Shown: piece after piece, positions 1 through 54,603 of the stretch
How the letters are laid out: every line of letters starts with the position of its first letter
Position numbering within the stretch: position 1 is the first letter of the stretch
Source: an uncultured Bacteroidales bacterium
Lineage (GTDB): Bacteria > Bacteroidota > Bacteroidia > Bacteroidales > P3
DNA: 54,603 nucleotides
Assembly: GCA_900319865.1 (NCBI GenBank)
Contig: ONQD01000025.1
Location: 1 to 54,603, forward strand
Reading direction: 5' to 3'
Notes under the pieces: generated by a model
Database searches by the model: none
The model's input: the letters and a program-made list of their open reading frames with translations, nothing else
What the model was told of the DNA's origin: nothing
Position numbers and translations under genes: made by a program

Positions 1-300
1 AATTCACCGAAACGCCCCAACGGGGCAACGAGATAATAGCCCAAGGCATCGCCTTGGGTAAATGAGATGCAGACCAATCGCCCTGAAAGGGCAAAAGCAG
101 AAACAGGGATTGTGCTTTTGCCCTTTCAGGGCGATATCTAATGTTCCCATGACCTACGGCGTTGCCGTAGGCTATCTGCTTTTGGCCTTTCAGGCCATCT
201 ATAGGATACTTGTGGATAATCATTTTCTAATGACCGATTTGGGTTTATTCCCCCTATGTCGCCGAGCGACGGTTTCCCCGACCATGTTGCGGAAGTACAA
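1..300. repeat. Cluster of GC-rich intergenic hairpins
   Basis: This gene-free stretch holds five separate inverted repeats with short loops: 14-26 (GCCCC/GGGGC), 40-58 (CCCAAGGC, loop ATC, GCCTTGGG), 77-135 (perfect 23-bp arms 77-99 and 113-135, each also containing a small AGGGC-type palindrome), 153-171 (CCTACGGC, loop GTT, GCCGTAGG) and 184-196 (GGCCT/AGGCC). The open frame at 62-307 simply reads through these palindromes and has no protein-like features, so I do not call it a gene. Clusters like this are typical of intergenic DNA in Bacteroidetes genomes; their role is unknown to me. The 17-base motif at 227-243 recurs exactly at 21941-21957. The rest of 1-535 holds only the lemA promoter. 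Confidence 0.75.
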
Positions 301-481
301 GATATGAAGGTTCTGATGGTTGACTAATGCCATCGCAGCCCAATGATACCGCCACCAAAAGCTAATTTACATCATATTGGATGGCGTTTTTCTGATTTGG
401 TAATTGTTTGTTGTATAGGTATTTCCATACGTTCAGTATTCTTTTCTCCCGAAAAAAACGCCCGTTGTCCAAAAATTTCTT

Positions 482-490
482 TATCTTTGC
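482..490 (+). promoter_or_regulatory. Bacteroidetes -7 promoter element for lemA
   Basis: TATCTTTGC matches the TAnnTTTGC -7 consensus of the Bacteroidetes primary sigma factor exactly and lies 45 bases before the lemA start. The nearest TTG (465-467) is closer than the usual 19-21 bases, so the -33 element is weak or absent. Confidence 0.65.
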
Positions 491-535
491 ATTTTTGAAT
501 AATAGATTATTAATTGTAAATAAATCTTTAATGCT

Positions 536-1135
536 ATGAAAAAGAAGTCAATCACGATTTTAGTTGTGGTAGGAGTTGTAGCCGTTGCCCTTCTCTGGGG
601 TATCGGTATCAATAACAAACTGGTCAACACCGAGGAGAACGTAACTTTGGCGTGGGGCCAGGTGGAAAATGCCTACAAACGCCGTGCCGACCTTATCCCC
701 CAGCTGGTTTCGACTGTCCAGGGCGCTGCCAACTATGAAAAAGGTACCCTCACCGAGGTTATTGAAGCACGTGCCAAAGCCGGTTCCGTGCAGGTGGATG
801 CCAACAATCTTACCGAAGCCAATGTGGCCCAATTCCAGAAGGCTCAGGACGCTCTGTCCGGCGCTTTGGCCCGTGGCATCAACGTGGTGGTGGAACGCTA
901 TCCCGAACTTACCGCCACTCAGGGGTTCCGCGATTTGCAGGTACAGCTCGAAGGCACTGAAAACCGCATTGCCACCGAGCGTGGCCGTTTCAACGATGCG
1001 GTGAATGCATACAACAAGATGCTGCGCCGTTTCCCCAACAATATCGTGGCCGGCATTTGCGGCTTTGAGAAGAAAGGCTATTTTACCGCCCCCGAAGGCA
1101 GTGACGAGCCTGTCAATGTGAATTTTGACTTCTAA
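536..1135 (+). CDS. LemA family membrane protein
   Basis: This 199-residue protein has one N-terminal membrane segment (about residues 6-23) followed by a long helical region containing the LemA-typical stretch around YKRRADLIPQLVSTVQG (from about residue 47), which fits a membrane-anchored four-helix LemA fold. Length is normal for the family. LemA proteins have no firmly established biochemical role. The gene shares one base with the next gene (TAATG), so the two are almost certainly co-transcribed and translationally coupled; LemA/TPM-domain pairs are a recurrent arrangement in bacteria. Transcription probably starts from the -7 box at 482-490. Confidence 0.93.
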   Translation: MKKKSITILVVVGVVAVALLWGIGINNKLVNTEENVTLAWGQVENAYKRRADLIPQLVSTVQGAANYEKGTLTEVIEARAKAGSVQVDANNLTEANVAQFQKAQDALSGALARGINVVVERYPELTATQGFRDLQVQLEGTENRIATERGRFNDAVNAYNKMLRRFPNNIVAGICGFEKKGYFTAPEGSDEPVNVNFDF

Positions 1136-1938
1136 TGAAGCGTTTCTTTATAATCATCCTTCTGTTGTCGGCTGCCTTGCTGCCGGCTCAGGAGTTATGG
1201 TGCCCCGAACCTACCAATAGGTTGGTGAACGACTACTCGTCGATGCTGTCACCCGACCAGCGCGAGCAGTTGGAGCAACGTCTTGTGGCTTTCGACGACT
1301 CCACGTCGAACCAGATTCTGGTCATCATCACACCCACTCTGCACGGGTGCGAGATAATGGAGCTCGGCACCCGCATCGGAACCACTTGGGGTGTGGGACA
1401 GAAGGACTTGAAGAACGGCTTGGTGATTCTCATCAAGTCCAAAACCGAGGAGGAACCTTATGGCGATGTAGCCCTGATTCCGGGCTATGGACTTGAGGGG
1501 GCACTGCCCGATGCCTTCTGCAAACATATCATCGACGACGAGATGATAGGTCCCTTGGGCGACGGCGACTATTACACAGCCCTCTGCCAGGCACTGGACG
1601 TAATCGAGCCTGTGTGCCGTGGAGAATACAGCTATTCCGACTATAAGAAAGAAGGACGCCAGGGCCTTTGGTTTCTGCTGGCCTTCATCTGTCTCATCGT
1701 CATTCTCTGCATTTTGGGCGACCGTTATTCCCGCAAGCACCCACACAATAACGATGGTGACGGTTTCTCGGGCGGCTCAGGCGGAACCGGAAGCAGCCGT
1801 GGCGGCATTTGGGGAGGATTCTTCCCCGGTGGTGGCGCCTCATGGGGCGGCGGCTCTTGGGGTGGGAGCTCCGGAGGCGGTTTCGGCGGTTTCGGTGGCG
1901 GCAGCTTTGGCGGCGGCGGAGCCCACGGACGCTTCTAA
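1135..1938 (+). CDS. TPM-domain (YgcG-like) secreted/membrane protein with Gly-rich tail
   Basis: The 267-residue product has a signal peptide (about 1-18), a TPM domain (about 29-155; begins with the NRLVNDYSSMLS segment and includes NQILVIITPTL), a transmembrane segment at about 178-195, and a C-terminal tail from about 208 made almost only of Gly, Ser, Trp and Phe, ending GGGGAHGRF. This is the classic architecture of the YgcG/TPM family; plant TPM proteins act in photosystem II repair, but the bacterial role is unsettled. The start codon overlaps the lemA stop by one base. A hairpin terminator follows at 1976-2004. Confidence 0.92.
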   Translation: MKRFFIIILLLSAALLPAQELWCPEPTNRLVNDYSSMLSPDQREQLEQRLVAFDDSTSNQILVIITPTLHGCEIMELGTRIGTTWGVGQKDLKNGLVILIKSKTEEEPYGDVALIPGYGLEGALPDAFCKHIIDDEMIGPLGDGDYYTALCQALDVIEPVCRGEYSYSDYKKEGRQGLWFLLAFICLIVILCILGDRYSRKHPHNNDGDGFSGGSGGTGSSRGGIWGGFFPGGGASWGGGSWGGSSGGGFGGFGGGSFGGGGAHGRF

Positions 1939-1975
1939 CCTTTCGACTAATTGTTTCATATTACTTTATTTAGTT

Positions 1976-2008
1976 CAGGGTTCATCCATTTGGGATGGAC
2001 CCTGTTTG
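1976..2008 (+). terminator. Terminator after lemA operon
   Basis: A 12-bp stem with one G-T pair (CAGGGTTCATCC / GGATGGACCCTG, 1976-1987 and 1993-2004) is followed by a short T-rich run. Confidence 0.6.
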
Positions 2009-2070
2009 TATTCATCTGTGTCCGACAAAAGGAATCAAATCATCAGTAAGTAATATAACATCAACATTAT

Positions 2071-2300
2071 ATGCCATGTATTGATTTCCGAAGGCTTTGG
2101 TGTGCCAAAGGCACACAATCCTATTTACCCCACCCTGCACACCTACGGTGTGCAGGGTGGGGTAAATATGCCCATCCCATGCGTGTCGGAGATACGCTAC
2201 AGCATAAATATCAACAAAGTAGCGTGCCTACGGCACGCAGTATTGAGCTATCTGTCCCCACCCCACACGAAGCGAAGTGTCGTGTGGGGTTAATGAGATT
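2071..2300. repeat. Second cluster of GC-rich hairpins
   Basis: Four inverted repeats occur in about 190 bases: 2101-2115 (TGTGCC/GGCACA), 2125-2165 (perfect 18-bp arms, loop CTACG), 2222-2238 (GCGTGCC, loop TAC, GGCACGC) and 2260-2290 (11-bp arms ACCCCACACGA/TCGTGTGGGGT). The arms differ between hairpins but the loops or loop edges share CTACG/TAC, as in the 153-171 hairpin at the window start. Open frames at 2071-2418 and 2081-2293 run through the palindromes and look non-coding. I see nothing else in 2300-2649. Confidence 0.75.
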
Positions 2301-2649
2301 ACGTGCTTTCATCACTGTTTATTGGACGCTAATAATTAATAGAAGAACATACTGCTTGTCATTTATGATGATACGGCTTATACTGCGATCAAGTATTGTG
2401 CATCGTTACAACCAATAATGCATCTCATAATAACTTGAACTTCATATAATAGGACAGCTGTTGCTCCGCCCTCTCCATTCCATCTTTGTCCATTCCCGTG
2501 AAGTATCTTATTTCGCTCCGTCGTCCATTAGTCATAACCATCTAATAAGCTCTTCTTGAGTTATTGTTAAGCTATTGGGTGAAGAGAAGTTTTGTAGGTG
2601 TTGGCGATGGGGTGGACGGATGGCGAAGGGCGGGGGGAGGGGAAAAAGA

Positions 2650-2679
2650 AAGGTATCCACGGCGGGGCGTGGATACCTT
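2650..2679 (-). terminator. Terminator of the DUF4301 gene
   Basis: A perfect 12-bp stem (AAGGTATCCACG / CGTGGATACCTT) lies 39 bases past the stop of the minus-strand gene. Read on the minus strand it is followed by a T-rich run, so it is a good intrinsic terminator. Confidence 0.8.
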
Positions 2680-2717
2680 GAATGGGTGTATACTGCTGAC
2701 GGTTAGTCCGGCAGCGG

Positions 2718-4280
2718 TCAGCCTTCGAGATGCTCTTTGCGGAGTAGGTCGTTGACGGTTTTTACGGGGTTGAAGGTGGCCAAGGGCACTTCGACGAAGA
2801 GGGTGATCCAGTTGGCCATAGCACCGTTCCAAAGACCGGGGAGTTCCTGCGACTTGAGGATGGTGGCACCTTTGCTCTTCTTGCTGATGAAACCCGTGGC
2901 GGGGTCGACATATTTGCGGAGGTCGAAATAGCGGCCTTTGTAGTTCTTGGTGGCGCAGACGAGGTCGACGGGGTTGAAGTGGGTTGCACCGGCGAGGATG
3001 GCGGCCTGCTCGGGGTCCTTTTGGTTGATTTGGGCGGTTTCGACAATCTGTAGGCTCTTCACACCTTTGGTGTTGAGGGTGTAGAAGGGGCCGCCACCGG
3101 GTTCGCCTTGGTTCTTGACCATGCCGCACACGCGCATGGGGCGGTCGAGCAGTTGATGGAGCTGTTGCGCCTGCTGTTTTGGGGTCATCTTGGCATAGTC
3201 CTGAGGCAACTCGAGGTGGAGTTTTTTCTGTACGAAACGTGCTATCTCCTTGAGCTGGGCGGGGGTGGCGCCGGAGTCGAGCAGGTTGAGGTAGCGGAAG
3301 GCTTCGGTTTGGAGTTCGAGCAGGAGGCCGGCGAGCACTTTTTTGTAGACGATGGTGGTGTGTTTCATCCAGTCGGGCACCACGTTGTCGATATTTTTGA
3401 CAAAGATTATGTCGGCACGCTGCTCGTTGAGGTTCTCGATGAGGGCTCCGTGTCCGCCGGGGCGGAAGATGAGTTTGCCGTTGTCGTCGCGGACGGGGTT
3501 GTTTTGCTCGTCTACAGCGATGATGTCGGTGTAGTGTTTCTGTTCGGAGAAGGATATGTGTAGCTTCACATGGAAGGCTTCTTCGTAGTAGCGGCGCACT
3601 TCGGCTATTTTTTTGCGGAAGAGGGGGCGGTGTTCGGGCGAGACGGTGAAGTGGATGTTGACCGAGCCGTCGCTCATGCGGGCGTATTCAGCGCCTTCGA
3701 CGATGTGCTCTTCGAGGGGAGTGCGCTGGAGGTGTCCGTAGCGGTGGAATTTGAGCAGTCCTTTGGGTAGGCTACCGTAGCCCATGTATTGTTCTTTGAG
3801 GAGGAAGTTGATGACGGTGGAGAAGTCGCCACGGTCCATATAGTCGCCGAAGTCGGCCTGGTGTTTTTCCATGCAGGCAACGAGGTCGTCGAAGAAAGCG
3901 AAGGTGCGTATTTTTTCGAGGAATTCCTTGACGGCGGGGTGTTCTTTCTCTATTTTGTAGTCGATGCCGAAGTAGGTGGATGTGAAGGAGTAGAGGTCCT
4001 TGAACATGCGTGTGGCGGCGCCGGAGGCGGGGACGAATTTGAGTAATTTGCGTCCTTTGGAGTGTTCCTTATAGTAGGAGACGTAGTGGTTGATGGACTT
4101 GTCGTCGAGGAGGTGTATGCCTCCGTTTTCGACGGTGGCGGCGCTGACCAGCACGGTTTTGGGGAATCCCTTGCGGAAGTTCTCTATCTGTTGCTCTACG
4201 GCAGAGACTGTAAGTCCCAGCTCGGCAATCTGCTTGAGGTCGCCGGGGGTGAATAAAGGATGTTTGACAGTGTTAGGCAT
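2718..4280 (-). CDS. DUF4301 family protein (nucleotidyltransferase-like)
   Basis: The 520-residue protein matches what I know of the Bacteroidetes DUF4301 family. No function is established. Two glycine-rich motifs stand out: VPASGAATRMFKDL at about residues 83-96, which resembles the nucleotide-binding loop at the start of sugar-nucleotidyltransferase folds, and FRPGGHGALIENL at about 270-285, which resembles the GGHG loop of UDP-sugar pyrophosphorylases. From these I infer an NTP-transferase-like fold acting on an unknown sugar phosphate or similar substrate. There is no signal peptide, so it is probably cytoplasmic. It lies six bases downstream of the small lipoprotein gene and is likely co-transcribed with it from the minus-strand promoter at 4785-4793. 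Confidence 0.85.
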   Translation of the reverse strand: MPNTVKHPLFTPGDLKQIAELGLTVSAVEQQIENFRKGFPKTVLVSAATVENGGIHLLDDKSINHYVSYYKEHSKGRKLLKFVPASGAATRMFKDLYSFTSTYFGIDYKIEKEHPAVKEFLEKIRTFAFFDDLVACMEKHQADFGDYMDRGDFSTVINFLLKEQYMGYGSLPKGLLKFHRYGHLQRTPLEEHIVEGAEYARMSDGSVNIHFTVSPEHRPLFRKKIAEVRRYYEEAFHVKLHISFSEQKHYTDIIAVDEQNNPVRDDNGKLIFRPGGHGALIENLNEQRADIIFVKNIDNVVPDWMKHTTIVYKKVLAGLLLELQTEAFRYLNLLDSGATPAQLKEIARFVQKKLHLELPQDYAKMTPKQQAQQLHQLLDRPMRVCGMVKNQGEPGGGPFYTLNTKGVKSLQIVETAQINQKDPEQAAILAGATHFNPVDLVCATKNYKGRYFDLRKYVDPATGFISKKSKGATILKSQELPGLWNGAMANWITLFVEVPLATFNPVKTVNDLLRKEHLEG

Positions 4281-4286
4281 GGTATG

Positions 4287-4730
4287 TTAGATTTCTTGGA
4301 AGTCGGCGCGGCCGAGGGTCTTGGGACCGGTTACTTTTACGGTGACGGGAACGGCTTCACCTTCCTTGAGGCGGACGGTTTTTTCGCCTTCACGATAGTA
4401 GTATTTGTTGTTGAGGGTGTCGGGCTCGTCGATGCGGGCGGTGACGGTGAAGATGGCGGGGGCGGCGAATTTAGTTTGGTATATGCCATTGGCGTTGCAC
4501 TGGCCGGTGTCGGAGATGGTGCCTACTACGTTGTTCTGGGGGTTGGCATCGTTCTTTTTTACATACTGGATTTTGACCCAGGCACCCGGAGAGGGTTCGT
4601 TATTGTTTTTGGCATCGAGCACTGTTACGTCAACATAGCACCAGGTGTCCTTGTCGCATGAGGTAAAAACGGTGCAGGATAAAAGGCTGATTAACAGAAA
4701 TCCGAAAACGGAGAGACTTTTTTTCTTCAT
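4287..4730 (-). CDS. Small lipoprotein with Ig-like/CNA-B-like domain
   Basis: The 147-residue product has a lipoprotein signal with two candidate lipobox cysteines (Cys19 after LLS; Cys25 after FTS, the better match). The mature part has a beta-rich pattern (CYVDVTVLDAKNNNEPSPGA, later FTVTARIDEP) like carboxypeptidase-regulatory or CNA-B type domains found on Bacteroidetes surface proteins. It is likely anchored to an outer or inner membrane surface; function is unknown. It is the first gene of a two-gene minus-strand unit with the DUF4301 gene. Confidence 0.75.
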   Translation of the reverse strand: MKKKSLSVFGFLLISLLSCTVFTSCDKDTWCYVDVTVLDAKNNNEPSPGAWVKIQYVKKNDANPQNNVVGTISDTGQCNANGIYQTKFAAPAIFTVTARIDEPDTLNNKYYYREGEKTVRLKEGEAVPVTVKVTGPKTLGRADFQEI

Positions 4731-4746
4731 AATTTTTTCTCTATTT

Positions 4747-4780
4747 TTGTGCGTATATGAATTTTTTTGACTACTTTTGC
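4747..4780 (+). promoter_or_regulatory. Plus-strand promoter for cyclophilin/pheS
   Basis: TACTTTTGC (4772-4780) is an exact -7 match with TTG at 4747-4749, 22 bases upstream. The predicted start (about 4787) falls inside the minus-strand -7 element at 4785-4793, so the two promoters overlap face to face. Confidence 0.65.
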
Positions 4781-4784
4781 ATCT

Positions 4785-4818
4785 GCAAAGATAGAAAAAA
4801 AACGCGAAATGATGACAA
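4785..4818 (-). promoter_or_regulatory. Minus-strand promoter for lipoprotein/DUF4301 genes
   Basis: On the minus strand TATCTTTGC (4785-4793) is an exact -7 element and TTTTTGTC (TTG at 4816-4818) a good -33 element, 22 bases apart. The predicted start of transcription, about 4778, falls inside the plus-strand -7 element. Confidence 0.65.
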
Positions 4819-5501
4819 AAAAAATCACTTTTTTTATAGTTTGTTTATTTCTATGCTTTTTCGGATTTGCACAAAAGACTGATAATCATGATGCGAATGG
4901 CGAAAGAGTGTATTACGTAAAAATTGAGACTTCGCATGGCGACATGGTGGTGAAGTTGTATAATGAGACCCCGAAACACAGGGACAATTTCGTAAAATTG
5001 GTGCAGGAGGGTGTGTATAACGACTTGTTGTTCCACCGTGTCATCAAGGAGTTCATGATACAGGGCGGCGACCCCAATTCGCGTCATGCCAAACCCGGAC
5101 AGATGCTGGGTGAAGGCGGTTTGGGATATACGATTCCGGCGGAGTTTGTGCCGTCGCTGTTCCATAAGAAGGGGGCGTTGGCCGCTGCCCGTCAGGGCGA
5201 CCAAGTGAACCCGATGAAAGAGTCGTCGGCTTGCCAGTTCTATATTGTGCAAGGCAACAAGTGGAACGCGGACCGGCTGAAGATGGTGGAACAGCGTATG
5301 GGCAAGAGCTTTACGAAGGAACAGGCAGAGGTGTATGCCACTTTGGGCGGCACCCCGTTCCTGGACGGCGACTATACGGTGTTCGGCGAGGTGGTGGAAG
5401 GCCTGGAAGTGGTCGACAAGATTGCTGCCGTGCCTTGCGGACCTAACGACCGCCCGGTTGAAGATGTGAAAATTTTGAAGATGTCTATTATAGAGAAATG
5501 A
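4809..5501 (+). CDS. Cyclophilin-type peptidyl-prolyl cis-trans isomerase, exported
   Basis: About 230 residues. The upstream in-frame TTG at 4767 lies in the promoter itself, so I choose the double ATG at 4809/4812, which begins a clear signal peptide ending around FFGFAQ. The mature protein has the cyclophilin core: FHRVIKEFMIQGGDP with the catalytic Arg, then CQFYIVQG and FGEVVEGLEVVDKIA. Between the last two there is an insertion relative to minimal bacterial cyclophilins. It should catalyse proline isomerisation of exported proteins in the periplasm. Its stop overlaps the pheS start by four bases (ATGA), implying translational coupling. Confidence 0.93.
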   Translation: MMTKKITFFIVCLFLCFFGFAQKTDNHDANGERVYYVKIETSHGDMVVKLYNETPKHRDNFVKLVQEGVYNDLLFHRVIKEFMIQGGDPNSRHAKPGQMLGEGGLGYTIPAEFVPSLFHKKGALAAARQGDQVNPMKESSACQFYIVQGNKWNADRLKMVEQRMGKSFTKEQAEVYATLGGTPFLDGDYTVFGEVVEGLEVVDKIAAVPCGPNDRPVEDVKILKMSIIEK

Positions 5502-6556
5502 ATTCGCTGAAAGAAAAAATTCAGGCCTATATTGATGATATTCAGGCCACCAGTATTGAGAACTTCCAGGACAAGGCAGCGAACATCGAGATGTTCCGCG
5601 TAAAGTATCTGGGCAAGAAAGGTATTATAAGTGAGCTGTTTGAGCAGTTCAAGGCTGTCCCGAACGAAGAGAAGAAGGATTTGGGCAAGGCACTCAATTT
5701 GCTGAAGGCTGCCGCCACCGAGAAGATTGAGGAGTTTAAGGCTTTTGTCGAGGAACATCAGGTTCAGGACAGGACCGATGATTTGACTATGCCGACCGAT
5801 TTCTCGGAGTTGGGCAGCCGCCATGTGTTGTCGGTGGTGATGAACGAGATTATTGATATTTTTTCACGCATCGGGTTCACTGTGGCGGACGGTCCTGAGA
5901 TTGAGGACGACTACCATGTGTTCACGGCATTGAATTTTGCCCTCGACCATCCCGCACGCGATATGCAGGACACTTTCTTTGTGGAGAAAGATCCCGAGGT
6001 AAACAAGCCGACCGATGTGTTGCTTCGCACGCACACCTCCGGTGTACAGGTGAGGGTGATGGAACGCCAGGCACCGCCCATCAGGGTGATAATGCCGGGC
6101 AGAGTGTTCCGCAACGAGGCTATCAGCGCCCGTGCCCATTGCATTTTCCACCAGGTGGAGGGTTTGTATGTCGACAAGAAGGTATCGTTCGCCGACTTGA
6201 AGCAGACTTTGTTGTATTTTGCCAAGGAGATGTTTGGTGAGCAGACCCAAGTGCGTCTCCGCCCGTCGTATTTCCCCTTCACCGAACCTTCGGCCGAAAT
6301 GGATATCTCCTGCAACATTTGCGGTGGCAAGGGTTGCAATATCTGCAAGGGTACCGGCTGGCTGGAGATTCTGGGTTGCGGAATGGTCGACCCCAATGTG
6401 TTGAAAGCATGTGGTATAGACCCGAATGAATACACCGGTTTCGCCTTCGGTATGGGAGTGGAGCGTATGGCTATGTTGAAATACCAGATTCGTGACCTCC
6501 GCCTCTATTTCGAGAACGATTTGCGTTTCTTGAAACAGTTTGAGGCTATTGTTTAG
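5498..6556 (+). CDS. pheS: Phenylalanine-tRNA ligase alpha subunit
   Basis: The 352-residue protein has the N-terminal coiled coil, then the class II aminoacyl-tRNA synthetase core with motif 2-like segment GRVFRNEAISARAHCIFHQVEG, the Cys-rich CNICGGKGCNICKGTGW segment seen in many bacterial PheS proteins, and the C-terminal motif 3 GFAFGMGVERMAML. It charges tRNA-Phe as an alpha2-beta2 enzyme with PheT, which is not in this window. Length is normal. It overlaps the cyclophilin gene by four bases. Confidence 0.97.
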   Translation: MNSLKEKIQAYIDDIQATSIENFQDKAANIEMFRVKYLGKKGIISELFEQFKAVPNEEKKDLGKALNLLKAAATEKIEEFKAFVEEHQVQDRTDDLTMPTDFSELGSRHVLSVVMNEIIDIFSRIGFTVADGPEIEDDYHVFTALNFALDHPARDMQDTFFVEKDPEVNKPTDVLLRTHTSGVQVRVMERQAPPIRVIMPGRVFRNEAISARAHCIFHQVEGLYVDKKVSFADLKQTLLYFAKEMFGEQTQVRLRPSYFPFTEPSAEMDISCNICGGKGCNICKGTGWLEILGCGMVDPNVLKACGIDPNEYTGFAFGMGVERMAMLKYQIRDLRLYFENDLRFLKQFEAIV

Positions 6557-6622
6557 TGTAGGCAAGACTCCGGTTCCGGGTGTGTGCCCGAGGTGTTGGT
6601 TTGGCTGTAATCTATTGATTCT

Positions 6623-6991
6623 ATGAGTTTGATAAGATTGAATGGAATGCAGTTTTATGCATTTCATGGTTGCTTTGCCGAGGAGCAGTCGATTGGGACT
6701 TATTTCCGGGTCGATGTGGTGTATGATGTTGACACTACTAAGGCGCAAAAGTCTGATTGCATTACCGATACGGTGAGCTATCTGGATGTGTACAGGACTG
6801 TGAAAAGGGAAATGATGGTGGCATCACACCTGTTGGAACATGTGGGAGACAGGATAGGGGAGGCTATATTGCAGGAATTTGCTGCAATAGAGCATGTTGA
6901 GGTGAAGGTGTCGAAGTTGAATCCTCCGCTGGGTGGCCCGTTGGAGTCGGTGACGGTGGAGATTATAAAAGACCGTGTTCCGAGAAACTGA
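6623..6991 (+). CDS. folB: Dihydroneopterin aldolase
   Basis: The 122-residue protein fits FolB in length and pattern: the N-terminal FYAFHGCFAEEQ segment with the conserved Glu, and near the C-terminus VEVKVSKLNPPLGG with the conserved Lys. It makes 6-hydroxymethyl-dihydropterin in folate synthesis, as a cytoplasmic oligomer. Its last 29 bases overlap the 3' end of the convergent radC gene. Confidence 0.93.
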   Translation: MSLIRLNGMQFYAFHGCFAEEQSIGTYFRVDVVYDVDTTKAQKSDCITDTVSYLDVYRTVKREMMVASHLLEHVGDRIGEAILQEFAAIEHVEVKVSKLNPPLGGPLESVTVEIIKDRVPRN

Positions 6992-7697
6992 AATAGTCTC
7001 TTTTGCCGTCGGGGAGTATTCCGACAATAATATGGTCGATTAACTTGATGTTGAGAATGTTGCCTGCCTCAGCGATGCGGCGGGTGAGTTCTTTGTCGGG
7101 GGTGCTGGGCTTGAGATTACCCGAGGGGTGGTTGTGTGCCACAGCAAGCGCGGTGGCTTTGTTTTCGAGAGCAGCTTTGAATATGACGCGCAGGTCGACG
7201 GTGGTCTGTGTAAGTCCTCCCATGCTTATGCGCTGGCTATGTGTTACTTTGTTGCGTTGGTTGAGGAAGATGGCCCAGAACTCTTCGTGGTTGAGGTCGA
7301 TAAGGGATTCGGATGCATAGTCGAAGAGATCTTTGCTGTTCGAGATGATGTTTTCTTTGGCCTCGCTCTCTTCACGTAGCATGCGGTTTCCCAGTTCGAG
7401 CGCGGCCAGGATGGTGACCGACTTGGCGAGGCCGAGACCTTTGAATGTTTTCTGTAAGTCGTTGATTTCCATTCGTGCCAAAGTGGTGAGTTTGTTGTTC
7501 GACACTTTGAGTATTTCCTGAGCGAGGGCCATGGCGCTGGTGCCTTTGATGCCGGTGCGGAGGAGTATGGCGAGGAGTTCGCTGTCGGTGAGACTTTTTT
7601 TGCCGAGGGCTTCCATTTTTTCTCTCGGACGGTCAGCTTTTGCCCATTGGGTAATGGGCATGGTTTTGAGAGGGGTAGAGTCGTTGTTGTTATTCAT
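6963..7697 (-). CDS. radC: RadC family JAB/MPN-domain protein
   Basis: About 244 residues from the ATG at 7697; a longer in-frame start at 7724 would place the promoter inside the gene, so I prefer the shorter form. It has the N-terminal helix-hairpin-helix-like region (LTDSELLAILLRTG) and the C-terminal JAMM metalloprotease-like motif VAHNHPSG followed by TPDKELT, with an upstream Glu in NHEEFWAIF. Despite the name, a DNA-repair role is not well supported and the biochemical role is unsettled. The 3' end overlaps folB tail to tail. Confidence 0.93.
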   Translation of the reverse strand: MNNNNDSTPLKTMPITQWAKADRPREKMEALGKKSLTDSELLAILLRTGIKGTSAMALAQEILKVSNNKLTTLARMEINDLQKTFKGLGLAKSVTILAALELGNRMLREESEAKENIISNSKDLFDYASESLIDLNHEEFWAIFLNQRNKVTHSQRISMGGLTQTTVDLRVIFKAALENKATALAVAHNHPSGNLKPSTPDKELTRRIAEAGNILNIKLIDHIIVGILPDGKRDYFSFSEHGLL

Positions 7698-7712
7698 TGG
7701 TATTATTTTTTT

Positions 7713-7721
7713 GCAAAAATA
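7713..7721 (-). promoter_or_regulatory. -7 promoter element for radC
   Basis: On the minus strand TATTTTTGC is an exact -7 match. Transcription would begin about 9 bases before the chosen radC start, giving a very short leader. No clear TTG element is seen upstream. Confidence 0.5.
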
Positions 7722-7742
7722 CACCTTTTTTTCGGAAAAAGC

Positions 7743-7773
7743 TTGTTGTGTCGATAAAATTTCTTATCTTTGC
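7743..7773 (+). promoter_or_regulatory. Promoter for secDF
   Basis: TATCTTTGC (7765-7773) with TTG at 7743-7745, 19 bases apart, is a near-ideal Bacteroidetes promoter. It lies back to back with the radC promoter. Confidence 0.75.
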
Positions 7774-7819
7774 ATGTTCAAAAAGTGTAATAACTAAATA
7801 TAACTTTAATACGTAAGAT

Positions 7820-10800
7820 ATGCAGAATAAAGGACTTATCAAATTTCTTACATGGGCATTTGTCTTAGTATGTTTGTACCAATTGTCGTTTACACTTGTT
7901 ACAAGCAGAGTTGAGAAGAATGCAGCCAAAGCAGCGGATGCCTATGTGAAAAGCACAACAGCTCAAAATTTGATTGACAAAAAAGCACATGGAGATGCAT
8001 TGTATGCACAATCGCTGAAGGATTCGTTGCAGATTGCAAGAGAGGCGCAGTACCTTGATTCCATGGCAAGTGAGAAAGTGTACCTCGGCTACACCTACCG
8101 TCAGTGCCAGGCCCGTGAGATTAACCTGGGCCTTGACCTTAAGGGCGGTATGAACGTGATGCTTGAGGTATCGACAGTGGATGTGGTTCGCGCCCTGGCC
8201 GGACACACTGAGGATTCGGTGTTCAACAAGGCTATTGACATGGCCTTGGCCACCCAGAAGAAGACCACGAACCGCGACTTCGTGTCGTTGTTCTATGATG
8301 CCATACGCGAGGTGAACCCCGATGTGCAGCTGGCCTCCTATTTCAATACTCAGTTGCGCGACCGCATCAAATTGAACGACAATAACGATGCCGTTATCAA
8401 GGTGGTGAGGGAAGAGGCCGCCGGTGCTTATGACCGCACCTACGAAATCCTCCGTCAGCGTATTGATAAATTCGGTGTCGCCCAGCCCACCATCCAGCAG
8501 TTGCGTGCTTCGGAGCGCATACTTGTTGAGCTGCCCGGTGTGAAAGACCCGCAGCGTGTGCGCAAGCTCCTCCAGGGTACTGCCCAGTTGGAGTTCTGGC
8601 TGACTTACGACAACGTCCAGGCATACGAGATGTTGGAGAAGGCCGATTCTTACATTGCCTCTATCGGCGGTGTTGAGAATGAAGAGAAGGAAGAGACTGC
8701 AGAAGTCGCTTCCGAGGAGCTGGCTGAGAATGCAGCCGCTACCACAGAAGGCGACTCCCTGTTGAATGCCTTGGGTGCTGCCACGAACAATGATTCGGCT
8801 GCCACGAGCGAGCTGACCAAAAATCACCCCCTCTTCAACGAGAATATGCTGATGCCGAATATCAACCAGCAGGGCGGCCTGATGAATGGCCCCGTGGTTG
8901 GATATGCACGTGCCCAGAGCCGCGACGCTATCAGCCGTATGATTGAGACCGCTTTCGACAAGAAGGTTCTCGACAGACGTACCGTGAAATTCCTTTGGAG
9001 CGCCAAGCCCGTGCAGGATGGTTCTGATATCTATCAGCTCTTCGCTATCCGCATCAATACCCGCGACGGTTCCGCACTGCTCGACGGTGGCGTGATTACC
9101 GATGCCCGTCAGGACTTCAGCAACGCTGGCGGCAACGAGATTTCTATGACAATGAATAGCGAGGGCGCACGCGAGTGGAAACGCATCACTGGCGAAAATG
9201 TGGGCAACTGCATCGCTATCGTACTCGATGACTTGGTTTACTCGGCTCCTGTGGTCAACGGTGAGATTGCCGGTGGCCGTTCGTCCATTACCGGCGGCTT
9301 CACCCTTGAAGAGGCCAAGGACCTTGCCAATATTCTTAAGTCTGGTAAACTGCCTGCTCCCGCAGTTATTGTGCAGGAGGCCGTGGTTGGACCTTCGCTG
9401 GGTCAGGAGTCTATCACAAGAGGTCTTATCTCGTTTATCCTTGCTTTCGTAATTGTACTTATATATATGGTGGTGTTCTACAACCGCGGTGGTTGGGTCT
9501 CCGCCATAGCACTTGTGACCAATATCTTCTTGCTGATGGGTGTGCTGGCCTCCGTGGGAGCAGTGCTCACCATGCCTGGCATCGCCGGTATTGTGCTGAC
9601 CTTGGCAATGGCTGTTGACGGTAACGTCATTATCTATGAGCGTATCAAGGAAGAGCTTCGTGCCGGTTCGAGCATGTCCAATGCTGTGTCGGCCGGTTTC
9701 AGCAACGCTTATTCGGCTATTATCGATGGTCAGGTGACCACCTTCCTGCTGGGTCTCGTGCTCATCATGTTTGGTTCCGGTCCTGTTCAGGGTTTTGCCG
9801 TGACACTCTGCATCGGTATTGCTACCTCTCTGTTCACTTCTATCTTCATCACCCGTCTGTGCATCGACTGGATGTTGAACCATAAGAAGAAGATTAACTT
9901 CTCGTTCCCCTTCTCGGAGAACTTCATGCGCAATGCTCACTACGATTTCATTGGCAGACGCAAGACTTTCTATATCATTGCTTGCTGCGCAATAGTGATT
10001 TGCCTTATCGGTATCTTCGGACGCGGATTGAGCCGTGGTATTGACTTTACTGGTGGTCGTACCTATGTGGTACGCTTCGACCAGCCCGTGAATGCTGTTG
10101 AGGTTCGTTCGGCTCTCGACAAGCAGTTTGGTGAGGCTCCCGAGGTGAAGACCTATGGCCCCAGCACCCAGTTGAAGATCACGACCAAATATAAAGTGAA
10201 TGAAGATGGCGAAGCTATCAACAATGAGATTGCCTCGATGCTTTATAACGGTACCAAGGATTTCTTTGCCAACGGCATTAGCGAGGATGAGTTCCGTAGT
10301 ACTGAGACCAATCCGTTAGGTATCATCCAGTCGGAGCAGGTGGGTGCCACCATTGCAAACGACTTGGTGCGTAACGCTTTCTTGGCCGTATTCGGCGGTC
10401 TGCTTGTGATGTTTGTGTATATCGGTCTCCGCTTCCGCAGCTGGCGCTTCGGTGTGGGTAGTGTTGTGGCTTTGGCACACGATACTATTCTGGTTATCGG
10501 TTTCTTCGCACTGCTTCATGGACTGCTGCCCTTCAATCTCGATGTCGACCAGTCGTTCATAGCGGCTGTGCTGACGGTTATCGGTTATTCTATCAATGCC
10601 ACCGTGGTTATTTTCGACCGTGTGCGTGAATACCGCAAACTCTACCCGAAACGTACTCTCAAGACTCACATGAACGATGCTATCAATTCGACTTTGGCAC
10701 GTACCATTAACACCAGCGGCACCACGTTCTTCACTCTGTTGATGATGTTCATCTTCGGTGGTGAGGTAATCCGTGGATTCATCTTTGCCATTTTGATTGG

Positions 10801-10891
10801 TGTTCTTTGCGGTGTGTTCTCGTCGGTATGCATTGCATGTTCGGTTGTGTACGAGATTTCGCGTCGCGAACAAAAAGAATTGAAAGCATAG
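7820..10891 (+). CDS. secDF: Protein translocase subunit SecDF (fused)
   Basis: The 1023-residue protein is a natural SecD-SecF fusion, as is usual in Bacteroidetes. The SecD half starts with one membrane segment and GLDLKGGMNVML (about 104-115), has the large periplasmic P1 region, and the TM4-type motif AMAVDGNVIIYERIKEEL. The SecF half begins at about residue 703 (MRNAHYDFIGRRK), with GIDFTGGRTY and SINATVVIFDRVRE. An acidic, Ala-rich insertion at about 285-325 of the P1 region looks lineage-specific. The protein uses the proton-motive force to assist late stages of Sec export at the inner membrane. Confidence 0.97.
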   Translation: MQNKGLIKFLTWAFVLVCLYQLSFTLVTSRVEKNAAKAADAYVKSTTAQNLIDKKAHGDALYAQSLKDSLQIAREAQYLDSMASEKVYLGYTYRQCQAREINLGLDLKGGMNVMLEVSTVDVVRALAGHTEDSVFNKAIDMALATQKKTTNRDFVSLFYDAIREVNPDVQLASYFNTQLRDRIKLNDNNDAVIKVVREEAAGAYDRTYEILRQRIDKFGVAQPTIQQLRASERILVELPGVKDPQRVRKLLQGTAQLEFWLTYDNVQAYEMLEKADSYIASIGGVENEEKEETAEVASEELAENAAATTEGDSLLNALGAATNNDSAATSELTKNHPLFNENMLMPNINQQGGLMNGPVVGYARAQSRDAISRMIETAFDKKVLDRRTVKFLWSAKPVQDGSDIYQLFAIRINTRDGSALLDGGVITDARQDFSNAGGNEISMTMNSEGAREWKRITGENVGNCIAIVLDDLVYSAPVVNGEIAGGRSSITGGFTLEEAKDLANILKSGKLPAPAVIVQEAVVGPSLGQESITRGLISFILAFVIVLIYMVVFYNRGGWVSAIALVTNIFLLMGVLASVGAVLTMPGIAGIVLTLAMAVDGNVIIYERIKEELRAGSSMSNAVSAGFSNAYSAIIDGQVTTFLLGLVLIMFGSGPVQGFAVTLCIGIATSLFTSIFITRLCIDWMLNHKKKINFSFPFSENFMRNAHYDFIGRRKTFYIIACCAIVICLIGIFGRGLSRGIDFTGGRTYVVRFDQPVNAVEVRSALDKQFGEAPEVKTYGPSTQLKITTKYKVNEDGEAINNEIASMLYNGTKDFFANGISEDEFRSTETNPLGIIQSEQVGATIANDLVRNAFLAVFGGLLVMFVYIGLRFRSWRFGVGSVVALAHDTILVIGFFALLHGLLPFNLDVDQSFIAAVLTVIGYSINATVVIFDRVREYRKLYPKRTLKTHMNDAINSTLARTINTSGTTFFTLLMMFIFGGEVIRGFIFAILIGVLCGVFSSVCIACSVVYEISRREQKELKA

Positions 10892-10925
10892 TTCCTCTGA
10901 ATAAAAGTATTGTAATAAAGTATAT

Positions 10926-11330
10926 ATGGAAACATTTCTCTATATCACGCTGATTGTACTCTGGATAGGGGTCGCGCTGTACAGGTCTGTACGGAAGGCC
11001 CGTATTCAGGATGCAGAATCGGGATTGGAGGATTTTGTTTCCGCCAAACCTGCCTATGAGTCTCTTTTTGAAGAAGAGACTCATGGCAGTTATACACAGG
11101 AGGAAAAACCATTCTCCAACTACTTCAGTTATGAGAATGAACCCGAACCGATGCATTCCAAACCGTCAAAACCCAATCCAGTGCGGGAGGAAAAGGTGGC
11201 AACACCTGCTACTGCTACAGAAAAGGAGACGGTGCGTAATGCAGAGTTCGATCTCCGTCAGGCGGTAATATACCAGACAATACTGAACAACAAGTATATC
11301 TCGAAAGAGAACTCTTATGAAATTAATTAA
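10926..11330 (+). CDS. Small membrane-anchored hypothetical protein
   Basis: I do not recognise a family. The 134-residue product has one N-terminal membrane segment (about residues 4-20, FLYITLIVLWIGVALY), then a basic stretch and a long hydrophilic, Glu- and Pro-rich region that is probably disordered, ending in a more ordered helix-like segment (FDLRQAVIYQTILNNKYI). It begins 34 bases after secDF and ends 29 bases before the TonB-receptor gene, so it may be co-transcribed with either. The topology suggests a short anchor with a cytoplasmic tail. Function unknown. Confidence 0.6.
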   Translation: METFLYITLIVLWIGVALYRSVRKARIQDAESGLEDFVSAKPAYESLFEEETHGSYTQEEKPFSNYFSYENEPEPMHSKPSKPNPVREEKVATPATATEKETVRNAEFDLRQAVIYQTILNNKYISKENSYEIN

Positions 11331-11359
11331 TCCTTTATAGTAATAATACCTAAAAGAGT

Positions 11360-14300
11360 ATGTTTAAAAAAGTACTAATGACAATCGGTCTGCTGCTGAT
11401 GGCAAATATTGTCCTCGCGCAGGGTACTATCAGAGGTACCGTAATCGATCAGAAGACAAAAGAGCCTGTGCCTTTTGCCAACGTCGTTGCTAAGCAAGAC
11501 GGAAAACAAATCAAGGGTACACAGACAGATTTTGAGGGTAATTTCACAATTAGACCTTTGGATGTCGGTAAATACGATATTCAAGTATCTTATGTGGGAT
11601 ATAACACATACACCCGTGAGGAATTCCAAGTGAAGGCCACAGGTGTTTCTGTCTGTAATATTGAACTCACTGTAGGTTCAACCACCCTTGAGACAGTAGA
11701 AATTAAGGATAGCCGAAACCCGATTATTGAGATTGGCTCGGCTGAAGTTGGTCAAACAATGTCATCCGATGATATCGACCGCATGCCAAGTACCACTATT
11801 GATGGTATCGTTTCGGCAGTCGGTGGTGTCGGATATAACGATGGTGGTACCAGTACCGCTCGTGGTGAGTCCGGAATGGTGACTATGACCGGTGGCGTTC
11901 GTAAACGTACCGGTGTTAATGTGCCTAAAGAGGCAATTGCTGAGATTAAGGTTGTGCTCGGTGGTACTCCTGCTTCTATTGGTGAGGCTATCGGTGGTAC
12001 CCAGATTATTACCTTGAAACCGCCCCAAAGCCAGTTCCATGGTTCTCTCCGTTATGACACTTACCTGGATTATAGAATGTATAACGCCCTTGCTCTCTGG
12101 CTCACTGGTCCTGTTATCAAACAGCCCATCAAGGATGAGGAAGGCAACGTGACCGGTGACCGCACTCTTGTTGGTTTCCGTTTCACTCTGCAACCCGGTT
12201 ATCAGAACAACTCATTCTACCGTCCTAAGGATTCCCGCTATTTGGTGGTGAACGACGCATTGGTTCGCCAGTACGAGGCTGCTCCTATCAACTACGATCC
12301 TGTGAGAGGTACTGTCGACTACTCGGCAGAAAGGGGTCTTTATCGCGACGATTTTGTTGAGATAAAGAATTTGACCAGAAACGACTTTGGCGGCGATGCC
12401 AGTCGTGTTCCCAACACTCAGTCTTACTCCATCAATTCCCAGTTGGCATTTGATATGAGGTTTTCCGATTACGCCACCTTCACTCTGACAGGCGACCTCA
12501 ACTATGCCAAGGGCCATGGCTCTTCTGTCACTCCTTTGAATATGCCCCGCACGGGTAACGGAGTTTCCGAGCAGGTGAACTGGACCGTTACCGCCGACTT
12601 TACTCAACGTTTCCCCGATGCAGAACCCGCTTCTGCAGACAATACAGAAGGAAGCAGCAGTGCTGCAAAGTCTATCAAGGATGTGAAATACAGCATCATC
12701 GCTATGTTCGACCGTATTACCTCCAAGTCCTATAACGAAGTTTTCGGTAGTTCTATCAATGATGTTTTCAAGTATGGATACAATGGTCGTTTAGAGACCA
12801 ATCAAGTGCCCACTTATGAGCTGGATCCTTCATTCAACTATAATGGTATCAGCCGTGCCGCCATGGTTCAGAACAACTGGTATGATGTAATTGATTGGTC
12901 AACTTATGAGCCATATGCCGGCAATCAGATATTAGCCAACTACAATCTGCAATTGCTCAACATTCCTGAGGTTTCCGGTATGCTGACCAATATCAACAAT
13001 TTGCGCTACTACAGGGGACTTGCAAATGGTGATTTTCCATCGAATATTCACGGTTTGATTAACAATGTGGGTGTCCAGAGCACTAGTTTTGGCTACTCTG
13101 CTACCAACTATATCTATGTTACTGCTAAGGCCAGCGCCGAAATCATGAACCACGCTATCGAAATCGGTTTCCAGTATGACCGTCAGGATGCTTCGTCCTA
13201 CTCAATTGCCGCTGGTGGTCTTTGGACTTTAATGCGTGATATTGCCAATAGGCACATTAAGGAGATGGACAAAAGCAATCCCCATTATCGTTGGGTTGGT
13301 TCCACTCTTTATGTCGACTATGACCGTTTGTTCAACGCCGAGAGCCAGTCATATTTTTCCAAAGCCATGCGCGAATATCTCGGATGGGCTGGCGATTATG
13401 CGGGTGAACGTACTTTCTTGGATGTTGACCGCTACACTCCCGAAGATTATGTTAAAGCCGGTGGCGTCGACATGTTCTCCTCCGATGAGTTGTTCAATAG
13501 CTACAATGGTGTCTATGTCAGCTATTACGGATATGACCATGCCGGTCACAAGTATAACAGCAGTAACTGGAGTTTGAAAGACTTCTTCAACCCCAGCGAC
13601 CCCAAGAAACGTTATATTCCTTCTTATACCCCCACCTATATGGCTGGTTACATTCAAGACCAGTTCTATTTCTCTGACCTTATCTTCAACGTTGGTGTGC
13701 GTGTTGACGTGTTCGATGCCAACCAGTTCGTGCTTAAAGACCCCTATCTGTTGTATGAGTCTTTTACTGTCAAGGATTTGAGAAACGGCAACGCCCCTTA
13801 TCAGGGTGACATCTATTCTGGTGCTGGCGACAATTGGGTGGTTTATGTGGACGCTCCCGAAGTCGATAACCCCACTATTTTAGGCTATCGTAATGGTTCT
13901 GTATGGTATGATGCTAATGGTGTGGAACTCAGCAATACCAATTCTATTGTTGGTACGTCTGGTAAACCCACTCCTTATCGTACCCCCAATGGCCGTAAGG
14001 CTCTTGACAACAAAACCGTTGGTGTGGAATCTTTCGAGGATTACAAACCTCAGGTGGTTGTTCAACCCCGTATTGCTTTCTCCTTCCCTGTTGGCGAAAG
14101 ATCTCAGTTCAAAGCCAACTTCGACATTATCGCCCGTCGTCCTTCCAGTGCTTGGCGTGCTGATTACGTCAGCTATCTTTTCATGAGCAAAGTTGGATCT
14201 ATCAACAACCCCAACTTGAAACCCGAGCGTATCACCAACTATGAGCTTGGTTTCCAACAGGCACTTAACGACAATAATGCAATCAGCATTAGTGCTTACT

Positions 14301-15121
14301 ATAAAGAGACCCGTGACCTGATTCAGCTGGTTCAATACTCAGGTGCTGACCCCAATCCACAATACTATTCCTACGACAACCTTGACTTTAAGACCACTAA
14401 GGGTGTGACCATTTCCTACGACATGCGTCAATCGAAAAATATCCGTGTCAATGCAAACTACACTCTTCAGTATGCTGAAGGTACTGGCTTGAGCTCCACT
14501 ACTATGACCGAGCTCATTAAGGAAGGTTATACCACTTTGAAGATGTTGTGTCCTATCAGCGATGACCGTCGTCATGAGTTTAAGGTCAACTTCGACTTCC
14601 GCTACCTTGGCGGCTCTAAGTATAACGGACCCACCATCACCCGTGCCGTTAAGGACAAGGAGACTGGTGAGATGCGTAGCGAAACCATCAAGGTTCTCGA
14701 AAACTTCGGTGTTGACTTTGTTGCCGTCGCCCAGTCTGGTCGTCCGTATACCAAGGCCTTCAGCCACAAACAGTATACCATTGTAGGTGGTTATAACGGA
14801 GCTAACATGCCTTGGAGTTTCTTCTTTGATATTATCATCGATAAGAGTTTCCCCATCAAGGTTGGTAAGAACGATACCCGTTTGACCGTGGCTCTATCTA
14901 TTAATAACCTCTTTGATATCCGTAACACTGCCAGCGTATTCAACGTTACCGGTAACCCTGACGACAATGGTTATTTGACCGACCCCGAGACACAGGCCGA
15001 CATCAACAGAACGCTTGATCCTACTTCTTACAGAGATTTGTACACTATTGCTTACCATAATGGCTACTGGAACTACACCTCTCCGAGAACCTTCAGACTT
15101 AGCTTAGCCTATCGTTTCTAA
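11360..15121 (+). CDS. TonB-dependent receptor with carboxypeptidase-regulatory-like domain
   Basis: The 1253-residue outer-membrane protein has a signal peptide (1-20), a CarboxypepD_reg-like beta domain at about 22-105 (GTIRGTVIDQKTKEPVPFA), a plug domain at about 125-220, then a large barrel ending LRLSLAYRF-like (SPRTFRLSLAYRF) with the terminal Phe used for barrel assembly. It is longer than many TonB receptors. No SusD partner follows; instead a T9SS cargo and a PorV-like barrel follow on the same strand, 30 and 32 bases apart. I infer an uptake or surface-assembly role linked to those proteins rather than SusC-type glycan uptake. The substrate cannot be read from sequence. Confidence 0.9.
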   Translation: MFKKVLMTIGLLLMANIVLAQGTIRGTVIDQKTKEPVPFANVVAKQDGKQIKGTQTDFEGNFTIRPLDVGKYDIQVSYVGYNTYTREEFQVKATGVSVCNIELTVGSTTLETVEIKDSRNPIIEIGSAEVGQTMSSDDIDRMPSTTIDGIVSAVGGVGYNDGGTSTARGESGMVTMTGGVRKRTGVNVPKEAIAEIKVVLGGTPASIGEAIGGTQIITLKPPQSQFHGSLRYDTYLDYRMYNALALWLTGPVIKQPIKDEEGNVTGDRTLVGFRFTLQPGYQNNSFYRPKDSRYLVVNDALVRQYEAAPINYDPVRGTVDYSAERGLYRDDFVEIKNLTRNDFGGDASRVPNTQSYSINSQLAFDMRFSDYATFTLTGDLNYAKGHGSSVTPLNMPRTGNGVSEQVNWTVTADFTQRFPDAEPASADNTEGSSSAAKSIKDVKYSIIAMFDRITSKSYNEVFGSSINDVFKYGYNGRLETNQVPTYELDPSFNYNGISRAAMVQNNWYDVIDWSTYEPYAGNQILANYNLQLLNIPEVSGMLTNINNLRYYRGLANGDFPSNIHGLINNVGVQSTSFGYSATNYIYVTAKASAEIMNHAIEIGFQYDRQDASSYSIAAGGLWTLMRDIANRHIKEMDKSNPHYRWVGSTLYVDYDRLFNAESQSYFSKAMREYLGWAGDYAGERTFLDVDRYTPEDYVKAGGVDMFSSDELFNSYNGVYVSYYGYDHAGHKYNSSNWSLKDFFNPSDPKKRYIPSYTPTYMAGYIQDQFYFSDLIFNVGVRVDVFDANQFVLKDPYLLYESFTVKDLRNGNAPYQGDIYSGAGDNWVVYVDAPEVDNPTILGYRNGSVWYDANGVELSNTNSIVGTSGKPTPYRTPNGRKALDNKTVGVESFEDYKPQVVVQPRIAFSFPVGERSQFKANFDIIARRPSSAWRADYVSYLFMSKVGSINNPNLKPERITNYELGFQQALNDNNAISISAYYKETRDLIQLVQYSGADPNPQYYSYDNLDFKTTKGVTISYDMRQSKNIRVNANYTLQYAEGTGLSSTTMTELIKEGYTTLKMLCPISDDRRHEFKVNFDFRYLGGSKYNGPTITRAVKDKETGEMRSETIKVLENFGVDFVAVAQSGRPYTKAFSHKQYTIVGGYNGANMPWSFFFDIIIDKSFPIKVGKNDTRLTVALSINNLFDIRNTASVFNVTGNPDDNGYLTDPETQADINRTLDPTSYRDLYTIAYHNGYWNYTSPRTFRLSLAYRF

Positions 15122-15151
15122 TACATCCATCGAGTAAAAATAATATAAGAT

Positions 15152-18100
15152 ATGAAGAATATATTTAGCAAATTAGTATTGGTGGCTCTCCTGATAACAG
15201 TCGTATCGGGATCTGCTTATGCCGAGGTTTGCAAAGAATGCAAGAACACTTCCTCCCGCAAGGCAGCCCTCCGCAGCAAAGCCGCCGTGTGTAAACGTGC
15301 ACAAAGTACCGCTGAGCTGAATGTCAACAATGTTCGTGCATTGATTAATGGATATGGCAATATGTGGTATGATGGTAGTGTGGCACAATATCACCTGCCC
15401 AAGAATAGCAATACTTGCCCGCTTTTCTGCGCTGCATTGTGGATTGGTGGTACCGATGTCAACGATCAGCTTCGTATTGCTGCTCTTCGTTTCGGTTCGG
15501 ATGGTGATGACTATTGGCCGGGTCCTCTTGAGCTGAGAACAGCTTCTGTCGACCTTCCTGTCTGTAACTATTTCGACAAACATTACATTATCACCAAAGC
15601 TCAGGTACAATCGTTTATGTCCATGTTCGATTATACCGAACTTGGTGCAACTCCCAACGATTCCTATTCTCCCGAGGCTGTTCCCGCTGTTATTAAGGAA
15701 TGGCCTGCTTCAGGTATCAATGATAGGCAGTCTCCTTATCTGGCTCCTTATTTCGATGCTGATCACAATGGTAAGTATGAGTGGGAGAAAGGTGATTACC
15801 CCTATTATGATTTCAATAATGATCTCTGCCCCCGTACGCTGAAAGCAAAATGGGGAAGAGAATACACTTCTCATGTTGCTACTACCCTTGAGACCGAACA
15901 TAATATTGTGACCGGTGGTCTTCTCTCCGACCAGGTTCTGAAAGGTGACCAGTGCATTTGGTGGGTTTTCAATGATATGGGTGACATCCATCTGGAGTCC
16001 CAAGGTCAGCCTATCGGTATGGAAATCCGCGCTCAGGCATTTGCCTTCTCTACCAATGATGAAATCAACAATATGACCTTCTATACCTATGAAATCATCA
16101 ACCGTTCTACCTATGAGTTGCGTGAAACCTACTTCAGCCAGTGGGTTGATCCCGACCTGGGTTACGCTCATGATGACTTTGTGGGTTGCGACGTGAAACG
16201 TGGACTTGGCTATTGCTACAATGGCGACCTCTCCGACGGTCCTGGTTCCGGTTCCTATTCTGGCATTCCTCCTGCAGTAGGTATCGACTTCTTCCAGGGT
16301 CCTTACATGGATCCCGATGGTAAGGACAACCCCAAGATTGATATTGGTAAAATGCGTTCTTACTTTCCCGATCAGTTGAAAAACTACCGCCTCCCCGACG
16401 GCACATACGATACCATCCGTCTCACCGACGATGCCGACCTTTACTATCCCAATGCATGGTATTTTGTTCCTGGAGATGCTATCGGAAACTGCGCTATCAA
16501 TGGTGTTAACTTTGGTAACAACATTGTTGACGATGAACGTTTCGGTATGCGTCGTTTCGTATACTATAACAACGATTTAACTACAACAGGTGAGCCTACA
16601 AAAGCTACTGACTACTATAACTACCTGCGTGGCATTTGGAAGAACGGTGCCCGTATGAAATACGGCGGAAATGGTTTCAACGAAGGTACTACTGAGTTTG
16701 ATTGCGACTTCATGTTCCCCGGCAACAGCGATCCTATGTATTGGGGTACTAATGGTAATGCGGTTCCTGAGTGGACTGAAGTTACTGCAGGTAACCCTCC
16801 CGCTGACCGCCGTTTTATGCAGTCGGCTGGTCCCTTCACCTTGAAACCTGGTGCTCTTAACTATATCACTGTTGGTATTCCTTTTGCCCAGGCTGCTTCT
16901 GGTGATAACTATTCTTCGGTCGAAGTGCTTCGTGAAATCGATGACGTTTGCCAGGCACTTTTCGAAAACTGTTTCAAGGTTCTTGACGGTCCCGATGCTC
17001 CCACAATGGTTGTTCAGGAAATGAGCAATGAGCTTATCCTCTATATTAAATACGATAATCCCAGCAGCAACAACTTTGGTGAGCGCTACTCGGAAATCGA
17101 TCCTGCTATCGTTCGTTCTTATACCGATGCCAATGGCAATCCTGTTGTCTACTCCGATGATGAACGTAGCTATAAATTTGAAGGTTATCAAATCTTCCAG
17201 CTCCGCGATGCTAATGTCTCTATTGCCGACATTCGTGATATCACCAAGGCCAAACAGGTTGCTCAGTGTGATGTCCGTAACTTCTACGATGCAATCGAGA
17301 GCGTAACTTACGATAGCGTCCATAATGTATACGACACTGTTTTCAACGACAATCCTTCACTGCCTATCGGTACTTTGGTTAACTACTCACAAAACTCTGT
17401 TACCGGACTTCTCCAGCCGCAGATTATGGTTGAAGGTACCAATAAAGGTATTCAGCACGTGTTCCGTATCAAGACCGATGCCTTTGCATCCGGATCCAAT
17501 ACTTCTCTTGTAAACAACAAGAAGTACTACTTTGTTTGTATCGCTTATGCTCAGAACCGTTTCAAAGAGTATTCTCAGACTGAGGCTGCTTTCCTCGACG
17601 GTCAGAAAGAGCCCTACCTCTCGGGTCGTAAAGATGAGTTTGGAAGAACCATCACTCCTATTGAGTGCATTCCTCACGATCCTTCGTCTGAGAATGGGGG
17701 TACTGTTGTGAATGCTGAATTCGGCATGTGCCCCAATATCACCCGTATCGAAGGTTATGGTAATGGTGGTTCCGTACTCCGTCTCACCGACCAATCTATT
17801 GAAGAGTTGATGGGTGCTCCCGGTGTTCCTGGCAAGCCCGCTGGTAAGATGCGCGACGATGGCAACGGCATGGCTGCTAATCCTTGCGTTATCCTCAACC
17901 CCCGTTACGAACAGAACAATGGTCCTGTCCATGTTGAAGTAATTGATCCTCTTAGTGTTAAAGCTGGTAAGTTCATCATCGCTTTCGATAAGAAATCTGA
18001 TATTAATAACTGTGGTTGGACTATTTACAAATCACCCGAAGATCCTACCTATTCAGACAATCCTTATATCTATGACTCTGTTCTTTCGGTTAAGTCCGAT

Positions 18101-19987
18101 TTCACATTGGAACGTTACAACGAGCAGCTCTTCCTCGATTTAGGTATTGCAGTCGGTATTAGCAATCCTCAAGAAATTGCCACACCTCTGCATATCACCA
18201 CACAGAATAATGAGAACTTTGAGTCTCGTTATTGGGGTGGTTTTGTAAACGACAAGACTCTCATCGGTTCTAAAGTTACCTTTGCTGATAACTCCAAACC
18301 TTGGCTCCTTTCTCTTGAAGACAATGATGATGCCATGCTATACAACTGGGTTCGTTCTGGTACTCAATTTGCAGGTAAGACCCACAATGCCTTCACTGCT
18401 ACTCAAGGTGCCATTAGCCTCTCCGAGACTTATCTTGATGAAGACTACTTTAAAGGTATGCTTGAAGTCATGAATGGCAATCCTTCCTATGTCGGTGTCG
18501 ACCGTTTCGAGGTCTTCGAAGATGTTGAAGGTGGTTGGGCTCCTTATGGTTTGGTTTCCACATTGCCGTTCCATCCTGGTTTCTGCTATCGCTATTATGT
18601 GACCAATGATCATATCATAGATAGTGTATGTCGTCTGAAAGACAACTATCCCGCTATCTATAACAAATGGACCATTACCCGTAACACTATGGATAATATC
18701 TGGAACAAATCTCTGAACTTTAACGATATCTCTAAACTTCCCAGTGTCCGTATCGTCCTCACCAACGACACTTCCAAGTGGACTCGTTGCCCGGTTCTCG
18801 AGATGTGCGACGACTATACTCAATCCGAAGGCAATGCCCGTCGTTTCCAAATCCGTCGTCACGCTTCTGTCGACAAACTCGGCCGTACCATCGACCAAGT
18901 GAATACAACTGCCGATGTTAACGACCCCGGCAATCCTTGCTATATTAGTGAAACTGGTATGGGTTGGTTCCCCGGCTATGCTATCAATACTGTCACTGGT
19001 GAGCGTCTCAATGTTCTTTTCGGTGAAGACTCACGTTATATCCAGTACAACGGTGCTGACATGCTGTGGAATCCCACCTCTATGACTGACCTCATGGATG
19101 GTACTCAAAACTATGTCATGGGAGGCCGTCATTTCATCTATGTGATGAATGCTACCAGCCAGCCTTTCTATGATATCGTGAATAATTCAAATAGTGTTGT
19201 TACCTCCTTCAGGACTCCTTCATACGATGCTGGCCGTTGGGCTCTCCAGATGCTTTCATCTCTCGACCGCCTTATGAATTATGTTGGAACAAATGATGTC
19301 ACACGTTTAATCTGCAATCATGGTGTACTTGCAGGTGAGAGCACCACTCTCATCCCGCAGCGCGACTCTGCAGCTTTGTTCTTTGCTTCTGTTGCTTGGG
19401 TGAACATGCCTTTTGTTAATCCTCGCTACAAGTTCCAGAACCCCATTGACATTCCTTGCGATGTTACCATTGATCTGGATGTCAACTCTCCCTACGGTCG
19501 TTACCTCTCTGGCAATGGCACACATGTACGCCTCTTCCCGGATGCTACTGTTCAAAACGACAACTATCCCATGTATATGTTTGAACTTACACCCGATATT
19601 GCCACTCTCACCGGTCAAGCCACTAATAATACCGCCCGCAAGTCCTATCAAGATTCTATCTTGAGCAGGATTAGTGTGGTCCCGAATCCTTACTATAGCT
19701 ACTCCACCTATGAGACCCTCAGCCAGTTGGAAACCAAGGTCCGTTTCATCAATGTTCCCGAGCATTCTATCATCTCTATCTACACTGTTGATGGTACCCT
19801 GGTCCGTCGTCTTGGTCCCACCTCTGGTTCGGCCACAACTCTCGACTGGGATTTGCACAACCACGACGGTATTCCTATCGCAGGCGGTGTATATCTCATC
19901 CACTTCAAAGTACCTGGCATAGGTGAACGTGTTGTCAAATGGTTTGGTACCATGCGTCAGGTTGACTTAGACTCCTTTGGCTTCTAA
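15152..19987 (+). CDS. Giant secreted protein with T9SS C-terminal domain
   Basis: This 1611-residue protein has a signal peptide (about 1-24), a Cys-containing start of the mature protein (CKECKN), and an N-terminal region with NVRALINGYGNMWYD and LFCAALWIGGTDVNDQL, a pattern I associate with large T9SS surface proteins of Bacteroidetes. The last 100 residues look like a type A sorting domain: VVPNPYYSYS at about 1508-1517, IYTVDGTLVRRL, then DGIPIAGGVYLIHF and GERVVKWFG, with a further short tail ending DLDSFGF. The predicted route is Sec export, then T9SS transport and cell-surface attachment. Function is unknown and no catalytic domain is evident. The upstream receptor and downstream PorV-like protein suggest it works with both. 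Confidence 0.85.
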   Translation: MKNIFSKLVLVALLITVVSGSAYAEVCKECKNTSSRKAALRSKAAVCKRAQSTAELNVNNVRALINGYGNMWYDGSVAQYHLPKNSNTCPLFCAALWIGGTDVNDQLRIAALRFGSDGDDYWPGPLELRTASVDLPVCNYFDKHYIITKAQVQSFMSMFDYTELGATPNDSYSPEAVPAVIKEWPASGINDRQSPYLAPYFDADHNGKYEWEKGDYPYYDFNNDLCPRTLKAKWGREYTSHVATTLETEHNIVTGGLLSDQVLKGDQCIWWVFNDMGDIHLESQGQPIGMEIRAQAFAFSTNDEINNMTFYTYEIINRSTYELRETYFSQWVDPDLGYAHDDFVGCDVKRGLGYCYNGDLSDGPGSGSYSGIPPAVGIDFFQGPYMDPDGKDNPKIDIGKMRSYFPDQLKNYRLPDGTYDTIRLTDDADLYYPNAWYFVPGDAIGNCAINGVNFGNNIVDDERFGMRRFVYYNNDLTTTGEPTKATDYYNYLRGIWKNGARMKYGGNGFNEGTTEFDCDFMFPGNSDPMYWGTNGNAVPEWTEVTAGNPPADRRFMQSAGPFTLKPGALNYITVGIPFAQAASGDNYSSVEVLREIDDVCQALFENCFKVLDGPDAPTMVVQEMSNELILYIKYDNPSSNNFGERYSEIDPAIVRSYTDANGNPVVYSDDERSYKFEGYQIFQLRDANVSIADIRDITKAKQVAQCDVRNFYDAIESVTYDSVHNVYDTVFNDNPSLPIGTLVNYSQNSVTGLLQPQIMVEGTNKGIQHVFRIKTDAFASGSNTSLVNNKKYYFVCIAYAQNRFKEYSQTEAAFLDGQKEPYLSGRKDEFGRTITPIECIPHDPSSENGGTVVNAEFGMCPNITRIEGYGNGGSVLRLTDQSIEELMGAPGVPGKPAGKMRDDGNGMAANPCVILNPRYEQNNGPVHVEVIDPLSVKAGKFIIAFDKKSDINNCGWTIYKSPEDPTYSDNPYIYDSVLSVKSDFTLERYNEQLFLDLGIAVGISNPQEIATPLHITTQNNENFESRYWGGFVNDKTLIGSKVTFADNSKPWLLSLEDNDDAMLYNWVRSGTQFAGKTHNAFTATQGAISLSETYLDEDYFKGMLEVMNGNPSYVGVDRFEVFEDVEGGWAPYGLVSTLPFHPGFCYRYYVTNDHIIDSVCRLKDNYPAIYNKWTITRNTMDNIWNKSLNFNDISKLPSVRIVLTNDTSKWTRCPVLEMCDDYTQSEGNARRFQIRRHASVDKLGRTIDQVNTTADVNDPGNPCYISETGMGWFPGYAINTVTGERLNVLFGEDSRYIQYNGADMLWNPTSMTDLMDGTQNYVMGGRHFIYVMNATSQPFYDIVNNSNSVVTSFRTPSYDAGRWALQMLSSLDRLMNYVGTNDVTRLICNHGVLAGESTTLIPQRDSAALFFASVAWVNMPFVNPRYKFQNPIDIPCDVTIDLDVNSPYGRYLSGNGTHVRLFPDATVQNDNYPMYMFELTPDIATLTGQATNNTARKSYQDSILSRISVVPNPYYSYSTYETLSQLETKVRFINVPEHSIISIYTVDGTLVRRLGPTSGSATTLDWDLHNHDGIPIAGGVYLIHFKVPGIGERVVKWFGTMRQVDLDSFGF

Positions 19988-20019
19988 TCATTAATCGTTA
20001 ATCTTAAATACTGACAGAA

Positions 20020-21096
20020 ATGAAAAATATATTTAGAATAATTGCAGTAGTCGCATTGATGATGCTTCTGTCCGCCGAGTCCGCCTGGGCTGGTAACGAC
20101 AGACGTAGAGGTACCTCCGGAGCCATGGAGCTTTTGATTAATCCCTGGGCCCGCAGTACCGGTTGGGGAAGCGCCAATGTTTCCTGTGTACGCGGTTTGG
20201 ATGCTTTTTATTCGAACATTGCCGGTCTGAGCTTTATCAACACAATTGAGGTAAGCTACACCAACACCCTTCTTGCCGGCGGCAAGTCTGGTTTGAACAG
20301 TGGTGCTTCTATCAATTCGTTTGGTATCGCCGTCCGTCTGTTCGATCAAGGCGTTTTAGGTATCAGTTTAATGGCTATGGGATTTGGCGATATCGATGTC
20401 ACCACAGTTGAAAGTCCCGAACCTATCAACGGTACATACTCTCCCACACTGATGAACCTGAATTTCGCTTATGCTCACTCGTTCACTCAATCCATTCATG
20501 GTGGTGTGAATGTTAAGATTCATAGCGAGTCTACCAGCAACATTACAGCAAGTGCCTTTGCTGTCGATGCCGGTATTCAGTATGTAACCGGTGAGGATGA
20601 CCAGTTGAAGTTCGGTATCAGCCTCAAAAACTGGGGCCCCGCTTTTAGCTATAATGGTACAGGTCTTTCGTTCCAGTTCATCAACGATGCACAGAACACC
20701 ATGTCCGCCCAGTACCGCCCTGCCGAGATGGAGCTTCCCACCTGCCTTAACATCGGTGCATCCTACGACTTCTTTATCCCCGTCTGGGATCAGAAAATCA
20801 CCTTGGCTGGTGCTTTCACATCCAATGCTTTCTTGAAAGACAATTTTGCCCTTGGTATTGAGTATGGCCTTCTTAACATCCTCAACCTCCGTTGCGGCTA
20901 TGTCTATCAAACTGACATCTTCAACTCCGAGCTTAGCACTACCGCTAATCAAGGTCTCTGCGCCGGTGCGTCAGTGAATATTCCTATGCACAAAAAAGAT
21001 AGTGACAGCAAAATGGGTCTTACCATCGACTATTCTTTCCGTGCTGGTTTGAATCTTAAATCCACCCACGCCATCGGAGCTACTTTCCGCTTCTAA
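20020..21096 (+). CDS. PorV/PorQ family outer-membrane protein
   Basis: The 358-residue protein has a signal peptide (about 1-24) and the PorV/PorQ-like start of the mature protein, MELLINPWARSTGWGSANV, followed by ANIAGL-type text (FYSNIAGLSF) and a beta-barrel ending in THAIGATFRF. In T9SS, PorV is the barrel that receives cargo from the translocon and passes it to the attachment complex. A copy directly after a T9SS cargo gene suggests a dedicated shuttle, though that is inference. It ends in a strong terminator at 21122-21151. Confidence 0.85.
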   Translation: MKNIFRIIAVVALMMLLSAESAWAGNDRRRGTSGAMELLINPWARSTGWGSANVSCVRGLDAFYSNIAGLSFINTIEVSYTNTLLAGGKSGLNSGASINSFGIAVRLFDQGVLGISLMAMGFGDIDVTTVESPEPINGTYSPTLMNLNFAYAHSFTQSIHGGVNVKIHSESTSNITASAFAVDAGIQYVTGEDDQLKFGISLKNWGPAFSYNGTGLSFQFINDAQNTMSAQYRPAEMELPTCLNIGASYDFFIPVWDQKITLAGAFTSNAFLKDNFALGIEYGLLNILNLRCGYVYQTDIFNSELSTTANQGLCAGASVNIPMHKKDSDSKMGLTIDYSFRAGLNLKSTHAIGATFRF

Positions 21097-21121
21097 GAGA
21101 GCGAATATAACATAAGAAAGA

Positions 21122-21156
21122 TTAGGAAAGGCTTTCCAAAGCCTTTCCTAATTTTT
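21122..21156 (+). terminator. Terminator after the PorV-like gene
   Basis: Perfect 14-base arms (TTAGGAAAGGCTTT / AAAGCCTTTCCTAA) are followed by TTTTT, closing the 11360-21096 unit. Confidence 0.8.
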
Positions 21157-21179
21157 AGACACTTAAACAATTAATAGAT

Positions 21180-21653
21180 ATGTCCGAAATCAAGTATTAT
21201 AGTGAAGAGGGTTTACAAAAACTGAAAGACGAACTGCATCATCTTATTGCCATAGACCGCCCCGCTGCCGCCGCTGCTATTGCGGAAGCCCGCGATAAAG
21301 GCGATTTGTCCGAGAATGCCGAATACGATGCTGCCAAGGAGGCTCAGGGTCATCTTGAGGCCCGTATTTCCAAGCTGCAGGATCTTGTTGCCAATGCACG
21401 TCTTCTCGACGAGTCCAAGATTGATACGTCTAAAGTTCTTCTCCTTTCTAAAATCACTATTCTCAACGTAAAGAATAAAGCCAAGCAGGTTTATACCATT
21501 GTCCCCGAAAGTGAGGCTAACCTTAAAGAAGGCAAAATCTCTGTCACCTCTCCTTTTGCCCAGGCTTTCCTCGGCAAAAAAGCTGGCGATAAAGTAGATG
21601 TGGTCGTTCCTGCTGGTACCATGCAGTTTGAGATAATGAATGTAGAAAGATAG
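21180..21653 (+). CDS. greA: Transcription elongation factor GreA
   Basis: The 157-residue protein has the GreA N-terminal coiled coil, including the hallmark ARDKGDLSENAEYDAAKE with the acidic tip residues, and the C-terminal FKBP-like domain (SPFAQAFLGKKAGDKVDVVV). It stimulates cleavage of backtracked transcripts by RNA polymerase. The gene sits alone between two terminators; no clear -7 box lies in the 28 bases after the upstream terminator, so it may depend on partial read-through. Confidence 0.96.
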   Translation: MSEIKYYSEEGLQKLKDELHHLIAIDRPAAAAAIAEARDKGDLSENAEYDAAKEAQGHLEARISKLQDLVANARLLDESKIDTSKVLLLSKITILNVKNKAKQVYTIVPESEANLKEGKISVTSPFAQAFLGKKAGDKVDVVVPAGTMQFEIMNVER

Positions 21654-21674
21654 CATCCGTCGCTATAACATGTC

Positions 21675-21708
21675 AAAAAAGGGTCCCATTCTTGGAACCC
21701 TTTTTTTT
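21675..21708 (+). terminator. Terminator of greA
   Basis: A hairpin with arms AAAAAAGGGTCC / GGAACCCTTTTTT (one bulged A) runs straight into eight T residues. Confidence 0.85.
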
Positions 21709-21776
21709 GTTACCTTCTTCCATTCCCGTTTATATGAGATTGTATCCTTATACATTCGAGTTTATTGATATAATTC

Positions 21777-21957
21777 CAAATCGGTCATTCGGCCGACTTT
21801 TATATTCTTTCTGCCTATTCATGTCTCTTTATGCCATATCAGCATTTCTTTCGGCATCTTGTCCACATCCCTGTCTCGCCGTAGCCCGCTACGTCTTCGC
21901 CAGCGATGCGGCCAAAACAAATACTAATCTGGCATAAACCCTAATGACCGATTTGGG
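21777..21957. repeat. About 180-bp segment bounded by inverted 14-bp repeats
   Basis: CCAAATCGGTCATT at 21777-21790 is the reverse complement of AATGACCGATTTGG at 21942-21955. The right copy, extended to 17 bases, also occurs exactly at 227-243. The inside contains a small palindrome (CGTAGCCCGCTACG) and no convincing gene; the open frame at 21692-21937 lacks protein features. I see no clear target-site duplication, so this is only a MITE-like candidate. The rest of the gap between greA and the copper genes holds the copper-operon promoter. Confidence 0.45.
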
Positions 21958-21985
21958 ATATTTGGACTTTTTTTCGTATCTTTGC
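21953..21985 (+). promoter_or_regulatory. Promoter of the copper operon
   Basis: TATCTTTGC at 21977-21985 is an exact -7 match; TTG at 21953-21955 lies 21 bases upstream, within the right end of the inverted repeat. No obvious operator for a copper regulator is visible. Confidence 0.65.
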
Positions 21986-22008
21986 AAATCCTAAAAATAC
22001 TACTCAAT

Positions 22009-22218
22009 ATGATAAAACGTATATTTTCAGTCGATGGCATGGCTTGTCCTCATTGCAAAAAACGTGTAGAAGATGCCCTGACTGCTCTCCCCGGCGTTGG
22101 CAGTGCCGTTGCCGATATAGATAGCAAACAGGTTGAAGTCTGTTTCGACGAATCCCGTGTCACCCCTCAGCAGCTTCAGGAGGCTGTGGAGGACTGTGGT
22201 TATGGCTTTGCATTATGA
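22009..22218 (+). CDS. Heavy-metal-associated domain copper chaperone
   Basis: A 69-residue protein from the ATG at 22009; the earlier in-frame TTG lies in the promoter -7 box and is not a start. It is a single HMA domain with GMACPHC (Cys13, Cys16) and the ferredoxin-like beta-alpha pattern. By analogy with CopZ it should bind Cu(I) and deliver it to the ATPase encoded next. The stop overlaps the ATPase start by four bases (ATGA). Confidence 0.92.
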   Translation: MIKRIFSVDGMACPHCKKRVEDALTALPGVGSAVADIDSKQVEVCFDESRVTPQQLQEAVEDCGYGFAL

Positions 22219-24131
22219 GTGCCACTCAGAAGCGCACCATACCTGTTATCGGTATGATGTGTGCAGCCTGTTCTGCCAACGTTGAGCGTCGCCTCTCCTC
22301 GCTTGAGGGCGTCGTGAGTGCATCGGTTTCCCTTCCGGGTCGTACCGCTCTTGTAGAGTATCAGCCTGATGTGATTTCTCTTTCCGATATGAAACGGGAG
22401 ATTTCCGCCATTGGCTATGACCTTGTTGTCGAAACCGACCGCAATGCCGAAGAACTCGAGCATAAGGCTTTCCTCGCCTTACGTAATAAGGTTTGCCTTT
22501 CATGGCTTTTTGCCATTGCGGTCATGGCTATTTCCATGTTCTACCATCCCGCCGAGGGCATGTTTCTTCGCAATTTGCTGCTCATGGTCCTTACTGCCGT
22601 TGGCATGTTCTATTGTGGACGGCAGTTCTATACCACTGCGTGGCAACAGTTGCGTCATCGCAGTGCCAATATGGATACCCTTGTTGCGCTCTCTACTTCA
22701 ATTTCTTTTCTTTTCAGTGTATTCAACACTTTTTGGGGCGACCGTGTGTGGACTTCCCGTGGCGTTGAAAATAACGTATGGTACGATGCCTCCATCATGA
22801 TAATTGCCTTTGTCCTCACGGGCCGTTTGCTCGAAGAGCGTGCCAAGGGCAGTACTGCTTCGGCTATCCGCTCCCTGATGGGTCTCACCCCTAAAACTGC
22901 AAGGCTCATTGTGGATGGGAATGAATCGGATGTCCCGTTGTCAACCATACGGCAACGCGACATGCTCCATGTTCTCCAAGGCGACAAAGTCCCGGTCGAC
23001 GGTATTGTCCGCGACGGGGAGGCTTATATCGACGAGTCGATGATTAGCGGCGAGCCTGTCCCTGTCCTCAAGCAGAAAGGCACGACCGTGCTTGCCGGCA
23101 CCATAGTCAAACAGGGCTCTTTCATCATGCGCGCCAGCTCGGTGGGTGAACAGACTTTCCTTGCCGGCATGATTCGTATGGTGGAGCAGGCACAGGCCTC
23201 CAAGGCTCCCGTACAGCGCATTGTCGATAAAGTTGCATTGGTATTTGTGCCAGTTGTTGTGGGCTTTTCGCTCTTCACGTTCATACTTTGGCTTGCCATT
23301 GGCGGCTTCTCGCAGTTGCCCCAAGCACTCCTATCTGCTGTCTCGGTTCTGGTCATTGCCTGCCCCTGTGCCCTGGGGCTTGCCACTCCAACCGCCTTGA
23401 TGGTGGGCATTGGAAAGGCTGCACAGCACAATATCCTTGTCAAAGATGCCACCGCTCTCGAACAGCTGCATAAGGTCTCTGCCCTTGTCATCGACAAAAC
23501 CGGCACTCTCACCATCCCCAATTTCGACATCTCTCAAACTCCCGGCCAGCAGTCGCCCGCTCTCCCTTTCGAAGAGCGTGAAAGCCTCAAACCCCATGCC
23601 CGCGAAGCCATAGAGATGCTCCAAGGCTGCGGCGTGGATGTCTATATGATGAGCGGTGACCGCGACGATGCAGCCCATTATTGGGCCGAGCAGGCAGGTA
23701 TCAGGCACTACCGCAGTCAGGTTCTGCCACAGGACAAAGAGAACCTTGTGCGTCAGCTCCAGTCACAAGGCCATTGTGTAGCCATGGTGGGCGACGGAAT
23801 AAACGACTCGCAGGCTCTTGCCATAGCCGATGTCAGCATCGCCATGGGGCGTGGCACCGATGTGGCCATTGATGTGGCCCAGGTCACCCTTATGGGCGAT
23901 GATTTGAGGCGTATTCCCGAGGCCATCCGGCTCTCCTCCCAAACGGTACGTACCGTTCGCCAAAACCTGTTTTGGGCCTTTATCTATAATGTCATCTGCA
24001 TTCCGCTGGCAGCAGGAGCCCTTGCTCCGTTCATCCATTTTCAAATCACCCCCATGTGGGCCTCGGCGCTCATGGCTTTCAGCTCGGTCAGCGTGGTTTT
24101 GAACAGCCTAAGGCTAAAACTGAAGAAATAG
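22215..24131 (+). CDS. copA: Copper-type P1B ATPase lacking most of the N domain
   Basis: The 638-residue pump has an N-terminal HMA domain (GMMCAACSANVE, Cys16 and Cys19), actuator loop SMISGEPVPV, membrane motif ACPCALGLATPT, phosphorylation site DKTGTLT (Asp427), MMSGD (about 478-482) and VGDGINDSQAL. Cu(I) export fits the CPC motif and the chaperone gene upstream. The oddity is the distance from DKTGTLT to the SGD motif: about 53 residues, against roughly 145-160 in typical CopA. The conserved His-Pro (SEHPLA-like) and GxG motifs of the nucleotide-binding domain are absent, while the phosphorylation domain resumes normally at ESLKPHAREAIEML. The frame is intact across the gap. Confidence 0.9.
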   Translation: MSATQKRTIPVIGMMCAACSANVERRLSSLEGVVSASVSLPGRTALVEYQPDVISLSDMKREISAIGYDLVVETDRNAEELEHKAFLALRNKVCLSWLFAIAVMAISMFYHPAEGMFLRNLLLMVLTAVGMFYCGRQFYTTAWQQLRHRSANMDTLVALSTSISFLFSVFNTFWGDRVWTSRGVENNVWYDASIMIIAFVLTGRLLEERAKGSTASAIRSLMGLTPKTARLIVDGNESDVPLSTIRQRDMLHVLQGDKVPVDGIVRDGEAYIDESMISGEPVPVLKQKGTTVLAGTIVKQGSFIMRASSVGEQTFLAGMIRMVEQAQASKAPVQRIVDKVALVFVPVVVGFSLFTFILWLAIGGFSQLPQALLSAVSVLVIACPCALGLATPTALMVGIGKAAQHNILVKDATALEQLHKVSALVIDKTGTLTIPNFDISQTPGQQSPALPFEERESLKPHAREAIEMLQGCGVDVYMMSGDRDDAAHYWAEQAGIRHYRSQVLPQDKENLVRQLQSQGHCVAMVGDGINDSQALAIADVSIAMGRGTDVAIDVAQVTLMGDDLRRIPEAIRLSSQTVRTVRQNLFWAFIYNVICIPLAAGALAPFIHFQITPMWASALMAFSSVSVVLNSLRLKLKK

Positions 24132-24170
24132 CCCCCATTGCCATATAGCCGACCAGTTTCATTGAGTAAT

Positions 24171-24216
24171 AGTCACCTCTTACCCGGCTATCAAGAATTG
24201 ACCGGGTAATGTGACT
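24171..24216. repeat. Large inverted repeat downstream of copA
   Basis: Arms AGTCAC..TTACCCGG and CCGGGTAA..GTGACT (24171-24187 and 24202-24216) pair over 14 bp with a three-base bulge. It lies 39 bases past the copA stop. There is no T run, so it may be a Rho-type or processing structure rather than a simple terminator. The remainder of the 24132-24593 gap holds nothing I can support as a gene. Confidence 0.5.
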
Positions 24217-24541
24217 TGTTGTACGAGCCAGCGTCATGATGCCTTTTTTTGTTTAACACAGAAAAGTGGATGATATACACAAGTGGTTGTATATTACGCC
24301 ACATCCTCAATTACCCTTGGGCTTGTTCCCCTTTTTGGCATTTCCCAGCCTTTTTCCAGGTTCCATCACCGTTCACCCTGCAGTAACTCCATGTCAAATT
24401 GTATTTCACCTTGGCGGTGAAGAAGGGGTGAGGAGAAGGTGGTTAAGTGCTAAACAGAAAGCGGAGCGCGAGCGTTATGAAATTTGAAACGGGACGGCAT
24501 TGTTGATACTAAGGCAATTCTGCCGGTTTGGGTTAAACAAT

Positions 24542-24575
24542 GAGGGAGGGAATGCCTGCTGACATCCCCTCCCTC
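24542..24575 (-). terminator. Terminator of the nptA-purM-HIT operon
   Basis: Perfect 9-bp arms GAGGGAGGG / CCCTCCCTC; on the minus strand it is followed by TTGTTTAA. It lies just past the HIT gene stop. Confidence 0.6.
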
Positions 24576-24593
24576 CGCAATTGTGTGCCGTTG

Positions 24594-24986
24594 TTATTCG
24601 ATAGCGGCTGCTATCTGTTGGGCCAGTTGTTTCATTTCTTCCGGCTCCATTTTGATGTGGTGGTGGAAGTTTAAATCTGCCTCGGTTTGCATGGGCACGA
24701 GGTGAATATGGGCGTGGGGCACTTCCAGTCCCAGCACGGCCACACCTATTTTGGTGCAGGGGCATGTTTTTTTCAACCCTATGGCCACACGGCGGGCAAA
24801 ACACTGCAGTTCGCAGTAGAGTTTTTCATCGAGGTCGAAGATATAGTCGACCTCCTTTTTGGGGATGCAGAGCACATGCCCTTTCACTACGGGGTTTACA
24901 TCGAGGAAAGCAAGGCAGTTTTCGGTCTCTGCCACTTTGTAGCAAGGTATTTCGCCTGCCACGATTTTGGAAAAAATAGAAGCCAT
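24594..24986 (-). CDS. HIT family protein
   Basis: The 130-residue protein carries the histidine-triad motif VPHAHIHLVP (His91, 93, 95) and the HIT N-terminal pattern SIFSKIVAGEIPCYKV. Such proteins hydrolyse nucleoside phosphoramidates or related nucleotide conjugates in the cytoplasm. It begins 12 bases after purM and is the last gene of a minus-strand operon. Confidence 0.93.
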   Translation of the reverse strand: MASIFSKIVAGEIPCYKVAETENCLAFLDVNPVVKGHVLCIPKKEVDYIFDLDEKLYCELQCFARRVAIGLKKTCPCTKIGVAVLGLEVPHAHIHLVPMQTEADLNFHHHIKMEPEEMKQLAQQIAAAIE

Positions 24987-24998
24987 GACTGTATGATA

Positions 24999-26171
24999 TT
25001 AATTGTTGTATACGAACGTTCCGTTCTCGGTGGCCACGGTGACTTGTGCGGCTGAGGCCTCCTCTACGTGTCCTATAATGCGGGCGTCGATGTTGAACGA
25101 GTGGGCTATGTCGATAATGCCTTGGGCGGTGGCGTTGTCGGTGTATATCTCCATGCGGTGTCCCATATTGAATACTTTGTACATTTCTTTCCATTCGGTG
25201 CCGCTTTCGTTCTTTATCATGCGGAACAGCGGTGGGATGGGGAAGAGGTTGTCTTTCACCACGTGGAGGTTGTCAATAAAGTGCAGCACTTTGGTTTGTG
25301 CGCCGCCGCTGCAGTGTATCATGCCGCTGATTGCGGGGCGGTATTCGTCGAGTACGCGGCGTATTACGGGGGCATAGGTGCGGGTGGGCGAGAGGACCAT
25401 CTTGCCGGCGTCCACTCCTGCGACCTCGGTCGGGTCGGTGAGGCGGCGGCTGCCGCAGTACACCACTTCGGACGGTAGGTTGTGGTCGTAGCTCATGGGG
25501 TAGTGTTCGGCATAGTATTTCGAGAATACGTCGTGGCGGGCGGAGGTGAGGCCGTTGCTGCCCATGCCTCCGTTGTAGGCGGTTTCGTAGGTGGCCTGGC
25601 CGTAGGAGGCAAGGCCCACTATCACGTTGCCGGCATGGATGTGGGCGTTGTCGATGACATCGGCGCGGCGCATGCGGGCGGTAACGGTCGAGTCTACGAT
25701 GATGGTGCGTACCAGGTCGCCTACGTCGGCGGTTTCGCCACCGGTGAGGTGTATGCCTATGCCGAGGTCGCGCATCTGTTGCAGGAATTCTTCCGTGCCG
25801 TTTATGACGGCGCTGATTACCTCGCCTGGCACCAGCTGTTTGTTGCGACCTATGGTGGAGGAAAGCAGGATGTTGTCCACCGCTCCCACGCACAGGAGGT
25901 CGTCCAGATTCATTACTACGGCGTCTATGGCAATGCCTTTCCATACGCTCAGGTCGCCCGTTTCTTTCCAATAGAGGTAGGCGAGCGACGACTTGGTGCC
26001 AGCCCCGTCGGCGTGCATGATGTTGCAATAGTCAGGGTCGCCACCCAGTATGTCGGGTATTATTTTGCAGAAGGCTTTTGGGTAAAGCCCCTTGTCGATG
26101 TTCTTAATGGCGTTGTGAACGTCTTCTTTTGATGCGGAGACTCCGCGCAGGTTATATTTCAATGTGTCCAT
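24999..26171 (-). CDS. purM: Phosphoribosylformylglycinamidine cyclo-ligase (AIR synthase)
   Basis: The 390-residue protein fits the longer Bacteroidetes form of PurM: ADGAGTKSSLAYLYWKE in the N-terminal half, LTGGETADVGDLVRTIIVD, and in the C-terminal half MIHCSGGAQTKVLHF and VFNMGHRMEIY, which corresponds to the usual FNMGxG motif. It closes the imidazole ring in purine synthesis using ATP. It lies 14 bases after the phosphate-transporter gene. Assignment to PurM itself rather than a paralogue is likely but not certain given divergence from the E. coli type. Confidence 0.88.
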   Translation of the reverse strand: MDTLKYNLRGVSASKEDVHNAIKNIDKGLYPKAFCKIIPDILGGDPDYCNIMHADGAGTKSSLAYLYWKETGDLSVWKGIAIDAVVMNLDDLLCVGAVDNILLSSTIGRNKQLVPGEVISAVINGTEEFLQQMRDLGIGIHLTGGETADVGDLVRTIIVDSTVTARMRRADVIDNAHIHAGNVIVGLASYGQATYETAYNGGMGSNGLTSARHDVFSKYYAEHYPMSYDHNLPSEVVYCGSRRLTDPTEVAGVDAGKMVLSPTRTYAPVIRRVLDEYRPAISGMIHCSGGAQTKVLHFIDNLHVVKDNLFPIPPLFRMIKNESGTEWKEMYKVFNMGHRMEIYTDNATAQGIIDIAHSFNIDARIIGHVEEASAAQVTVATENGTFVYNN

Positions 26172-26185
26172 GGATGGGATAATGT

Positions 26186-27943
26186 TTAATCTATATTGGG
26201 TACGTTTTCGCCTAATGTTTCGGCCGCTTTGACGCTGTTGTCAATGGCCTCGGATACGTTAATGATGTAGTCACCCAGTTTTTCGTACAGGGCATAGAGG
26301 CTGCTGTATGCATTGCCCACGGCAAAGTCGTACACACCCAGTTTCAGAGCGTCCAGGTGGCGTGTACGCAAAGTGTCGCGGTACTGGTTGATGGCTCGTT
26401 CGGCATCGTAGGCGGCTTCAAGGTCTATGTGTTGGTATTCGTTGTTCAGGTTGTGGTCCATCACGTCGAGGGCGTGCTGCACCAGCTGTGTCATGTGGCT
26501 GAGGTTGTCGTTGAGTCCTTGGTCAAAGTGTACGGCTGTGTCTCGTTTGTTTTTGCGCGTCATGGCTATTTGGAATATGGTGTCGCCAATGCTTTCCAGA
26601 TTGTCCACTATGCGCAGCATCGAAGAGATGCGGCGTGAGCCTTCTTGCGAGAGGTCGCCGGCGGCGGTTTTGGTGAGGAATTGTGCTATTTCCATCTCCA
26701 TACGGTCCGAGATGCTTTCATATTTTTCTATGCGGGCCAGCGTTTTGTAAAAATCCTCGTCGTCCTTGGCTGTGCGTAGGAGAGGGAGGAAGGTGAACAT
26801 GCGTAGTATTCGCTTCGAAAAGCTCTCAATCTCGTTTTGAGCGGCCTGGATGTTGAGTTCGGCCGTGTTGGTGAAGCCGCCACTGATGAATCGCAGACGG
26901 AATTCGTCCTCTTTCTCCTCGGACGAGGCGGGCACCATCCAGTCAACCACCTTGATGAAGAGGGGAATGAAGAAGGAGAGGATGATGGTGTTGATAACAT
27001 TGAAGAAGGTGTGGAAGATGGTGATGGCAAGTGGCACCAGGGCAACGGGCAGCAGGAGATAGTCGAACGAGGCTTCGTGGCGTGAAACCAGCTCGGTCAG
27101 GTAGGCTATGAGGTTCAATTCGGGATATAAGACAATCAATGTGAGAATGGTGCCCACCATGTTAAACACGAAATGTGCACGGGCCGCCTTCTTGCCGGCA
27201 GTGTTGGCCACGGAGGCTGCTATGTTGGCGGTGAGGGTGGTGCCGATGTTCTGTCCCATGATGATGGCTACGGCAATGTCGAAACTGATCCAGCCATTGG
27301 CTGTCATCACTAAAGTGATGGCCATCACTGCCGACGAGGCTTGGATAAGTACTGTGAGAATGGTTCCGACCGCGATGAAAAGCAGTATCGACCAGAATCC
27401 CCAGCCCGAACAGCTGTGCATAACCCCCAGCACGGCGGTGTTCTGGATGAGGTCAGGCATGGTGTCCTGCAGGAATTGCAAACCCAACAACAGTGTGCCG
27501 AAACCAACAAAAAACTCGCTGATGGACTTCACTTTGTCGCCCTTCATCAATATGAAGGGGGCCGCAATGGCAAATATTATCAGTGGGATAACAAACTTCT
27601 CTGCGCCTCCGCCCATGCCTAGAAGGATAATCCAGGAGGTGATTGTGGTGCCTATGTTGGCGCCCATCACAACCGCTATGGCACCTGCAAGCGTCAGCAG
27701 TCCTGAGTTCACGAAACTCACCACCATCACCGTTGTGGCTGTCGACGACTGGATGGCGGCAGTAACAGCGGCTCCGGTCACTATGCCACGGAAGGGGTTG
27801 TTGGTCATGCGCCCCATGATGCTGCGCATCTTGCCTCCGGCCACCTTCTGAAGTCCCTCGCTCATCAGTTTCATGCCGAAGATAAACACCACCACAGCGC
27901 CTGCAAATTTAATAATAATCAGTAATATGTCCCCTATATCCAT
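26186..27943 (-). CDS. Na/Pi cotransporter family protein with PhoU-like domain
   Basis: The 585-residue protein has the two inverted Na/Pi cotransporter repeats, with QSSTATT at 65-71 and QASSAV at 201-206, each followed by a GxNIGTT-type segment (GANIGTTITS; GQNIGTTLTA). A soluble C-terminal region from about 360 is helical and PhoU-like. It probably imports phosphate with sodium, with the tail regulating it. It is the first gene of the operon with purM and the HIT gene; a shared need for phosphate or nucleotides may explain the link, but that is inference. Confidence 0.92.
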   Translation of the reverse strand: MDIGDILLIIIKFAGAVVVFIFGMKLMSEGLQKVAGGKMRSIMGRMTNNPFRGIVTGAAVTAAIQSSTATTVMVVSFVNSGLLTLAGAIAVVMGANIGTTITSWIILLGMGGGAEKFVIPLIIFAIAAPFILMKGDKVKSISEFFVGFGTLLLGLQFLQDTMPDLIQNTAVLGVMHSCSGWGFWSILLFIAVGTILTVLIQASSAVMAITLVMTANGWISFDIAVAIIMGQNIGTTLTANIAASVANTAGKKAARAHFVFNMVGTILTLIVLYPELNLIAYLTELVSRHEASFDYLLLPVALVPLAITIFHTFFNVINTIILSFFIPLFIKVVDWMVPASSEEKEDEFRLRFISGGFTNTAELNIQAAQNEIESFSKRILRMFTFLPLLRTAKDDEDFYKTLARIEKYESISDRMEMEIAQFLTKTAAGDLSQEGSRRISSMLRIVDNLESIGDTIFQIAMTRKNKRDTAVHFDQGLNDNLSHMTQLVQHALDVMDHNLNNEYQHIDLEAAYDAERAINQYRDTLRTRHLDALKLGVYDFAVGNAYSSLYALYEKLGDYIINVSEAIDNSVKAAETLGENVPNID

Positions 27944-27970
27944 CTAGTCAATCTGTAATTTAAATAATCT

Positions 27971-28004
27971 GCAAATATACAATCATTTTTCCAATTATAC
28001 ACAA
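27971..28004 (-). promoter_or_regulatory. Promoter of the nptA-purM-HIT operon
   Basis: On the minus strand TATATTTGC (27971-27979) is an exact -7 match with TTG at 28002-28004, 22 bases upstream. Confidence 0.65.
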
Positions 28005-28019
28005 AAAGATTTCCAAAAA

Positions 28020-28430
28020 TATAAACCATTTGTTAGTGTCGCTTTGGGTCGCCGTTATAATCACCTTTTGGGTGGTGTCTTGCTTTGCCGAGACCGTGCA
28101 ACATCTCAATGAAATCTCAAATATGAGAAGTGTTGTCCCTGGGGGTGGAAAGTCTCCGAAATATGCGTGCCGGAGGCTCGCAACATCTAAAGATAGCAGC
28201 CAGAATAAATTTCCATATCGAAGATTTAATATGATGAAGTGACATCTGTTCTTGTTCCTTCAGAGGTATGCTTTTTCTACCACTTATTGGAAATTTGGAC
28301 ATTGCTTTTCTCTCAATTTTAGTCTTTTGCGATGTGTTTTATCTATCCTGCAACCTGTGTTAACTTGGGTTGTTTGTCATTGGGTTGTGGAGTTCGAACT
28401 TTCATAATAAGAGTTAAATTTATTTTTTTT
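28020..28430. other. Intergenic stretch with a degenerate hairpin
   Basis: No gene is visible here. A small inverted repeat at 28165-28181 (GCGTGCC, loop GGA, GGCTCGC, one T-T mismatch) resembles the hairpins of the 2101-2290 cluster. Nothing else stands out. Confidence 0.4.
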
Positions 28431-28442
28431 GACAAAAATTTC

Positions 28443-28473
28443 TTGCTGAATCAAAAAATGTTCGTATCTTTGC
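28443..28473 (+). promoter_or_regulatory. Promoter of rpsO
   Basis: TATCTTTGC at 28465-28473 with TTG at 28443-28445, 19 bases apart: a near-ideal Bacteroidetes promoter with a leader of about 40 bases. Confidence 0.75.
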
Positions 28474-28521
28474 AATCGAAATAGAGAGATAAAACAACAC
28501 AAAATAACAACGTAAAACAAT

Positions 28522-28791
28522 ATGTATCTGACAAAAGAAAAGAAAGAAGAGATATTCGCTGAGTACGGTAAAAGTGCCAAAGACACGGGTTCGGTGGAGG
28601 CGCAGATTGCTCTCTTCACCTACAGAATCCAACATCTTACCGAACTGATGAAGAAGAATAAGAAGGACCAAGTGAGTGAGCGTGCACTTGTGGGTTTGGT
28701 AGGTAAGCGTCGTCGCCAGCTCGATTATCTGAAAGAGAACGACATTGAGCGCTACCGTGCCATCATCAAGAAACTGAACTTGAGAAAGTAA
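28522..28791 (+). CDS. rpsO: 30S ribosomal protein S15
   Basis: The 89-residue protein is a full-length S15 with the family pattern DTGSVEAQIALFTYRIQHLT and LVGLVGKRRRQLDYL. It binds 16S rRNA in the central domain of the 30S subunit. It is followed by its own terminator, then pnp, the same rpsO-pnp order as in many bacteria. Confidence 0.98.
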   Translation: MYLTKEKKEEIFAEYGKSAKDTGSVEAQIALFTYRIQHLTELMKKNKKDQVSERALVGLVGKRRRQLDYLKENDIERYRAIIKKLNLRK

Positions 28792-28827
28792 AAGTAATAG
28801 TTTTTCATATTTATTTGGTTATGGTTG

Positions 28828-28858
28828 GGGTCTCTGGGTTCTCCGGAGACCCTTTTTT
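28828..28858 (+). terminator. Terminator between rpsO and pnp
   Basis: Arms GGGTCTC (28828-28834) and GAGACCC (28846-28852) followed by six T residues. Confidence 0.8.
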
Positions 28859-28935
28859 ACAAAGAATCACCTCAAACGACTTTTAACTCTGTTAGCTCTT
28901 TAGCAGCCCGTTGGGTTACTATTGGTGCTTGATAT

Positions 28936-28958
28936 ACGTGCCGCACGGTGCGACACGT
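28936..28958 (+). promoter_or_regulatory. Hairpin in the pnp leader
   Basis: ACGTG-C-CGCA, loop CGG, TGCG-A-CACGT forms a GC-rich hairpin with one internal mismatch, ending 29 bases before the pnp start. In E. coli a pnp leader hairpin cut by RNase III mediates autocontrol; whether this one does the same is unknown. No exact -7 box lies between the rpsO terminator and pnp. Confidence 0.4.
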
Positions 28959-28987
28959 AGCGGAAACAAAGAAATAATAAAGGAAAA

Positions 28988-31231
28988 ATGAACATTATCA
29001 CAAAGAGATTCGATCTTGGCGACGGCCGCACCATCGAAATCGAAACCGGCAAACTTGCCAAACAGGCCGACGGCGCTGCCGTAGTACGAATGAACGACAC
29101 CATGCTTCTTGCCACCGTATGCTCCAAAAAGGAGGTTGGCGAGAACGTCGATTTCATGCCCCTTACCGTAGATTATCAAGAGAAGTATGCCGCTATGGGT
29201 CGCTTCCCTGGCGGTTTTTTCAAACGTGAGGCACGTCCTTCCGAGCACGAAATCCTTATTGCCCGCTTGGTCGACCGCGCCCTCCGTCCCCTTTTCCCCG
29301 ACAATTTCCACGCCGAGGTCCAGGTGCAAATAACCCTCATCTCCGGTGACAAGAACACTATGCCCGACCAGCTTGCAGCTCTTGCTGCCGCTTCCGCTCT
29401 CGCAGTGTCCGATATCCCCTTTAACGGCCCCGTCTCCGAAGTGCGTGTGTCTTATCTTGACGGCCAGTATGTTATCAATACCCCCATGCAGGATATCGAT
29501 CGCGCCGACCTCGACCTTATCGTCGCTGCCACCGAGGACAACATCATGATGGTGGAAGGCGAGATGAAGGAAGTGAGCGAGGATGTGATGCTCAACGCTC
29601 TCAAGGCCGCTCACGAAGCTATCAAACTCCAGTGCCGCGTCATTGCCGAACTCACCGTTGAGGCTGGCAAGACCGAGAAACGCGAGTACTGCCACGAGGT
29701 CAACGACGAGGAACTCCGTCAGCGTCTCCACGATGCCGTTTATCAGAAGTGCTACGACCTCTCCAAACAGGGAATTGCCAACAAACACCAGCGCGAAGAA
29801 GGCTTTGAGGCTATCAAGCAGGCTTTCATCGACGCCAACTATACCGAGGAAACCCTTACCGACGAGATCAAGTTTATGATTGACCGCTACTATCACGACA
29901 CCGAGCGTGAGGCCATGCGCGACATGGTCCTGGCCGAGCGTACCCGTCTTGATGGTCGTCAGCTCGACGAAATCCGCCCCCTCTGGAGCGAGGTCAACTA
30001 TCTCCCTTCCGTCCATGGCAGCGCCATCTTCACCCGTGGCGAAACCCAGTCTCTCAGTACCTGCACCCTGGGCACCAAGCTTGACGAGCAGATTATCGAC
30101 GGCGCCGTCATCGAGGACACCCGCCGTTTCCTCCTTCATTATAACTTCCCCGGCTTTGCCACTGGCGAAGTGAAACGCAGCGGCAGCACCAGCCGTCGAG
30201 AAGTAGGCCACGGCCACCTCGCCTGGCGCGCGCTCAAGGAAGTGCTCCCCCCCGAGTCTGAATGCCCCTATACCATCCGCGTTGTCTCCGACATTCTCGA
30301 AAGCAACGGCTCCAGCTCCATGGCCACCGTCTGTGCGGGCTGCCTGGCCTTGATGGATGCCGGTGTCAAGATTCGCAAACCGGTTGCCGGTATCGCCATG
30401 GGTCTTATCAGCAAGGGCGACAAATGGGCTGTTCTCAGCGACATTCTGGGTGATGAAGATCACCTCGGCGACATGGACTTCAAGGTCTGTGGCACCCGTG
30501 ACGGTATCACCGCCTGCCAGATGGACATCAAGGTCGACGGTCTCAGCTACGACGTACTTGCCAAAGCACTCGAGCAGGCACGCCAGGGCCGTCTCCACAT
30601 CCTTGACCACCTCCAGTCCACCATCGCCGAACCCCGCGAGGACTACAAACCCTTCGTCCCCCGCATTGTCCAGATCGAGATTCCCAAGGACTTCATCGGT
30701 GCTGTTATCGGCAAGGGTGGCGAGGTTATCCAGAAAATACAGAAGGAGACCAACTCCATCATCAATATCGAAGAGAAAGGCGAAGTGGGTGTGGTTGATG
30801 TCGCCGCTGTCGACAAAGAGTCTATCGACGCCGCTCTTAAATGGATCAAGGAAATTTGCACCGTCCCCGAAGTGGGTCAGATTTACGACGCAAAAGTTGT
30901 CAGCATAGTCGAATTCGGTGCCTTCCTCGAGTTCCTTCCCGGCAAAGAAGGCCTCATGCACATCAGCGAATACGACTGGAATCGCACCGAAACCCTCGAA
31001 GGCATCCTCAACGAAGGCGATGTTGTGAGAGTTAAGATTATCGCCATAGACGAGAAGAACGGCAAACTCAAACTCAGCCGCAAAGCCTTGTTGCCCAAGC
31101 CCGAAGGCTATACCGAGAACGAGCGTCCCCGTGCTCCCCGCCGCGATGGTGAGCGTGCTCCCCGTCGTGAAGGTTCCGACCGTGGCAATGGTGAGCGTCG
31201 CCGCAGCGATGGTAACGGCCGCCGTAGATAA
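28988..31231 (+). CDS. pnp: Polyribonucleotide nucleotidyltransferase (PNPase)
   Basis: The 747-residue protein has two RNase PH cores, then a KH domain with [20 protein letters not shown] and an S1 domain ([20 protein letters not shown] to [11 protein letters not shown]). It ends in an Arg- and Gly-rich tail. It degrades RNA 3' to 5' by phosphorolysis. Length is normal. A very long antisense open frame covers it (28919-31309) but is a codon-bias artefact. Confidence 0.98.
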
Positions 31232-31278
31232 AAAAAATTCGTTTTCGATACAATAATATTTCGAAAACCTAGTTATAG

Positions 31279-31311
31279 GGGTGTCTGTGTTCAAAAATGA
31301 CACCGACACCC
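31279..31311 (+). other. Hairpin just upstream of the tRNA
   Basis: GGGTGTC (31279-31285) pairs with GACACCC (31305-31311) and GTGT with ACAC beyond one mismatch. The hairpin ends four bases before the mature tRNA. A second inverted repeat, GTTTTCGA/TCGAAAAC (31241-31268), lies just after pnp. Neither has a T run, so a pnp terminator is not clear. Confidence 0.45.
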
Positions 31312-31315
31312 AAAC

Positions 31316-31388
31316 GCGACAGTAGCTCAGTTGGCAGAGCGGCGGCTTCCCAAGCCGCAGGTCGCGGGTTCGAACCCCGTCTGTCGCT
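31316..31388 (+). tRNA. tRNA-Gly (anticodon CCC)
   Basis: The 73 bases fold as a complete cloverleaf: acceptor GCGACAG/CTGTCGC with discriminator T, D stem GCTC/GAGC, anticodon stem GCGGC/GCCGC with loop TTCCCAA (anticodon CCC), five-base variable region AGGTC, and T arm with TTCGAAC. The 3' CCA is not encoded. The CCC anticodon reads GGG codons. Confidence 0.96.
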
Positions 31389-31417
31389 CGATTGTCTTTT
31401 TCATAATCCTATTTTGG

Positions 31418-31449
31418 GAGGGTGCCAGTTCCGGTGCCCTCTTTTTTTT
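31418..31449 (+). terminator. Terminator after the tRNA
   Basis: Arms GAGGGTGCC / GGTGCCCTC, with two G-T pairs, run into eight T residues. Confidence 0.75.
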
Positions 31450-31577
31450 GCCGTTCGGCACATTCCGTTGGTGGCCACCTCCCAGCCCTGTCCGCTTCGG
31501 CATGCATTGTCGCCCACCTCCCATGTCGGTCAATATTTATCCTTCGCAGTCCAATCCGTGGAACATAAAAAGAAAAA

Positions 31578-31595
31578 GGGCAGATTTCTCTGCCC
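31578..31595 (-). terminator. Terminator of the 31625-32182 gene
   Basis: A perfect 7-bp stem GGGCAGA / TCTGCCC; on the minus strand it is followed by TTTTTCTTTTT. Confidence 0.75.
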
Positions 31596-31624
31596 TCAGA
31601 AGTTTTTCTTTGTTATGCAATTAT

Positions 31625-32182
31625 TTAGACGTTGCGGTGGAACACCAGCTGGAAGGAGATAGTCTCGTCCTCATTCTCGGCGTAGGCGAAAGCCATGTTA
31701 ATGATGATGGCGTCGGTGGTGGTGTCGTAGGTGAAAGGAATCTGGAAGGTATCGGGATTGCCGTTGTCGTCCAGGGTGTTGGCCGTGAGCGAACCGGTAT
31801 GGGTAGCGGGGTCGTAGGTGTAGGCAAAGTTCATGCTTTCAATCTCCTCCATTGAGTATTCGCCGTCCACTTCGCCGAGGCTGAGCACAGTCACATTGTC
31901 GGGGAAAGTGATGTGGGCATAGGTGGAGTCGAAGTTGAGGCCAAACTCAAACTGGAGGTACTGGCTCATAATGCTGTCTGTCCAACCACAACCGCCATCA
32001 TATACATAGATGGAGTCTGAAAGGTCCAGGGTCAGTGTCCACTCGGTACCAATAAGGTCGGCGGTGCTCTTTACCAAGGTTACCTCGGGTTGGTGGTTTT
32101 CCATGGGGGTGATGGTTTCTTTTTTGCATGCGGTCATGCAGAGAAGCAGAGCGGCTGCGATCAGAACGATTTGTTTCTTCAT
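31625..32182 (-). CDS. Lipoprotein of unknown function
   Basis: I do not recognise a family. The 185-residue product has a lipoprotein signal with lipobox MTAC (Cys19). The mature part starts with a short disordered segment, then an acidic beta-rich domain with alternating hydrophobic residues (EWTLTLDLSDSIYVYD, later FQIPFTYDTTTDAIIINMAF), like a lipocalin or short barrel-type fold. A Cys in the GGCGWTDS segment has no clear partner. It is probably membrane-anchored. It stands alone with its own terminator; a weak promoter-like region lies upstream but has no exact -7 box. Confidence 0.75.
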   Translation of the reverse strand: MKKQIVLIAAALLLCMTACKKETITPMENHQPEVTLVKSTADLIGTEWTLTLDLSDSIYVYDGGCGWTDSIMSQYLQFEFGLNFDSTYAHITFPDNVTVLSLGEVDGEYSMEEIESMNFAYTYDPATHTGSLTANTLDDNGNPDTFQIPFTYDTTTDAIIINMAFAYAENEDETISFQLVFHRNV

Positions 32183-32603
32183 TTTTGTTGCGTTTTTTAA
32201 TTGTTATTATTTCTTTTAATTCTTTTGTTGTTTTGCTTGTGTCGATTTTGTCGTTTTCACTTTCCGTGTTCGCCTATAAGAACGTAATCCGGCAACAAAA
32301 AACTACAATCCCCACCGCGATTTAACATTTTTTTGAAACCTAAGCGGTGCAGTTATTGATGATGTAAATCTCTTGTTATGAGCAGGAAAAAGCGGCCTCA
32401 AAATCACTTCCTCATCGGCTCGCTATTATGGTTGGGATAGTTCCTTTTGGTATCAAACTTCGTTTCCCAGCCCCGTATGTGCAGAAACAATCCTTACCCC
32501 GGGCATTGCCCCCAGACATTTGTACAATTGAGGTTGCATCCCGAAGGTACCCCACCTCCAGCCTAAATGCAACTCCTGGACCGATAAAATCCGAATCGCC
32601 CGG
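32183..32603. other. Intergenic region between lipoprotein and UvrA-like gene
   Basis: No supported gene. The open frame at 32428-32685 runs into the uvrA-like gene on the other strand and lacks protein features. A small palindrome GGGCATTGCCC sits at 32501-32511. No clean terminator for the uvrA-like gene is seen. Confidence 0.4.
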
Positions 32604-34934
32604 CTATTTTGGGAGTGATGCGGCAATATACGGTGCCGTCACCGACTGTTCCGCCCGCCCCATCCCTTCGGGTCGGCCGGCATAAAGCAGTTTCCCGCCG
32701 TCGCCGCCTCCGCCGGGCCCCAACTCCACAATATAGTCTGCCTGTTTCATCACATCCAGACTGTGCTCTATCAGTATCAAGGTGTTCCCGGCGTCGGTCA
32801 TCTCGTCAAACAGCTCCATCAACCGCCTCACATCGTCCAGATGCAATCCGTCGGTAGGTTCGTCGATAATATAGGTATGGCCTGCCGATAACCGGGTTTC
32901 GCCGTTGCCGCTGTGTATGGCGGTGCTGTACAGCCTGTCGGCCAGTTTCACCCGCTGCAACTCTCCGCCGCTCAGGGTACTCATCGACTGGTTCAGGTGC
33001 AGATAGCCCAGCCCCACCTTCTGCAGCATGCGCAGTTGTGGCTGGAACGGCTGTCCTTCGAAAAACTGTATGGCATCCTCCACGGTTAGCTCCATCACCT
33101 CCGCTATCGTCTTGCCCTGGTATCGGTATTGCAGTGCTTCGCGGCTGTAGCGGCTTCCGTGGCACTCTTCGCACACCGTCTCTATGCTCTCCATAAAAGC
33201 CATATCCGACACTATCACCCCCTTGCCCTTGCAGGCCGGGCAGGCCCCTTTGCTGTTGAACGAGAACAGCTGCATTCCCGGCCTCCCTTTGCCTCCCTCT
33301 TCCGTCACCCCCTCTTTGGCAAACAGGCGGCGTATCGTGTCAGCTATGTCGAGATAGGTTGCCGGAGTGCTGCGAAGGTTTATTCCTATGTTTTTCTGCC
33401 CAATGAAAACCAGCGGGCTGCTCTCTTGCTGCATAAAGTGCTCCATCAGCGAGCTCTTGCCCGACCCCGCCACTCCGGCCACCACCGTAATCACCCCTTG
33501 GGGTATATCCACGTTGATATGCTGCAGGTTGTGCAGCGTGGCGTCCTTTATATGGAACCACCCCGTCGGGGTTCTGAAATGGCTTTTCATCGGCGTGCGG
33601 TGGCGCAGCATGCGGCCCGTCACTGTGTCCGACCGCAGCAGGTCGCCATATCCGCCCTCAAACATCACCCTTCCGCCGTGGTCACCCGCGCCCGGCCCCA
33701 TGTCTACCAGATGGTCCGCCATTGCTATGATTTCGCGGTGGTGCTCCACTATCAGCACCGTGTTGCCGTGGTCCCTCAGGTGGCGCAGCGACTCTTTCAG
33801 CCGGCTTATGTCCTGCGGGTGAAGCCCCACACTGGGCTCGTCCAGCACATAGGCCATATCCGTGAGCGGCGAGTTGATATATTTCGCTATCTTGATGCGT
33901 TGTGCCTCGCCGCCGCTCAGGGTGCCAGTGCCCCGTCCCAGCGAGAGGTAGCCCAGGCCTATGTCGCACAGCGCCTGCAGCCGTTTGCCAAGCTCGTTTT
34001 TCAGGTCGGCGGCCAGCGGATGCTCGATGCCCGCTATGAATGTCAACGCCTCGTTGATGGGCATACTCACCACATCGGCCAGATTCTTACCCCCTATGCG
34101 GCAACTGCGCACACGCTCGTTCAACCGTGTGCCGTGACATTCAGGGCATTCCGTGGTGCACGTCATCCCGTCCAGCACCTTCTGTTGCCGCTTGCCCTCC
34201 TTGGTGGTGATGATGCTGCGGTACATGCGTGGGTACAGCCCTTCAAATTTGGCCGACTTTGGCCAGTTGTCGGGCGGGTTCTTCAGCCGTATCTGTGGCG
34301 AATACAGCAGCAGTTGCATCTCCTCGGGGCTGTAGTCGCGTATTTTCTTGTTCAGGTCGAACAACCCGCTGTATGCATAGCGTTTCCATCGCCAAGCACC
34401 GGTGGTGAAGGTGGGGAAATGTATCACATCCTCATCGTTCAGACACTTGTCGAAGTCCACCAGCTTGTGTATGTCCAGGTCGGTCACTTCGCCCAGTCCC
34501 GAACAGCGCGGGCACATGCCCGAAGGATGGTTGAACGAAAACGTGTCGCTATACCCCACAAAGGGCTCGCCAATTCGCGAAAACAACAGTCGCAGCAGGG
34601 CGTAAATGTCGGTGTATGTGGCCACTGTCGACCGGCTGTTGTTGGCTGGCTTCTTCTGGTCTATCACGATGGTTACAGGCATGTTCTCTATACGTTCCAC
34701 CTTCGGACGCCCGTATTTGGGCAGGTATTGCTGCACAAAGCTGGGGAATGTCTCGTTCAGTTCCCGCCGGCTTTCGGCCGCAATGGTGTCGAGACACAGC
34801 GACGACTTGCCCGACCCCGATATGCCCGTGAAAACGGTGATTTTCCCCTTCGGTATTTCCAGCGACACGGATTTCAGGTTATTCTCCGTCGCCCCCACAA
34901 TCACGATGTTGTTCTTGTATCTTTCCTTCTCCAT
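32604..34934 (-). CDS. Short UvrA-like ABC ATPase
   Basis: About 776 residues from the ATG at 34934; a TTG 39 bases earlier is also in frame. It has tandem UvrA ATPase modules: Walker A GISGSGKSS and GVAGSGKSS, signatures LSGGEAQRIKIA and LSGGELQRVKLA, Walker B VLDEPSVGLHP and IIDEPTDGLHL. The second zinc module is kept (CPACKGKG, later CEECHGSRY). Classical UvrA is about 940 residues; the missing length falls in the regions for UvrB binding and the insertion domain. It therefore resembles the shorter UvrA paralogues, some of which protect against DNA-binding drugs. I cannot choose between repair and drug protection from sequence. Confidence 0.85.
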   Translation of the reverse strand: MEKERYKNNIVIVGATENNLKSVSLEIPKGKITVFTGISGSGKSSLCLDTIAAESRRELNETFPSFVQQYLPKYGRPKVERIENMPVTIVIDQKKPANNSRSTVATYTDIYALLRLLFSRIGEPFVGYSDTFSFNHPSGMCPRCSGLGEVTDLDIHKLVDFDKCLNDEDVIHFPTFTTGAWRWKRYAYSGLFDLNKKIRDYSPEEMQLLLYSPQIRLKNPPDNWPKSAKFEGLYPRMYRSIITTKEGKRQQKVLDGMTCTTECPECHGTRLNERVRSCRIGGKNLADVVSMPINEALTFIAGIEHPLAADLKNELGKRLQALCDIGLGYLSLGRGTGTLSGGEAQRIKIAKYINSPLTDMAYVLDEPSVGLHPQDISRLKESLRHLRDHGNTVLIVEHHREIIAMADHLVDMGPGAGDHGGRVMFEGGYGDLLRSDTVTGRMLRHRTPMKSHFRTPTGWFHIKDATLHNLQHINVDIPQGVITVVAGVAGSGKSSLMEHFMQQESSPLVFIGQKNIGINLRSTPATYLDIADTIRRLFAKEGVTEEGGKGRPGMQLFSFNSKGACPACKGKGVIVSDMAFMESIETVCEECHGSRYSREALQYRYQGKTIAEVMELTVEDAIQFFEGQPFQPQLRMLQKVGLGYLHLNQSMSTLSGGELQRVKLADRLYSTAIHSGNGETRLSAGHTYIIDEPTDGLHLDDVRRLMELFDEMTDAGNTLILIEHSLDVMKQADYIVELGPGGGGDGGKLLYAGRPEGMGRAEQSVTAPYIAASLPK

Positions 34935-35150
34935 TGATAAGGTGTTTTTTTCTATTCCTTTGTCTTTTGCCAACCCGCCACTATTCCCTTCTGCCTCATA
35001 GCCTTTGGGCCGCGTGGCACTAACTTGTCCGGCGCGCTTTCCGTCGACAGACTCTCGTTGCCCTTCTGCCGTTTCTGAACCTTTTCGTTCTCCCCCAATC
35101 CCTTTGGCGTCGTTATCTGCATCTTGCCGTTCCGGTTCGAGTCCCGTTTC

Positions 35151-35297
35151 CTATTTTTGTCCCCGGGCCGTTTCCTCCTGCTTCCATTGCTGCTCCCGTT
35201 TCTTCAATGCTCCCTCTGCCCCTATCATGCCACAGCCCACTCTCGTACACCTAGCCCCCACTGCCCGCAATACAGCTGCCGCCCTTTCGTCCTGCAC
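35151..35297 (-). CDS. Possible small protein or relic upstream of the UvrA-like gene
   Basis: On the minus strand a frame opens after a TAA near 35320 and runs to TAG at 35151-35153; from a GTG at 35297 it would encode 48 residues, hydrophobic-basic at first (ERAAAVLRAVGARCTRVGCG) and then Lys/Gln/Glu-rich. The same frame stays open past the TAG into the UvrA-like gene. A good promoter lies just upstream. I do not recognise a family. It could be a real small gene, a decayed N-terminal extension, or chance openness in GC-rich DNA. Confidence 0.2.
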   Translation of the reverse strand: MQDERAAAVLRAVGARCTRVGCGMIGAEGALKKREQQWKQEETARGQK

Positions 35298-35363
35298 AAA
35301 CCGCTGTTCAGTATCCTGTTATATACCGCCTTTCAGGTGCTTCGCCCCTCGGCCTTAGCCGTT

Positions 35364-35397
35364 GCAAATTTACATATTTTCTCCGACATACACACAA
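35364..35397 (-). promoter_or_regulatory. Promoter reading toward the UvrA-like gene
   Basis: On the minus strand TAAATTTGC (35364-35372) is an exact -7 match with TTG at 35395-35397, 22 bases upstream. If used for the UvrA-like gene it gives a leader of about 420 bases, unusually long for this window. Confidence 0.55.
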
Positions 35398-35399
35398 CC

Positions 35400-35750
35400 C
35401 CACACGAACAAAACAAATATAACACGAATTATCATGATTTTACCCCTTTATTACCAACAGCAATACCCCTTCCTTCCCACATGCAATCGTCGGCAATATA
35501 TGCCATTGTCCGCGTTCAATCCGACAACCAATCCCGACCCCCTTTCCCTTTGTCTTTGACAAGCCAATCAGTTTAACCAGCAAATTATTTGACAAGCCAA
35601 TCAGTTTAACCGGCAAAAATCTGTCAAGCGATTTCCGGAAAACACACTTGCCGGTGCCTCCACAGAAGCTTCGCTGTAGCTTCGCTACATCTTAACCTTC
35701 TATCCACCCCTTATTAAGCTCTTCTTAACCGAGCCGGCATAGAACGTCTG
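35400..35750. other. Gene-free AT/GC-mixed stretch
   Basis: Apart from the tandem repeat at 35555-35617 I see no gene or promoter here. The plus-strand frames at 35005-35358 and 35124-35576 have no protein-like features. Confidence 0.5.
35555..35617. repeat. Two-copy 33-bp tandem direct repeat
   Basis: A 30-base block beginning TTTGACAAGCCAATCAGTTT occurs at 35555-35584 and again at 35588-35617 with one A/G difference. Period 33 bases. A partial echo (CTGTCAAGCG) follows. The two copies look recent. Confidence 0.8.
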
Positions 35751-35911
35751 ATGATGGACTTGCCGAGTGGTGGGAGGGTGGCGAAGCTGGAGGGAAGCCT
35801 TACGGGTGCGGATCTGACCGATGTCGACCTTTCAAGTCCCACAATGAGGGTTTGATACTTGACGATGCTATCCTCGAAAACAGACGGCTATCAATGGAAC
35901 ACAAAAGGTAA
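35751..35911 (+). pseudogene. Broken pentapeptide-repeat paralogue
   Basis: A frame from the ATG at 35751 encodes LTGADLTDVDLSS and stops at TGA 35853. A one-base shift then gives LDDAILENRRLSMEHKR and a stop at 35909-35911. The intact minus-strand neighbour ends SGADLTDADLSSANT..FDDAILENTLLPMEYHH, so this is clearly a copy of the same gene with a one-base deletion between the two conserved blocks and fewer pentapeptides before them. The two copies lie in inverted, tail-to-tail orientation 55 bases apart. Confidence 0.75.
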
Positions 35912-35917
35912 AGAAAA

Positions 35918-35944
35918 AGCCTCTGACCGAAGGGGACAGGGGCT
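35918..35944 (-). terminator. Terminator of the pentapeptide-repeat gene
   Basis: Arms AGCCTCTG / CAGGGGCT (one G-T pair), followed on the minus strand by TTTTTCTTT. Confidence 0.65.
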
Positions 35945-35966
35945 AAGAGGTTGAAAGCAGTTATTT

Positions 35967-36242
35967 TTAACAGCAGCAATTGTGATGGTATTCCATGGGG
36001 AGGAGAGTGTTTTCAAGGATGGCATCGTCGAATATTGTGCCTAATGTGTTGGCACTGGAGAGGTCGGCATCGGTGAGGTCTGCACCGGAAAGGTCGACGT
36101 CACGTAAATCAGCCCATTTCAAGTCGGCTCCTCTGAAGTCTGCTTCGTGAAGGTCGAGGCCGATGAGGCAGGCACTGTAAAGTTCTATGCCCTCAGGGAG
36201 GGTGTATATAACTTCGCCGTGTATGTTCTTAATCTGGACCAT
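35967..36242 (-). CDS. Pentapeptide-repeat protein
   Basis: The 91-residue protein has a short N-terminal part (VQIKNIHGEVIYTLPEG) and about nine A(D/N)LxX-type pentapeptides at residues 26-70 (for example ADFRGADLKWADLRDVDLSG), which should form one to two turns of a right-handed beta helix. It ends in HHNCCC, a possible metal-binding tail. No signal peptide, so cytoplasmic. Pentapeptide proteins can mimic DNA and protect gyrase, but this one is much shorter than those, so I do not assign that role. Confidence 0.85.
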   Translation of the reverse strand: MVQIKNIHGEVIYTLPEGIELYSACLIGLDLHEADFRGADLKWADLRDVDLSGADLTDADLSSANTLGTIFDDAILENTLLPMEYHHNCCC

Positions 36243-36260
36243 CTCGTTTTATTTTTCGAT

Positions 36261-36292
36261 GCAAAGGTACGAATTTTTTCGGACAGAGCCAA
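36261..36292 (-). promoter_or_regulatory. Promoter of the pentapeptide-repeat gene
   Basis: On the minus strand TACCTTTGC (36261-36269) is an exact -7 match with TTG at 36290-36292, 20 bases upstream. Confidence 0.7.
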
Positions 36293-36525
36293 ATATATTT
36301 TTCAAGGGGCTGGGGATAAGGAATAGAAAATACGCCCAGAATGCTGCAGCTAACAGCTATCCTTTTTTCGGTTACAGTTTCTCGTAGTAAGGCATGTGAC
36401 TCTACATACTGGACGGGATGGCGGGACGGCGTGAAAAAGGAGTGCGGACGGGGGATGAGTGAAGGAGGTAAGCAGCAGGAGAAAAATTATTAATAATAAA
36501 AAGTGAATAAACCGAATAACTTTTG

Positions 36526-36534
36526 TAACTTTGC
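36526..36534 (+). promoter_or_regulatory. -7 promoter element for the YitT-glycosyltransferase operon
   Basis: TAACTTTGC is an exact -7 match, 70 bases before the first gene. No TTG at the usual distance. The rest of 36300-36600 holds nothing I can support. Confidence 0.6.
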
Positions 36535-36604
36535 ATTTTCACCGCTCTTGTGGCGGTGGGATGCAATATGCAATAAAACAACATTATAAATAACTAAACT
36601 ATAG

Positions 36605-37549
36605 ATGGAAAAAAAAGACTTTAAGCAGGAAGTGATTGCCTACATGCTCTTGATTCTGGGCAGTGCGCTGTTTGCCGTGGGCGATGTGATGTTTGTGAAC
36701 CCTTATATGATGGCTCCTGGCGGCACCTACGGCCTCTCCAACGTGTTCAGCACCCTTTGGGGCGGCAAAATCTCTATTTGGGCTATCTGCATGGATGTCC
36801 CCCTGCTCATTATCGGTACATGGATTTTGGGACCTAAGTTCGGTGTCAAGACCATCATCTCGACCTTTCTGATTTTCGGCTTCACCTACGCTATCGAGAG
36901 TTGGATATGGGGCTATAATCCCGTTATCCACGACGGCCCCATTGTGGCCAACGCCATAGAGGGAATCAACATGGTGCAGACCCACGACGGTATGTGGTTT
37001 GTGCCCGACTATTTCCTCAACACTGTTGTTGCGGGCCTCATTTATGGTGTGGCCATCGGTATGATATTCCGTAGCGGTGCCACAAGTGGCGGCAGCGACA
37101 TCATTTCGATGATTCTCCATAAGTACACCAAAATCAGCCTTGGCACCCTTGTGACTATTGTGGACGGCTGCATTACGCTCTCCACTCTCATCGCCTTCGG
37201 CGATATCCGCCTGCCGATTTATTCTATCATCATCATCTTTATCGAGGGTAAGGTTATCGACCTGGTGGTGGACGGCATCAAGAGCTACAAAACCGCCTTT
37301 ATTGTTACCGACAAGTCGGCCGAGGTGAAAGAGTACATACTCCATGAGCTCAACCGCGGCGGCACATGCATCACCGGCGAGGGCTTGTACAACGGTACGG
37401 AGCGCAAGATTATATATGTCACCATGGAGCGTACAGATTTCGTGAAACTGCGTTCCAACCTCCGCCGTCTTGACCCCATGGCTTTTGTCAATGTGATAGA
37501 CAGCGCCGAGATTATGGGTCGTGGATTCAAACAACTGCCCACAGAATAA
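36605..37549 (+). CDS. YitT family membrane protein
   Basis: The 314-residue protein has about five membrane segments in its first 210 residues (first: VIAYMLLILGSALFAVGDVM) with the family motif APGGTYGLSNV and RSGATSGGSDIISMI, then a soluble C-terminal DUF2179 domain (about 225-305, TDKSAEVKEYILHEL). Its role is unknown; related proteins are annotated as conserved membrane proteins. It heads a four-gene operon with gaps of 10, 2 and 13 bases. Confidence 0.92.
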   Translation: MEKKDFKQEVIAYMLLILGSALFAVGDVMFVNPYMMAPGGTYGLSNVFSTLWGGKISIWAICMDVPLLIIGTWILGPKFGVKTIISTFLIFGFTYAIESWIWGYNPVIHDGPIVANAIEGINMVQTHDGMWFVPDYFLNTVVAGLIYGVAIGMIFRSGATSGGSDIISMILHKYTKISLGTLVTIVDGCITLSTLIAFGDIRLPIYSIIIIFIEGKVIDLVVDGIKSYKTAFIVTDKSAEVKEYILHELNRGGTCITGEGLYNGTERKIIYVTMERTDFVKLRSNLRRLDPMAFVNVIDSAEIMGRGFKQLPTE

Positions 37550-37559
37550 TAAGAGTATC

Positions 37560-38759
37560 ATGAAAATACTACAACTTTGCAGCAAGCCACCATTTCCGCC
37601 GGTAGACGGCGGCACGCTGGCCATGAACAGCATCACCCAGGGGCTGATGGCGGCGGGCTGCGAAGTGCGTGTGCTGGCCATGTGCAGCGACAAGCACCCG
37701 GTGCACGACGAATTGATGACACCCGAATATAAGAAAGCCACACGGTTCGAGGCGGTGTATGTGGATTTGGGCATACATCCCCTCGACGCTGCGGTGGCGG
37801 CTTTGTGCGGCGAGTCGTACCATGTGAAACGGTTTGTGAGTAAGGATTTCAGTGCCAAGCTGAAACAGGTGTTGGAGGAGGAGACGTTTGATGTGGTGCA
37901 TGTGGAGAGCCTGTTTCTCACGCCGTATGTGCCACTGGTGCGCAAATACAGCAAGGCGCAGGTGTATCTGCGGGCGCACAATGTGGAACACCAGATATGG
38001 GAACGGGTGGCACAGGGAGTGCGCAATCCGTTCAAGCGGCAGTATATGAAACATCTGGCGCTGACGCTGCGGGCATACGAATGCGAACACCTCAACGACT
38101 ATGACGGGGTGGTGAGCATTACCGAGAGTGATGCCAAGACACTGAAGTCGCTGGGATGCCGCAAGCCTGTGGTGGCCATTCCCTTCGGCATATCGGCCGA
38201 GGCGATGGGCCATGTGGACGAAGAACCTTGCTCGTTGTTCCATTTGGGGTCGATGGACTGGATACCCAACCAGGAAGGCGTGAGGTGGTTTTTGGAGAAG
38301 GTGTGGCCTATGGTGCACGAGCGGGTGCCACAGGTGACGCTATATTTGGCCGGACGCAAGATGCCGGACGACCTGATGCGGCTTGAGATGGAAGGAGTGA
38401 AGGTGGTGGGCGAAGTGCCCGACGCGATGTATTTCATAGGGTCGAAACAGATAAACGTGGTGCCACTGCTGAGCGGCAGCGGCATAAGGGTGAAGATAAT
38501 AGAGGCGATGTCGATAGGGAAGACGGTGATTTCGACCAGTGTAGGGGCCGACGGAATACACTATACCGACGGCAAAAACCTGTTGATTGCCGACACTCCG
38601 GAACAGTTTGTTGAGCAGATAGAGCGTTGTGTGACCGATACCGACTTTTGCCGCGAGGTGGGGCGCAATGCCTTTGCGCTGATTGAGGAGGAATATGGCA
38701 ACGAGGGATTGACGCGCAAGCTGCTGGATTTTTACGAAAAACACATAAATCAGGAATAA
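37560..38759 (+). CDS. Glycosyltransferase family 4 protein
   Basis: About 399 residues from the ATG at 37560; the earlier in-frame start lies inside the YitT gene. It has the two-Rossmann GT-B fold pattern of GT4 enzymes: PPVDGGTLAMNSITQGL at the N-terminus and, in the C-terminal half, LYLAGRKMP and GSGIRVKIIEAMSIGKTVIS with the conserved Glu that contacts the sugar nucleotide. It should transfer a sugar to a glycan or lipid acceptor; which one is not readable. Confidence 0.92.
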   Translation: MKILQLCSKPPFPPVDGGTLAMNSITQGLMAAGCEVRVLAMCSDKHPVHDELMTPEYKKATRFEAVYVDLGIHPLDAAVAALCGESYHVKRFVSKDFSAKLKQVLEEETFDVVHVESLFLTPYVPLVRKYSKAQVYLRAHNVEHQIWERVAQGVRNPFKRQYMKHLALTLRAYECEHLNDYDGVVSITESDAKTLKSLGCRKPVVAIPFGISAEAMGHVDEEPCSLFHLGSMDWIPNQEGVRWFLEKVWPMVHERVPQVTLYLAGRKMPDDLMRLEMEGVKVVGEVPDAMYFIGSKQINVVPLLSGSGIRVKIIEAMSIGKTVISTSVGADGIHYTDGKNLLIADTPEQFVEQIERCVTDTDFCREVGRNAFALIEEEYGNEGLTRKLLDFYEKHINQE

Positions 38760-38761
38760 CT

Positions 38762-39307
38762 ATGAAAAATAGCACTTCGATTATCAAAAAAATGATGCGC
38801 GGACTGTTGGTGTGCGCCATCATGACGTTTGCGGCTGGAGCCGCCCATGCACAGGTGGGCATACCGGGCACGAAAGTGAAATACACTTTTCCGAGCAAGT
38901 GGACTTACCTGAAGTCGGAGAAGGTGGATGCCAACACGATGATGTATCTATACTTCTACGAAGCCAAAACGGTGTGCCACGCAGGCGACACGACACTGCC
39001 GTTTCTCCGCATCTATATCAGAAAGAACTACAACAAGCCGTTGAACGACTTTGTGTTTGACCGTTGGTCGAAAGAGCCTTACCAGGCATTGAAGGACTAC
39101 ACAAAAGGCCTCGGGTTGCCCGCCACGGGCGGGATGGGCTATATAGGAGCCTACACCAACCTGAAGGACCGGAAGGATTACCAGTTCCGCATGGTATACT
39201 TCATGGTGCAGAACACGGTGGTGGAGTTCCGGCTGGAGACTACCAAGGATACATATAGCCAGATGGAGGCTGAATTTGTGTCGATATTGAAGAGTCTCAC
39301 ATTCTAA
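38762..39307 (+). CDS. Secreted hypothetical protein
   Basis: The 181-residue product has a signal peptide (about 1-31, ending AGAAHAQ) and a mature domain of about 150 residues with alternating beta segments and a C-terminal helix (SQMEAEFVSILKSLTF), somewhat like PsbP/MOG1-type folds that carry a similar terminal helix. I do not recognise a precise family. It lies two bases after the glycosyltransferase gene and is probably periplasmic. Confidence 0.75.
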   Translation: MKNSTSIIKKMMRGLLVCAIMTFAAGAAHAQVGIPGTKVKYTFPSKWTYLKSEKVDANTMMYLYFYEAKTVCHAGDTTLPFLRIYIRKNYNKPLNDFVFDRWSKEPYQALKDYTKGLGLPATGGMGYIGAYTNLKDRKDYQFRMVYFMVQNTVVEFRLETTKDTYSQMEAEFVSILKSLTF

Positions 39308-39320
39308 CACTTATAGCGAG

Positions 39321-42080
39321 ATGAAGAGAGTATTGTTTCTGCTGATGGGGGTGCTGGCGTGGGTGGCTGTGCAGGGTCAGGAAGGCAGTATGGCTGAATT
39401 GCTGCGAAAGCAGTATGAGGAGGCCAGCCTGCAATATGCCAAAGAGCCTGACAATGTGGCTGTGCTGATGGAAATGGCGCGACTGGTGTCGAACAGCGAG
39501 TGTGCGCAGTACAGCCTGACACAGGCGGCTGACTATCTGGGCAAGGCCGAGGAGATATACACGGCACGGGCATTGGACAAGGGCCGTTATAACGAGATGC
39601 AGAAACTGATACGCAAAGGCATAACGCTGCCCGTGATACGTCAGTGTCGCAGTGATGTGGAATCACAGGCGGTGCTGTATGTGCGGCAGCATGTGCCCGA
39701 AATGGGGAAGGCGGAAATATACGCATTCAAACGTTCATTCCCGGGGAATGACGAGATAATGAAACGCTTGAACGCCAAAGAGGTGGCCGACAGATATGAG
39801 GCGGTGTGCCAGGAGAATACGCTGCAGGGCTACTATGACTATCTGAAGACGCGGCCTAACTCGGTGCTGGCCGACTCGGTGGAGAAGCGGATGTCGTTGT
39901 TGGCACAGGATTATTTCTCCACGCTCAGAACGGAACGTGAGGTGGATTCTGTGGCAGCATTGTTTGCCCAGAGTCCGGCAGTGCAGAACGCAGCCATGAA
40001 GCACAAAAGCCGACTGGCCTACCGTGCGGCAAGTAAGACCAATACCGTTGAGGCTTTCTCGCTCTATCTGGAACGCTATCCGCGGGGCGATGAATATGTG
40101 GCTGCATTGAATCACTTGAACACGTTGCGGAGCAACCAATACGGATTGCTTTCGACCCCCGAACAATTGGCCACCTTTGCCCAAACATACAGCGACAGCC
40201 CGCTGGCCGACAGCGCACTGGCAAAACTGAGAAAGATGGTGAAGGAAGACCATAATGTGGATGCTGTGGAGGTGTATCTGAGTCGTTTCCCACTCGATGA
40301 ATACTATTCAAGCGTGTATAAGGAATACTACAGCTGGTTTGCCGCAGAGGGGAACCGGCTGCCGATAGAGTCGTTTGCTCAGGACCACCCCGACTATCCT
40401 TTCGGGATGGCAGTGCGTTCGGACCTGGAACGCGGGGCGATGATAGACTCGTTCAACCTGATGAAGCCATTTGTGGAGGCCGACCTCGACACGATGACGG
40501 TATGCATCCATCGGCTCACCGGGCGCAGGATAGCCTTTGTGGCGCTACAAAGAGTGTTGCAGAACCTGATAGTGAAAAAGGATTGGAACGGTGCGTTGCA
40601 AAGAATGAAAAAGTATGAGTTGAGTTTTGGAGATGTGACACGCGAAGAGTATGAGGAGCTGGCGGCCATACTGGGTGGGAGCGGCAAGAGTTCGACGACC
40701 ACGGAATACAGCGCCAAGAATATGCTGCAGCAAGTGCCTCATCCCGACGGGATGAGGATATACTATAACAGGGCGATGGCGTATGGCAATGATGTGGCCT
40801 ATGCAGTGCGGATAGACGCTAAGCACGGGTGGCGCGAGATGGGTGCGGTGAGAGTGGACGGAGCGACGGGCGAGGTGTCGCTGTTCAGCTTCTATGATGG
40901 AGGGAGCAGGGCCCTGGTGGGGGTGAACGACGATATATGGTCAGCCGAACTGGTGAACGACTCGGTGTGGGTGTTGAAAGAGCGGTTTAAGTCGCCAGTG
41001 AATACAGCCTATATTGAGACAGACGCGATAATGCTGGCTGACGGGTCGGGCATGTTGCTGGCCTCCGACAGACCGGGGGGATACAATGTGCAGGAGTCGG
41101 GCGACTACTACCACGGCGACACGGCATGGGCAACAGATTTGTACTATATACCCTATCGTGACGGACGTTGGGGCGATGCGGTGAATCTGGGCAGGGATGT
41201 CAATACGCCTTACTGTGAGCGGTATCCACTGCTGAGCCGCAATATGAAGACGATGTATTATGTGACCGATGCCCGCGGGTTGGGATACGGCGATATCTAT
41301 TGTGTTATGAGAGCCGATGTGGACGACTGGAACCATTGGTCGAAACCGGTGAATATGGGACGGGGAGTCAACACGGCATTTGCCGAAGGCGGACTGAGTT
41401 TTGCCCAAGGCGAGCGGCGGGTGGTATACACCACTATGTCGCCGCAAGGCAGGACACAGGGATGTCATGGGTTTGCCACAAAGCATGATACGGCATCGGT
41501 GCATAAGCGTGTGCAAGTGGATTTGTCGCAAACCACGGGGATGCTGCGCAGTGTGGAGCTGGTGGAGGTGTGGCGGCAGCATGTGGCGCAGAGATGGAGC
41601 GGGTCGGAGATTGATTCGATGATTCAGTTTGAAGTCTACAAGGACAAGGAGTATGCCCTTGTGCCCCAGAGCGGCTGGGTGTATATCCCCACATTGTGGA
41701 TAGGGAAGGATGAGAAGGGGATTGCGACAATGACTACCTATACGTCGCAGCAACTGTATGATTTGGAACAGCCATTGCCGTTGCGGTTGGTTCAGTTTTA
41801 TGGCAACACGGCATCGTTGTTGCCTATGGGCAAGAAGGAGTTGGACGGAGTGGTGGCTTATTTGCATCAGCACGAAAAAAGCAGTGTGGAGCTGAGAGTT
41901 CACGTGGAGGGGAATGACAGCCGTGAGAGCTATGACCTTTCGATGCAGCGAGCCAACGCCGTGAGAAACTATATGATTGAGCAAGGCATTGACGACACAA
42001 GGGTCCGCATATCGGCATACGGAAATATAAGATACAGAAGTAGTGGAGTTTCGGGCGGAGTGGAAGTGAGATTCTTCTGA
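39321..42080 (+). CDS. PD40 beta-propeller and OmpA-like envelope protein
   Basis: The 919-residue protein has a signal peptide (about 1-19), a long helical TPR-like region to about residue 400, a PD40/WD40-like propeller region (for example MLLASDRPGGYNVQ and the DINT-type DVNTPYCERYP), and an OmpA-like peptidoglycan-binding domain at the C-terminus (RVHVEGNDSRESYDLSMQRA, RVRISAYGNIRYRS). This PD40-plus-OmpA layout recurs in Bacteroidetes envelope proteins, some near T9SS or motility genes. It should sit in the periplasm, bound to peptidoglycan, with the propeller free to bind a partner. It ends the operon. Confidence 0.85.
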   Translation: MKRVLFLLMGVLAWVAVQGQEGSMAELLRKQYEEASLQYAKEPDNVAVLMEMARLVSNSECAQYSLTQAADYLGKAEEIYTARALDKGRYNEMQKLIRKGITLPVIRQCRSDVESQAVLYVRQHVPEMGKAEIYAFKRSFPGNDEIMKRLNAKEVADRYEAVCQENTLQGYYDYLKTRPNSVLADSVEKRMSLLAQDYFSTLRTEREVDSVAALFAQSPAVQNAAMKHKSRLAYRAASKTNTVEAFSLYLERYPRGDEYVAALNHLNTLRSNQYGLLSTPEQLATFAQTYSDSPLADSALAKLRKMVKEDHNVDAVEVYLSRFPLDEYYSSVYKEYYSWFAAEGNRLPIESFAQDHPDYPFGMAVRSDLERGAMIDSFNLMKPFVEADLDTMTVCIHRLTGRRIAFVALQRVLQNLIVKKDWNGALQRMKKYELSFGDVTREEYEELAAILGGSGKSSTTTEYSAKNMLQQVPHPDGMRIYYNRAMAYGNDVAYAVRIDAKHGWREMGAVRVDGATGEVSLFSFYDGGSRALVGVNDDIWSAELVNDSVWVLKERFKSPVNTAYIETDAIMLADGSGMLLASDRPGGYNVQESGDYYHGDTAWATDLYYIPYRDGRWGDAVNLGRDVNTPYCERYPLLSRNMKTMYYVTDARGLGYGDIYCVMRADVDDWNHWSKPVNMGRGVNTAFAEGGLSFAQGERRVVYTTMSPQGRTQGCHGFATKHDTASVHKRVQVDLSQTTGMLRSVELVEVWRQHVAQRWSGSEIDSMIQFEVYKDKEYALVPQSGWVYIPTLWIGKDEKGIATMTTYTSQQLYDLEQPLPLRLVQFYGNTASLLPMGKKELDGVVAYLHQHEKSSVELRVHVEGNDSRESYDLSMQRANAVRNYMIEQGIDDTRVRISAYGNIRYRSSGVSGGVEVRFF

Positions 42081-42224
42081 TAACAGGTTGAGATTTGCAA
42101 AAAGAGGAGAACAAAGGGCGTCCTTTCGTAGAAAAAACGGAGGGATGATGAAAAAACTTTGTTCGGTAAGATTGTGAGAGACAGAAGGTAGGGAAAAATA
42201 TAATGTTTTTTTTGAAAAAATAGG

Positions 42225-42255
42225 TTGTTGAAACAAAAAAAAAGAGTAATTTTGC
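42225..42255 (+). promoter_or_regulatory. Promoter of the alpha/beta hydrolase gene
   Basis: TAATTTTGC (42247-42255) with TTG at 42225-42227, 19 bases apart; leader about 25 bases. Confidence 0.7.
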
Positions 42256-42285
42256 TTGTTGTAATATAACGTAACAATCCCCCTG

Positions 42286-43095
42286 ATGGAGCAGCATAAG
42301 ACAATAGTATTTGAGGAACATACGTTGCATTATCGCGATGAGGGAAGAAACCATGAACAGACGTTGGTGCTGTTGCATGGCTATCTTCAGAATCTTGATA
42401 TATGGAGTTCGTATGTGCTCTCCTATATGCGTACAATGCATGTCATCACCATCGACCTGCCGGGACACGGCTATAGCGAGTGCTTCGGCGATGTGCACAG
42501 CATGGATTTGATGGCTAAGGCTGTGAAGGCTGTGCTGGACGATGCAGGGGTGGAGCAGTGCGTTATGGTGGGACACTCGATGGGTGGATATGTCGCGTTG
42601 GCATTTGCCGATTTGTTCCCACACCATTTGCGTGGGTTGGGATTGCTGCATTCGCATGCATTGGCCGATACCGATAAGATTATTGAGCGACGCATGGAGA
42701 CATGCGACCAGGTGATGAGCAACCGAGCCAGCTATATTGTGGGTTTCATACCGCCATTGTTTGATGTGAGCAAGCGAAATGAGTTGACATTGGAGATAAA
42801 AGACCTTCAGGACCAGTGTCTTGAAACCAAGGCCGAGAGTATTGTGGCTGCACAGAGGGGTATGGCATCGAGACCTTCGAGGATTCATGTGTTGCAGTCG
42901 CTGGAGGTGCCTACGTTGTTTGTGTATGGCAAGAACGATACCCGGATACCGGTGGAATTGGCGTTGGCACAGGCGATGGAGGCCCGGCATGCGGAAATAT
43001 TGCTGCTGGATAATGTGGCCCACATGGCCCACATAGAAGAGCGGGACTATGTACGTCCGCGGATACAGAACTTTGTGAATACGTGCTACATGTAG
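42286..43095 (+). CDS. Alpha/beta hydrolase
   Basis: The 269-residue cytoplasmic protein has the oxyanion motif LLHGY (about 29-33), the nucleophile elbow GHSMGG with Ser98, the acid Asp218 in VYGKNDTRIP and a terminal His in NVAHMAHIEE (His246 or His249). It is a serine hydrolase of the esterase/peroxidase-like superfamily; the substrate cannot be read. It has its own promoter. Confidence 0.92.
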   Translation: MEQHKTIVFEEHTLHYRDEGRNHEQTLVLLHGYLQNLDIWSSYVLSYMRTMHVITIDLPGHGYSECFGDVHSMDLMAKAVKAVLDDAGVEQCVMVGHSMGGYVALAFADLFPHHLRGLGLLHSHALADTDKIIERRMETCDQVMSNRASYIVGFIPPLFDVSKRNELTLEIKDLQDQCLETKAESIVAAQRGMASRPSRIHVLQSLEVPTLFVYGKNDTRIPVELALAQAMEARHAEILLLDNVAHMAHIEERDYVRPRIQNFVNTCYM

Positions 43096-43162
43096 AGTGG
43101 AAAGCAATCCGGGTACAGAAACGCTCTTTTGGGGGGAAGTGTGCTGGGACTGCTGAAACAAG

Positions 43163-43957
43163 ATGGTAACTATCAGAATATATAGGAGGCTTGCATCGCT
43201 TTTTGCGGTGGCAGGTATTTTTTTTATTTTTGCCTGCGGAAAGGAGTCGCCTTCCGTGAACCCGAACGATACAATTAACGGTTCCCAATTGATTCCAGAT
43301 GCCTTTTCGGTAAGTCCAAGAAAACAAGTTTATTTTTCACAGGGGAATCTTCAAAAAATGGGATTTGCCTTTGTGTCTAACGAGTGGGATTACGGCGGCT
43401 ATTTCTGTTGGGGTACGGGAAACCGCCCCACTTATTGGTCGTTGGATGATGCTGACTTCTCTTCTTTCTACGATTGGGGTGACTATGTGTCTTATTCAGA
43501 GGGTGGATGGCGGACGATGTACGCAGCCGATTGGGTCTATCTGTTAGAGAAGAGACCTCAAGCGGAGTTCAAACGGGGTACAGGAAAAGTGTGTGGGATT
43601 CATGGCCTGATACTTTTGCCTGACGGATGGAAGGGAGTGGAAGATATTGAGTTCAGTTCGGGTTGCATAAGTTGGGATGACAACGTCTATATCCGAGACC
43701 AGTGGATGAAGATGAAAGAGGCGGGAGCTGTTTTTCTGCCTGCATCTGATATGATTTATGAGGGAAATATAAGTGATGGTCATCCTGTCGATCCGGGTCC
43801 CCATTACGGAGCCGCCGGACTCTATTGGACAGCCACCCCCAGTGGCGAACCCCAGAAAGCCCAGTGCATGTTCTTTTCAGAAGGACATGTCCATCCTTCG
43901 ACAGCCCAGAGGCGTTGCTTTCGGCAGTCGGTTCGGCTGGTGCGTGATGTGAAGTGA
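43163..43957 (+). CDS. Lipoprotein of a Bacteroidales surface-domain family
   Basis: The 264-residue product has a lipoprotein signal with Cys25 (FIFACGKES). The mature domain shows a pattern I have seen repeatedly in Bacteroidales lipoproteins: FSVSPRKQVYFSQGNLQ, a FCWGTGNRP segment, a WVYLLEKR segment, GIHGLILLPDGWKG, AGAVFLPASD and YWTATPSG near the end. This resembles formylglycine-generating-like or FISUMP-type surface domains, but I do not assign a catalytic role. It follows the hydrolase gene by 67 bases. Confidence 0.75.
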   Translation: MVTIRIYRRLASLFAVAGIFFIFACGKESPSVNPNDTINGSQLIPDAFSVSPRKQVYFSQGNLQKMGFAFVSNEWDYGGYFCWGTGNRPTYWSLDDADFSSFYDWGDYVSYSEGGWRTMYAADWVYLLEKRPQAEFKRGTGKVCGIHGLILLPDGWKGVEDIEFSSGCISWDDNVYIRDQWMKMKEAGAVFLPASDMIYEGNISDGHPVDPGPHYGAAGLYWTATPSGEPQKAQCMFFSEGHVHPSTAQRRCFRQSVRLVRDVK

Positions 43958-44074
43958 GCTATTGGCTTTTGGGCATGTGCTTACTGTGATTGGTTCAGGG
44001 TTTCGTGGCTGATGGAGATAAGAGGCTGGTTGATATTGCCTTGGGGGTACTGCATAAATTATTTAACAAAATAA

Positions 44075-44107
44075 TTGTTTTATTTCAAAATAAAGTCGTA
44101 TATTTGT
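44075..44107 (+). promoter_or_regulatory. Promoter of gdhA
   Basis: TATATTTGT (44099-44107) with TTG at 44075-44077, 21 bases apart. Confidence 0.65.
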
Positions 44108-44151
44108 TAGTCCAAAGCAAAACAATTGTTTAATTTAATTAATTAAATATC

Positions 44152-45495
44152 ATGAAAGTAAATGAAATTATGGCTAACCTGGAAGCCAAACATCCGGGCG
44201 AAAACGAGTACTTACAGGCAGTTCGCGAGGTTCTTGAGACCATCGAGGAAGAATACAACAAACACCCCGAATTTGAGGCCAACAAGATTGTCGAGCGCAT
44301 TGTCGAGCCCGACCGTATCTTCACCTTCCGCGTGACTTGGGTCAACGATAAGGGTGAGGTTTGCACCAACTTGGGCTATCGCGTGCAGTTCAATGCCGCC
44401 CTCGGTGCTTACAAAGGCGGTCTCCGCTTCCACAAGGCTGTGAACGTTTCCATGCTGAAGTTCCTCGGTTTCGAGCAGATCTTCAAGAACAGCCTCACCA
44501 TGCTGCCTCTCGGCGGTGGTAAGGGTGGTTCTGACTTCGACCCCGTTGGAAAGAGCGACGCTGAAATCATGCGTTTCTGCCAGGCCTTCATGTATGAGCT
44601 GTGGCGCAACATCGGTCCCGATCAGGACAGCCCCGCCGGTGACGTAGGCGTTGGCGGCCGCGAGATTGGCTACCTCTATGGTGCTTACAAGAAACTGGCC
44701 CGCGAGCACAGCACTGGTGCTCTGACTGGAAAGAGCTATGGCTGGGGTGGTTCTCTGATCCGTCCCGAGGCTACCGGTTTCGGCGCTATCTACTATGTTG
44801 AGCGCATGGTGAAGGAAAAAGGTGACAAGATGGAAGGCAAGCGCATTGCTCTCTCTGGCTTCGGTAACGTTGCATGGGGTGCTGCTACCAAGGCTATTGA
44901 ACTCGGTGCCAAAGTTGTCGCTATCAGCGGCCCCGACGGTGTTTGCGAGATTCCCGACGGTATCACCAAGGAGATGATTGACTACATGCTTGACATGCGT
45001 GCCAGCAACCGCAACAAGGTTGAGGATATGGCCACCAAGTTCCCCGGCAAGGCTAAGTTCACCGCCGGCAAGAAGGCTTGGATTGTGAAGTGCGACATTG
45101 CTATGCCCTGCGCTTTCCAGAACGAACTTGCTGAGGAAGATGCCAATATGCTGCTCGACAATGGCGTGAAGTATGTTGCTGAGGTTTCCAACATGGGATG
45201 CCAGCCCGCCGCTATCGCTGCCATCCAGAAGAAGAAGGTTCCCTTCGGTCCTGGTAAGGCTGTCAACGCCGGTGGTGTTGCTACCTCTGGTCTCGAAATC
45301 TGCCAGAACGCTGAGCACCGCAACTGGACTGCTGAAGAGGTTGACAAGAACCTCCACACCATCATGAACAACATCTACGACATGTGCGTCGAGCACGGTC
45401 GTGAGGCTGATGGCCACATCAACTACGTGAAGGGCGCTAACATCGCCGGTTTCATGCGTGTTGCCAAGGCTATGGTTGCTCAGGGTATCATCTAA
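44152..45495 (+). CDS. gdhA: Glutamate dehydrogenase
   Basis: The 447-residue protein is a full-length hexameric-type Glu dehydrogenase: GAYKGGLRFHKAVN, LPLGGGKGGSDFDP with the catalytic Lys, SPAGDVGVGGREIG, RPEATGFG and the Rossmann loop GFGNVAWG. It interconverts glutamate and 2-oxoglutarate plus ammonia; the cofactor is probably NADP(H), by family resemblance. It is a single gene with a strong promoter and terminator. Its codon use is highly regular, consistent with strong expression. Confidence 0.97.
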   Translation: MKVNEIMANLEAKHPGENEYLQAVREVLETIEEEYNKHPEFEANKIVERIVEPDRIFTFRVTWVNDKGEVCTNLGYRVQFNAALGAYKGGLRFHKAVNVSMLKFLGFEQIFKNSLTMLPLGGGKGGSDFDPVGKSDAEIMRFCQAFMYELWRNIGPDQDSPAGDVGVGGREIGYLYGAYKKLAREHSTGALTGKSYGWGGSLIRPEATGFGAIYYVERMVKEKGDKMEGKRIALSGFGNVAWGAATKAIELGAKVVAISGPDGVCEIPDGITKEMIDYMLDMRASNRNKVEDMATKFPGKAKFTAGKKAWIVKCDIAMPCAFQNELAEEDANMLLDNGVKYVAEVSNMGCQPAAIAAIQKKKVPFGPGKAVNAGGVATSGLEICQNAEHRNWTAEEVDKNLHTIMNNIYDMCVEHGREADGHINYVKGANIAGFMRVAKAMVAQGII

Positions 45496-45539
45496 TAAGA
45501 TGTGTCTTCAGTAACTTTTCTTAAAGTTTAACTGTCAAT

Positions 45540-45584
45540 ACAGAACGGGTGTCCTTTTGAGTTGATACCCGTTCTGTTTTTTTT
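45540..45584 (+). terminator. Terminator of gdhA
   Basis: Perfect 11-bp arms ACAGAACGGGT (45540-45550) / ACCCGTTCTGT (45567-45577) followed by seven more T residues. Confidence 0.9.
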
Positions 45585-45595
45585 AGATTGCCGAT

Positions 45596-46951
45596 ATGCA
45601 GTTGAAAAACATACCCCGTTGGGCACTTTGGGTTATCCTGATGCTGTTGTTTACCGCATCGGTTGGGGTGTGTCATGGATTGTTGCGGAATGACCGGGTT
45701 TATTCTGTGGTGCAAAGGTGGGTCAAGACCTACGAGATGCAGAGACATGATGGAACAGTGTCGGCGTACCAGGTAAGTAAACCCTACACCCGTCCCAACA
45801 ACGAGAATATGCTGCATTTCGATGCAGAGCATTACCAGTTGATAAAGAAGTATCTGTACCTCCCGCCCTGTCCTCCGTGCAGCTATGCATTCTTTCCGTT
45901 GTTTCCGCTTTTGTGGCGGTTGACTCATCTGGGTGCCATTGGGATATCAGCAGTCAATTGGATATTGTTCGGACTGGGCATGTTGCTGTTGTTGCAGCTC
46001 TTCAAAAAGGTTCCACGCTGGGAGTATCTATTGCTTTTCTGCATGCCGTATCTGGTGATATTCATGATACCCTATACCGAAGCCCTCTTTTTTGTTTGTA
46101 TATCCTTGGGCATATTAGGTTTTGTGAAAGACCGATATTGGGTATATTTCCTTGGTTTTATGCTTGGTGCAATGACGCGGTCGGCAGGCAATATCATCGT
46201 GGTGGCATGGGTGATTGTCGACGTGTTGAATATGATTTATTCAAAGGGCAGTTTAAAGAGGCTTGTGGCTGACATAACAAAACATCTCTTGCCCGTGGTA
46301 ATTGGAATTGCCGCGGTGGTGTTGTTCCAGCATAGCCATGGTGCCGAGCATTGGTTTCAATATGTTGTTGCCCAAGGGGAATGGGGCAAAGAGTTGTCTC
46401 TCCCCGTATGGCCATTCACCAATTGGAGTGTGGAAAATGAAAGTGTGACCAACCCCCTGTTGTTCATCCTGACCATCCCGGCATTGGTGTGGTTGGGCTC
46501 GGTCCTCATCGGGGGTCTGAGAAAGAATAGACAAGAGAAATCGGCTCTCGACACCATGCAACAGCTTCGTATCCTGTCGGTACTGTTCTTTGTTGGCAAT
46601 GTTCTCCTCGCCCTCTTCACCCAGAAGGGTTGTATGTATTCCCTGTCGCGGTTGCTGACATGCACTCCTTTCTTCGTTTTTCTGCTGCTCGATTTTGCCA
46701 ATAGCGAGATAAAGCCATTGTGGAAATGGATGATTGGTCTGTTTTTCGTCCTGGCGGCAGTGTTGTGCTTCAATCTGTTTACTTATATTGGTTGTTGGGT
46801 TGTCTTTTTGATGCTTGCCTTGGTGTTCTATCATTCCCACATGGGCCAAAGGGTCAAGCTCACAGCATGCCTAATCACCATATTCCTGAATGTCCTTTGG
46901 ACAGCCTACCTTTTCAATAACTTCCTTACAGGCAGTTGGATTTTCACTTGA
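45596..46951 (+). CDS. PIG-V-like multi-pass membrane glycosyltransferase
   Basis: The 451-residue protein has about ten hydrophobic segments. The first luminal/periplasmic loop carries MLHFDAEHYQLIKKYLYL, like the Asp-containing catalytic loop of GT-C/PIG-V mannosyltransferases, followed by AFFPLFPLLWRLTH and, later, IPYTEALFFVCISLG, both typical of the PIG-V family. It probably transfers a sugar from a lipid-linked donor on the outer face of the inner membrane. The acceptor is unknown. The gene starts 12 bases after the gdhA terminator and may share a transcript with the next gene (79 bases apart). Confidence 0.75.
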   Translation: MQLKNIPRWALWVILMLLFTASVGVCHGLLRNDRVYSVVQRWVKTYEMQRHDGTVSAYQVSKPYTRPNNENMLHFDAEHYQLIKKYLYLPPCPPCSYAFFPLFPLLWRLTHLGAIGISAVNWILFGLGMLLLLQLFKKVPRWEYLLLFCMPYLVIFMIPYTEALFFVCISLGILGFVKDRYWVYFLGFMLGAMTRSAGNIIVVAWVIVDVLNMIYSKGSLKRLVADITKHLLPVVIGIAAVVLFQHSHGAEHWFQYVVAQGEWGKELSLPVWPFTNWSVENESVTNPLLFILTIPALVWLGSVLIGGLRKNRQEKSALDTMQQLRILSVLFFVGNVLLALFTQKGCMYSLSRLLTCTPFFVFLLLDFANSEIKPLWKWMIGLFFVLAAVLCFNLFTYIGCWVVFLMLALVFYHSHMGQRVKLTACLITIFLNVLWTAYLFNNFLTGSWIFT

Positions 46952-47030
46952 TTCTTTCACGGAGTGGGTCCCAGCTGCAGAGTAGGATATCCCTTTTAAA
47001 ACAAAATAGACTATTATAAAATTGACAATC

Positions 47031-48074
47031 ATGAACAAAAAGTACTCTTTCAAAGTGTTTATCCTCCTTCTGTTGGGAGGAATGTTAATTTCGTCGTGCC
47101 ATGAGGAAAAAATCACTCCGATACCCAATATGGTGGAACCGCGTGTTATTTTCGACACAGACCTTGGGTCGTCGACCGATGACCTCTTCGCCTTGCAGTT
47201 GCTCTACCGCTATCACGACATGGGGCAGTGCATGCTGCTTGGCATAGTGGTGGACAGGATGGGCGAGAACAATGCCCGAATTGCTGATGTGATGAACACT
47301 TATTATGGTCACGGCAATATGCCTATCGGTTTGGAACGGCAGGGCGTTGCGAATCCCCAAGTGTGGATTGACTATTCCGAGTTGCCAAACTATCGGAACG
47401 AGGACGGCTCGCTGATGTTTCAACGCACACGCAACGACTATTCTTCGGTGACCGACGGATGGAAGCTTTACCGTCAGCTGCTTTCCGCACAACCTGACCA
47501 TTCGGTGAGTATTGTGTCGGTGGGATTTGTCACTTCGCTGGCCCGCCTGCTGCAGTCGGAAGGTGATGAGTATTCGCCGCTGAACGGGGTGGACCTGGTT
47601 CGCAAGAAAGTGAAATGTGCCTATTTGATGGGAGGAGTGTTCGGCGAGGCAGTTGAGCCCGACTATAATTTCCTCCAGGCCATTGCTTTCAGCCGTATCT
47701 TCTTCCAATTGTGGCCCAAGGATGTGAATATTATTTTCTCGCCAGGCGAAGTGGGCGATGCCATAGAATATGAGCCGGAGAAGGTGATTGCCGACATCTC
47801 CTGGACCGATGTGCATCCCATCAAGCAGGTGTATATGAATTGTGACTGCAACACAGGCCAGAAGATGTGGGATCCCTTGCCCGTTTTCAATGCTGTGCTG
47901 GGCGATTCGCTGTTCTACCTCTCCGAGCGGGGAACGGTGGTATACGACGATGAGGGTGTGCTTCACTTTACTGCCGACCCCCGTGGCAACTGCCGCTATC
48001 AGGAGCCGGGCAGTCAGCCTTGGGCCTATGCCATGCTGCAGCGCATCCGCCAATCGAACACGGCCTGGAAATAG
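47031..48074 (+). CDS. Nucleoside hydrolase-like lipoprotein
   Basis: About 347 residues from the ATG at 47031. A lipoprotein signal precedes Cys24 (LISSC). The mature protein starts with the calcium-binding motif of inosine-uridine nucleoside hydrolases in the form FDTDLGSSTDD, and has YLMGGVF and later MWDPLPVFNAV, which matches the second Asp site (usually H-DPL). It should cleave the N-glycosidic bond of nucleosides or similar compounds at the cell envelope. The usual catalytic His before the second Asp appears as Lys-Met-Trp here, so activity is uncertain. Confidence 0.85.
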   Translation: MNKKYSFKVFILLLLGGMLISSCHEEKITPIPNMVEPRVIFDTDLGSSTDDLFALQLLYRYHDMGQCMLLGIVVDRMGENNARIADVMNTYYGHGNMPIGLERQGVANPQVWIDYSELPNYRNEDGSLMFQRTRNDYSSVTDGWKLYRQLLSAQPDHSVSIVSVGFVTSLARLLQSEGDEYSPLNGVDLVRKKVKCAYLMGGVFGEAVEPDYNFLQAIAFSRIFFQLWPKDVNIIFSPGEVGDAIEYEPEKVIADISWTDVHPIKQVYMNCDCNTGQKMWDPLPVFNAVLGDSLFYLSERGTVVYDDEGVLHFTADPRGNCRYQEPGSQPWAYAMLQRIRQSNTAWK

Positions 48075-48186
48075 TGTTCAGAATAGGCGAAAAATGACAT
48101 TGCCATTCTCTTGACTTCTTTTATACAGGCATTTGCCCATGAGGTCTCCAAGAGCCACAACACCTCATCAAAAACAACGCAGTGCA

Positions 48187-48612
48187 ATGAAACATATCGA
48201 AATCATCAACGGACCGAATCTGAACCTCACCAGCAAGCGCGAGCCTGCCATCTATGGAAACACCACTATGGAGGAGATGGTGGACGCACTCAGACGGCGT
48301 TTTCCGGATGTAGAGATAGGCTACTACCAGAGTAACGTCGAGGGTGAGATTATCAACCGCCTGCACGAGGTGGGTTTTTCCGCCCAGGGCATTATCCTCA
48401 ACGCCGGGGGCTACAGCCACACCAGCGTGGCCATCCACGATGCCATTGCTGCCATCACCACTCCTGTCATCGAGGTGCATATCAGCAACATCTTCGCCCG
48501 TGAGGAGTATCGCCGCCATTCCCTCCTCAGCGATGTATGCCGCGGAGTTGTCTGCGGCCTCGGATTGGAGGGCTACCGTTTTGCTGTCGAGTCATTCCTA
48601 AACGACAGGTAG
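48187..48612 (+). CDS. aroQ: Type II 3-dehydroquinate dehydratase
   Basis: About 141 residues from the ATG at 48187; a longer in-frame start adds a sequence atypical for the family. It has INGPNLNLTSKREPAIYGN, GIILNAGGYSHTSVAIHDA and EVHISNIFAREEYRRHS, the three active-site blocks, including the Tyr (in AIYGN) and the His in EVHISN. It dehydrates 3-dehydroquinate in the shikimate pathway as a dodecamer. It is two bases from the next gene. Confidence 0.95.
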   Translation: MKHIEIINGPNLNLTSKREPAIYGNTTMEEMVDALRRRFPDVEIGYYQSNVEGEIINRLHEVGFSAQGIILNAGGYSHTSVAIHDAIAAITTPVIEVHISNIFAREEYRRHSLLSDVCRGVVCGLGLEGYRFAVESFLNDR

Positions 48613-48614
48613 CA

Positions 48615-50084
48615 ATGAGACGCCTCCTTGCCATAATCGCTTTCCTTGTCACGGGGTGTACCCTTTGGGCCAATGGCGACCCTGTGGCGACGTTCTGTGC
48701 CCTAACCCTCTCGCGCAACCCAATCGGTGTGCATGTCCCCGAGGTGCAGCTCAAAGACGAGCACCTCACCGTCACCCCCGTGGGCCGCTACACGCTGGTG
48801 CGGGTTGAATATCTCCTCTACAACAACAGCAAGAAGGACTTTGCCAACTTGCCCTATGGCTTCCCCATCGACTATTACCGTCACGGTTCCGAGCGTTGGG
48901 CATCCCTCGACGGCAACTCCGAGAGCGTGGCCGAAGTAGGCTGGCGTGACGACTACATCACTGAAGTCGCCTTTACCCTCAACGGCATCCAGCTTCCCTT
49001 CCAAATCTCTGCCGACAGCCTGCTGAAGGCAGGTCGCCCCCTCCTCACTCCCGCCGAGGCGGCCAAAGACAAGAATGGCGACCTCTTCGAAACCCGCCTC
49101 GACAGCATCAACTACGCCCTCTACGAGTACGAGAGCGACCTCTTGCGCCGTTGGTATTATACCCGCCTCAACATCCCTGCCGGCAAAGCGGTCAAACTGG
49201 TGGTGCAATACCGCGTTGAAAATAGTTGCACGGTGAGTTTGCCCCAACAAGATGCTCAGGTCAGTCAGCCCCGTGGACACTGCCGATTTGCCTACGACTT
49301 CTCTCCCGCCTCCTACTGGGGCAATGGCAAGGCAGAGACCTTCGCTGTGCTGGTCGATGTTTCACAAGTGCGTTCTGGGCGCAATTTGGAGGACACAAGC
49401 AGTTGTGTTCCCCACGGCCTCCCAATGCACAAGATGAAGGGCGACCGCTGGCACTACGAGACACGCAACTTCGACTTAGCCAAGGCCGAGCCGCTTAGCT
49501 TTTACTACTGGTTTGAAAATGAGCCCGCCCACCTCACCGACCTCTTCAACCACCGCATCTCCCCCGACCGCTACACTGTTGAAGTGAGTGGCTCCGCCCC
49601 CAAATATCCCGCTGCCAACCTGTCGGACATGGACCTTGGCACCACCGCTGTGCTCCTTCCGGACAAAGCCGACTCGCTCCATATCACCGTCCATTTCAAA
49701 CAGCCCACCAAGGTGAAGACCATCGTCTTCTACAACGGCTACTGCAAGAACGCCGACACGTGGCAAGCCAACAGCCGTGTTGCATCCATGATGGTCTATG
49801 ACACCTGCTGCTGCGACCGGTGGCACACACCGCTCTTTTGCGACTATTACAACCCTTCGCCCGATTACATCAAAGGCTTTGAGTACCTCCCCAAGCAGCT
49901 CCGCGCTACCGCGCCCGTCGATTTCACCTGGCAGGGACTCACCGATGCCGCCGAAATCATCCACATCTCCGACTACTATGGCAACAAACCTGTCACCGAG
50001 TTGTATTTTGCCATCGCCACGGTGGCCAAAGGCAACAGATACAGCGACATCTGCGTCTCTGAGATAGTCCTTCTGGGAGAGTAG
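48615..50084 (+). CDS. Secreted protein with a C-terminal NADase-type glycan-binding-like domain
   Basis: About 489 residues from the ATG at 48615 (two bases after aroQ). A signal peptide (about 1-20) is followed by a beta-rich region of unknown fold (about 30-330), with PYGFPIDYY and NYALYEYESDLLRRWYYTRL. The C-terminal about 140 residues look like the discoidin-like NADase-type glycan-binding domain: YPAANLSDMDLGTTAV, VKTIVFYNGYCKNADTWQAN, ending SDICVSEIVLLGE. Probably periplasmic or surface-exposed and glycan-binding. Why it is coupled to aroQ is unclear. Confidence 0.75.
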   Translation: MRRLLAIIAFLVTGCTLWANGDPVATFCALTLSRNPIGVHVPEVQLKDEHLTVTPVGRYTLVRVEYLLYNNSKKDFANLPYGFPIDYYRHGSERWASLDGNSESVAEVGWRDDYITEVAFTLNGIQLPFQISADSLLKAGRPLLTPAEAAKDKNGDLFETRLDSINYALYEYESDLLRRWYYTRLNIPAGKAVKLVVQYRVENSCTVSLPQQDAQVSQPRGHCRFAYDFSPASYWGNGKAETFAVLVDVSQVRSGRNLEDTSSCVPHGLPMHKMKGDRWHYETRNFDLAKAEPLSFYYWFENEPAHLTDLFNHRISPDRYTVEVSGSAPKYPAANLSDMDLGTTAVLLPDKADSLHITVHFKQPTKVKTIVFYNGYCKNADTWQANSRVASMMVYDTCCCDRWHTPLFCDYYNPSPDYIKGFEYLPKQLRATAPVDFTWQGLTDAAEIIHISDYYGNKPVTELYFAIATVAKGNRYSDICVSEIVLLGE

Positions 50085-50137
50085 GAAGCCATCTTTCTCA
50101 CTTTTTTTTCAATAGCGGTGTAAGATTTTGCTCGTTC

Positions 50138-50653
50138 ATGCGACTACTATGTATGAAACGTCAATCAAAGGAAATATCGCAATTCGAAGCCGACTATCTG
50201 GTCCTCCAGCCCGCCATGCAGCGCATGGCCGAGCGCCTTCTGGGCAATGAGGATGAGGCCGCCGACGTGGTGCAGGATTGTTTTGTAACCCTTTGGTCCG
50301 AACGCGAAAGCCTGAAAAGAGTACTCAACCGCGAGGCTTGGTGCATCACCTTGGTCAAGCGCCGCTGTGTCGACCTCATGCGGCGTCGTCATCCCTCGGT
50401 CAGCATCGACGCTCTTGCCGATGTGGCCGACGAGGATTTCTCCGACCGCGACGAATTGCAGCAGCTGGCCGTCACACTCATTGGCCGACTGCCTGAGCGT
50501 CAGCAACAAGTGTTGCAAATGAAACACTTCGATGCTGTCGACACAGCCACCATTGCCCGCACCCTCCAAATTACCGAGGGCAATGTCTACACCATCCTCT
50601 CCCGTGCATACAAGTCAATTAAACAAATGCTTCTAGACTATGAAAAAGAATAG
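50138..50653 (+). CDS. ECF-type RNA polymerase sigma factor
   Basis: 171 residues (or 166 from the ATG at 50153). Region 2 spans NEDEAADVVQDCFVTLWSER to VDLMRRR, region 4 spans RLPERQQQVLQMKHF to GNVYTILSRAYKSIKQML. It should direct RNA polymerase to a small regulon, probably including the genes after it. The 3' end overlaps the next gene by 14 bases, as is usual for sigma/anti-sigma pairs. Upstream, TAAGATTTTGC at 50121-50131 resembles a -7 box with one extra base; autoregulation is possible but not shown. Confidence 0.93.
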   Translation: MRLLCMKRQSKEISQFEADYLVLQPAMQRMAERLLGNEDEAADVVQDCFVTLWSERESLKRVLNREAWCITLVKRRCVDLMRRRHPSVSIDALADVADEDFSDRDELQQLAVTLIGRLPERQQQVLQMKHFDAVDTATIARTLQITEGNVYTILSRAYKSIKQMLLDYEKE

Positions 50654-51335
50654 CAACACCCCGCCGACGCTCGAGGACCTCCTGTCGTCGATAGAACATC
50701 AAGGCCGTGATGCCCGCCGTCGCGAACAGATCTCGGCGATGCTAGAGCGCATGGCCGCCGAGGAGTCCGCCGCCCGCCGCCACACCGTGCGCCTGTGGAC
50801 AGTGCGTGTGGCAGTGGCCGCCAGCGTGGTGGGCATCATCATAACTGTCGTCCGGCTGATGCAACCCCAACCGCAGCCTGTGGGCTCCCAGATGGCGCAG
50901 GCTCCAAGCATTGTTCCGCCTGTTCTCCATAGTGATTCTGTGCTGCACTCATCCGAAACGGCCACGGTGTCGCCAACCCAAGCTCCGGTCACCCTGCAGC
51001 CTTCGGCCGCATCAGATACGCTTCCCCGTATGGTTCATACTATGGAAGGTGAAAGCTCCGAGGCAGCGGCTCCCATGCTTGTTCATCCCATGCCCGCGCA
51101 GCTTTTGGCCGAGGCAGAGATGGCGGCGGTGCCCGAAGGGGACATCCGTTCATTCCAACAGCCACAGATACCCCTCGAGACTCTCGCACAGTCCGAGCCT
51201 GCCAGTGCTCCCGAGGCTCCCGAGGAGGACACTCCCGCCGCCAAGCCCAAACCGAGCGGCAATTCCTTCTTCAAACTGTTCGAGCCTAAACCCAGCATGA
51301 TGGAAGGTACAATGCTGGCATTCCATATAATTTAG
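50640..51335 (+). CDS. Putative membrane anti-sigma factor
   Basis: The 231-residue protein has an N-terminal cytoplasmic helical part (about 1-50, with LEDLLSSIEHQG), a membrane segment (about 53-74) and a long Pro/Ala/Ser-rich, probably disordered periplasmic part. It has no zinc-binding His-Cys motif. The layout and the 14-base overlap with the sigma gene suggest an anti-sigma factor, but I see no family motif, so this is inference. A membrane-embedded regulator of unrelated type is the alternative. Confidence 0.6.
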   Translation: MKKNSNTPPTLEDLLSSIEHQGRDARRREQISAMLERMAAEESAARRHTVRLWTVRVAVAASVVGIIITVVRLMQPQPQPVGSQMAQAPSIVPPVLHSDSVLHSSETATVSPTQAPVTLQPSAASDTLPRMVHTMEGESSEAAAPMLVHPMPAQLLAEAEMAAVPEGDIRSFQQPQIPLETLAQSEPASAPEAPEEDTPAAKPKPSGNSFFKLFEPKPSMMEGTMLAFHII

Positions 51336-51360
51336 TAACATCCATTAAAATACCCATATT

Positions 51361-52083
51361 ATGAAACACCTATCCGTCATTGTCGCACTTCTTGTGCTCG
51401 CCACCAATGTCCACGCGCAGGCCGATACCTCGGCTACCGGTGCCTGTGCCGATACCACCAACGAAAAGGCTTTCAATCTCACTCTTGGTCTGCAGGCATG
51501 TCCTACGTACTTCTTCACAAATAACCCCCGTTCCCCATACGAAAGCCGTTGCGGATTCTCGCTCCAGATTCCGCTTTTGGTCCAATGGCAGATCTCCCCG
51601 CACTGGGGTCTGGCATCGGGACTTCGCTACGACTTCAATTGGAACCCTCTCTATTATAATGTTGAACCCGCTGCCGACCAAGGCCTCCAATTCCTTTCCA
51701 CTCCTACCACCTCCACGCAATATTCCCATCTTTTCTGCAGCCATCTCGGCATCCCTCTTCACGTTAATTGGTATCCCTGGCCCAAATACAGAAACGACCT
51801 CTGGCTTACCTTCGACATTTTTGCCGCCTATGCAGTCAATAGCCATTTCGTCATCAAGAACCACCAGGTGGAATCGTCGGGGGACAACCTTTCCATCTCC
51901 ACACAGCGACAAACCGTCAGCTCGCCCCTTCAGCCTTGGAAGCTCGAATTGGGCCTTACCGTCGGCACCAACCGCCTGGGCTTCATCCATGGCGTAAGAG
52001 TGTTCACCAACTGCCTGCCCTCCTACATCGACCCCTCCACCCACAATGCCTACTACACCTCCGGAATCAGTGTCTATTTTTAA
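51361..52083 (+). CDS. Outer-membrane beta-barrel protein
   Basis: The 240-residue product has a signal peptide (about 1-19, ending NVHAQ), then amphipathic beta strands every 15-20 residues (WGLASGLRYDFNWNPL, LDLWLTFDIF-like) and an aromatic C-terminus (GISVYF). It looks like a PorT-family or OmpX-like small barrel. It lies 25 bases after the putative anti-sigma gene and is the likely target of the sigma factor. Confidence 0.8.
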   Translation: MKHLSVIVALLVLATNVHAQADTSATGACADTTNEKAFNLTLGLQACPTYFFTNNPRSPYESRCGFSLQIPLLVQWQISPHWGLASGLRYDFNWNPLYYNVEPAADQGLQFLSTPTTSTQYSHLFCSHLGIPLHVNWYPWPKYRNDLWLTFDIFAAYAVNSHFVIKNHQVESSGDNLSISTQRQTVSSPLQPWKLELGLTVGTNRLGFIHGVRVFTNCLPSYIDPSTHNAYYTSGISVYF

Positions 52084-52108
52084 TCATATCCTCAAAAAAT
52101 ACCTTATC

Positions 52109-52957
52109 ATGAAAAGAGCACTTTATCCAACCGGCAAATCTACCATGTTTGCCCTCGCTTTCTTCGTCGTAATGACTTTTGTCGGCCTCACGGCATCCCA
52201 TGCACAGAACGACACGCTCAATCCGCTCCTTTCCACCACAGGCCCCAACGTGTTGGGTGTGGGCCGCATACAGTGGAGCAGTTCGTTGGACTACTACCAC
52301 CTTTCTCAAAAATACAATCAGGCACAGCCCCTCATGGCAACCAACAGCTTTGGCGCCACCACCAGCCTGCGGTTTGGCGTCGGCAACCGGGCCGAGCTCT
52401 CTCTCAATGTCTCCGGTGCCTACTCCCGGTTCTTTCCCCAACGCCTGGACATCACTCCCTCCAATGCCCAGAATTACTACCCGTCGGTTGGGGTCAAACT
52501 CCTGTTGAACGAGGGTAGCGGCTGGCTGCCCAAAGTATCATTCTACACCCATGTGGTTCTGGCCATCGGTCAGAATGCCTATCAACCCGACCAGTGGTTC
52601 AAACAGGTGCAGCCCGAAATAGGCCTCATGTTCCGCAACAACCTGGGTGGCGGCTATGTGCTCGACTATTCCTTGGGCTATATGTGGAACGCCCTCTCCG
52701 GTCCCGGCATCGATATAAAGAACCAGATACAATACTCCCTCTTTGCTCGCAAACTGGTTGGCGACCGCTACACCTTCGGCGTGGGCTTCGGCAACAACAA
52801 CAGCGCCCATCGTTTTGCCGGCGACCTGGAATTCCGCTATCTTGCCAACCCCAGCCTCCAACTTTCGGCCCGGCTGGGAGGCACCTTCGGGTTCCAGTCA
52901 ACCGACTATTCCGCACAGGCCCACGCCCTCTTGGGTGTCCATTGGACCCTCCGGTAG
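52109..52957 (+). CDS. Outer-membrane transporter-like barrel protein
   Basis: About 282 residues from the ATG at 52109, which begins a clear signal peptide; the ORF opening upstream lies within the preceding gene. The mature part has the look of the MetA-pathway/phenol-degradation-type outer-membrane barrels: NVLGVGRIQWSSSLDYYH, TTSLRFGVGNRAELSLNVSG, ending GVHWTLR. It probably forms a barrel pore. A terminator follows at 52989-53042, so this closes the sigma unit. Confidence 0.78.
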   Translation: MKRALYPTGKSTMFALAFFVVMTFVGLTASHAQNDTLNPLLSTTGPNVLGVGRIQWSSSLDYYHLSQKYNQAQPLMATNSFGATTSLRFGVGNRAELSLNVSGAYSRFFPQRLDITPSNAQNYYPSVGVKLLLNEGSGWLPKVSFYTHVVLAIGQNAYQPDQWFKQVQPEIGLMFRNNLGGGYVLDYSLGYMWNALSGPGIDIKNQIQYSLFARKLVGDRYTFGVGFGNNNSAHRFAGDLEFRYLANPSLQLSARLGGTFGFQSTDYSAQAHALLGVHWTLR

Positions 52958-52988
52958 GTCGACCGAACAGGCGACCCATAACACACAT

Positions 52989-53049
52989 CCACTGGAGTCG
53001 GGCACGGACTGCAACAAAAACCCATCCGGCCAACTCCAGTGGCTTTTTT
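52989..53049 (+). terminator. Terminator of the sigma-barrel operon
   Basis: Perfect 10-bp arms CCACTGGAGT (52989-52998) / ACTCCAGTGG (53033-53042), a long loop, then seven T residues. Confidence 0.7.
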
Positions 53050-53172
53050 TCCCCCGACGGGCTCCGCCCATACTGCCAGCCCTAATCACCCACCCCGTGG
53101 CCGATACCATTAATGTAAAGGTTTTAGTTTTAAAAAAACTTATTTATACAGCCTCGAAGAGGCCGAATATCA

Positions 53173-53283
53173 ATAACACCGTACAAGCAATAAACGGTGT
53201 CGCGACCGAATGGGAGCAACATCGTATATTGCGCAGTGCGGTGACAGAATATACTCACTCCTAGCGTCCCGAAAGGACGCGAC
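53173..53283 (+). repeat. Dispersed structured repeat, copy A
   Basis: Three blocks are shared, in inverted orientation, with 54389-54463: ATAACACCGTACAAGC (53173-53188), GCGCAGTGCGGTGACA (53231-53246) and a hairpin GCGTCC/GGACGC followed by GAC (53264-53283). The first block can pair with the second (CACCG/CGGTG). Copy A has about 42 bases between the first two blocks against 5 in copy B. No gene lies in 53050-53515. Confidence 0.75.
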
Positions 53284-53515
53284 AATGAAAAGATTTTGCA
53301 AAAAACAGTCATGTGTTGTACTAGAGCGAATGTAGAGTGGGATTATCTGGATATGGCATGCGCTTTTATAGGGGTGCATATTGGCCACCCAAAGGTTGAA
53401 TAATTGGACAAATACCATCCGCCCGCCATCACAATTGGCGAATGGTAAGTACGTGATAACATGTGTTCTAACGAACTAATCTTTGTCGGTAGTAGGATAA
53501 ATCAAATTATTTGTG

Positions 53516-53524
53516 TATTTTTGC
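53516..53524 (+). promoter_or_regulatory. -7 promoter element of the last gene
   Basis: TATTTTTGC is an exact -7 match, 68 bases before the start at 53592; no clear -33 TTG at the usual distance. Confidence 0.6.
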
Positions 53525-53591
53525 AAATCGTTTTTTGTGATACAGTCACAAATACAATACTAACAATACGTCTAATAAATAATAACATGTT

Positions 53592-54170
53592 ATGAGAAAA
53601 ACAAGATTTATTATTTTTGCCATGCTGCTTGCTTTGGGTTGCAACAGCGCCAACGCCCAGATGTTTAACTTTGCAGACAACAACCACCATTTCACTCTTG
53701 GCGTCCAACTCGGCCAAGCCGGTGTCAATACCGACTACAGCGGTTTTGGTTGGGGTATCAGCACATCGTTGTATGGTGTGTATGTAGATTTCCTGTGTGC
53801 AGGTCCAAAGCACCGTAACGACCACCATGTCAATAGTTCACGTCCCAGCGACCACGAGGCTTTTGCCATCAATGTGGGCTATCAGATCCCCGTCACTTCG
53901 TGGTTGCGCATTGCCCCCATCATCGGCTATTGCCAAACCAACTACGGCTATACCGATATGAGCACGGTGCGTATCCATGTGTCCGGCAGATCCCACAGGG
54001 GCAGTATCTACCACGACTACTATCCACAGCAGCGTTTCCACGATTTTAACTATGGTGCCGGCCTTTTCATCCAGCCGTTCAAATACTTTGAAATCTATGG
54101 TGTCTACACCTCCCGCGCCATCTATGGTGGCTTTGCGCTCAACCTCAGCGCTTTCGCCGGCGATAAATAA
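53592..54170 (+). CDS. Small barrel-like secreted protein
   Basis: The 192-residue product has a signal peptide (about 1-22, ending NSANAQ) and a beta-rich mature part with aromatic-rich strands (HHFTLGVQLGQAGVNTDY, FGWGISTSLYGVYVDF, EIYGVYTSRAIYGGFALNLS). It looks like an outer-membrane beta-barrel, perhaps 8 strands, although it ends AFAGDK rather than in an aromatic residue. I do not recognise a family. It is a single gene with its own promoter and terminator, flanked by inverted copies of a dispersed repeat. Confidence 0.75.
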   Translation: MRKTRFIIFAMLLALGCNSANAQMFNFADNNHHFTLGVQLGQAGVNTDYSGFGWGISTSLYGVYVDFLCAGPKHRNDHHVNSSRPSDHEAFAINVGYQIPVTSWLRIAPIIGYCQTNYGYTDMSTVRIHVSGRSHRGSIYHDYYPQQRFHDFNYGAGLFIQPFKYFEIYGVYTSRAIYGGFALNLSAFAGDK

Positions 54171-54193
54171 CATCCGCACCCACATCCCATAAG

Positions 54194-54226
54194 AGGGCGT
54201 CCCGCAAAGGATGCCCTTTTTCTTTA
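54194..54226 (+). terminator. Terminator of the 53592-54170 gene
   Basis: Arms AGGGCGTCC (54194-54202) / GGATGCCCT (54209-54217, one G-T pair) followed by TTTTTCTTT. Confidence 0.8.
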
Positions 54227-54388
54227 TTAATCCCACCGCCTGTCCAGCAGTCTTTCCCCGTCAATTCATACTTGCTGATACTTCCATTAGTCAAGACAAC
54301 AACTGTTTGTCCGATACCTGATCTCGCCACATCCATTGGGATAAGGATAGTTCAGAAATATGGTGGGTTCTATAAATTCTGTATATAT

Positions 54389-54463
54389 GTCGCGTCCCTT
54401 TGGGACGCGGTTCTCAGATGTCTGAATGTCACGGCACTGCGCTTTCAGCTTGTACCGTGTTAT
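54389..54463 (-). repeat. Dispersed structured repeat, copy B (inverted)
   Basis: On the minus strand this reads ATAACACGGTACAAGC, then GCGCAGTGCCGTGACA, then a hairpin GCGTCCC, loop AAA, GGGACGC and GAC. It is the inverted partner of 53173-53283. Its arms CACGG/CCGTG differ from the CACCG/CGGTG arms of copy A by a compensating pair of changes. Confidence 0.75.
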
Positions 54464-54481
54464 GAATAGTCTCACCTCTCG

Positions 54482-54515
54482 TATATTTGCATCGTGAAAT
54501 TATAAGTATCTTTGC
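54482..54515 (+). promoter_or_regulatory. Promoter reading off the right edge
   Basis: TATATTTGC (54482-54490) and TATCTTTGC (54507-54515) are both exact -7 matches; the TTG inside the first lies 18 bases before the second and could serve as its -33 element. Confidence 0.55.
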
Positions 54516-54541
54516 AAAATAAAAATGGTGAAGGCAAGGGT

Positions 54542-54603
54542 GTGGCGACAAGCCAATTCGCCTCAATAGCAGCAAAGCATGCCGTCTCGAAGATAAAGCA
54601 GCC
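54542..54603 (+). CDS. Possible 5' end of a gene cut by the window edge
   Basis: A frame open to the edge could start at GTG 54542, reading VATSQFASIAAKHAVSKIKQ. The ATG at 54525 is in another frame and stops after 14 codons. I cannot name a family from 20 residues, and the start is uncertain. Confidence 0.2.
   Translation, partial: MATSQFASIAAKHAVSKIKQ

Follow-up and report, generated by a model that had tools for sequence, protein, structure and literature searches.

What do a TonB-dependent receptor, a giant protein with no named domain and an outer-membrane barrel do together when their genes lie end to end? The question is raised by a locus in the window, by which we mean the whole 54,603-nucleotide stretch of DNA that was analysed, from an uncultured Bacteroidales bacterium (Table 1). 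The original prediction, made from the letters alone, treated the giant as T9SS cargo, the barrel as its dedicated shuttle and the three proteins as an autonomous surface module. Below, the three genes are called the trio and the giant's C-terminal domain the CTD.

Table 1. Features of the trio and its likely terminator in the window.
Feature	Position	Strand	Basis
TonB-dependent receptor, 1253 aa, with an N-terminal CarboxypepD_reg domain	11360..15121	+	Open reading frame, Pfam/NCBIfam; partner in the trio at 79/80 and 36/40 loci
Giant protein, 1611 aa, with an N-terminal signal peptide (by eye) and no named domain; proposed surface subunit	15152..19987	+	Open reading frame; Pfam, NCBIfam and PDB scans; relatives in 217/392 genomes of the phylum
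CTD of the giant; region best shared with paralogs; in its own genome nearest to the PorU CTD	19649..19984	+	CTD profile scoring
PorV/PorQ-family outer-membrane barrel, 358 aa; under the PorV, PorQ and PorV2 cut-offs; proposed private dock of the giant	20020..21096	+	NF033709
T-run hairpin, probably terminating the trio	21121..21152	+	Folding and hairpin scan

The three genes share the + strand, with gaps of 30 bases between receptor and giant and 32 bases between giant and barrel, and the stretch just behind them (21105-21165) has a folding energy of -23.6 kcal/mol (z = -8.3). The open reading frames and this hairpin agree with the predicted layout of three long same-strand genes closed by a strong terminator. 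A simple hairpin scan reports the structure at 21121-21152 on the - strand only, probably because the T run of the + strand lies partly within the stem. Ahead of the trio, the same strand carries secDF (7820-10891) and then a 134-residue protein (10926-11330), and the downstream neighbour is a greA-like gene, recognised by eye. The 134-residue protein has a hydrophobic N-terminus and is found in the genus between secDF and the receptor; its conservation is poor, about 32-43% among the loci listed, and Pfam gives no match.

Profile searches support most of the predicted gene identities. The first gene is indeed a TonB-dependent receptor (PF00593 at 5e-13, CarboxypepD_reg at 5e-19 in Pfam); it has no SusC model match, and its sole NCBIfam matches at E <= 1 are NF010010 and NF053590. 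The predicted absence of SusD also held, with none among the eight window proteins scanned against Pfam. The third gene encodes a PorV/PorQ-type barrel, as had been proposed, since it matches the NCBIfam family model NF033709 at 123 bits against a cut-off of 90. It is not PorV, PorQ or PorV2, scoring far below the cut-offs of all three equivalog models (52 of 250, 48 of 220 and 30 of 325 bits, respectively). PorV and PorQ proper are encoded elsewhere in the genome, which makes the trio's barrel a third paralog; TIGR03519, the model for PorP/SprF barrels, does not match it. The giant itself has no match in Pfam at E <= 0.1, in NCBIfam at E <= 1 or in the PDB at E <= 1, and none of eight paralogous giants scanned has a Pfam match at E <= 0.01. 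The earlier statement that it lacks a recognisable catalytic domain is thus upheld, none having been found in the Pfam/NCBIfam scans of the giant, its relatives and its paralogs.

Conservation of the neighbourhood had been set beforehand as a check on the unit. A trio was counted when its three members shared a strand and lay within 2.5 kb. In a set of 61 genomes, of which 37 (the bacterium's own included) belong to the genus, the barrel and the giant were each matched in 42. Genome contigs held at least 587 giant relatives, of which the best 80 were kept, all from uncultured or metagenome-assembled records. The trio is intact in 79 of these 80 best-scoring loci, with the receptor upstream and the barrel downstream of the giant; at the sole exception (L168) the giant begins at a contig end. 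Intergenic gaps run from -55 to 94 bases across 77 of the 80 loci.

The trio also reaches well beyond these close relatives. In a phylum-wide draw, 217 of 392 Bacteroidota genomes, from 136 of 179 genera, contain a giant relative at E <= 0.001; 142 of the 217 reach E <= 1e-20, and the weakest may be partial similarities. Of 40 distant loci from 38 genomes, 36 hold the trio (35 by the rule, plus L216, where the order is plain). Two of the other four (L211, L239) are cut by a contig end, and the remaining two (L238, L240) are partial giants with other neighbours. Relatives and trios this widespread rule out a local cluster of one genus, and the check on neighbourhood conservation comes out in favour of the unit in both sets of loci.

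Within the genus, secDF and the 134-residue protein lie ahead of the trio, but neither was seen upstream in L071, L072 or L077. Genes resembling greA and HIT (the latter by an HxHxH motif seen by eye) follow the trio at 10 of 43 loci each, in genomes of the same order or class, and no other neighbour family occurs at more than 9 of the 43, so no fixed fourth component was found. The giant had no match among the 72,556 records of one plasmid collection.

Within some genomes the trio is present many times over. A profile of the CTD gave 9 to 44 matches in each of 24 distant genomes (470 in total at E <= 1), and one genome, G208, has at least 12 matches at 73 bits or more. From the 470 we drew 60 loci among the listed matches of 68 bits or more, covering 11 of the 24 genomes; they were picked by CTD score and position alone with neighbours unseen, and one contig (G176:C112) was also listed in the phylum-wide draw. 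All three genes are adjacent at 58 of the 60, in the canonical order at 56 and as receptor-barrel-giant at two (L285, L308). The two loci without a barrel are L294, which has a contig end upstream and no barrel downstream, and L268, which has no partners. Beyond the CTD, similarity between the paralogous giants and the window's group is limited to weak blocks. Judged by these sequences, the window's trio is one group of a large paralogous family. At L285 and L308, the changed order indicates that linkage outlives gene order.

The three members of the family also vary together. Among 55 trios from 11 genomes, the distances between proteins correlate with a rho of 0.76 for giant and barrel, 0.87 for giant and receptor, and 0.82 for barrel and receptor. 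Shuffling partners within genomes reduced the mean rho to between 0.07 and 0.11, and none of 1000 shuffles reached the observed value. Since the distance matrices match and the match is lost on shuffling, the trio duplicates and evolves as a unit. Such co-variation is compatible with co-inheritance in an operon without contact, and linkage alone could cause it.

The CTD bears on what happens to the giant after export, and here the original prediction needs correction. It had read a type A-like sorting domain in the giant. The type A model TIGR04183 does not match the giant, nor is the giant's C-terminus among the 89 matches (73 of them over the cut-off) that this model has in the genome at E <= 1, which rules out an ordinary type A signal on the window's giant; PF18962 does not match it either. 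A profile built from 34 giant C-termini and searched against the bacterium's own genome at E <= 10 found only the giant itself and the CTD of PorU. When all 89 TIGR04183 matches were scored with this profile, PorU reached 33.8 bits, the best ordinary CTD 11.7 and the median of the remaining matches 4.4; PorZ came third of the 89 with 11.0 bits, not separable from ordinary CTDs. By profile score, then, the domain closest to the giant's CTD in its own genome is clearly the CTD of PorU, rather than that of ordinary cargo.

Related giants give a graded picture. The PorZ model matches 30 of 31 giant relatives at E <= 0.01 in hmmscan, TIGR04183 matches 20 and the PorU model nine, and none of the three matches the window's giant. 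In the set of 32 aligned giants at the same threshold, TIGR04183 matches 20 and PF18962 three; PF13585 (type B CTD) occurs in one of the 32, again not the window's giant. When eight relatives were each scanned alone, the PorZ model hit seven, with the match confined to the model's C-terminal part. The PorZ model also hits four of seven paralogous giants. In the genome search, the CTD of the window's giant scored 18.8 bits for PorZ and 12.3 bits for PorU, both far below the cut-offs. A review states that neither PorU nor PorZ has its CTD processed, the domains remaining attached to PorV and PorQ, respectively, and it proposes that cognate PorV-like barrels protect CTDs (PMC10202324). As the giant's CTD is nearest to one reported as unprocessed, permanent docking is a likelier role for the trio's barrel than shuttling. 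On the simplest reading, by analogy, the CTD would be retained and would tie the giant to its dedicated barrel.

The distribution of the trio follows that of the T9SS. The SprA translocon is present in 320 of the 392 Bacteroidota genomes, among them all 217 with a giant; the giant is missing from all 72 genomes that lack SprA. These SprA-less genomes are partly clustered (at least 15 come from one family), and the Fisher value for the co-occurrence is therefore overstated. Occurring only with SprA is what one would look for in a T9SS substrate, and the giant does so in 217/217 genomes; the trio either needs the T9SS or travels with it. Giants are lacking in 103 of the 320 SprA-positive genomes, so the trio is not a core part of the T9SS. 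The word "autonomous" in the original prediction is unlikely to be right, given that the unit would still depend on the general T9SS translocon.

The neighbours of paralogous trios hint at what the family does. In all 53 cases the next gene downstream shares the trio's strand, and 21 of these 53 proteins have an ordinary T9SS signal. About a fifth of the 53 are glycoside hydrolases; the families listed (25 of 48) include GH16 (4), GH94 (3), GH3 (2), GH9 (1), GH30 (1) and the starch-binding CBM20 (3). Among 44 next-upstream proteins, 21 have a T9SS signal; CBM9 domains are found in seven, and regulators of the RpiR (2), LacI (1) and DeoR (1) types are also present. As a control we took 45 open reading frames from eight arbitrary 10-kb stretches in five of the paralog genomes; among the families listed (25 of 101), none of T9SS-signal or GH type had more than one member, though single members may be hidden; with the control assigned one, Fisher's test for T9SS-signal enrichment gives 9e-8. 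Taken together with the TonB receptor, this gene context points to nutrient uptake as the family's likeliest function. Other genes near paralogous trios encode M14 and M16 peptidases, rotamases and DNA-repair proteins, so sugars need not be the substrate of every copy. The window's copy sits beside secDF and greA, among housekeeping genes and not nutrient genes, and within the genus its giant finds a single strong match per genome. A separate observation on the 44 next-upstream proteins (L260-L319) is that seven are PPIC-type rotamase proteins and six have FG-GAP repeats.

We therefore propose, as a reading that we hold to be nearly as probable as its denial, that the trio is a SusCD-like uptake complex in which a T9SS-exported giant stays on a dedicated barrel (an anchor, not a shuttle) and serves the TonB receptor. 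The giant would be made with its signal peptide and exported through the T9SS translocon; we infer this route because of the complete co-occurrence with SprA and the PorU-related CTD. Its CTD would then be handed to its own PorV-family barrel and left uncleaved, as suggested by PorU, which stays on PorV, and PorZ, which stays on PorQ. As a permanent dock at the cell surface, the barrel would hold the giant in contact with the receptor, over or beside it. The giant would capture a ligand, and the receptor would import it with TonB energy, much as SusD serves SusC, so that a T9SS protein would take the place of the lipoprotein.

Three known systems help to place this proposal. SusCD combines a TonB receptor with a surface binding partner and is often found in carbohydrate loci. 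The trio likewise pairs a TonB receptor with a proposed surface binding partner, but no SusD occurs among the neighbours translated, the receptor has no SusC model match (E <= 1), the surface partner is presumed to be a T9SS protein and not a lipoprotein, and there is an additional barrel. PorU-PorV and PorZ-PorQ resemble the trio in joining a related CTD (clearly so for PorU, weakly for PorZ) to a PorV/PorQ-family barrel, and PorU adjoins PorV in the bacterium's own genome as the giant adjoins its barrel. Their CTD-bearing partner is exported by the T9SS, as the giant is presumed to be. They differ in that the giant matches the PorZ/PorU models in the CTD only, the trio's barrel is a third paralog, the trio includes a TonB receptor, and some lineages have many trio copies per genome. 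For type B CTD proteins (SprB-SprF, PG1035-PorP), a cognate PorP-like FadL-type barrel has been proposed as the anchor (PMC9143113), and the genes of protein and barrel are usually clustered (PMC10202324). Proposed anchoring by a cognate FadL-type barrel and clustered genes are thus shared with the trio, whereas the window's giant lacks PF13585, its barrel lacks TIGR03519, and the sections of these sources on type B mention no TonB receptor.

The chief competitor to the anchor is the shuttle. The barrel would pick up the giant at the translocon and deliver it to the PorQUZ attachment complex, where the CTD would be cleaved and the giant joined to A-LPS, and the receptor would be a functional neighbour. 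The review presents PorV, from the same family, as shuttling type A cargo (PMC10202324), PorU, PorZ, PorV and PorQ are all present in the bacterium's genome, and the weak TIGR04183 matches in 20 of 32 giants fit as well. Against this, the window's CTD misses that model and lies nearest to the CTD of PorU, reported as unprocessed in the same review, and a single PorV beside 73 TIGR04183 matches over the cut-off indicates that ordinary cargo does without private barrels. We regard the shuttle as unlikely. From the original idea of a dedicated shuttle, the dedication stands, since linkage and co-variation tie the barrel to the giant; the shuttling gives way to a likelier dock, given a CTD nearest to that of PorU.

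Uptake itself could be the wrong function, and the trio might build or maintain the envelope as an accessory of the T9SS or BAM, with the window's group in a housekeeping role. That group is phylum-wide and lies beside secDF and greA in the genus, and a FadL-type barrel, BamG, belongs to a Bacteroidota BAM complex according to one paper (PMC12578637); yet the 103 SprA-positive genomes without a giant, the GH genes and sugar-type regulators next to some paralogous trios, and the TonB receptor at 58 of 60 paralogous loci make such a role rather improbable. Least convincing is an old operon of three non-interacting proteins held together by shared regulation. Linkage and co-variation would both be compatible with it, but linkage has survived a change of order (L285, L308) and persists in many copies in 11 genomes, and the type of CTD predicts the presence of barrel and receptor at 58 of 60 loci, so we consider it very improbable.

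The uptake complex, if real, would matter beyond this locus. Bacteroidota nutrition is usually explained by SusCD. The trio may represent another kind of TonB-dependent nutrient machine in the phylum, SusCD-like in design, whose T9SS-exported surface subunit keeps its CTD and stays permanently docked on a private PorV-family barrel, an extension that we put forward tentatively and think somewhat doubtful. If true, it would add a widespread uptake system to Bacteroidota, give the T9SS a direct part in nutrient import, and make PorU-PorV and PorZ-PorQ members of the same barrel-CTD docking principle. We found no description of the trio among the best-ranked open-access literature, a scope that leaves out preprints and most subscription journals. 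The family provides many natural barrel-CTD pairs for testing the docking idea.

A few copies of the giant depart from the common pattern. Those at L238, L240 and L078, each cut by a contig end, have no barrel or TonB receptor on the readable side and adjoin a superoxide dismutase, a UvrD-type helicase or a propeller-histidine-kinase protein. One genome of the same genus (G012, 92% completeness) has neither giant nor barrel, a possible loss. Four others from the genus (contigs G001:C1, G004:C14, G010:C64 and G024:C38) carry a second, shorter frame of about 750-1050 aa that shares only the giant's N-terminal blocks.
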